DNA of 35,769 bases from Alphaproteobacteria bacterium (GTDB lineage Bacteria > Pseudomonadota > Alphaproteobacteria > UBA9219): NCBI GenBank assembly GCA_013289265.1, contig JABDAH010000015.1, positions 1 through 35,769 on the forward strand. Direction: 5' to 3'. Positions 1 to 35,769 of the stretch are shown in pieces. How positions within the stretch are numbered: the stretch's first letter is position 1; each line of letters begins with the position of its first letter. The translations under genes were made by a program, and so were the position numbers. The notes under the pieces are model-generated. The model was not told the DNA's origin, searched no databases, and saw only the letters and a list, made by a program, of their open reading frames with translations.

Positions 1-1
1 G

Positions 2-627
<626 letters not shown>

Positions 628-628
<1 letters not shown>

Positions 629-1041
629 TGACCGCCCAATTCCAATTCGAACTCGTTTCCCCGGAAAAGCTTCTTGTCAGCAAGGCGGTTGCCATGGTGA
701 CTGTTCCGGGCGGTGAGGGCGATTACGGCGTTCTGCCCGACCATGCGCCGCTGATTACGACGGTCCGCCCCGGCGTTATCGACATCTACAGCGAAGATTC
801 GAATACAATCAGCGAGCGTATTTTCGTCGCTGGCGGCTTTGCTGAAGTTACTGCAGAGCGCTGCACTGTTTTGGCGGAAAGCGCCACGCCGGTATCAGAA
901 CTTGACCGCGTCAAGATTGAGGAACACCTCAAGCGCCTTGCTGAAGACATGCCTCACGGCCATATGCAGCCGGAAGGCGAGCAAGTTGCTCTTGATAAGC
1001 AAATTGCTATCGCCCGCGCACAGCTGGTCGCAATCGCATAA
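628..1041 (+). CDS. atpC: F1 ATP synthase subunit epsilon
   Basis: 137-residue epsilon subunit, which sits on the central stalk of F1 and regulates ATP hydrolysis. The N-terminal beta-sandwich signature is clear: FELVSPEKLL near residues 6-15, then VPGGEGDYGVLPDHAPLIT around residues 26-45. A short helical C-terminal domain follows (residues ~90-137). The length is normal for the family. The start overlaps the atpD stop by one base, as in other alphaproteobacterial atpHAGDC operons. It is the last gene of the operon; no intrinsic terminator is visible before the next gene. Confidence 0.97.
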
Positions 1042-1089
1042 AAGCAATAACTTTGTTTGGGCTTCACAGCTTATTTTCAGGGATATGCT

Positions 1090-1950
1090 ATGCAGAAACA
1101 ACTCTACACCTTTTTGTTTGCTGGGATATGCACGGCATTAGCTTTCGCGGCAAATGTTCGAGCCGAAGACAAATCCCAGTATAATTTATTCAATCCTGTA
1201 CCAGAAAGCGAAATGCGTAGCTTTTCAACGGACAGACCAACAAAAGCAAATTCACCCTATACGGTTGATGCCGGCCATTTCCAATATGAAGCCGATATTG
1301 CCAATTGGATATATGACCATAACAACACATCCCAGACTACAGTCTCGAACTTATTGATTACCGACCCCGTCCTGAAGATGGGTCTGACGAGAAACACGGA
1401 CTTAGAACTTGCTTTGGCGCCAATAAATATCAACCATTCAAGCAATCGCGTCACGGGCACAAAAACTTCCAGCTTTGGTTTCGGCGATGTTTTTACGCGG
1501 ATCAAGTTTAACTTGCTCGGTAATGATGGAGGTGATTATGCTCTGGCCATCGCACCCTATGCTAAGGCGCCGACGGCATCGCGAAACATTGGCAATAATC
1601 ATTGGGAAGGTGGCGGCTATGCACCTTTATCCATTACCTTGCCACAGGATTGGACTTTGCTTTTGATGACTCAAGTTGATTTTCTTCAAAATGCGGCTCT
1701 TGATGGCACCCATATCAACTATCAAAATTTAGTCAATGTCAGTCATCCCATTACAAATAGTCTGTCTGGCTATGCCGAATTTTGGAGTGATGTGAATACC
1801 GACAAAGACGCGCGAACCCAATATACGGGAGATCTTGGATTCGGGTGGTTGATAAGAAGTGATATTCAACTGGATGCGGGAGTTAATGTTGGATTGAATA
1901 AAGCCGCTAATGATGTCCAGCCTTATATCGGCTTATCCCAACGCTTTTAA
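1090..1950 (+). CDS. Putative outer-membrane beta-barrel protein (transporter/Phenol_MetA_deg-like)
   Basis: 286 residues from ATG 1090, chosen because CAGGGAT lies about six bases upstream and a normal signal peptide begins there (positive MQK, hydrophobic FLFAGICTALAFA, AxA-type cleavage near VRA). A TTG 33 bases earlier is a poorer start. The mature part has alternating strand-like stretches and ends in GLSQRF; the terminal Phe is the classical signal recognised by the BAM machinery. The FSTDRPTKANSPYTVDAGHFQYE opening resembles the family described as MetA-pathway phenol-degradation transporters (Pfam Phenol_MetA_deg), which is a fold label, not a demonstrated substrate. Its 3' end overlaps the convergent ohr gene by 18 bases. 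Confidence 0.72.
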   Translation: MQKQLYTFLFAGICTALAFAANVRAEDKSQYNLFNPVPESEMRSFSTDRPTKANSPYTVDAGHFQYEADIANWIYDHNNTSQTTVSNLLITDPVLKMGLTRNTDLELALAPININHSSNRVTGTKTSSFGFGDVFTRIKFNLLGNDGGDYALAIAPYAKAPTASRNIGNNHWEGGGYAPLSITLPQDWTLLLMTQVDFLQNAALDGTHINYQNLVNVSHPITNSLSGYAEFWSDVNTDKDARTQYTGDLGFGWLIRSDIQLDAGVNVGLNKAANDVQPYIGLSQRF

Positions 1951-2352
1951 CGTCACATCGATATTGCCGCGCGTAGCCTTGGAGTAGGGGCATACCTGAT
2001 GTGCCGCTTCTATCAGGGCCTGCGTTTCCGCTGCCTGAACGCCACCAATCGATACTTCCAACGTCACAGCCAGACGAAAGCCGCCGTCATCCTTACCGAT
2101 AGTTACATGTGACGTCACGCTTACTTCACCGATCTGCTTCTTCTGTTGTCCGGCAACGAAGGCAACGGCACTGCCAAAGCAGGCTGCGTAACCTAAGGCA
2201 AATAGTTGTTCAGGATTGGTGGCATTCGGTTTGCCGGGGCCGCCCATTTCCTTTGGCATCGACAGATCCAGTTTGATAAGGCCGTCGGATGTTTCGGCGT
2301 GGCCATTACGGCCTGCTACGGCTATGGCATGGGCGGTATAAAGTGGCGTCAT
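1933..2352 (-). CDS. ohr: Organic hydroperoxide resistance protein (Ohr/OsmC family)
   Basis: 139-residue thiol peroxidase that reduces organic hydroperoxides in the cytoplasm. Both redox cysteines are present in their family contexts: Cys58 in NPEQLFALGYAACF and Cys121 in QVCPYSKATRGN, the two signatures separating Ohr from OsmC. The length is typical. A strong Shine-Dalgarno (AAAGGAG) lies six bases before the ATG at 2352. It starts 14 bases after the metallophosphoesterase gene on the same strand, so the two are probably co-transcribed. No OhrR repressor gene is next to it. The last 18 bases overlap the convergent outer-membrane gene. Confidence 0.95.
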   Translation of the reverse strand: MTPLYTAHAIAVAGRNGHAETSDGLIKLDLSMPKEMGGPGKPNATNPEQLFALGYAACFGSAVAFVAGQQKKQIGEVSVTSHVTIGKDDGGFRLAVTLEVSIGGVQAAETQALIEAAHQVCPYSKATRGNIDVTLKALG

Positions 2353-2366
2353 GGTTTTCTCCTTTG

Positions 2367-3563
2367 TTAAGTTATTACAGGCATCAGAACAATTTCTGTA
2401 ATTTCGGCGGATGTTCCAAGCCGCATCGGCGGCCCCCAGAAGCCAGTTCCCTCACTGACATAGATCTGACTATTGCTGTTGGGGTATCGATGCAACCCGC
2501 TAACATAAGGTTGCTGGATATAAACAAAGTAATTCCATGGCCATATCTGACCACCATGCGTATGTCCTGACAGTTGCAGGTCAACTCCAAGTGTCGCAGC
2601 TTCGCGTATGGCGGCTGGCTGATGCGCAAGAAGGACGGTCGGGATTTCCGTATTCCTGCCTTCCAATGCTTTTGGCAGGTCTGGGCCATGGCCGGGGAAA
2701 CTAGCGCTGGCCCAATCATCAACCCCCGCAAGCTCTATCAGGCTGTCATTATCGTCGTTCTGGATTGTCACCCGCTCATTGCGTAAAACGCGGATACCGA
2801 GGCTTTCGATATGTTCGATCCATTCATCAACGCCTGAGTAATATTCGTGGTTGCCGGTGATAAAAAATACGCCGTGTTTCGCCTGCAATGCACGTAGAGG
2901 TTCTACATGCGGACTAAGATCTGCTACGGAGCCATCTACCAAATCACCGGTAATAGCGATGATATCTGGATTAAGGGCATTCGTCCGCTCAACCACATGT
3001 TTCAGCCACTCGCCGTTTATCATGGGGCCGATATGAAGATCGGTAATCTGCGCGATGCGAAAACCGCCACGCGCAGGTGGCAACTTGGCCAGATGCACAT
3101 CAACGCGCTTGACCTGAACAGGACGCAGCCCATTCCATAAAGATGCCGCCGATACGAGCGCGGCTGATCCCAAGGCCGTTAGCCCCAACCCCTTTTGTAA
3201 AAATAGCCGTCTTTCGGGGCTAGGTTCACTTACTGCAAGGGACATAACAATTTTGGCAATATCACAGCCGAGTAGTGTAAGCCCAAGGATCATCGCAATG
3301 CCGAGCCAAGTAAAAGCCACCCATACAAAAGGGGATGCTGTTTCGCGCGGCAATATGCGCCCCAATGGCATGGCAGCCATCAGGATAATGAGAAGGGCAC
3401 CTAATCCAATCGCCAGATATCTGCGGCTATGGCTATTTAATTCGAAATAATCGCTGAGGCGAGAGAAGATATAGAAATGCCAGACACCAAAAACGATCGA
3501 TGCTAGGGACAGGAAAAGAGTGATATGGAGCGAGCGGGACAAAGCATCCTCGTACGGTTGCAT
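2367..3563 (-). CDS. Membrane-anchored metallophosphoesterase (YkuE/YaeI type) with internal twin-arginine motif
   Basis: 398-residue calcineurin-like phosphoesterase. All metal-site motifs are present: D175-L-H177, GD at 206-207, GNHE 237-240, H314 in LAHQ, and GHTH 333-336. The N-terminal 150 residues carry three hydrophobic segments (~14-33, 49-68, 79-103) and a fourth at ~125-146, just after the motif E-R118-R119-L-F-L-Q-K. Characterised relatives (YkuE, YaeI) are Tat substrates acting outside the cytoplasm on phosphodiesters; here the RR motif is internal. Arg/Lys distribution fits an N-out topology placing RR in the cytoplasm and the catalytic domain in the periplasm. The substrate is unknown. 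The gene precedes ohr by 14 bases. Confidence 0.85.
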   Translation of the reverse strand: MQPYEDALSRSLHITLFLSLASIVFGVWHFYIFSRLSDYFELNSHSRRYLAIGLGALLIILMAAMPLGRILPRETASPFVWVAFTWLGIAMILGLTLLGCDIAKIVMSLAVSEPSPERRLFLQKGLGLTALGSAALVSAASLWNGLRPVQVKRVDVHLAKLPPARGGFRIAQITDLHIGPMINGEWLKHVVERTNALNPDIIAITGDLVDGSVADLSPHVEPLRALQAKHGVFFITGNHEYYSGVDEWIEHIESLGIRVLRNERVTIQNDDNDSLIELAGVDDWASASFPGHGPDLPKALEGRNTEIPTVLLAHQPAAIREAATLGVDLQLSGHTHGGQIWPWNYFVYIQQPYVSGLHRYPNSNSQIYVSEGTGFWGPPMRLGTSAEITEIVLMPVIT

Positions 3564-3565
3564 AA

Positions 3566-3585
3566 GTTCCCAATAAATAGGGAAC
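3566..3585. promoter_or_regulatory. Hairpin covering the Shine-Dalgarno of the metallophosphoesterase gene
   Basis: GTTCCC at 3566-3571 and GGGAAC at 3580-3585 form a perfect six-base inverted repeat with an eight-base A/T loop. On the minus strand the 3' arm GGGAAC is the only Shine-Dalgarno-like sequence before the ATG at 3563, so folding of the mRNA would hide it. This could tune translation, or the dyad could be a protein-binding site. Only the symmetry is seen; the function is inferred. Confidence 0.4.
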
Positions 3586-3598
3586 AGGGGATAATGAA

Positions 3599-3657
3599 CC
3601 TATATGGATTAACGGCTTGCAGCTTGAAGTCAATCCGTCCTTCCTTTAATCCATAGG
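3599..3657. promoter_or_regulatory. Structured leader or dyad upstream of the NRAMP transporter gene
   Basis: CCTATATGGATTAA at 3599-3612 is complementary to TTAATCCATAGG at 3646-3657, with a two-base bulge, and an inner ACGG/CCGT pair (3612-3615 with 3635-3638) shares the edge of the arm. This leaves a stem-loop ending 21 bases before the TTG start. It may be a 5' UTR element or an operator pair in a divergent promoter region. I do not recognise a yybP-ykoY manganese riboswitch or a confident Mur/MntR box in it. Confidence 0.35.
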
Positions 3658-3678
3658 CATGGTTTTTATGGTGATCCT

Positions 3679-4989
3679 TTGTTGAATTTGCCCAAAACAG
3701 CTACGCCGCCTTTCTGCCCGTCAGAAATTAAGGGCTCCATTTCCTTTAAGGCTTCAGATGGTCTGGGCAGCAAATTACTGCGCTTTATGGGGCCGGGTTT
3801 TCTGGTCGCAGTCGGCTATATGGACCCCGGCAATTGGGCGACGGATATCGAAGCCGGTTCCCGCTTTGGTTATGACCTTATCTTTATTGTCGCTTTTTCC
3901 AGCTTCGCGGCGATTCTACTACAATCGCTCAGTATGCGGCTTGGTGTTGTTACGGGTAAAGATCTTGCGCGCCTGACCCGAGAGCGCAACAGCAAAACCG
4001 CCTCGATATTTTTGTGGCTGATGGCGGAGGTTTCAATCATCGCCTGCGACCTTGCTGAGGTTCTCGGTGGTGCATTAGCTTTTCATTTGTTGCTAGGCGT
4101 ACCTTTGCTATTCGGCATCGTTCTGACCATTCTGGATACATTCATTGTATTGGGCCTGCAGGGCCGAAATTTTCGCACTGTGGAAGCCATTATTCTCGGC
4201 CTCGTAATAACAGTCGGCGCCTGTTTTATTGTTGAACTGGCCCTTATCAAACCTTTCTGGCCGGATGTTTTCGCAGGTTTCGTGCCTTCATTTAGTAAAC
4301 TGAGCCAGCCTTACGCCGTACCTTTGGCTGTTGGTATTATCGGCGCCACGGTAATGCCGCATAATCTTTATCTTCATTCCTCGATTATTCAGACGCGCAT
4401 TGTCAGCGCCGATAATATTAGTAAACGCCAGGCCATCCGCTTTTCGACCTTGGATACTGTGACATCGCTATTTTTTGCGATGCTGATTAACTGCGCCATT
4501 CTGATGCTGGCGGCAGGCGCATTCCATTCTACAGGCCAGGTCGTTGCCGATATCGGCGATGCCTATAATCTCCTGAATCCTCTTCTGGGATCAGCGTTGG
4601 CCGCGCCACTGTTTGGCATCGCCTTGCTGGCATCCGGACAAAGTTCCACTTTTACCGGGACCATTGCCGGGCAGGTGATTATGGAAGGATTTATTGACCT
4701 CAAAATACCCTGTTGGCAGAGGCGTCTTATTACCCGCAGTCTTGCCCTCATTCCTGCCTTACTTGGCATCTGGATGCTGGGCGACCACAGTATTGGAAAA
4801 CTGCTGGTGCTCAGCCAAATTATACTATGCCTGCAGCTGCCATTTGCCATCTATCCTTTGATACGCCAAACGGCGGACAAAAAACTCATGGGCGAATTTG
4901 CGACTTCCCGCCGTATTCAAACCATCGCATACCTGATTTTTGCAATGATCGTTTGCGGAAACCTGTGGCTTGTTTGGCGATTTTTTTAG
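3679..4989 (+). CDS. mntH: NRAMP-family divalent metal (Mn2+/Fe2+) transporter
   Basis: 436-residue inner-membrane transporter of the NRAMP family, a proton-coupled importer of Mn2+ and related divalent ions. The TM1 metal-binding motif D49-P-G-N52 sits in GYMDPGNWATDIEAGS, and the TM6 motif M226-P-H-N229 in GATVMPHNLYLHSS; these are the family's metal ligands. About eleven hydrophobic segments can be followed to the C-terminus. No ATG fits; the frame opens with tandem TTG codons at 3679 and 3682, which give the normal ~37-residue N-terminal tail before the GPGFL motif. A weak TTG start behind a structured leader suggests low or regulated expression. Read divergently from the metallophosphoesterase gene. 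Confidence 0.93.
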   Translation: MLNLPKTATPPFCPSEIKGSISFKASDGLGSKLLRFMGPGFLVAVGYMDPGNWATDIEAGSRFGYDLIFIVAFSSFAAILLQSLSMRLGVVTGKDLARLTRERNSKTASIFLWLMAEVSIIACDLAEVLGGALAFHLLLGVPLLFGIVLTILDTFIVLGLQGRNFRTVEAIILGLVITVGACFIVELALIKPFWPDVFAGFVPSFSKLSQPYAVPLAVGIIGATVMPHNLYLHSSIIQTRIVSADNISKRQAIRFSTLDTVTSLFFAMLINCAILMLAAGAFHSTGQVVADIGDAYNLLNPLLGSALAAPLFGIALLASGQSSTFTGTIAGQVIMEGFIDLKIPCWQRRLITRSLALIPALLGIWMLGDHSIGKLLVLSQIILCLQLPFAIYPLIRQTADKKLMGEFATSRRIQTIAYLIFAMIVCGNLWLVWRFF

Positions 4990-5113
4990 AGCTTTTGTGG
5001 TAGTTTGCATAAAAGACCGTCGCACGACCATGCTGGCAATTGATGCGGTAAGCGTTCTTAGTTAAGCACTTCTTTCTCTTCCGGCGGCTCACTAAATATG
5101 TATAACTAACTCT

Positions 5114-6412
5114 ATGGTCCTCAAGAAATCCCCTCCTTGGAATGTGCTGGTTTTTCCGGCTGCGAGTGAAATCGGGCTGGAAATACACCGTTCGCTTAGC
5201 AACCTTAAAGAAGTCATCTTACATGGTGCCAACCGTTCCGGCCCTACTACCGCCCAGTATTATTTTGCGCGGTTACATGATCTACCCTTCATTGATCAGG
5301 CAGAATGCCTGCAACAGCTACAAAAACTGATCGCTGAGCACAATATTGACGCCATTTTTCCGGCGCATGATGATGTTGCTTTATGGTTGGTTCAGCACGC
5401 CGACCAATTAGCAGCTACCGTTATAACATCATCATACGAGGTCGCCGCGATATGTCGCTCTAAGAAGAAGACTTATGAATTTCTAAAAGATTGCGTCCCG
5501 GTTCCACGCCTTATGAACCCCAATTCTGGCGATCTTCTTTTTCCGGTGTTCGTTAAACCTGATTGCGGGCAGGGCAGCCAACGCGCCCGGCTTATTGCCG
5601 ATACCTCGGCTTTAAAAACCGCCACCGATGCCGAACCTGACCTTATTGTTATGGAGTACTTACCCTTTCGGGAATATACGGTCGATTGTTTTAGCAATAG
5701 TGGAAAAATTTTATTCGCCAAGGCGCGCGAACGCATCAGTACGCGCACGGGAATTGCGACACTTTGTAGCCCCGCCGATCGTCCGGAAGCTCGTCAGTGG
5801 GCGGAATGTATTGTGCAGAAATTAAATCTAAATGGTGCCTGGTTTTTTCAAATGAAGGAGGATGCCGACCATAATTTAAAACTGCTCGAGATCAGCCCTC
5901 GCGTGGCGGGCAGCATGTCGTTCCACCGGGTGACGGGAATTAATTTCCCACTTCTTAGCCTTTATCAGGCGGCGGGAGCACCTCTAGCGGCTATTGACAG
6001 TTTCTCTTCAAAAATAACACTTGGGCGTAGCCTCGACGTTCGCTTTCTCTATGACAAGCCTATTGGCGCCCTCTATATTGATCTTGATGATACCCTCCTC
6101 ATTCGTGGTCGGGTAAATACCAGGTTGGTTGGACTGATTTTCCAGTGCCGCAATCAAAAAATCCCTGTGCATTGTGTGACCCGCCATAAAGGCAATTTGA
6201 TGGAAACTTTAAAACGCTATCATTTGACCAATCTGTTCGATCATCTTGTGCATATTTTAGACGACACGATGCCAAAAGCGCACTATCTTACGGCGGCAAA
6301 CGCGGTTTTTATCGACGACAGTTTCGCCGAACGCCACAACGCAGCGCAATTGTCGAATGTTCGCTGTTTCGATCCGAATGGAGCTCTGTGTTTATTAGAT
6401 TATAGGGATTAA
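5114..6412 (+). CDS. ATP-grasp ligase fused to a C-terminal HAD domain
   Basis: 432 residues with two modules. Residues ~10-300 are a pre-ATP-grasp plus ATP-grasp fold of the short carbamoyl-phosphate-synthase-like type: K148 in FVKPDCGQGSQ is the ATP-binding lysine and loop, and E259-I-S-P-R263 is the Mg2+/catalytic segment. Residues ~318-432 are a compact HAD phosphatase-like domain: D323-L-D325-D-T (motif I), a Thr in HCVTRHKG (motif II), Lys in MPKAHYL (motif III) and FIDDSF (motif IV). ATP-grasp enzymes join a carboxylate to an amine or thiol; the substrate here is unknown. No clear Shine-Dalgarno precedes the ATG. The stop overlaps by four bases the end of the convergent COG5610-like gene. 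Confidence 0.85.
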   Translation: MVLKKSPPWNVLVFPAASEIGLEIHRSLSNLKEVILHGANRSGPTTAQYYFARLHDLPFIDQAECLQQLQKLIAEHNIDAIFPAHDDVALWLVQHADQLAATVITSSYEVAAICRSKKKTYEFLKDCVPVPRLMNPNSGDLLFPVFVKPDCGQGSQRARLIADTSALKTATDAEPDLIVMEYLPFREYTVDCFSNSGKILFAKARERISTRTGIATLCSPADRPEARQWAECIVQKLNLNGAWFFQMKEDADHNLKLLEISPRVAGSMSFHRVTGINFPLLSLYQAAGAPLAAIDSFSSKITLGRSLDVRFLYDKPIGALYIDLDDTLLIRGRVNTRLVGLIFQCRNQKIPVHCVTRHKGNLMETLKRYHLTNLFDHLVHILDDTMPKAHYLTAANAVFIDDSFAERHNAAQLSNVRCFDPNGALCLLDYRD

Positions 6413-7623
6413 GAAATATTCTGGCGCAACAAACTGGCCGCAGGCCATGCTGTTTGAATTTTTGACCACGCTTGTGGGAGACCGGCAAGGGAAGGGGCCA
6501 GAAGGCGAGGCGTTTCTCCATCCACGCCAAAATCAAGGGGCCAATCACATAAAGCCAATACCTCGTTTGCCAAAGGTTGTAGCAACAAGCGTCCCCAAAG
6601 GCATCGGCACAAATCTGCGGTCAGCGCCGACGACATGGCGTCGTGGTATATGCGTGCGGCTGCAAGAATATGTTCCTGCCAATCCGACAGAGTACGTTGT
6701 CGATTTTTGTCGAGAGGACTATCGCTCCATTGTGGTTGTCCATCGGAACCATAAGATTGAAGTGGGCCCAAGTCACAACCGGCAAAAATCTCGATCAATT
6801 CAGGTGTGCGTCTATAAGCGTCGCCAATCCAGCTTGGCTGGCCAGCGTCAGAGAGAAATCCACGAATCTCGCAACCTTTCTGTTGTGCCCATATGACGCC
6901 CTGCGTCGTAGCAAAATTTAAGCCACGTAAAACAGGTGGATAATTTTCTCCTTCCAAAACCGTTTGCAGGGAACGTTGAATATTTCCAGCGCTGGCGAAG
7001 TCCAGCATGACAAAACCTTTGTTCGGCGCATCTTCTGTCGTGCGCTTCCAATGTAGTGTCAGCCCGTCGCGCGCGGTTTTGGCCGCATACCAAAGGGGAG
7101 ATTCTTCACCTTGCCTTCCCCATTTCGCAACCAGAGTCCGCGCCAAATCAAGATCGATGATCCCATCCACAGGAACATCCCCCTTGGTGGATAGCGAAAA
7201 CTTTGCCAGATCTCCCCCAGTTAAAGGTTTGATGCGTGTGCGTACCAACCAATTGACCAAGGCTTCGTCATCATCCGCAGCATAGGCGGCAAGAAGGCTA
7301 AGATTGCGATTGACGGCAATCTCGCGCCCCTGAACACCATGCAAACAAGAGAGCAAACGAAGCAGATACCTTCCTTCGCGCATAACACCAAGCGGCAGCA
7401 TGCAAGACTCTTTTATTTCTGCCGCCAACCACGAGACAAATCCGGCGAGGACCGGGGCTACAACCCATACCGCTAATTTACAAGAATCCGGCAAATCGCT
7501 TACGTCCATTCGTCGCCGGATGTTCCACAAGTTCGTTAAGTGACCTAGAGGATATCCTTGTTTAAGCGCGAAAGCCTCCTCCGCCTCGGCCAGTTGGGAT
7601 TCACCATAAGGAGACAAGTTCAT
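6409..7623 (-). CDS. COG5610-like protein lacking the HAD domain
   Basis: 404 residues without signal peptide. I assign it by pattern, not by a single strong motif: a hydrophobic segment then MREGRYLL (81-88) where COG5610 proteins have a LARDG-like motif; LDFASAGNIQRSLQ (207-220) matching their VDIGWxGxxQ segment; E275 in a PELIE stretch; and LLLQPLANEVLAL near the C-terminus matching their P-x-x-EA-x-x-LG tail. In COG5610 these elements normally follow an N-terminal HAD hydrolase domain, which is absent here. The convergent neighbour carries a HAD domain fused to ATP-grasp. Members often lie in polysaccharide loci. Function unknown. A weak AGGG lies before the ATG at 7623. Confidence 0.65.
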   Translation of the reverse strand: MNLSPYGESQLAEAEEAFALKQGYPLGHLTNLWNIRRRMDVSDLPDSCKLAVWVVAPVLAGFVSWLAAEIKESCMLPLGVMREGRYLLRLLSCLHGVQGREIAVNRNLSLLAAYAADDDEALVNWLVRTRIKPLTGGDLAKFSLSTKGDVPVDGIIDLDLARTLVAKWGRQGEESPLWYAAKTARDGLTLHWKRTTEDAPNKGFVMLDFASAGNIQRSLQTVLEGENYPPVLRGLNFATTQGVIWAQQKGCEIRGFLSDAGQPSWIGDAYRRTPELIEIFAGCDLGPLQSYGSDGQPQWSDSPLDKNRQRTLSDWQEHILAAARIYHDAMSSALTADLCRCLWGRLLLQPLANEVLALCDWPLDFGVDGETPRLLAPSLAGLPQAWSKIQTAWPAASLLRQNIS

Positions 7624-7695
7624 CGTATTTGCCCTAAAAGCGGATTTTCGACATCTAGCTATGCAACGAATATATCCTCACAGTTTAAGAGTAGC

Positions 7696-7797
7696 TACAT
7701 ATGTATAAGAGCAAATTTAGACCCGTATATTAAGCCATTGCATCAGTATTTGATGCTTGTAAGGCATGACTGCATCGGCATAAAGTTAGCAACTTTA
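7696..7797. promoter_or_regulatory. Cluster of three dyads upstream of the FkbM gene
   Basis: The 252-base interval between the divergent COG5610-like and FkbM genes holds three short inverted repeats: TACATATGTA (7696-7705, perfect), GCATCA-GTATT-TGATGC (7740-7756) and TAAAGTT-AGC-AACTTTA (7781-7797). Such clustering in a divergent control region suggests regulator binding or RNA hairpins. No regulator gene lies nearby and no confident -35/-10 pair was recognised. Beyond these dyads I see nothing in the interval. Confidence 0.3.
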
Positions 7798-7875
7798 CTT
7801 CTTAGAGCTCGATCCTGTCCCTAAATGAAAGAAAATCGCAAAGCATGCTGCCCAACTATATAGAAATAATTCGCC

Positions 7876-8733
7876 ATGCCTGACCAAAAAACGGAGCCAC
7901 CACACTTCCCGAAGAAATCACATTTTCTGCATGCAAAGCAAGAGAAGGTTGTAGTGAGGGGGCAGCACGATATTGCCTACAATGTTACGCCCCATTCGGC
8001 ACTCGATGAGCACATTATCAAGAACGGAATTTATGGCGATTGGATCGCCAACCAAGATGTGATCCAAATCGCAAAAGATGCGGTAATATTCGATGTTGGC
8101 GCTAATGCCGGCTTTCTTTCTTTGATTTTCGCCAAGCGCTACGCTCCGAATGGCGCGGTTTACGCTTATGAACCAGATCCAGTCATTTTTGAGCAATTAC
8201 AGGAAAATCTTGCGGTTAACGATAGTATAAAAAATTTATTCCTGAACCAAATCGCCCTGCAAGACGATCCGGGGAAAACTGAATCCTTATTCAATATACG
8301 CCGCGCGATCGACGGCGATGCCAATGAAAATTGTGGCCTGTCTTCTTTACTGAATATCCAGTTGCATACCGTCGATCGCGTTACGGTAAATGTCAGCACT
8401 CTAGATAAAGAAGTTTCGAGCCTCTCACTCCAACGATTAGATTTTATAAAAATTGACGTTGAAGGGTGCGAAAATATTGTTTTGGCAGGAGGGCGACACT
8501 CCATCATTCAATTCAAGCCGACTATTTTATGGGAATTTTCGAGAATTATAGACAAGCTCTCCGGAAACCGGAACAGCACCGAATCTTTTTCATACCTTTC
8601 CGAACTTGGTTATCTCCATTTTGCGATCTCGGAGACTGAGGGGCTCAAAGCTGCGCTGTCGCCAGATGATTTAGTTGCGGATTTGAATATTCTCTCGTTT
8701 CACCAAGAGAAAATACCGAATAATTTGCGGTGA
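7876..8733 (+). CDS. FkbM family SAM-dependent methyltransferase
   Basis: 285-residue class I methyltransferase. The SAM-binding motif I is VIFDVGANAG (DVGANAG at 73-79), motif II ends in YEPDP (98-102), and the family hallmark IDVEGCE is at residues 193-199. FkbM-type enzymes O-methylate sugars or polyketides, and in surface-glycan loci usually modify a glycan hydroxyl. There is no signal peptide, so it acts in the cytoplasm. The gene stands alone on the plus strand, convergent with the radical SAM gene. Start ATG 7876 has no obvious Shine-Dalgarno; no nearer alternative is better. Confidence 0.92.
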   Translation: MPDQKTEPPHFPKKSHFLHAKQEKVVVRGQHDIAYNVTPHSALDEHIIKNGIYGDWIANQDVIQIAKDAVIFDVGANAGFLSLIFAKRYAPNGAVYAYEPDPVIFEQLQENLAVNDSIKNLFLNQIALQDDPGKTESLFNIRRAIDGDANENCGLSSLLNIQLHTVDRVTVNVSTLDKEVSSLSLQRLDFIKIDVEGCENIVLAGGRHSIIQFKPTILWEFSRIIDKLSGNRNSTESFSYLSELGYLHFAISETEGLKAALSPDDLVADLNILSFHQEKIPNNLR

Positions 8734-8776
8734 TATGAGGCGAGAAACTCGGCTTGCCCATAGTAGACCCCTTGTT

Positions 8777-8810
8777 AATACGTCTCCACGCGCAATCTTT
8801 AGAACGTATT
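8777..8810. terminator. Dyad between convergent genes, possible weak terminator
   Basis: AATACGT at 8777-8783 pairs with ACGTATT at 8804-8810 around a 20-base loop, ending in the stop region of the radical SAM gene. It lies where transcription from both sides should end, but neither side has a U-run, so intrinsic termination is doubtful. Confidence 0.2.
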
Positions 8811-10009
8811 TAGAGGACGGCGATTTCAGGGGATTTTTTCGTCAATAATGAAGCAGATATATGCGTTGTCTTTAGGTCAAACGGAGAAAAGACGGTACAA
8901 ACCTTGCAAGGCGGCAAGTCACGCTTATGTCGGAGCTTGTTCATAATTTCTGAAAACCATACAGCTTCAAACCCATCCTCATAAATATGCCCGAACCGTT
9001 CGTTCCCCATAAAACAGCAGGGCGTCGTTTTGCCTGTGGTTTCGATGAAAATGGATTCGAATGGAGCTACACATTTATCGGCTCCGTTGACTTCCTTCTC
9101 ATCCATAAAGAATTTTCGTCCGTGCACTTGCACACCTAAAGTCGCTCCAAGCTTGCGGGCGCGGCTCAGTTCGTCGTTATATTCCTGTTTCACATTCCAC
9201 AGTACCTTATCCATATGCTGCGGCTGCGCGCAAATATAATGGCCAATACTGACCAATGGTATCTTGAAATCCGCCGCGATCTTGACAAGATCACTTGCCT
9301 CACGAAAATTTCCTGTATTCGCCACCATATGTAGATCGATGCCGCGGCGATCCTCATCATTTAGCATAGGCAGGAATTCACGCAAATTCTCGAGCAAATT
9401 ATCAAAAGTGAACGCCGCGTTCTTGTAACGCATCTGAGTGTCGTAGGTTTCAGCTGTGCCCGCATTCACCGAAATAACCAATTTATGAATTTTTCCGCTT
9501 AACCTCTGTCCCCATGACCGCGAAAGTAAACTGCCATTGGTCGTCAGGAAAATCATGTGCGGCGAAGGATTGATCTGCAGAACATGCTCAACGACTTTTT
9601 CAAATTTTGGATACAGGAAAGGCTCACCCCATCCTGTCAGATCTACAATGCGTGCATGTCGAATGGCATTCGTCAAAACGTGTAGGTTATCGAATTCCAG
9701 TGACGTGCCTTTGTAATCTGCTTCGCGGCAAAAAAAGCAGGCGGCATTGCAGTGAGTATTCAAATGAACGCTAAGAAAAGCCGGGTATGTGTAACGCACC
9801 AGATATTCCGGTAAGCCTTGTCCCGTATACAATTCAGCAGAGCGAGCAAAAATGGCTTGGCCGATCCTGCGGTGAGCGTCGACTTTATCGGTTTGGGAGG
9901 TCTGTAAAAAATCTTCCGTAACTTTTACAAGATTTGCAATGGATTGGTCATGGATATCCACGCCAGATGCGATAGCTTCGACCAATTGTTGTGGTGCGGC
10001 GGAAGGCAT
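8810..10009 (-). CDS. Radical SAM protein with SPASM-type C-terminal domain
   Basis: 399 residues. The [4Fe-4S]/SAM site is C87-N-A-A-C91-F-F-C94, the CxxxCxxC of the radical SAM superfamily, followed by GWGEPFLYP (126-134), a usual second element. The C-terminal region carries Cys313, Cys331, Cys332, Cys368 and Cys371, the spacing of a SPASM domain that binds auxiliary clusters. SPASM enzymes often modify peptides, but many in glycan loci have unknown substrates; dehydrogenation or epimerisation of a sugar or of an acceptor peptide is possible. An N-terminal ~75 residue helical extension precedes the core. AGAGGAA precedes the ATG at 10009. It is divergent from the GT4-GT2 gene. Confidence 0.88.
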   Translation of the reverse strand: MPSAAPQQLVEAIASGVDIHDQSIANLVKVTEDFLQTSQTDKVDAHRRIGQAIFARSAELYTGQGLPEYLVRYTYPAFLSVHLNTHCNAACFFCREADYKGTSLEFDNLHVLTNAIRHARIVDLTGWGEPFLYPKFEKVVEHVLQINPSPHMIFLTTNGSLLSRSWGQRLSGKIHKLVISVNAGTAETYDTQMRYKNAAFTFDNLLENLREFLPMLNDEDRRGIDLHMVANTGNFREASDLVKIAADFKIPLVSIGHYICAQPQHMDKVLWNVKQEYNDELSRARKLGATLGVQVHGRKFFMDEKEVNGADKCVAPFESIFIETTGKTTPCCFMGNERFGHIYEDGFEAVWFSEIMNKLRHKRDLPPCKVCTVFSPFDLKTTHISASLLTKKSPEIAVL

Positions 10010-10121
10010 GCGTTCCTCTTTGCGTTCATAGTACTATTGCCTTGGCACGCTACAACACTTCCTTGATGTGCGCCATAAGAAAGCTGTAAACTAAATTCCT
10101 CGGCATGCTTTCAGGTGACGT

Positions 10122-12095
10122 ATGTACCCAGAGGAAAAAAACGGCCAAACAGGGGCTATAGTATATCCCCCCTTGCCGGTTGAAGGCGTGCCCAGCACGA
10201 GCAGGTTGCGCGTATGCATAGTTATGCATGAGTGCGTCGGACCGACACAAAATAATGGTCTGGGTACGGCTTACACACTTCTCGGCGAAGCTCTTGCTGC
10301 CGAGGGGCATTGTGTCACATTTCTTTATGTGACCAGCAAGTGCGAGCGTCACACTCTTGATTACTGGGCAGAGCATTATAAACAAAAATCCATCGAATTT
10401 GTCTTGCTGCCCAACATTGATGCGATCTCAATCACGGCACCTGACTGGCTGGTCCAGCCTTACCGAATTTATCTATGGTTAAAAAGTCAGACGTTCGATG
10501 TTATCCATTATCCAGAATATCCGGGTCATGGATATTTTATTGCTTTGGCTAAGCATCAGGGGCTGGCTTTTGGCAACACTCTACTATGTCTTGGCACGCA
10601 TGGTCCGAGCATGTGGAGTCGCGAGGCTAATGGATACCAGGTCAATGCTGTGCGTCACCTGGCGACAGATTTTCTTGAACGGCAGGTTGCGGCTTTATCG
10701 GACGTTCTCATCAGCCCCAGCCAAGCGACCATACAATGGATGTTGCAGCAAGAATGGCTATTGCCAGAACGCACCTACGTGCAGCAAAATATTCAGTCAC
10801 CCTATGCTCTGTCGTTAAAACAAATCGAAAAACAGGAGCAGGAAGTATCCTTTAAAGAAATAGTCTTTTTCGGTCGTATCGAACCGCGTAAAGGCTACAA
10901 ATTGTTTTGCGATGCCATCGACCTTTTGCCACAGGATTTGATGCATAAGATTACGGTGACATTCCTGGGTGCATCCACAATTCTTTATAGTGGCGATACT
11001 GCGGACGAGGTAAAACGGCGCGCAACGGTGTGGTCCTGTCCAATTCGGATTATTACCGACAAATCGCACGAAGAAGCGCTCGATTATCTTCATGAACATT
11101 CCTGTCTTGCCGTGATCCCCTCACGCGATGAGGTTATGGGGTACGTCGTGATGGAATGCATAGGCGCCGAGATACCGTTTCTGGCAAGTCGTGTCGGGGG
11201 CATCCCCGAACTGATCGCCGCCGAAGATATTGATCGTGTTTGCTTTTACCCTATTCAGGCGGCGGTTTTGGCCAAGCGGATCGAACAGGCTTTGTATGGT
11301 GGGCAGAAGGCTGCGCATCCTTCCATTGCTTTTGAAGATAATCGGAAAAGATGGATCGATTGGCATAATTGTCATGCACGCTTGAACTCACTATCTCCCG
11401 CGCCTTTTCCTAAAAAAGCCTCCCCGCTTGTGAGTGTAATCCTCGTTTGTTCTGAAGCATCCAGTGTTGATGCGGAGACAAGCGCTTCCATCTCGTCGCA
11501 AGATTATCCCAATATCGAAGTCGTTCACGCGTGCGTCGAGAAGTCATCGAACAAAGCCACAGCTATCAATGACGCTATTAATCGCGCACGTGGCGAGTAT
11601 TTCCAAATCGTGAATAATGGTGATGTATACGTCCCCCATCATCTATCAACTTGTGTACGGGTGGCCGAACGCACCAAAGCCGCAATTCTTACCTCTTGTT
11701 TTGAAACGTGGAGGAACGATATTTCTGATTGCCCGCACGATAAATCGCTTCATCTTTTTCTCGGGCCGGCGCTAAGTGTAGGGGCATTTCTCAACATCTA
11801 TGGAACCGACAGCGCCTTCGTACGCCGCGAGACTTTTTTGGCTCTTGGTGGATATGATGAGAGTCTGGCGCCCGAAGAAACGCATTATCAATTTTATACG
11901 CAGGCAGTTTTAAAGGGATATAATCTCGAAGTCATTCCCGAAATTCTTTTCTGCCGTCGTATTCATTCATACGAATCCGGTGACGATGACATGGAGCCAG
12001 CTTATGATGCGGCGAATCTAAAACCCTACTTTTCCGCTCTTCCCAGAAAATTGAGAGCGATTATCTTCCCACCCGACGGCAACCCCTCACTGTAA
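10122..12095 (+). CDS. Two-module glycosyltransferase, GT4 then GT2
   Basis: 657 residues. Residues ~28-420 form a GT-B fold of family GT4: glycine-rich NNGLGTAYTL near the N-terminus, FFGRIEPRKGYKLF at the start of the donor half, and an E-x7-E element in SRDEVMGYVVME followed by SRVGGIPELI. Residues ~437-640 form a GT-A/GT2-like fold (VSVILVCSEAS, then AINDAINRARGEYFQIVNNGD), but the metal-binding DxD is reduced to NNGD and the DDGS element is missing, so the second module may be weakly active or only bind. AGGTGA precedes the ATG at 10122. The CgeB-like gene starts 10 bases downstream, so the two are co-transcribed. Confidence 0.87.
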   Translation: MYPEEKNGQTGAIVYPPLPVEGVPSTSRLRVCIVMHECVGPTQNNGLGTAYTLLGEALAAEGHCVTFLYVTSKCERHTLDYWAEHYKQKSIEFVLLPNIDAISITAPDWLVQPYRIYLWLKSQTFDVIHYPEYPGHGYFIALAKHQGLAFGNTLLCLGTHGPSMWSREANGYQVNAVRHLATDFLERQVAALSDVLISPSQATIQWMLQQEWLLPERTYVQQNIQSPYALSLKQIEKQEQEVSFKEIVFFGRIEPRKGYKLFCDAIDLLPQDLMHKITVTFLGASTILYSGDTADEVKRRATVWSCPIRIITDKSHEEALDYLHEHSCLAVIPSRDEVMGYVVMECIGAEIPFLASRVGGIPELIAAEDIDRVCFYPIQAAVLAKRIEQALYGGQKAAHPSIAFEDNRKRWIDWHNCHARLNSLSPAPFPKKASPLVSVILVCSEASSVDAETSASISSQDYPNIEVVHACVEKSSNKATAINDAINRARGEYFQIVNNGDVYVPHHLSTCVRVAERTKAAILTSCFETWRNDISDCPHDKSLHLFLGPALSVGAFLNIYGTDSAFVRRETFLALGGYDESLAPEETHYQFYTQAVLKGYNLEVIPEILFCRRIHSYESGDDDMEPAYDAANLKPYFSALPRKLRAIIFPPDGNPSL

Positions 12096-12105
12096 AAACG
12101 GCACC

Positions 12106-13296
12106 ATGTCTTCCAATACCGATCTTCCGCTTGTCATTGGGCTAATCGCGCAGAATGAAAATCAGGCACTCCAAGGTGCCTCGGCCATGTTGAGTAAGGG
12201 ATTCGACAATCATTACCGCCACCGCATCATCGATCTGTGCCGTGAAGACGGGACAAATGACCTTTTAAAGACTTTAAAAGAAGATCGCGTAGCCTTTGCC
12301 TATGGTTTTGCTGGTGTTGGCAGTCAGCTTCAAGTGAGTGATGGTGTTAATCTGTGGACAGCGGCACGTGTCCCTTTCGCGGCGCTTTGGCACGATCACC
12401 CCTGTTACAATTATAGACAGCATTTGGTCAATAGTGCCTATGTTTTTCATTGCTACCATGTACGTGATCACCTGGAAGCCCGGCAGAAGCATCTCCCGGC
12501 AAGTCTAAGCGGTGCGATACTTTTGCCCGCACCCAATGAAATCATGCCGGTTCCGTGGGATCGTCCCATGAAGTTTCGCAAACATGCGATTATTTTTGCC
12601 AAAACTGCGCAATCTCCTACGGATTGGGTTAAAGATTGGCAGAGACATCCCATGCCTTTGCAAAAAGTTTTGCGAACGCTCGCCGAGCTGGCAATACAAA
12701 ATCGTAATATAGATTTAGCCGATATGGCACAAAATCTGTTTTTGGAAAATGGGCTTACTCCTGGCGATCTTGATCTTTTTATGGGAGCTATTCAGGAAGT
12801 CGATGCTTTCATTCGTGGTTGGCGTAGCGACAAATTAGTTCGCGCCCTTTTGCCGCACCCGGCGTTGATTGTGGGGCGCGGATGGGAGTATCTGCACACT
12901 GAGTCTCACCGGGCGAATTTTATTCCACCCGTGCCCAGTCCGGAATGCTGGTCGCTAATATGGGAGTCCAAGATCGTGGCCAACTGCAACCCGTTATGGC
13001 GTGATGGGTTTCATGAACGCGTTTGGGGTGGGTTGATTACCGGCGCGTTTACACTTACGGATCGCACAGTAAAATCGGATGCCCTATTTGGTAACCTAGA
13101 TACATATATAGGTTTTGAATGGCAGGATGATCTTGAGGACGTTGTTGCCTCCACCCTAAGGCGCGCAGAAGATGGCGACTTTGATTATATTCAGACTGCC
13201 AATAAAGTTCTGTCAGAAAGCGGGCTTACGGATTATACAACTTATATCAGACTGATCGGTCTGGAAGCCGAGCGTATTCGCAATCAATTAACTTAA
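12106..13296 (+). CDS. CgeB-like GT-B glycosyltransferase-related protein
   Basis: 396 residues without membrane segments. The best clue is residues 293-320, NCNPLWRDGFHERVWGGLITGAFTLTD, which matches the pattern of the CgeB-like/glycosyltransferase group 1 tail (N-x-x-P ... H-E-R-V ... GA-x-x-LTD). An unusual HDHP motif at 96-99 sits in the N-terminal half, where the acceptor side of a GT-B fold would be. The substrate cannot be read from sequence. It follows the GT4-GT2 gene by ten bases and ends 15 bases before the convergent epimerase gene. Moderately sure of the fold, unsure of the reaction. Confidence 0.65.
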   Translation: MSSNTDLPLVIGLIAQNENQALQGASAMLSKGFDNHYRHRIIDLCREDGTNDLLKTLKEDRVAFAYGFAGVGSQLQVSDGVNLWTAARVPFAALWHDHPCYNYRQHLVNSAYVFHCYHVRDHLEARQKHLPASLSGAILLPAPNEIMPVPWDRPMKFRKHAIIFAKTAQSPTDWVKDWQRHPMPLQKVLRTLAELAIQNRNIDLADMAQNLFLENGLTPGDLDLFMGAIQEVDAFIRGWRSDKLVRALLPHPALIVGRGWEYLHTESHRANFIPPVPSPECWSLIWESKIVANCNPLWRDGFHERVWGGLITGAFTLTDRTVKSDALFGNLDTYIGFEWQDDLEDVVASTLRRAEDGDFDYIQTANKVLSESGLTDYTTYIRLIGLEAERIRNQLT

Positions 13297-13311
13297 TCTA
13301 TATTTCCATCC

Positions 13312-14439
13312 TCATATCCCAGTCTTACGCCATACGTAACGGTTAACGTAATCGACATAGCTTAAAACACATCTGAGAATTTTGCCTGAAACTTCGAGTG
13401 ATCCGTAATCCCTTATTGGGTCAGGAACGAACGTTGATTGCTGCGCCAATGTAATACGCACGGCTTCCACAACGCGCTCGGCTTTCAGTCCAGCCATAAT
13501 CAGCGTACCGGCATCATTGCCTTCGGGATGTTCATGGGTGTTGCGAATATTCACTGCGCACAGGTTCAATAAAGATGATTCTTCTGTAATTGTGCCGCTA
13601 TCGGATAAAACACAAAGAGCTTCCATCTGCAATTTCACATAATCGAAAAAGCCGAAAGGCTTCAGGAAGCGTATACGCTTGTCAAGCTGATCAACACCGA
13701 TAGTCTTCAGACGTTCTTGGGTTCGGGGATGCGTAGAGACGATGATTGGTTTGTTATACGTTTTAACCAATGCTGAAAGGGTCTGGAGTAGATCACCCAA
13801 ATTCTTTGCATCGTCGACATTTTCTTCACGGTGCGCACTAACAAGAAAATAGCCGCGTACGTCCAATCCCAGTTTAGTCAAAACAGATGATTGCGCAATC
13901 TGTGTCGCATAATATTTCAGAACTTCACCCATATGCGAACCGGTTTTTATAATGCGTTCCGCAGGCAACCCTTCTTGAATCAGGTTATGACGCGCTTGTT
14001 CAGTAAGCGTAAGATTGATATCGCTGAGATGATCGATGACCTTACGATTAAGCTCTTCGGGCACATGGGGGTCAAAGCAGCGATTCCCCGCCTCCATATG
14101 AAAAACGGGTATTTTGCGGCGTTTAGCTGCAATAACAGCCATGCTGGAATTGGTGTCACCGTAAATGAGAACAGCTTCAGGCTTAGTCTTCTCCATCACG
14201 GCGTCGACTTTTTCGATCACCCTTCCAATGGTTTGCGCGGCATTAGCTCCTACTGCCTCCAAAAAAAAGTCGGGTTTACGGATACCGAGGTCATCGAAGA
14301 AAATCTGATTAAGTTCGTAATCGTAATTTTGTCCGGTATGGACAATGAGGTTGGTCGTATGCTGGTCAAACGCCGCAATTACGCGTGACATCTTGATAAA
14401 TTCTGGACGCGTGCCGAGAATTGTCATCACTTTAAGCAT
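13312..14439 (-). CDS. UDP-N-acetyl-sugar 2-epimerase (FnlC/WbvD/WecB family)
   Basis: 375 residues from ATG 14439, chosen over a longer frame (14469) because GGAG lies just upstream and MLKVMTILGTRPE is the family's usual N-terminus. Motifs: GTRPE 9-13, D95 in YGDTNS, E116 in HMEAG, PEELNR 127-132 and SAHREEN. Non-hydrolysing 2-epimerases of this family invert C2 of UDP-HexNAc. Placed after a FnlA-type dehydratase and a 4-reductase, it should catalyse the last step, UDP-L-RhaNAc to UDP-L-QuiNAc, or the equivalent to UDP-L-FucNAc. Its start overlaps the end of the dehydratase gene by eight bases, indicating translational coupling. Confidence 0.9.
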   Translation of the reverse strand: MLKVMTILGTRPEFIKMSRVIAAFDQHTTNLIVHTGQNYDYELNQIFFDDLGIRKPDFFLEAVGANAAQTIGRVIEKVDAVMEKTKPEAVLIYGDTNSSMAVIAAKRRKIPVFHMEAGNRCFDPHVPEELNRKVIDHLSDINLTLTEQARHNLIQEGLPAERIIKTGSHMGEVLKYYATQIAQSSVLTKLGLDVRGYFLVSAHREENVDDAKNLGDLLQTLSALVKTYNKPIIVSTHPRTQERLKTIGVDQLDKRIRFLKPFGFFDYVKLQMEALCVLSDSGTITEESSLLNLCAVNIRNTHEHPEGNDAGTLIMAGLKAERVVEAVRITLAQQSTFVPDPIRDYGSLEVSGKILRCVLSYVDYVNRYVWRKTGI

Positions 14440-15454
14440 GGAGTATCTCCGCCATTTGTTCACGCACATAATCGACGGTTAAAAGCAATTCTTTTACTTC
14501 ATCCAGACTGAGGCGCTTGGTGTTGTGAGAGGTATAATCTTCAACCTTATCGACCTTATCATTTCCTTCAATAAAATATTTGTCATAGTTTAAATCGCGA
14601 TTATCACTGGGGATACAATAATAGTGGCCCAGATCAACGGCCCGCGCCATTTCTTCCCATGAGACAAGCGTTTCATAGGTCTTTTCACCGTGGCGCATAC
14701 CGATAGTGCGTACGTCGTTCTTTTTCTTCAGCAAATCTTTTAAGGCCTGCGCCAGGATCTCTATGGTAGCAGCGGGGGCTTTCTGCACAAAAATGTCTCC
14801 CTGTTTCCCATGCGTAAAAGCATATTCCACGAGATCGACTGAATCCTGCAGCGACATCAGGAAACGCGTCATGCCGGGGTTCGTGATCGTCAAGGGAATG
14901 CCCTTTTTCAACTGTTCAATGAATAGGGGGATAACTGAACCGCGCGATGCCATCACGTTTCCATAGCGGGTGGCGCAAAAAATGGTGCCGCCGGATTTAA
15001 TAGTACGTGATTTAGCCACTATCAATTTTTCGGCTAGCGCTTTGGTGATACCCATAGCATTAATGGGATATACGGCTTTGTCAGTACTGAGTAAAACCAC
15101 GCGTTCGACCTTGTTGGCAAGCGCTGACTCCATTACATTTTCGGCGCCCAACGCATTCGTGCGCAAGGCTTCCATCGGATAGAATTCACAGGAAGGAACC
15201 TGTTTTAGAGCTGCTGCATGGAATACATAGTCGACGCCGCGCATAGCCTGATGCAGGCTATCGATATCGCGCACATCACCAATATAAAATTTCAACCGCT
15301 CGTTATTAAAAGCGATGCGCATATCTTCCTGTTTTTTTTCATCACGGCTGAAGATGCGGATTTCCCTGATGTCGGTTTTCAAAAAATGATGGAGTGTGGC
15401 ATGTCCAAACGATCCGGTGCCACCGGTAATCATGAGCGTTTTATCAGCGAACAT
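14432..15454 (-). CDS. UDP-GlcNAc 4,6-dehydratase/5- (and 3-) epimerase (FnlA/CapE/WbvB type)
   Basis: 340-residue extended SDR enzyme. NAD(P) loop GGTGSFG at 11-17. The catalytic segment is STDKAVYPINAMGITK, with M134 and K138 in place of the usual Tyr-x-x-x-Lys; as I recall it, this Met substitution marks the CapE/FnlA subgroup and separates it from PseB. The enzyme converts UDP-GlcNAc to UDP-2-acetamido-2,6-dideoxy-L-hexos-4-ulose, the branch point to UDP-L-FucNAc and UDP-L-QuiNAc. It starts three bases after the reductase gene and overlaps the epimerase gene by eight, giving one tight operon. GlmU, encoded at 23189, supplies the substrate. Confidence 0.92.
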   Translation of the reverse strand: MFADKTLMITGGTGSFGHATLHHFLKTDIREIRIFSRDEKKQEDMRIAFNNERLKFYIGDVRDIDSLHQAMRGVDYVFHAAALKQVPSCEFYPMEALRTNALGAENVMESALANKVERVVLLSTDKAVYPINAMGITKALAEKLIVAKSRTIKSGGTIFCATRYGNVMASRGSVIPLFIEQLKKGIPLTITNPGMTRFLMSLQDSVDLVEYAFTHGKQGDIFVQKAPAATIEILAQALKDLLKKKNDVRTIGMRHGEKTYETLVSWEEMARAVDLGHYYCIPSDNRDLNYDKYFIEGNDKVDKVEDYTSHNTKRLSLDEVKELLLTVDYVREQMAEILHA

Positions 15455-15457
15455 GTC

Positions 15458-16330
15458 TCATCCATTTTTTGTTGGGTTGAAGCTGTACATGCGTTCGATC
15501 AAGACAGGCCATGCCGGCACCTTATAACCGGTGGCAGTCTGGAAACGCGCAGCATCGAGTGAGCGGTCGATCATCACCGTATCATCGGGTATAATATTGA
15601 TTTCCTTGCCGTAAGTTTTTGCAATTAAACTTAACAGATCGTATTTGTTAATCGGTGTAGAGGCTACGTGATAAAGACCGCTCAACTCCTCTCTCGGCAA
15701 GACATAATCACGAATAATATGCGCAAGCTCTACGGTGGGTAGGCCGGAGAAAATCGCACGGCGATATCCTTTGACCGCATTTTGTTCGCCCAGAAACCAG
15801 CTGACTAGGCCGTGTCGACCGCCGCCCAGTTCGGGACCAATAATCGAAGTTCGCAACGTAATCGTATGGGAATATTCAACTTCTCCCAATAATTTTGATC
15901 GGCCATAGAGATCGTTGGCATCAGGAACAGATTCTTCGCCGTAATTCCCCTTGCTACCGGAAAAAACGCAATCAGTACTAATGTGGATAAGACGCGCCTG
16001 AGCAACGCGACATAAGGCCGCCAGACGATGGGGCAAAACACTGTTAAGAAGCAGTGCGCTAAGCGGATTTTTGGCCTCAGGCAACTGCTTAATTAAACCG
16101 ACGCAATTAATGACTACGGTAGGATGTATATCGGCAAAAACTTTGGTCAGGCTGTCTTCACAGGTAACATCGATACCGGAAAGCAGGTGATCCGACGGCA
16201 AATCCAAAAAAAACTGCCGCGCACTTTCTTGTCTCACGGTGCCATAGACATCAAGATTGTGATCGCCAGACAACACTCGCATCATGGCGCAGCCTAGCAT
16301 TCCCGTTGCCCCGAGAACGAGTATCTTCAT
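15458..16330 (-). CDS. RmlD-like NAD(P)H-dependent 4-ketosugar reductase
   Basis: 290-residue SDR of the RmlD type. NADP loop GATGMLG 8-14, Ser/Thr in STDCVFSG 118-125, and catalytic Y142-G-R-S-K146. It is the size of RmlD and lacks the C-terminal cupin domain that FnlB/CapF/WbjC (about 370 residues) carry. In the known pathways an RmlD-like reductase next to a FnlA-type dehydratase and a 2-epimerase is the arrangement of WbvB-WbvR-WbvD, which makes UDP-L-RhaNAc and UDP-L-QuiNAc, so I infer that product rather than UDP-L-FucNAc. It is the first gene of the operon; the promoter should lie in 16331-16575. Confidence 0.88.
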   Translation of the reverse strand: MKILVLGATGMLGCAMMRVLSGDHNLDVYGTVRQESARQFFLDLPSDHLLSGIDVTCEDSLTKVFADIHPTVVINCVGLIKQLPEAKNPLSALLLNSVLPHRLAALCRVAQARLIHISTDCVFSGSKGNYGEESVPDANDLYGRSKLLGEVEYSHTITLRTSIIGPELGGGRHGLVSWFLGEQNAVKGYRRAIFSGLPTVELAHIIRDYVLPREELSGLYHVASTPINKYDLLSLIAKTYGKEINIIPDDTVMIDRSLDAARFQTATGYKVPAWPVLIERMYSFNPTKNG

Positions 16331-16575
16331 TGTCTAATTAACCAATTCTGAAATTGTTTATGATGCTTCATTACCGTCCTACCTAGCATTTTACAGTGTC
16401 GGCCTTTGCCCTGTCTAGTTGGAAACGAGCAGGGATCTCGCTTGTCAATATGTGTACAATGATATAGCTTCACCTTGCTGATCCTACGCTGTTTTTGTAT
16501 GTTGTAGGCTTAAAAATATGCGGCGGGCTATTCTTTGATTTCTAAAATCTCAGCTTCCGGCTAAGGACCATCAAC
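16331..16575. other. Divergent intergenic region
   Basis: 245 bases between the sugar operon and the oxygenase gene, clearly A/T-rich. It must hold promoters for both directions, but I could not pair a convincing -35 with a -10 element and saw no strong dyad or RNA gene. Confidence 0.4.
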
Positions 16576-17361
16576 ATGCAACGTTTAACCCAGCAGGAGC
16601 TCAAACTTGCGTCTGAAAGCTGCGCTTCGAAGTTAAAGGGAGCACTTCCTGAAGTCAATTATTTCACCACGCCATATAGGCATTGTGTCATTGATGATTT
16701 TTTGCCCGCAGATATGGCACAATCATGCCTTAACTCTTTTCCATCACCCGAAGCGCCGGGATGGGACATCGCAAACGACAAAGATATCGAGATTAAGCAG
16801 CGCAGCACATGGAAGTCCGAGTTCGATATTCCAGACGGTATGATCGATGCGGTACGTATTTTAAATGGCGCCCATTTTCTGCAGGCGATGACGCAGCTGA
16901 TCGGTATTCAAAAACTCGTTCCAGATCCCTACTTTTCGGGCGGAGGCCTCAATATAACCAAGCGGGGCGGTATGCTGGATGTTCATGTTGATGGCAACTA
17001 TCATGATAGCAGCGGCCTAAATCGTCGCCTGAATGCTATAATCTACCTAACTCCGGGATGGTTACCGGATTGGGGTGGTGAATTTGGTGTTTATGACAAA
17101 ACAGGCGAAGTATGCGTCAAAAAAATTGCGCCACTTTTTAATAGGTTGGTAGTTTTTGACTCGCACGATTACAGTTTTCATGGATTGCCGGACCCGATTA
17201 ATTTTCCCATCGACATACCGCGTCGCTCCCTGTTGCTCTACTACTACACCAAAGAACCGCGTCCGCCAGAACATGTTTCTGAAAACGCGCCCCACAGCGC
17301 CCTATGGAAAAGGCGCAATCTCAAAGATAAGCGCGGTAACAGAACGCGAGCCTATTCGTAA
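16576..17361 (+). CDS. 2-oxoglutarate/Fe(II)-dependent oxygenase-like protein
   Basis: 261 residues with the double-stranded beta-helix iron site: H137-V-D139 in LDVHVDGNYHD and a distal H202 in YSFHGLPDP, with Arg216/Arg217 about fourteen residues later as the likely 2-oxoglutarate anchor. The ligand order and spacing match the prolyl-4-hydroxylase-like 2OG-Fe(II) oxygenases often found in glycan and methyltransferase clusters. No signal peptide, so cytoplasmic; it could hydroxylate a sugar, a lipid or an acceptor protein side chain. It starts a plus-strand run with a GT4 gene 23 bases later and a GT2 gene after that. Confidence 0.85.
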   Translation: MQRLTQQELKLASESCASKLKGALPEVNYFTTPYRHCVIDDFLPADMAQSCLNSFPSPEAPGWDIANDKDIEIKQRSTWKSEFDIPDGMIDAVRILNGAHFLQAMTQLIGIQKLVPDPYFSGGGLNITKRGGMLDVHVDGNYHDSSGLNRRLNAIIYLTPGWLPDWGGEFGVYDKTGEVCVKKIAPLFNRLVVFDSHDYSFHGLPDPINFPIDIPRRSLLLYYYTKEPRPPEHVSENAPHSALWKRRNLKDKRGNRTRAYS

Positions 17362-17384
17362 TGATTTGTCATAGAAATATGTGA

Positions 17385-18650
17385 ATGAAACGTGTTCTTA
17401 ACATTTCCAAACGGGACGCTATAGGCAGGCGATTTACAAATCTTGATTTGGCGCCTCGTCTTGCCCAGCATTCATGGCATTCCACAAATTGCGCATGGCA
17501 CTCTTCAATTAGCCCCGATCTGTCTCTTTCAACAAAAAATGGTCTCCTGCGCCGCCTGAGCAATCGCGTGCGAGGAGAGGTAGCACGTGCTCAAGGTAAT
17601 ATTAATGGCTATTTTCAAAATGCCGAAACGATTACGTCGCTACCCGATTACCAGGCGGCGGATGTCTTACACTTTCACATCATGCACGAAAAGTGGCTGT
17701 CCTTGCGTGATTGGAAACTTTTGGCCCGTGACAAAGCGGTCGTTTGGACCTGGCATGATCCATATATGGTTACGGGACACTGCCTACATCCGATTGAATG
17801 CGACCGATTTCAGACGGGTTGTTTAACTTGCCCTGACCTAAAAAGAAATTTTGCAATCAAGCGCGACAGATCCCATAAAAATCTGCTGGAAAAAGTCGCC
17901 GCTGTTAGAGAAATCGATCCGTTGGTAATCGTCGCCTCGCCATGGATGCGTGATGTGGTGGAGCGCTCGCTATACGGACCTACCTTGCGTGTTAAAACCA
18001 TACCTTTTGGTGTTGAATTTTCCACGCAGTGTACAACTGAGGAAGCCAGAAGTCGTTTAGGCCTATCTCTCAACCATATTGTCCTGGGGTTTCGAGCGGT
18101 CAATTCCGAGTATAAAGGTTTTGAACTTCTCATTCAGGCGCTCGAGGGGCTGCATCGCAGTTACCCTCACTTGCCTCTGGCCTTTATCGCATTTGAAGAC
18201 AAAGGCATGTGCCCCTCTTTCGAAAATAAAATTCCCGTTATCGAACCAGGATGGGTAGGTGACGATTCCATGCAAATGTATTATCGCGCTATGGACTTTT
18301 TTCTTATGCCCTCAAGGGCAGAGACTTTTGGTTTAATGGCAATTGAGGCCATGATCTCAGGAGCTTGCCCTATCGTCACGCATGGAACATCCCTGGCGCA
18401 TTTGGTTCATGCTCCAGTCCATGGGATTGCAGTTGAACATACAGTCGAAGCCCTGCAAAATGCTTTGCAAATGGCCTGTCTGAATGTTGGACTTTACAAG
18501 AATACTAGCGAAGCACGCATTCAGTTTGCAAAACAAGCCTACAACATCGATATCTTCAGCAAAGAGTTGGCAGCTACCTATGATGAGGAAATTGAATATC
18601 GCTCCCACACCCAATTTTCTGCTAGGCAAGAATCCCCAAGCAGAGGTTAA
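17385..18650 (+). CDS. GT4 glycosyltransferase (WcaC-like)
   Basis: 421 residues, GT-B fold. The N-terminal half carries the group signature W-H124-D125-P-Y then TGHC (130-133) with Cys139, Cys146 and Cys149 in a C-x5-C-x6-C-x2-C pattern, as in colanic-acid WcaC-type transferases; the Cys spacing could bind a metal. The C-terminal half has the E-x7-E-like PSRAETFGLMAIEAM. Residues of the tail (after ~405) look unstructured. It likely adds a hexose or deoxyhexose to a lipid- or protein-linked acceptor. It follows the oxygenase by 23 bases and precedes the GT2 gene by 71. Confidence 0.88.
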   Translation: MKRVLNISKRDAIGRRFTNLDLAPRLAQHSWHSTNCAWHSSISPDLSLSTKNGLLRRLSNRVRGEVARAQGNINGYFQNAETITSLPDYQAADVLHFHIMHEKWLSLRDWKLLARDKAVVWTWHDPYMVTGHCLHPIECDRFQTGCLTCPDLKRNFAIKRDRSHKNLLEKVAAVREIDPLVIVASPWMRDVVERSLYGPTLRVKTIPFGVEFSTQCTTEEARSRLGLSLNHIVLGFRAVNSEYKGFELLIQALEGLHRSYPHLPLAFIAFEDKGMCPSFENKIPVIEPGWVGDDSMQMYYRAMDFFLMPSRAETFGLMAIEAMISGACPIVTHGTSLAHLVHAPVHGIAVEHTVEALQNALQMACLNVGLYKNTSEARIQFAKQAYNIDIFSKELAATYDEEIEYRSHTQFSARQESPSRG

Positions 18651-18721
18651 ATAAGGTCATTGACACCTCACTAGTATGTCAGCAGAGCTGGTAACGAAAA
18701 AAAGATCTTGGAATCGCCCCC

Positions 18722-19924
18722 ATGTCAACCCATAATTCCCCCAAAGTATCCATCGTCATCCCCATCTATAATGGCGAGAAATATCTCTGTCAGGCTATCG
18801 ATAGTGCGCTGGCGCAGACATATGAAAATACAGAAGTAATTGTTGTCGATGACGGATCGACAGATTCATCGGCCGCTTTAATAGCGAAATATGGCGATAA
18901 AATCCGTTTTTTTCAAAAACCCAATGGAGGCGTCGCTTCCGCCCTCAATCTTGGCATAACCCAGATGCGCGGCGATTATTTTTCGTGGCTCAGTCACGAT
19001 GACGTTTACAGGCCTGATAAAATCCAGATCCAGATGGATGAACTTCAAAGACTGGAGGACAAAAACACGGTGATCTACAGTAGCTACGACGTCATAAACG
19101 CCAAGGGTGATTTGGTGTTTCCCATGGATTTAGCGAAATTTATCCCTATCGAAAAACGCAACGTGCCTCTGTATGCACTTCTTCGTTCGTTAATTCACGG
19201 ATGTACATTGCTTATTCCTGCCGTCTATTTTCGCACGATAGGATATTTTGACGAAGCTTTGCGGCATACGCAGGACTATGACTTCTTTTTTAAACTTATG
19301 CGGGTGGCGCCTATACATTTTTGCAATCACTCCGTTGTTCTTTCGAGGCTGCACCCGGAGCAAAATTCACGTCAACAAGAAATCACCGCACCTCGGATAA
19401 AAGAATGCGATCACCTATGGTCGATGTTCCTGTCCGACCTGACCGATGCTGAAATGATGCGGATGGAGAAAACACCTTATCTGCTTCTACGCCGGGTGGG
19501 CCTCCATCTTTCCAAAACCGAATATGCCGGCGCTGCGGATTTTGCTAAACGCTTGGCGGATAGGCGGTTGACCGAAACCAAAATTAGCGTGGTAATGCCT
19601 TTCTTTGACAACCTGAAAATGATTTTATTGGCTATTGATGCTGTTCTGGCACAAACGCATGCAAATCTTGAACTGATTCTGATTAACGATGGTGCGGTAA
19701 TAAATCCCGATCCGATACTAGCCAAGGTCGCGGCGAATCCTCGCCTCAAATATTACGTTCAACCCAATGCGGGCTATCATGCCGCATTGGCTGCAGGCGC
19801 ACATAAAGCCACAGGTCGCTATATTATATATAGCGATGTCAATTCGCCGTTACCACCGGATGCACTAGAAACGCACCTGCGCTGTAAGGAAGATGATATT
19901 CTTCAAGCCAATCCGCATTGCTGA
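18722..19924 (+). CDS. GT2 glycosyltransferase with a truncated second GT2 domain
   Basis: 400 residues. The first GT-A domain (residues 8-~230) is intact: DD43-44 in VVDDGSTD and H-D93-D94 in SWLSHDDVYRPDK, with an acceptor-side Q-D-Y-D-F motif. From residue 287 a second GT2 domain starts (KISVVMPFFDN, then LILINDGA, then YIIYSDVNSPLPPD) but stops at residue 400, about half way, with no acceptor half. The next gene, on the opposite strand, ends only 15 bases beyond the stop, so the missing half is not in another frame. This looks like a deletion junction or an eroded double transferase; the first domain alone should still work. Confidence 0.85.
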   Translation: MSTHNSPKVSIVIPIYNGEKYLCQAIDSALAQTYENTEVIVVDDGSTDSSAALIAKYGDKIRFFQKPNGGVASALNLGITQMRGDYFSWLSHDDVYRPDKIQIQMDELQRLEDKNTVIYSSYDVINAKGDLVFPMDLAKFIPIEKRNVPLYALLRSLIHGCTLLIPAVYFRTIGYFDEALRHTQDYDFFFKLMRVAPIHFCNHSVVLSRLHPEQNSRQQEITAPRIKECDHLWSMFLSDLTDAEMMRMEKTPYLLLRRVGLHLSKTEYAGAADFAKRLADRRLTETKISVVMPFFDNLKMILLAIDAVLAQTHANLELILINDGAVINPDPILAKVAANPRLKYYVQPNAGYHAALAAGAHKATGRYIIYSDVNSPLPPDALETHLRCKEDDILQANPHC

Positions 19925-19939
19925 TTGAACGGTTTAGAG

Positions 19940-20509
19940 TTATTCGGACCAGGGCAAATGCGTCGCTCGTTTGCGCGCCAAGGTCAAGCCCGGGTGAATG
20001 GGAATGGTCATCATTTCATAACCCTTCTGATTTTCGGTTAGTTCCTGAATGGCCCTGTATCCATTCCCACAATAGCCGGGATCCGTATATTTCTTGTTCC
20101 TGGGAAACCCGTCGTGCAACAAAATCACTGCTTGTTCATTCATCAAGGGTAGATATCTAGTAAAATCATCAAGCACGCTTTCATAGGAATGATCCGCGTC
20201 AATAAAAAGAAGATCAATTTTCAAACCATTTTTTGCTGCTATGTCAGCGTAAGTGTCCGACCGTGAATGAACAAATTCTGTTTTATTCGTTTTCTGCATA
20301 TAAGTTCCCGCTTTGGGGTCGATGTCTACCCCAATCAACCGCCCGGCAAAGGGGATGATACGGTTGAACAGTTCACATTGATATAAACCCAGCTCAACGT
20401 AAACTTTTGGCTGAATTAGGCTGGCGAGATGCACAATAAAATTCTCGTGCCAATTTTCAGGAGGGGCAGCTAAAGGTGGATTCATAAGGTGCGGAAAATT
20501 TTCAACCAT
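19940..20509 (-). CDS. Class I SAM-dependent methyltransferase (Methyltransf_24/CmcI-like)
   Basis: 189 residues from ATG 20509; a GTG 39 bases upstream would add 13 residues inside the preceding gene. The ATG start overlaps the stop of the 840-residue transferase by eight bases, suggesting translational coupling. Motif I is VYVELGLYQCELF, motif II LIGVDIDP, and a D-x-D-H element occurs in LLFIDADHSYESV followed by LLHDGFP. The last pair is typical of CmcI/rhamnosyl O-methyltransferase relatives that bind Mg2+. It probably methylates a sugar hydroxyl in the glycan built by the neighbouring transferases. Confidence 0.82.
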   Translation of the reverse strand: MVENFPHLMNPPLAAPPENWHENFIVHLASLIQPKVYVELGLYQCELFNRIIPFAGRLIGVDIDPKAGTYMQKTNKTEFVHSRSDTYADIAAKNGLKIDLLFIDADHSYESVLDDFTRYLPLMNEQAVILLHDGFPRNKKYTDPGYCGNGYRAIQELTENQKGYEMMTIPIHPGLTLARKRATHLPWSE

Positions 20510-23024
20510 GATGGCGCTTAAGATCAGAGTGAGTCCGCACGGTTTCACAATTTATATCTCTCACGATACGTTCGATCAGCATGTGCCATTTCTTCATAGA
20601 TGCCTGAACGGTAAGATCTTTTTCTAGAATTTGCGCCCGGGGGGAGAATTGGCATCTGGCCACTTCCATAACTGATGCAGCTAAATCATCGCCAAAAATT
20701 CCCACTTTGGCTCGTTCATCGACCGTAAAATCGCGGTAAATTCCAACCAATGGCATTACCACAGGAATGTCGCAAAGATTAGCTTCGATGGCAGCAAGAC
20801 ATTGCGTTTCCACAGGTGAGCCAATAATAAAGAAATCCGCGCAATTTAACAACTCCGCCAATTGCTTTTGATCAATCCGGTTAAACAACCGAACATTGTC
20901 CGCTTGATAGGTTTCCTCGTGTTTTGAAACAAGTATCCAGGTAATTTCTGGGTGCATCTTTATACATTGAGAGACTTTCGACCAGCCTTTAACTTCGGAT
21001 AGGCAACCCACAAAAATACCTATCCGCTCAGCACCGAATTGGTATTTTTTACGCAAGTCGGATTTACTCTGGGGCACAAATAAATCAGAATCCACTCCCA
21101 CTGGAATAATTTCGAAATCATATTCCGGGTAGGAAAGGGCGGTCTGCAAGGAGTTTGTGACTAAAGTGTTCGCCATGCGCAAGTTAAACTCTTGCTGCGC
21201 AGATTTTCTTTCCATTTTACGCAAATCATCTTGTAAAAAAGCTATCGTATGACGCGATGGATCGATGAAAGAAATAAAAGTAGCATTTTGTATGATGATC
21301 GAAGTGTTGGGCTTTTGAGCGTTTATATAATTTGCGGCCTTGGATTCATAATCATCTACGCCAACTACTGCCTTATCCACCGGATAAGCGCCGGGAAGAG
21401 ATTCGAGCATATAATTCCATAGCACACGTTCGCCCATCGAGCCGTTACATATATCGTTGCAAACAGCGATTTCTAATTTAGAGCGATCAAACGAAGGTAT
21501 GACTTTTTCGTCCATCTCTCCACACTGGAAATGATAGACTATAGAGCGAAAAGACGTTTGATGCTTAATTCCAATCGTAGCCATGCGCTGCATTAGAATT
21601 GCGTCACCCGAGATTTGCAAATCAGTCTGCAACGCGATCTCATTGGAAAAAATGTCGCTGCCTCGTTTTATATTGCCTTCAGGGTACCCGCCAATAGAAA
21701 CGAAGTGCTCTTTTTTGACAAGCAGGGGCATATATAATCCCCCATCAAGAACCTTGTCTTCACGGATAGATTCCGCAAATTGCAGGAATCCGGCTTCATT
21801 GTATTCAGAAAAATTGCGACCAAAATTTTCTTCTATCCCGTATTGGCCCGATCTTAATTTTCCCGATTCCACCAATCTCGACGTTACCAAATTGCTTCCA
21901 TCATAGGCAGCTTTCAGTTCGTCAAGCCAGCCGGGCGTAAAACACATATCTGAATTTATAAATATAATAAAATCGCCCCTCGCGACCTTAGCGCTGTAAT
22001 TCCAGGCGCGATATACGTTGTTAATGTACCATTCGCGCTTTTGTTCTTCTGTATTTTGATAATTAAAATAAGGAATGTAGTTGTCACGCAGATATTTGAT
22101 TACATCTTCATTCGCGTCATTGGCGACAAAGAAAAATTCTGTATCCGTCAAGTCTGTATATTGCAGCACCTGCTTGTATACCAGCTCCAACCAGTCGACG
22201 CTCTTGTAAATAAGACATACGATCGAATATTTAGGCCTAAACACCTTATTTTTATAGGCGCTCACATAAGAAAGAGCATCAATGAAAGAGATTTTAGTCG
22301 GCGGTTTTTCGTTATCGACCCACAGGCCATCGGGAAATAATTCTTTATCTATTTGAATTAACTCCAGCGTATCTTCGCTAATGAGCCGATCCAGTTTCTC
22401 ATAACCACGCTGACCATGCGAATGGTAAATTAGATATTTGTAAGCTAGGCTCTTTTCTGAGGCGAACCCATAGTGAAGTATGCCGATTTTGTTTTGATAC
22501 TCGATTGCTTTTATAGAAGAGGGTAGAAGCGATTGGTGTAAACCCCGTTTCAATTGCATGAATTTCATTGAAGGTTGCACCCTCCATAAACGCGTAAACC
22601 AACCCTCATCGAACCAACTGTCGATGCGCCGCCAGGTAGAGCTGCGCCATATATTGAGCTCGTGAAAATTCACGCCGTCAACATTACTCTTGATGCAGTC
22701 GTCACAGAGATTTTGCAGATCTTGCCGGGAACTTGCCGTCAACACTTCATCCGCGTCCAACCACAGAATAAATTCCGCACCGAGTTTAAGTGCCTGATCC
22801 AGCATCAACTGCCTGTGAGTAGCTTCACTGGCAAAGTCATTTTTTATGCCACGGATAACATGGGGGGTTTGTCGTCCCGCATATTCAAAACTGCCATCTG
22901 TACTGCAATCATCATATATAACGATTTCATCAACCAATGGCTTTAGATAGGTAAAAAACCGTTCAAGATTATCCTTTTCAATTTCATTGTAGACTTGGCA
23001 GATGCAGACGATCTTGTAATTCAT
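20502..23024 (-). CDS. Three-module glycosyltransferase (GT2-GT2-GT4)
   Basis: 840 residues from ATG 23024, preferred over ATG 23087 because GGGAG lies nine bases upstream and MNYKIVCICQVYNE is a normal GT2 opening. Module 1 (~3-230): GT2 with YDDCSTDGS and D-A-D in LWLDADEVL at ~89. Module 2 (~263-500): a second GT2-like fold, YSIVCLIYKS, with FINSDMCFTPGW as the metal-site region. Module 3 (~590-820): a GT4-like GT-B part with IPVGVDSDLF, GIFVGCLSEVKGWSK near 665 and ETQCLAAIEANLCDIPVV. One chain could add several sugars in sequence. No membrane segments. The coupled small methyltransferase suggests capping or decoration of its product. Confidence 0.87.
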   Translation of the reverse strand: MNYKIVCICQVYNEIEKDNLERFFTYLKPLVDEIVIYDDCSTDGSFEYAGRQTPHVIRGIKNDFASEATHRQLMLDQALKLGAEFILWLDADEVLTASSRQDLQNLCDDCIKSNVDGVNFHELNIWRSSTWRRIDSWFDEGWFTRLWRVQPSMKFMQLKRGLHQSLLPSSIKAIEYQNKIGILHYGFASEKSLAYKYLIYHSHGQRGYEKLDRLISEDTLELIQIDKELFPDGLWVDNEKPPTKISFIDALSYVSAYKNKVFRPKYSIVCLIYKSVDWLELVYKQVLQYTDLTDTEFFFVANDANEDVIKYLRDNYIPYFNYQNTEEQKREWYINNVYRAWNYSAKVARGDFIIFINSDMCFTPGWLDELKAAYDGSNLVTSRLVESGKLRSGQYGIEENFGRNFSEYNEAGFLQFAESIREDKVLDGGLYMPLLVKKEHFVSIGGYPEGNIKRGSDIFSNEIALQTDLQISGDAILMQRMATIGIKHQTSFRSIVYHFQCGEMDEKVIPSFDRSKLEIAVCNDICNGSMGERVLWNYMLESLPGAYPVDKAVVGVDDYESKAANYINAQKPNTSIIIQNATFISFIDPSRHTIAFLQDDLRKMERKSAQQEFNLRMANTLVTNSLQTALSYPEYDFEIIPVGVDSDLFVPQSKSDLRKKYQFGAERIGIFVGCLSEVKGWSKVSQCIKMHPEITWILVSKHEETYQADNVRLFNRIDQKQLAELLNCADFFIIGSPVETQCLAAIEANLCDIPVVMPLVGIYRDFTVDERAKVGIFGDDLAASVMEVARCQFSPRAQILEKDLTVQASMKKWHMLIERIVRDINCETVRTHSDLKRHHG

Positions 23025-23173
23025 CTTGTTAACTCCCTGCCGGTAATGGCGCAGCGCCTGCCACAGGCTAGTGGTACTATTCATCAAAGTTCAGTCAAGA
23101 CTAAAGATAATACCCTGCAAGGGAAGTATTGACTAAATCCTAATAAATCCTTGTTGGCGGATGATAATCTCTG

Positions 23174-23189
23174 TGGCACAAAAGTGCCA
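23174..23189. promoter_or_regulatory. Perfect hairpin touching the glmU start codon
   Basis: TGGCAC (23174-23179) and GTGCCA (23184-23189) flank an AAAA loop; the last A is the first base of the ATG. No Shine-Dalgarno lies in the usual window; the nearest purine-rich site, GGCGGATG, is about 25 bases upstream, so the hairpin might bring it closer or hide the start. A GATAAT hexamer at 23163-23168 could be a -10 element, which would make the leader very short. Symmetry is certain, role is inference. Confidence 0.35.
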
Positions 23190-24547
23190 TGACGAATAAT
23201 GAATCTTCGAATCTCCCCTCCCTAGCTTGCGTCGTTTTGGCGGCAGGGCAGGGCACACGCATGCGGTCGGACCTGCCCAAGGTTTTACATCCTGTGGCCA
23301 ACCTGCCGATGATCAAGCATGTGATAAACGCCTGCGAGGCGCTAGCGCCGCAAAATATCATTGTTGTCGTCGCACCCCATATGCCTGCCGTTGAAAAGGC
23401 TGTGGCCCCCCATAAATGCGTTGTTCAGTCAAAAGCTCTTGGGACTGGCGATGCCGTCAAAGCCGCCAAAGACGAATTAAAAAATTTTAAGGGCGATGTA
23501 ATTGTTTTGTTTGGTGATGCGCCCTTAGTCACGGCCACTGCCCTGCACAACATGCAGGTTAAGCGTCAGCAAACAAATGCGGCCATTGTTGTAGCCGGAT
23601 TTACGCCTGCGGATGCTGGACCTTATGGCCGCTTGATAGTCGATGCCAAAGGTAATCTAGCAGGCATTATCGAAGTCGCAGAAGCGACAGCCGAACAACG
23701 CGCACTTAAATTATGTAACGGCGGCGTAATGTTGTTTGCGGCTGACAAGCTCATGCCATTGCTCGATCAGCTAAAAGACAATAATTCGAAGAAAGAATTT
23801 TATCTGACGGATTGCATAGCTCTGGCGCAGAAGTCGGGTGACACATGCACCGTCGCCGAAATGCTCGCAGATGAAGTTCTCGGCATCAACACACGCGTCG
23901 AACTGGCGGAAGCTGAAAAACTGATGCAGCAACGTTTGCGTCGCACAGCAATGTTGAACGGCGCAACTTTCACCGACCCGGATACGGTTTTCCTCTCAGC
24001 CGATACCAAGATTGGCCGCGATGTTACCATCGGTCCGAATGTTTTTATCGGCCCCGGCGTAGAAATTGCCGACAAAGTTGATATCCGCGCTTTTTGTCAC
24101 TTGGAGCAAGTGCGTGTTGAGCAGGGCGCTATCATAGGGCCATTTGCTCGCCTGCGTCCCGGCAGTATTGTCGGCGCTGAAGCGCATATCGGTAATTTTG
24201 TTGAAATCAAAAATGCCGAAATCGGTAAAGGTGCGAAGGTAAATCATATGTCCTATATCGGCGACGCCTTTGTAGGGACTAGAGCCAATATCGGCGCAGG
24301 CACGATTACCTGTAATTATGATGGCTACCGCAAGAGCCATACACATATCGGTGCCGATACTTTTATTGGTTCCAACAGCTCACTCGTTGCACCGGTCAAG
24401 ATTGGCGACGGGGCCTATGTTGGCGCGGGCAGCGTCATAACCATGGAAGTACCTGCAAATACGCTGGCTGTTGCGCGCGGACGCCAAGCCAATATTGAGG
24501 ACTGGGCACGCCGTTTCCGCGACGAACAAGCCAAAGATAAGAAGTAG
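23189..24547 (+). CDS. glmU: Bifunctional GlmU: GlcN-1-P acetyltransferase / GlcNAc-1-P uridyltransferase
   Basis: 452 residues, normal length. It makes UDP-GlcNAc from glucosamine-1-phosphate, acetyl-CoA and UTP for peptidoglycan, lipid A and, here, the 6-deoxy-HexNAc operon. N-terminal uridyltransferase: VVLAAGQGTRMRSDLPK (15-31), ALGTGDA, and metal-site FGDAPLV. C-terminal left-handed beta-helix from ~residue 255 with repeated hexapeptides; catalytic H353 in VNHMSYIGDA and the GAGTITCNYDG acetyl-CoA segment. GlmU is a housekeeping gene and marks the right edge of the glycan region. It is divergent from the three-module transferase; no glmS is adjacent. Confidence 0.97.
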   Translation: MTNNESSNLPSLACVVLAAGQGTRMRSDLPKVLHPVANLPMIKHVINACEALAPQNIIVVVAPHMPAVEKAVAPHKCVVQSKALGTGDAVKAAKDELKNFKGDVIVLFGDAPLVTATALHNMQVKRQQTNAAIVVAGFTPADAGPYGRLIVDAKGNLAGIIEVAEATAEQRALKLCNGGVMLFAADKLMPLLDQLKDNNSKKEFYLTDCIALAQKSGDTCTVAEMLADEVLGINTRVELAEAEKLMQQRLRRTAMLNGATFTDPDTVFLSADTKIGRDVTIGPNVFIGPGVEIADKVDIRAFCHLEQVRVEQGAIIGPFARLRPGSIVGAEAHIGNFVEIKNAEIGKGAKVNHMSYIGDAFVGTRANIGAGTITCNYDGYRKSHTHIGADTFIGSNSSLVAPVKIGDGAYVGAGSVITMEVPANTLAVARGRQANIEDWARRFRDEQAKDKK

Positions 24548-24632
24548 ATAGTCTTCGCCGTTAACCATAACAGCGTGAAATTATTAAAACCCTGGCCAAA
24601 TCGGCACGGGATTTGCTAAGTCCTATGGAGAA

Positions 24633-25049
24633 ATGACGTTCCAGTATTTATGGATTATGATTATGAAATTTTTCCTCGCCCTAGCATTGTTTATCATCGC
24701 TTCAGTCGCCATCGTGAAGGCGGCAACAAATTCCCCTACACTGGAGCTTGAGAAGAAAATTGCCTATCAGCAGGGGCAGTTCGGCGCCTTATATGATCAT
24801 TGCGGCGGTTTTGATGACAAAGGCATTATCGGCGGCTCAATCGGCGTTTGGCGTAACGAAACATTTCAAGGTTATAACGGTACGCCACTGGAATATGCCG
24901 CCGTCGAAAAATCATTTGATCAAGCCGTAAAGGATGTCATGCAAGATTCCAACAGCTGCAATGGCTGGATCAAACAGGCAGCAGCGACCTGGAGCAGCAT
25001 CGTTCAACTATCGCAATATGGAACACCGGTAGCGACGGTTAGCCGGTAA
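24633..25049 (+). CDS. Small exported hypothetical protein
   Basis: 138 residues if the first ATG is used; GGAG lies only two bases before it, so ATG 24657 or 24663 may be the true start. In all cases a signal peptide follows (MKFFLALALFIIASVAIVKA, cleavage after KA). The mature part is ~108 residues with two cysteines (DHCGGF and SNSCNGW), which could form one disulfide in the periplasm, and is otherwise helical. I do not recognise the family. It sits between glmU and a convergent GGDEF gene that ends two bases away. Confidence 0.7.
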   Translation: MTFQYLWIMIMKFFLALALFIIASVAIVKAATNSPTLELEKKIAYQQGQFGALYDHCGGFDDKGIIGGSIGVWRNETFQGYNGTPLEYAAVEKSFDQAVKDVMQDSNSCNGWIKQAAATWSSIVQLSQYGTPVATVSR

Positions 25050-25050
25050 G

Positions 25051-25659
25051 TCAGGTTTTGGTTAGCAGCTGCGCCGCCTGTTTCAGCCCTTTGCCGATAT
25101 CAACGTCATCACGGAAAGTGTAGGCGCCGTAGCTAATCGCTATCTCAATTTTGCAGCCGTGAACTTCAGTTAGCTGCGATTGCAAAGCCTGGGCAACTAC
25201 TTTGCCTTTTTTCCATGCGGCGTCATTATCGCATCGCATAAGTAAAATGCCGAATTCATCCGTCGCCAAGCGACCAACTACGTCCGAGCCACGAACCTGT
25301 TTCATCAGGATAGTGCCAATCTCATGAACCGCCGCATTGGCAACCGACTTACCAAAACGCGCCGTAATTTCATCCAGATTTTCAAAGTCGTAATAGAGAA
25401 CACTGGACGTCCCGCCATAGCGCTCATCGAAAGCCAGCATGCGGGCGACTTCACGGTTAAAATCGGGGCGCGACAGGACAGAATGAACATGGCCTTCAGG
25501 AGCATCTGCCTGCAACATCTGGATTTTCTTTTCCTGCACAGTCAGTTTTTCGCGCGCATCAACCAGTTCGGCGCGCATCTGGTTCCAGACCTGCCGTTGT
25601 TCCGGCGTCAGGGCTGCGTCAGCAAGCCAATCGATTGAAGGGTCAAAAACTTTGTTCAT
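25051..25659 (-). CDS. GGDEF-domain protein with degenerate active site
   Basis: 202 residues, soluble. A coiled-coil-like segment (~28-52) precedes a GGDEF fold (~60-200): D91 in YYDFENLDEI aligns with the metal-binding Asp, and the signature is A132-T-D-E-F136 instead of GGDEF. Both glycines that shape the GTP site are replaced, so diguanylate cyclase activity is unlikely; such proteins may bind c-di-GMP, GTP or a partner instead. No inhibitory RxxD site is obvious upstream of the signature. It is divergent from purE across 91 bases. Confidence 0.85.
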   Translation of the reverse strand: MNKVFDPSIDWLADAALTPEQRQVWNQMRAELVDAREKLTVQEKKIQMLQADAPEGHVHSVLSRPDFNREVARMLAFDERYGGTSSVLYYDFENLDEITARFGKSVANAAVHEIGTILMKQVRGSDVVGRLATDEFGILLMRCDNDAAWKKGKVVAQALQSQLTEVHGCKIEIAISYGAYTFRDDVDIGKGLKQAAQLLTKT

Positions 25660-25750
25660 GGACGACCTGAAACTGTGGGCTTTAGGTTTCTAACATACTC
25701 TCTGTATATTTGCTGAAAAACAGGTTAAAAGCATTTCAGAGGAGATGATT

Positions 25751-26305
25751 ATGGCCCCAAAATCCAAGAAAGTCGTTAAAAAACAGTCCCCCATGGCTCT
25801 TGTAAGCATTGCAATGGGCAGCCAGTCCGACTGGGAAACCATGCAACACGCCGCAGGCGTCCTGAGCGGCTTTGGCATCCCTTTTGAGGCCGTTATCGTA
25901 TCAGCCCACCGTACGCCACAACGGCTGTTTTCCTATGCTACTTCCGCTGCATCGCGCGGCCTCCAGGTAATTATCGCAGGCGCTGGTGGCGCTGCGCATC
26001 TACCAGGCATGGTCTCATCCCTTACAACTCTGCCGGTTTTTGGTGTTCCCGTTCGCAGTAAATCACTGGACGGTCTGGACAGCCTGCTATCTATCGCGCA
26101 AATGCCCGCAGGCATACCCGTGGGTACGCTGGCAATTGGTGAAGCAGGGGCCACAAACGCCGGATTACTAGCTGTCGCCGTTCTCGCTTTGCAGGATGAA
26201 ATTCTGGCGCAGGAACTTCGCAACTGGCGCAGCGCGCAAACGGCATCTATCGCTGAAAAACCGAAATCGAATTCCAAAGCAAAAACACGGCGCAAGAAAA
26301 AATGA
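25751..26305 (+). CDS. purE: N5-carboxyaminoimidazole ribonucleotide mutase
   Basis: 184 residues from ATG 25751, chosen because AGAGGAG ends six bases upstream; an ATG at 25745 directly touches the Shine-Dalgarno. PurE converts N5-CAIR to CAIR in purine synthesis. Class I motifs are present: [20 protein letters not shown] and [11 protein letters not shown]. Odd points are a basic N-terminal extension ([10 protein letters not shown]) and a lysine/arginine-rich tail (KAKTRRKKK), making it longer than the usual ~160 residues. The stop overlaps purK by ATGA, giving a coupled purEK operon. Confidence 0.96.
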
Positions 26306-27390
26306 AGGTAATTGCTCCGGGCTCAATGATTGGTATTCTGGGTGGTGGGCAATTAGGCCGCATGACGGCGCTGGCTGCCGCACGACTTGGTTATAAGTGC
26401 CATATTTTTTGTCAGGATAAGAATGAGCCCGCTGTTGCCGTGTCCGCAGCCCATACACTGGGCGCTTTTACGGACTACGCAGCTTTAGAAAAATTCGCAA
26501 AGCAGGTGGATGTCATTACGCTGGAATGGGAAAATGTCCCGCTGGAAGCTTTGGAATTTCTTAGCCAGCACACTTCCGCCTACCCATCAGCAAATGTATT
26601 GCGCATTTCCCAAGACCGCGCAGCAGAGAAGAATTTTGCGCGCACCAACGGCATCGGCACGGCAGATTTTGTCGTTGTGCAATCTATCGCAGAACTCGAA
26701 AAAGCGCTGGAATCTTTCCAACTACCAGCCATTCTGAAATCCACCCGCATGGGTTACGACGGCAAGGGACAAGTGAAAGTCACGCCGGGCATGAAAGCCG
26801 CCGATGCGTGGAAAGAAATGGGTAGTGACGTAGGCATTCTGGAAGCCTTCGTTGATTTCGCCTGCGAAGTCTCAGTTATAGTCGCTTGCCGCGCAGACGG
26901 CGCAATGGCGGCCTATCCTGCCGTAGAAAATATTCACCGCAATCACATTCTGGCAGAAACACATGCGCCGGCTGGCATCGACCCGGCTATTGCCAATGAA
27001 GCCGAACATATTGCCCGAAAGCTTACAGAAAAATTACAGGTGGTTGGGTTATTGGCTGTAGAGATGTTTGTCTTAAAACAGCCCAATAAACAGGGCCAAC
27101 GCGTGCTGATGAATGAAGTTGCGCCTAGACCCCACAATTCCGGCCACTGGACCATGGACGCCTGTGCCTGCAGCCAGTTTGAACAATTGGTACGGGCGGT
27201 TTGTGGATTGCCACTTGCCTCGATTTCGCCACATAATCGTGCCGTTATGCATAATCTGATCGGCGATGACATTCAGCGCTGGCAGCAAATTTTGCAAGAT
27301 CCCCAAGCCTGCCTTCATCTGTACGGAAAAACCGAAGCGCGGGCTGGCCGCAAAATGGGGCATGTGACTTATCTAAAAGGCGCCTGGTAA
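26302..27390 (+). CDS. purK: N5-carboxyaminoimidazole ribonucleotide synthetase
   Basis: 362 residues, ATP-grasp enzyme making N5-CAIR from AIR, bicarbonate and ATP, the step before PurE. N-terminal [11 protein letters not shown] (residues ~9-19) is the family hallmark; the ATP-grasp domain includes [16 protein letters not shown], and the C-terminal [14 protein letters not shown] carries the Mg2+ and substrate residues. The ATG lies in the ATGA overlap with purE. The class I PurE plus PurK pair fits the bacterial two-step route. The dehydrogenase gene starts 25 bases downstream and may be in the same transcript. Confidence 0.97.
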
Positions 27391-27415
27391 TCTACATACA
27401 AAAACGGAGACGACT

Positions 27416-28198
27416 ATGCTTAAAGGTAAATCAGCTATCGTTACAGGTTCCACCAGCGGCATCGGCCGCGGCATAGCGCATGCGCTGGCCAAGGAAGGCG
27501 TCAATATCATGACCAATGGTTTTGGCGATACGCCGGAAACTATTGCTCAGGTTAAAAGTGAAATCACCGCTTTCGGTGTTCAGGCCGATTATAACCCTGC
27601 TGATGTCAGCAAGCCGGATCAAATCGATGCGATGATGGATGCGACAATCAAGGCGTTCGGGTCCTGCGATATTCTGGTCAACAATGCAGGTATTCAATTT
27701 GTATCACCCATCGAAAGTTTTCCACTGGAACGCTGGGATGCCGTTATCGCCACCAACCTTTCTTCTGCTTTTTATACGTCGCGTCGTGCTGTGCCTTTGA
27801 TGCGCAGCAAAGGCTGGGGCCGCATTATCAATATCGCCTCCGCCCACGGCCTTGTCGCCAGCGCCAATAAAGCAGCTTATGTCGCCGCCAAGCACGGTAT
27901 TGTCGGCCTAACCAAGGTCACTGCCTTGGAAACGGCTAAAGACGGCGTTACATGCAATGCTATTTGCCCGGGCTGGGTTTTAACACCGCTGGTGCAAAAG
28001 CAAATTGATGCCGCCGCCGCCAAAGCCGGTATCAGCAAAGACGAAGAAGCCAAGAATTTTCTGGCTGAAAAGCAACCCACGATGCAATTTGTCACACCAG
28101 AAGAAATCGGCGGGCTGGTTGTTTTCTTGTGCTCAGACTCCGCCAAGCAGATTACAGGATCTGCCTACAGCATCGATGGCGGATGGGTAGCGGAATAG
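27416..28198 (+). CDS. bdhA: D-3-hydroxybutyrate dehydrogenase
   Basis: 260-residue classical SDR. NAD motif TGSTSGIG 10-17, NNAG 89-92, catalytic S142, Y155, K159. The substrate-pocket residues described for bacterial 3-hydroxybutyrate dehydrogenases are all in place: Q94, H144, K152 and Q196, so the assignment is firmer than for a generic SDR. It interconverts D-3-hydroxybutyrate and acetoacetate, linking polyhydroxybutyrate or ketone-body use to acetyl-CoA. No PHB depolymerase or CoA-transferase is adjacent. A GGAGACGACT site precedes the ATG. Confidence 0.95.
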   Translation: MLKGKSAIVTGSTSGIGRGIAHALAKEGVNIMTNGFGDTPETIAQVKSEITAFGVQADYNPADVSKPDQIDAMMDATIKAFGSCDILVNNAGIQFVSPIESFPLERWDAVIATNLSSAFYTSRRAVPLMRSKGWGRIINIASAHGLVASANKAAYVAAKHGIVGLTKVTALETAKDGVTCNAICPGWVLTPLVQKQIDAAAAKAGISKDEEAKNFLAEKQPTMQFVTPEEIGGLVVFLCSDSAKQITGSAYSIDGGWVAE

Positions 28199-28212
28199 AA
28201 ACAGGGCATACA

Positions 28213-28554
28213 ATGAAGACAGTCCTTCTTCTTATTCTCTCCAACGTTTTTATGACTTTTGCATGGTACGGGCATCTGAAAAATCTTCAAAGCAAGCCCT
28301 TGATTGTGGCTATCCTTGCCAGCTGGGGCATCGCTTTTTTTGAATATTGTTTTCAGGTACCAGCAAACCGCATCGGAGCACAGACCTTCAGCCTCGGTGA
28401 GTTAAAGATCATTCAGGAAATTATCACTATGGTGATATTTGCCCTGTTTGTTTATTTCTATATGGGACAGAAATTGAGTCTGAACTATCTCTATGCGGCG
28501 CTATGTATGGTTGCCGCCGCTTACTTTATTTTTAAAGATACCGCTGTGAGCTAA
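28213..28554 (+). CDS. DUF486/DMT-family small membrane protein
   Basis: 113 residues from ATG 28213; a longer frame upstream runs into bdhA and lacks support. Four hydrophobic segments (starting VLLLILSNVFMTFAW, then PLIVAILASWGIAFF, EIITMVIFALFVYFYM, LYAALCMVAAAYFIF) and the QVPANRIG motif between segments 2 and 3 identify the DUF486 family, related to drug/metabolite transporters. Function unknown; at this size it would act as a dimer. It begins 14 bases after bdhA and ends two bases before the EamA gene. Confidence 0.88.
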   Translation: MKTVLLLILSNVFMTFAWYGHLKNLQSKPLIVAILASWGIAFFEYCFQVPANRIGAQTFSLGELKIIQEIITMVIFALFVYFYMGQKLSLNYLYAALCMVAAAYFIFKDTAVS

Positions 28555-28556
28555 GT

Positions 28557-28988
28557 ATGCAGCCCGCCACCAACCAATGGCTACTCTTTGCCCTAGGTTC
28601 GGCTTTTTTTGCGGCTCTGACTGCGATCCTTGGCAAACTCGGCGTTGCCGATATCAATTCCAATCTCGCCACTCTCATTCGTACCGTAGTTATTTTCACC
28701 CTAACACTCGGTATCGTTGTGATGCGCCATGAGTGGCAGCCACTAAACAAACTATCTGCTTACAGCATCAGCATGCTGATTTTATCCGGCTTGGCCACTG
28801 GCCTGTCATGGCTTTGCTATTATCGCGCTTTGCAATTGGGGCCGGCGTCCAAAGTCGCACCGATCGATAAACTAAGCGTCGCCCTTGTTATCGTTTTTGC
28901 CGTTTTATTTTTAAATGAGGCTTTGACGTGGAAAATGGCACTTGGCGGTGTATTGATAACGGCGGGGGCAGTATTGCTGGCGCTTTAG
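28557..28988 (+). CDS. Half-size EamA/DMT-family transporter
   Basis: 143 residues with five hydrophobic segments, corresponding to a single EamA domain rather than the usual tandem pair. The GPASKVAPIDKLSVALV segment and the closing LGGVLITAGAVLLAL are typical EamA features. A one-domain protein must dimerise, either with itself or with the DUF486 protein whose gene ends two bases upstream. The substrate is unknown; relatives export small metabolites or amines. The last four bases overlap the convergent HAMP-protein gene. Confidence 0.87.
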   Translation: MQPATNQWLLFALGSAFFAALTAILGKLGVADINSNLATLIRTVVIFTLTLGIVVMRHEWQPLNKLSAYSISMLILSGLATGLSWLCYYRALQLGPASKVAPIDKLSVALVIVFAVLFLNEALTWKMALGGVLITAGAVLLAL

Positions 28989-31114
28989 CCTTTAATCGCA
29001 TGCATATCAGCTTTCAACTGCTGCATATGTTCATCCAGCACGCCAAGCGTCGCGACCAGTTCCGTCAGAACCAGAGTTTGTTGTTCCATTTGTTCCTGCA
29101 TATCTTGCGGCAGGGCGGCGGCAATTGATACAGGCTGGATCTGAGAATTATTGATAATCATATTCGTCAGCTGTTCACGCACCTGCGACAGGTTACGGTT
29201 GGTTGTTTCGAAACCGCTCTTGATCTCCAATAGCAAATCACCCTCAGGCGCATGTTCCACCGTGTCGCCAGACTTACTACCCGGCTGCAATTGAAGCATC
29301 GACAGCTTCAGCGAAAGCTCAGTAATCTGCCTTGAGATATCTTTAATCTGTTCCTGCAACGGATTCTGAGGTGCAGCAGATTGCGCCCCGACAAAGTCCT
29401 GTATCTTGGTATGTGTAAGCTCAATAGAAGCAATAAGCCCTTCCAACCGCATGGCGGCTTCATTCGAGACCATCGTAATGGCGTCCGACGGATCAGCTAT
29501 AGGCGCAGAATAAGTTGAAGCGGGAAGGGCAGCAGGAACGGCCATTTGATCTAGTCGCACTTTATTCACTTCCGCTTGCTCAGCGATAATTGTTTCCATC
29601 TTCTGCTGACTGTCTCCAATGCTGGCCAGCAAGCTTTCAAGTCGATGCGATGTCTCAGCCGCTACAGTCGCGGCAATACCGTCAGTATCAACTACCGGGG
29701 CAGAAACAGTAGGGGGCTGAATAATTGTATTATGCAATTTTTCAATCGCCTCATTCAGGCGGCTTTGCGTAGATTCAGTTGTCTCCGCCAGAACCTTGCC
29801 GCTGGCTTGCAATAGATTAACCGCACCGAACAAGCGCCCACTAAGGTCGTCAGCCGTTCCGGAGAATTTCTTGATCGACTCTTCACTTTGTTCTGCGACT
29901 GTTTTCAGGCCTCGCTCAGTCAGAATAAGCGACTGCAGAACCTGTGATACCTGTTTGCCCGTTATATGCGTTATCTCGCTCATCCCCTGTGCGCGTTCTT
30001 GCAAGAACGGCACAATACGATTTAACTGATCGGCAGCATGTTCCTGCGCATGTTTGAGGGCGGTAGCGGACCCCACCATATCCTGTACGATCTGCTTTAC
30101 CTGAATGTCGCCTGTCTGACCACGCTGCAAAATATTATGCAGAACCGTTTGTACCTGGGCCGATATTTGGGCGATGGCCTGCTGCTGCTGCGTTACCGCA
30201 TCGGCCAAAGTGGTCGCCTGCTGCCGTACCTGTTCTGAATCGCGAGTGATGAGATGAATCATCGCCTCGAACATCGATTTGGTATTACCCTCAAAGCGAA
30301 TGCGAACCGGTCCCTGATCGCTGAGCAAGGACATATCTGGCAATTGGCTGAAATGATAACGCGCCAGATCCACTGTGCGCGCCAGCTCGCCTACCATATC
30401 GGACCGCTCCATACCCCAAATGGAAGTACGTAAATCGCCGTGCGCCATATTTTTGATGCTCTGCACAAGCGCACGCAACGGTGCGGAATTGCGGTCGCGC
30501 AGCGACAGATAAATACCAACGGACATTGCAGCCGCGATGATAAGGCTACCCCAACATACTAATGTCAGAAGCATCGCCCAGAATTGCAACTGGCTCTGCG
30601 CTGCTAGGCGGTTAACCGCAGCCGCGCTGGTAATCCGTGAATCCAGAACGGGCAAGGCGGCATAAAGCGGCGCCATATCGACACTGGTGAACAGCGAAGG
30701 AGAACTGGTCGATTTTTCTGCCTGCAACATCGCCGCATCAAAGGTGCTGACTATTGCCTGTAAATCGCGCCGGGTCTCTGTCGGAAGTTTTTCCGGCATG
30801 CGCGTGATGATATCGTCTGCCGCTTTTATCTGCGTCTTCATATCCTGCAAAAGCACAGGGTCATGAGAAACAACAAAATTTTGTGCGATGCCGATAAAGC
30901 CGCTGTAACCCAAGCTGCGTCGAAGTTTATCAAAAGCTTCCTGATCGCTTGTAGCCGCTTCTGGCGCAGCAAGAATAGCCTGCGCATTATCCAATTCGAA
31001 TTTCAGGTACCCGGCAAAGCCGATCATCACGAGGCAGACGAAAACAACCATTCCCAGAACTAGTCCGGTAAAACGGCCCGTATAGTTAACGGAAGGAGAT
31101 GTCGGAGTCGCCAT
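28985..31114 (-). CDS. Membrane HAMP-domain coiled-coil protein without an MCP signalling hairpin
   Basis: 709 residues. TM1 ~13-35, a ~140-residue helical periplasmic region, TM2 ~178-202, then a HAMP-like stretch (LRALVQSIKNMAHGDL ... RSDMVGELARTV). The rest is long coiled coil, rich in Gln, with several low-complexity Pro/Ala linkers. The highly conserved chemoreceptor tip is missing, so it is not a normal methyl-accepting chemotaxis protein although the layout is similar. It may be a signal sensor coupled to another output, or a structural/scaffold protein. Monocistronic; divergent from the deaminase gene across ~220 bases. Confidence 0.75.
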   Translation of the reverse strand: MATPTSPSVNYTGRFTGLVLGMVVFVCLVMIGFAGYLKFELDNAQAILAAPEAATSDQEAFDKLRRSLGYSGFIGIAQNFVVSHDPVLLQDMKTQIKAADDIITRMPEKLPTETRRDLQAIVSTFDAAMLQAEKSTSSPSLFTSVDMAPLYAALPVLDSRITSAAAVNRLAAQSQLQFWAMLLTLVCWGSLIIAAAMSVGIYLSLRDRNSAPLRALVQSIKNMAHGDLRTSIWGMERSDMVGELARTVDLARYHFSQLPDMSLLSDQGPVRIRFEGNTKSMFEAMIHLITRDSEQVRQQATTLADAVTQQQQAIAQISAQVQTVLHNILQRGQTGDIQVKQIVQDMVGSATALKHAQEHAADQLNRIVPFLQERAQGMSEITHITGKQVSQVLQSLILTERGLKTVAEQSEESIKKFSGTADDLSGRLFGAVNLLQASGKVLAETTESTQSRLNEAIEKLHNTIIQPPTVSAPVVDTDGIAATVAAETSHRLESLLASIGDSQQKMETIIAEQAEVNKVRLDQMAVPAALPASTYSAPIADPSDAITMVSNEAAMRLEGLIASIELTHTKIQDFVGAQSAAPQNPLQEQIKDISRQITELSLKLSMLQLQPGSKSGDTVEHAPEGDLLLEIKSGFETTNRNLSQVREQLTNMIINNSQIQPVSIAAALPQDMQEQMEQQTLVLTELVATLGVLDEHMQQLKADMHAIKG

Positions 31115-31186
31115 AAAATCGCCGCGGAAGAGGGCAGGGCCTTCATTATGGTAAATTTTTATAAAAAAAGCAATATCTTCAATGCA

Positions 31187-31211
31187 CTAGCCATGAGTCC
31201 TCATGCGCTAG
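31187..31211. promoter_or_regulatory. Dyad in the divergent region upstream of the deaminase gene
   Basis: CTAGCCATGAG (31187-31197) mirrors CTCATGCGCTAG (31200-31211) with one bulged base and a two-base centre. The tight centre fits an operator better than an RNA hairpin. It lies between the divergent HAMP-protein and deaminase genes, 124 bases before the GTG start. No T-run follows, so it is not an intrinsic terminator. Confidence 0.3.
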
Positions 31212-31334
31212 ATAAGCTATTGTGATTGCTGGAAAGTGATTCGCCCTGATATGGGGTGGATTTCTCAAAACGCGCCCTGTACAAAGGCCCATTCGAAAAT
31301 TGGTTTCAATCTATATTTTTTAGAGAGTTACATT

Positions 31335-32804
31335 GTGAGTAATATTTCCAGCCCCTACATTCCACCCCTTTCTGACGACATAATCAAAAAAGTGTTGGAG
31401 GCTTTAGCGCTTACCAATCAGGCTGCTTTCCAAAATGTCACCCACAATGACTCCGGCAAGTCCATTCTAGATGCTGATGGCAACGTCCTAGAGGGTGAGT
31501 TTTCGCGCGGTGGTCCATTCGGCGCAGTTGTCGCAATCATTCTAGAAGATGGCACTTTTGAACTTATAGGTGCGCCCAAAGGCAATAATGTCGTCGGCAG
31601 CGGCGTAGCCAGCCAACACGCTGAAGATCAAGCATCACAGCCTGATGATTATGGAATCCTGGTTCAAAGGCTGACTGAGTTAAAACGGGAAGGGCATAAT
31701 CCAACCGTCTTGATGATTTCATCGGGTCAGTCCTGCACAACCTGTCACACAAAACAGGAAATATGGGCGCGTGATCTGGTAGCAACAAAACTCATCAATC
31801 TCGGTTACTTTATAACGATTTACGGCGCGACTTACGATGCCACTTTCAAAATCGCCCAATTTTATGACAGGCAATATGCCGCCGCGATGGCTTTCTTTGC
31901 GAAAAATCCTAATCACCCCCTAAACCTGATCCATCATGAAGCGATCAAATTTAGAAACGCCCCCTTCGCCGTTCGAAAAATAATAAATAAAGCATCTTCA
32001 CCTACGGCAGTGGTCATGCGGCCACCCAAGCCCGGCAGCCGTAGTTCCAATGACAGAGTTTATGTAGTAGGCAAGGAAAGTCGCACCAAAAACGACCTTT
32101 TTTCCACGGCCGAGGTTACCGCTATACGCGCCGCCTGCTTTAAAAACAGAAAGGAAGGCACATTTGCTTCATGGGAAGTGGATGGCACCATGTACACAAC
32201 TGCTTCTGAAATCGGGCCTTTGCTTTTTGCCGAAGCTGGCTGGACCCATATCAATCGCATAGTTTATGTAAAGATGCCTTCCGCCTTCCGCCGTCATAAA
32301 CTGGATATGCGCGAAATGCCCGAAATAAGTAACACTCAATTTCTAAAAACTGTTGCAGGAGGATACCGGGATAAAGGCGCATTCGTTCGTGTCGTCCGCG
32401 ATGAGAGTTTTGATAATTCAGCCCAATATGAATGGCAGAGAATTTTAAAACAAAAAGGCCTTCAATTATACAACGGCAGTGCGGTAGCCCGTCTGATCGA
32501 ATTGGAGATGAGCGCCCAAACACGCCGGGACTTCGCGGCTTTCGATATCAGAAAATTTGCTGACGCTGCCGCTTGCAGTTGCGATACACACAAACACAAT
32601 TGGCCCTTACGACTGCTGAATAAAACGACCGGGCAATTAGATAAAGACTCAGCTAATCGATACTCCCGGTCCGCGAGACCCGCACATCGCGGTGCACGGA
32701 TATCCCCAGCAGCAGCCCGCAGCCAATCAACAACGTCAACATTGCCGTGCCCCCGTATGACACTAACGGCAAAGGTATCCCCACAACTGGTATTGTCCCG
32801 GTGA
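31335..32804 (+). CDS. Tandem deaminase-fold protein, second domain degenerate
   Basis: 489 residues from GTG 31335 (AGAGAG seven bases upstream); a GTG at 31236 would add 33 residues but has no proper Shine-Dalgarno. Domain 1 (~10-230) has a full zinc deaminase site: GPFGAVV, then H95-A-E97 and C134-T-T-C137. Domain 2 (~245-340) matches the same fold, but T258-A-E260 replaces HAE and SEIGPLL (291-297) replaces the S-E-P-C-P-M-C-type motif, so the zinc ligands are gone. The target (nucleoside, base or RNA) is unknown. The last 50 codons are antisense to rodA, hinting at a lost original stop. I do not know a characterised relative. Confidence 0.75.
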   Translation: MSNISSPYIPPLSDDIIKKVLEALALTNQAAFQNVTHNDSGKSILDADGNVLEGEFSRGGPFGAVVAIILEDGTFELIGAPKGNNVVGSGVASQHAEDQASQPDDYGILVQRLTELKREGHNPTVLMISSGQSCTTCHTKQEIWARDLVATKLINLGYFITIYGATYDATFKIAQFYDRQYAAAMAFFAKNPNHPLNLIHHEAIKFRNAPFAVRKIINKASSPTAVVMRPPKPGSRSSNDRVYVVGKESRTKNDLFSTAEVTAIRAACFKNRKEGTFASWEVDGTMYTTASEIGPLLFAEAGWTHINRIVYVKMPSAFRRHKLDMREMPEISNTQFLKTVAGGYRDKGAFVRVVRDESFDNSAQYEWQRILKQKGLQLYNGSAVARLIELEMSAQTRRDFAAFDIRKFADAAACSCDTHKHNWPLRLLNKTTGQLDKDSANRYSRSARPAHRGARISPAAARSQSTTSTLPCPRMTLTAKVSPQLVLSR

Positions 32805-33792
32805 CCATTGCAACATTGACGAATACATAGAGAAAGAAACTGGTTGTAAGGCCAAAAGCAGCCAGCCGCCCAAACTGATTGCGCGAAGTCAGCGCGATCA
32901 TGAAGCCATAAGCTATCAGCAGGAAATAAAGCATCAGTAGAAACAATGCGCCAAACATACCGAATTCTTCAGCTAGTACGACGAAGATAAAGTCGGTGTG
33001 TTTTTCAGGCAGGAATTGCAGCTGGCTCTGTGTACCTTGGCCGAAGCCTTTGCCAAAAAAGCCGCCGGAGCCCAACGCGATTTTCGACTGCAGGATGTTG
33101 TAGCCGGTGCCCAGAGGGTCGGCTCCCGGATCAAGGAAAGTCATCAACCGCATTTTCTGGTAGTCATGTAAATGGTGCCACGCAGTGGGTAAAATGGCAG
33201 CAGCTATGGCAAAGACGATCAAAAACTTCCACCATCTGACGCCGCTTGTAAAAAACATTGCGGTACTGGCCAGCATAAGAAGCAAAGCCGTGCCCAGATT
33301 AGGTTGCAGTAATACCAATCCTACGGGGGCCAAAACCATCGCCACAGGCGCAACCAATTTTATAGGGTGGCCGATATCTTCCAGCGACAATCCGTTAAAA
33401 TATTTCGCCAAAGCCAGCACCAGCGCAATTTTCATTAATTCCGATGGCTGAAGGACGAAAAAGCCAAAATTGATCCAGCGCTGCGCCCCCATGCCGATAT
33501 GGCCCATGACCTCAACCACCACCAGCAAAAACAGCATTAAACCGTAAAGAGGATAGGCAGTCTGCAGCCAAACGCGGATATCGGTAAGGGCTATAATCAT
33601 CATCAGACAAAGGCCTATGACAAAGCGCGACAATTGCGCCGCCGCCCATGGATGCCAGCTTTTACCCCCTGCCGAATAAAGCAGCACAATACCAATGGTA
33701 CCTATCGTTACAATAAGCACGACCAAGCCCCAATTCAGATGCCTGAACTTATCAGCAAGGCTTAAATGATCGGTGGAGGATAGGCGGCTCAT
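32653..33792 (-). CDS. rodA: Rod-shape peptidoglycan polymerase RodA (SEDS family)
   Basis: 379 residues, about ten membrane segments. SEDS glycosyltransferase of the elongasome that polymerises lipid II in the inner membrane with PBP2. Family motifs: GAQRWINFGFFVLQPSELMK, the loop ALGSGGFFGKGFGQGTQSQ with LPEKHTDFIF, and PLVSYGGTAM near the C-terminus. PBP2 (mrdA) normally precedes rodA, but here the upstream gene is divergent purQ, so rodA is separated from its usual partner. The 3' 152 bases overlap the deaminase frame on the other strand. Confidence 0.96.
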   Translation of the reverse strand: MSRLSSTDHLSLADKFRHLNWGLVVLIVTIGTIGIVLLYSAGGKSWHPWAAAQLSRFVIGLCLMMIIALTDIRVWLQTAYPLYGLMLFLLVVVEVMGHIGMGAQRWINFGFFVLQPSELMKIALVLALAKYFNGLSLEDIGHPIKLVAPVAMVLAPVGLVLLQPNLGTALLLMLASTAMFFTSGVRWWKFLIVFAIAAAILPTAWHHLHDYQKMRLMTFLDPGADPLGTGYNILQSKIALGSGGFFGKGFGQGTQSQLQFLPEKHTDFIFVVLAEEFGMFGALFLLMLYFLLIAYGFMIALTSRNQFGRLAAFGLTTSFFLYVFVNVAMVTGTIPVVGIPLPLVSYGGTAMLTLLIGCGLLLGISVHRDVRVSRTGSID

Positions 33793-33795
33793 GAG

Positions 33796-33906
33796 GGGCT
33801 GGATGCTAGGGATTAAGGGCTAGGAAATAGAGGTTACAGAATGTAGATTATTCTGAATTCTTAAACTATAACCTATTCCTGATCACTAACCCCTAGCATC
33901 TAGCCC
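33796..33906. repeat. Long imperfect inverted repeat filling the rodA-purQ interval
   Basis: The 20-base arms at 33796-33815 and 33887-33906 match in 18 positions after reverse complementing (GGGCTGGATGCTAGGGATTA versus GGGCTAGATGCTAGGGGTTA). A second, looser pair lies inside (33822-33839 with 33866-33880: AGGAAATAGAGGTTACAG versus AGGAATAGGTTATAG). Together they form a ~111-base palindrome that takes up nearly all of the divergent intergenic region. It resembles a small non-autonomous repeat (MITE/REP-like) or a large cruciform; no target-site duplication is obvious. Confidence 0.6.
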
Positions 33907-33911
33907 TTAAA

Positions 33912-34577
33912 ATGCAAGCTGCCGTTATCGTTTTTCCCGGATCCAATCGCGAAGGTGATGCCGTCAAGGCGCTGGAACGCGCCACTGGTAAAAAGCCGCA
34001 AATCGTCTGGCACGGCGATAGCGAATTGCCGAAAACTGACCTGATCGTTCTACCTGGCGGTTTTTCTTATGGAGATTATCTGCGCACCGGCGCAATGGCT
34101 GCCCATTCCCCCATCATGCGTGAAGTTATTGATCGCGCCAAAAAAGGCGTACGCGTCTGGGGCATCTGTAACGGATTCCAAATTCTCTGTGAGACCGGGT
34201 TAGTTCCCGGCATCTTGCTACGCAATGCCAGCATGAAGTTTGTCTGCCGACGCGTTACCCTAAAGGTTGAAAACACCGACAGCGACTATACGCGCCTGTG
34301 CAAACCAAAGCAGGAGTTGAAAGTCATTGTCGCTCATGGCGACGGCAATTATTTCGCGCAAAAAGACGCATTAAAAGAAATGGAAGATAACGGCCAGATC
34401 GCTTTCCGTTATGTCGATAATCCTAACGGTTCCGTCAGCGATATCGCAGGCGTGTTCAACAAACAACGCAACGTGTTAGGAATGATGCCGCATCCCGAAG
34501 ATGCCGTGGAACCGCTGCATGGCAGCACCGACGGTGCAGTTTTATTTGAGAGCATAGCAAAAACTTTGTCTGTTTAA
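33912..34577 (+). CDS. purQ: Phosphoribosylformylglycinamidine synthase glutaminase subunit
   Basis: 221-residue class I glutamine amidotransferase that supplies ammonia to PurL in purine synthesis. Catalytic triad: C86 in GICNGFQIL, H194 and E196 in PHPED. N-terminal VIVFPGSNREGD and PGGFSYGDYLRTGA are family signatures. A free PurQ implies a PurS-PurQ-small PurL complex rather than the large fused PurL, as in alphaproteobacteria and Gram-positives; purS and purL are not in the window. No Shine-Dalgarno is visible because the palindrome runs to within six bases of the ATG. Confidence 0.96.
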   Translation: MQAAVIVFPGSNREGDAVKALERATGKKPQIVWHGDSELPKTDLIVLPGGFSYGDYLRTGAMAAHSPIMREVIDRAKKGVRVWGICNGFQILCETGLVPGILLRNASMKFVCRRVTLKVENTDSDYTRLCKPKQELKVIVAHGDGNYFAQKDALKEMEDNGQIAFRYVDNPNGSVSDIAGVFNKQRNVLGMMPHPEDAVEPLHGSTDGAVLFESIAKTLSV

Positions 34578-34587
34578 TGAGGTAAAT

Positions 34588-34926
34588 ATGAAAAATCTTG
34601 CCATCGCATTTCTATTAATCATGAGTTGCAGCTATGTTTATGCTGCCGTTTCAAACATACAATCCCCACCTACTTTAAATACAACATCTCCCACCACAAA
34701 TTATTATGAGCATGCTCAGAAAAATGCCGAGGAAACACACCAAAAGAATTTGGCCTTATTACAGGGGGCCATGGAAACACACGAAAAAAATCTTGCGCTC
34801 CTGCAGCGAACCGAAAAACTAGTAGAATTACAGGAAGAAAATCAAAAGCGTTACGAGAAGATATTATCGACATGGGAGCAACAGCAAGCACAATATCAAA
34901 GCTATTTAGACTCTCTTAAAAAATGA
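34588..34926 (+). CDS. Small exported coiled-coil protein with a 14-residue repeat
   Basis: 112 residues. A signal peptide (MKNLAIAFLLIMSCSYVYA) is followed by a Pro/Thr-rich stretch and then a continuous coiled coil from about residue 45. Two adjacent 14-residue units, ETHQKNLALLQGAM and ETHEKNLALLQRTE, are encoded by a 42-base tandem duplication that has diverged mostly at synonymous sites. The function is not known; secreted or periplasmic coiled coils of this size often anchor to other envelope proteins. AGGTAAAT precedes the ATG, ten bases after purQ. Confidence 0.8.
   Translation: MKNLAIAFLLIMSCSYVYAAVSNIQSPPTLNTTSPTTNYYEHAQKNAEETHQKNLALLQGAMETHEKNLALLQRTEKLVELQEENQKRYEKILSTWEQQQAQYQSYLDSLKK
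34732..34815 (+). repeat. Imperfect 42-base tandem duplication within the coiled-coil gene
   Basis: Units 34732-34773 and 34774-34815 both begin GAAACACAC and encode two heptads of coiled coil. Third-codon-position differences (for example TTGGCCTTATTA versus CTTGCGCTCCTG) show an old duplication kept by selection on the protein. Confidence 0.7.
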
Positions 34927-34934
34927 AATAATCG

Positions 34935-34991
34935 ATGACCAAACAGCGCAAAAATCTGCCATTGACCCCAGCAGCAAAGGCATCAGGATGA
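34935..34991 (+). CDS. Possible 18-codon leader ORF
   Basis: ATG 34935 opens an 18-residue frame (MTKQRKNLPLTPAAKASG) whose TGA overlaps the next ATG as ATGA. It lacks a good Shine-Dalgarno. It may be a translational-coupling leader, or the N-terminal stub of a lost gene: LTPAAK resembles the start of DUF1674-type proteins, but the sequence is too short to decide. Confidence 0.25.
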   Translation: MTKQRKNLPLTPAAKASG

Positions 34992-35296
34992 GAATCCTTA
35001 TTGCCTATAGCTTTATTTTTTTATTCCTACTTATTTCTACAGTAGCTAGCGCGCAAGAATTTCGCGATGAATGGTATCAATGTCAAAAAGACGAAGAATG
35101 TGTTGTGGTGTGTGGTTATTGCGGTTTTGAATGGGCTATAAATAAAAACTCCTCGGAAGAGGTGAGTAAAATAGTATCGAAATGGACTGTATGCCAAAAA
35201 TCAAAAGTGTGCACGTCAAGCAAAATCAATCCAAGCATCACTGCGAAATGTATAGATAATAAATGTGAAATCATGTGGCCAGATAAAGAACAATGA
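34988..35296 (+). CDS. Cys-rich small exported protein
   Basis: 102 residues. A signal peptide (MRILIAYSFIFLFLLISTVASA, cleavage before QEF) is followed by ~80 residues with eight cysteines (WYQC, EEC, VVC, GYC, TVC, KVC, AKC, NKC), an even number suited to four disulfides outside the cytoplasm. I do not recognise the family; it could be an inhibitor-like, binding or toxin-like domain. AAAGG lies seven bases before the ATG. The stop overlaps the start of the zeta-like kinase gene by ATGA, so both are translated together. Confidence 0.75.
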   Translation: MRILIAYSFIFLFLLISTVASAQEFRDEWYQCQKDEECVVVCGYCGFEWAINKNSSEEVSKIVSKWTVCQKSKVCTSSKINPSITAKCIDNKCEIMWPDKEQ

Positions 35297-35769
35297 CCCA
35301 ACCTGTGGTTTATATGATCGCGGGACCGAATGGAGCCGGGAAAACAACGGCAGCGATGAAACTGTTGCCAGACTTTTTATCAATCCATGAGTTTGTTAAT
35401 GCTGATGAAATGGCTCGCGGATTAAATCCTCTTAATCCCGATGGGCAAGGCGTAGCAGCCGGTCGCCTTATGTTACAAAGAATCGACAATCTGATTGCCG
35501 AAGGCAAAAGCTTTGCCTTCGAGACGACCGGTGCAAGCCATGTATTTGCCGATAAATTAAAGCAAGCCAAAGAACAAGGTTATCGATTGGGGTTAGTCTA
35601 TCTCTGGCTACCAAACGCCGCTTTTGCTAATAAACGTGTGCAATTTCGCGTTGTTCAGGGTGGCCATCATATTCCAGAAGATACAGTTGAACGGCGTTAT
35701 AGCCGCGGACTATATAATCTTGTAAATTCATACCTACCGTTAGTCGACCAAGCCAGTATTATTGATAGC
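35293..35769 (+). CDS. Zeta-toxin-like P-loop kinase (COG4185), 3' partial
   Basis: The first 159 residues; the gene continues past the window. The Walker A loop GPNGAGKTT lies at ~11-19, VNADEMARGLNP follows, and FETTGASH gives the mobile/substrate segment with VQFRVVQGGHHIP and VERRYSRGL as the arginine-rich lid. This is the COG4185/zeta-toxin family of small ATPases or kinases, some of which phosphorylate UDP-GlcNAc as toxins. There is no visible epsilon-like antitoxin; the coupled upstream gene encodes an exported Cys-rich protein, which cannot act as a classical cytoplasmic antitoxin. Toxicity is therefore uncertain. Confidence 0.85.
   Translation, partial: MTQPVVYMIAGPNGAGKTTAAMKLLPDFLSIHEFVNADEMARGLNPLNPDGQGVAAGRLMLQRIDNLIAEGKSFAFETTGASHVFADKLKQAKEQGYRLGLVYLWLPNAAFANKRVQFRVVQGGHHIPEDTVERRYSRGLYNLVNSYLPLVDQASIIDS

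Follow-up and report, generated by a model that had tools for sequence, protein, structure and literature searches.

The window, that is, the whole 35,769-nucleotide stretch of alphaproteobacterial DNA analyzed here, contains a gene for a protein in which two deaminase-type domains are joined in tandem, the first with an intact zinc site and the second with a degenerate one (Table 1). A Shine-Dalgarno-like AGAGAG lies upstream of the GTG start at 31335, and a GGPFGA motif occupies residues 59-64 of domain 1 in the motif alignment. An earlier note on this DNA, made from the sequence, had placed the motifs of domain 1 at H95-A-E97 and C134xxC137 and their counterparts in domain 2 at T258-A-E260 and SEIGPLL (291-297), and all of these positions are correct. 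The open reading frame continues for 108 residues past the conserved Y-N-G and shares 152 bp with rodA, which is convergent to it. Residues 390-489 (about 100) are unique to the window protein, being absent from every homologue, and are predicted to be disordered; a lost stop codon or a frameshift is a possible origin of this extension. Elsewhere in the window, the minus strand encodes a 709-aa N-terminal membrane protein (28985-31114) with long coiled-coil-like stretches and no Pfam match, and a Zeta-toxin/AAA_33-like kinase gene at 35293-35769 runs off the end of the window.

Table 1. Coordinates of the tandem deaminase gene, its parts, and the annotated purine genes in the window
Feature	Positions	Strand	Details and basis
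Tandem deaminase gene	31335..32804	+	GTG start, TGA stop, 489 aa; aligned with 25 homologues
Domain 1 (live)	31374..31949	+	Helix 14-36 to strand 200-205; AlphaFold2 secondary structure, motif alignment
H95-A96-E97, zinc ligand and proton-shuttle Glu	31617..31625	+	26/26
C134-x-x-C137, zinc ligands	31734..31745	+	26/26
Interdomain short helix 211-218	31965..31988	+	AlphaFold2 secondary structure
Domain 2 (pseudo-deaminase)	32004..32456	+	Strand 224-229 to helix 362-374
T258-A259-E260 at the H-A-E position	32106..32114	+	26-sequence alignment
S291-EIGPLL-297 at the E-P-C-x-x-C position	32205..32225	+	Gly-Pro conserved instead (alignment)
Y379-N380-G381, C-terminal Tyr cap (putative)	32469..32477	+	Tyr and Gly 26/26 (alignment)
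C-terminal extension	32502..32801	+	In the window sequence only; predicted disordered; overlaps rodA
purQ, FGAM synthase glutaminase subunit, downstream of the deaminase gene	33912..34577	+	Pfam; subunit named by eye
purE and purK, upstream of the deaminase gene	25745..27390	+	Pfam

Profile searches recovered the family in 7 of 33 genomes from the order to which the window belongs, in 19 of 142 from a second order of Alphaproteobacteria, and in one further genome (G249). One copy in the window's order (G028, L007 at ∼2620) is interrupted by one frameshift that falls between the HAE and CxxC motifs and reflects either decay or an assembly error. A 398-genome draw from the phylum returned, apart from the window, only single-domain matches of the GuaD or NE0047 type. 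IMG/VR scans gave no relatives of the tandem deaminase, which is therefore not phage-borne there. The window protein had no match in Pfam or NCBIfam, and single homologues matched PF00383 only below threshold (best E value, 0.011). Literature searches, whose reach did not extend to the 2011 deaminase survey, turned up no account of a guanine deaminase with tandem domains. This is an undescribed family that Pfam and NCBIfam models do not cover, and it adds a new live/dead tandem to the guanine-deaminase branch.

The alignment comprised 26 distinct full-length alphaproteobacterial homologues with a median pairwise identity of 33%, some pairs being near-identical. All five residues of the domain 1 site (H95, A96, E97, C134, and C137) are present in each of the 26 sequences. 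The zinc His of domain 2 is missing from all 26, and both Cys residues occur together in none of them. The first Cys is replaced, by Gly in 25/26, a Cys at the second position is found only in the homologue P0007, and Glu260 is kept in 16/26 and so is not conserved. The flanking motifs xAEVxAIRxAC and W-x-x-I are still recognizable in domain 2, where D248 (25/26), W280, W303, and E327 (26/26), and N333 (25/26) are invariant or nearly so. Both domains have a deaminase fold in the AlphaFold2 models. The reading of domain 2 as a pseudo-deaminase, conserved and sharing the deaminase fold, is borne out by the predicted structure, the fold search, and the 26-sequence alignment, and the profile search for homologues turned up no intact HAE/CxxC in domain 2 among the 26 full-length sequences. 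Because the loss of the second site is uniform across homologues, the inactivation is old and shared. The conservation of domain 2 across the homologues also rules out chance or sequencing error as the origin of the dead domain.

The superfamily of the protein is clear, as domain 1 carries HxE and CxxC throughout and Foldseek matches the cytidine deaminase superfamily, whose fold is a five-stranded alpha/beta/alpha one, with a probability of 1.00 to GuaD, GSDA, ADAT2, and TadA. When the family profile was searched against PDB sequences (hmmsearch), Bacillus subtilis GuaD (1wkq/1tiy) came first, on domain 2 (E value, 2.3e-5), and the NE0047 guanine deaminase matched weakly, on domain 1. Domain 2 of P0007 alone matched GuaD (E value, 0.004) as its sole hit below an E value of 0.1, while domain 1 of the same protein matched no deaminase; the dead domain has kept more of the ancestral sequence. 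In profile comparison, single-domain GuaD-type proteins matched domain 2 with a probability of 98.7% and domain 1 (NE0047-type) with one of 97%, which supports a GuaD-type kinship for both. The AlphaFold2 model of P0007 (pLDDT, 89.6; pTM, 0.90) has B. subtilis GuaD as its best PDB match, at a TM score of 0.66 to 0.72 over 175 to 178 columns, and most TadA chains, when aligned over their length (∼160 columns), reach a root mean square deviation of 17 to 19 Å. The model of the window protein scored lower (pLDDT, 76; pTM, 0.76), its disordered end lowering both values. On these profile and model comparisons, the tandem protein is placed with the guanine deaminases (GuaD) rather than with the tRNA or DNA editors.

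In the domain tree, domain 1 falls among NE0047-type proteins (92/95) and domain 2 beside a GuaD-type protein (96/92), a placement that would mean the fusion of two paralogues. The branches are long, however, and a sister relation of the two domains is not rejected (AU p = 0.45), so that the tandem may have arisen by either fusion or duplication. The Asp that contacts guanine in GuaD (D114) has an equivalent in about 16/26 sequences, with Ala169 in the window protein, and this partial conservation means that the substrate may differ between subfamilies. One subfamily (P0008, P0009, P0011, L061, L064, L068, and L069) replaces YGATYxDT by FKATY[D/E][Q/R]T or something close to it, carries ∼30 additional residues ahead of domain 2, and has Gln or Arg at the D114 equivalent. 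This subfamily may act on a different substrate.

The C-terminal end of domain 2 bears on the question of why a dead domain has been kept. W367, Y379, and G381, which follow domain 2, are each present in 26/26 sequences, and Y379-[N/D]-G381 aligns with the terminal Tyr of GuaD, a residue found in 26/26 of the single-domain GuaD-type proteins examined, as well as with the C-terminal IYN(S/A)G of NE0047-type proteins. Domain 1 has no Tyr tail of its own, as no column of positions 185-222 contains Tyr in more than 1 of the 26 sequences. For B. subtilis GuaD, the 1WKQ paper is said to describe a swapped tail (Tyr156) that closes the active site of the partner. The PDB title of 1WKQ announces a domain-swapped structure, and the entry is listed as domain swapped with a hinge at residues 117-123 (PMC5510828). 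The stretch of domain 2 that matches this hinge contains the conserved E327 and N333. The plant enzyme GSDA has a C-terminal Tyr185 that caps its substrate and is required for catalysis, and mutating Y185 or truncating the tail impairs the enzyme (PMC9739398). A tail that closed over the dead pocket of its own domain would gain nothing from staying invariant, and the simplest interpretation is therefore a cap over domain 1 in trans. The good structural fit to the swapped GuaD chain and the poor fit to TadA agree with a swapped C-terminal segment and are indirect evidence for it, and pLDDT is low for the tail itself in the two models. Taken from alignment and models, the dead domain probably survives because its tail closes a lid over the live active site.

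A gene for xanthine phosphoribosyltransferase (XPRT; NF006613, above cut-off) lies beside the deaminase gene in 9 of the 26 loci, these nine being spread over two orders. It is convergent with the deaminase gene in two genomes of the window's order (G013, with one gene between them, and G018) and on the same strand in seven genomes of the other order (G820, G825, G826, G837, G838, G840, and G845), with 4-bp overlaps between the two genes in L091 (6112-6115) and L097 (5969-5972). In the seven other-order genomes, the linked XPRT is a second copy (hypergeometric p = 6e-5, with relatedness ignored). One of these loci (L090 of G845, 2709-3721) has two tandem XPRT-like genes next to the deaminase gene, of which the second scores narrowly below the cut-off of the family. 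The GMP synthase gene guaA is adjacent or near in 11 loci, and the IMP dehydrogenase gene guaB is nearby in several; these linkages are partly inherited within one genome family. The window's deaminase gene has no neighboring XPRT, the XPRT gene being on contig C14, and G859 has a guaA-XPRT pair without the deaminase. The XPRT and guaA neighbors imply that the likely product is xanthine, feeding XMP and GMP, and the linkage thus suggests that the enzyme returns guanine, as xanthine, to GMP. Counting against this pathway, XPRT-type enzymes could use guanine directly, and the need for a deamination step is not obvious.

We hypothesize, with moderate confidence, that the protein is a covalent pseudo-dimer of GuaD type with one active site, in which the dead domain serves the live one as fold partner and lid. 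In this model, a single chain derived from guanine-deaminase-type enzymes would bind zinc in domain 1 and deaminate hydrolytically there, most likely converting guanine to xanthine, and domain 2 would stand in for the second GuaD subunit to give a dimer-type interface. Helix 362-374 and Y379-[N/D]-G381 would cross over and close the domain 1 site in the manner of the swapped tail of B. subtilis GuaD, and domain 1, being tail-less, would leave one competent, capped site per chain. The xanthine would then pass to XMP through XPRT and to GMP through GuaA. As to origin, we put at about even chances a history in which a swapped GuaD homodimer was fused and one of its sites died, with the trans-acting C-terminal lid remaining invariant. 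The earlier note had called domain 2 substrate-binding or regulatory; its pseudo-domain stands, and the role can be sharpened to that of a candidate fold partner that donates a lid to domain 1.

The most serious alternative keeps the tandem architecture and changes the substrate, to another free base or to a damaged, aza-purine, or triazine-type compound, perhaps depending on the subfamily. The inconstant D114 equivalent (Ala in the window protein, Gln or Arg in the FKATY[D/E][Q/R]T-like group) speaks for it, as does the GuaD-fold relative Msmeg3575, solved with ammeline and 5-azacytosine according to PDB titles. The XPRT/guaA linkage, however, implies xanthine as the product at least in the linked members, of which 7/9 have the Asp, and we regard a non-guanine substrate as possible but doubtful. 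A regulatory purine sensor, with a nucleobase or nucleotide held in the zinc-less pocket of domain 2 and exerting allosteric control over domain 1, would explain why polar and aromatic residues of domain 2 are (nearly) invariant despite the loss of the zinc ligands, and the link to purine genes is congenial to it. The pocket positions equivalent to HAE nevertheless vary widely, Glu260 (16/26) among them, and E327 and N333, located where GuaD has its hinge, may act for domain 1 rather than for domain 2. We consider a sensor unlikely.

That domain 2 is a nonfunctional relic or a folding aid outside the active site would agree with its vanished zinc site and the drifting sequence of its old pocket; yet W367, Y379, and G381 are invariant among proteins only a third identical at the median (33%), and domain 1 has no tail of its own, and we consider a relic improbable. 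Least credible, to the point of being very hard to sustain, is a nucleic-acid editor that, like ADAT2/3 or APOBEC3, would act on tRNA, mRNA, or DNA, as the earlier note had proposed in part. The fold search with the window model does also return APOBEC3G and ADAT2, but full-length APOBEC3G matches at a TM score of about 0.2 or less, the nearest relatives in sequence and structure are guanine and guanosine deaminases, and the neighbors are the purine-salvage genes XPRT, guaA, and guaB. PADLOC gave no match, leaving a defense role unsupported.

If the covalent pseudo-dimer model is right, the family would provide a natural one-active-site pseudo-dimer and a direct demonstration of why a pseudoenzyme domain is retained. 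It also lets one test whether dead domains persist when they supply a trans-acting part, here a Tyr lid, and it points to a guanine-xanthine-XMP-GMP salvage unit in small-genome Alphaproteobacteria.

Pairs of a live and a dead deaminase are known in other branches. The parallel with ADAT2/ADAT3 drawn in the earlier note is a loose one: an active and an inactive partner are combined in both cases, but ADAT2/ADAT3 are two proteins acting on tRNA, and ADAT3 keeps the zinc ligands that are gone here. Escherichia coli cytidine deaminase (Cdd) has one live and one inactive domain on one chain, the inactive one being architectural. It shares the layout of a live N-terminal and a zinc-less C-terminal domain, but the tandem family has no sequence match to a curated Cdd model and is thus analogous rather than a member. 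Human CDADC1 likewise joins a live and an architectural inactive deaminase domain on one chain (PMC12088426), but its inactive domain is N-terminal, keeps PCxxC, and loses only the Glu, whereas the tandem protein has its inactive domain at the C terminus, with zinc binding lost. Cdd and CDADC1 belong to other superfamily branches and act on other substrates, and the tandem architecture is convergent with them in logic.

Closer to the tandem family stand the enzymes acting on guanine and guanosine. B. subtilis GuaD (1WKQ/1TIY) shares the GGPFGA, N-x-V, HAE, CxxC, and C-terminal Tyr landmarks and has the swapped C-terminal segment, but its two identical live domains are on two chains, whereas the tandem protein joins a live domain to a dead one in the same chain and has only one tail. 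NE0047-type guanine deaminases (2G84, 4HRQ, and 7C3S; ∼200 aa) have in common with it the IYN-G type of C terminus and differ in being single-domain proteins. In Arabidopsis guanosine deaminase GSDA (7DBF and others), the Tyr185 cap is likewise C-terminal (PMC9739398), but that enzyme, unlike the tandem protein, is a homodimer of live subunits and takes a nucleoside as its substrate.
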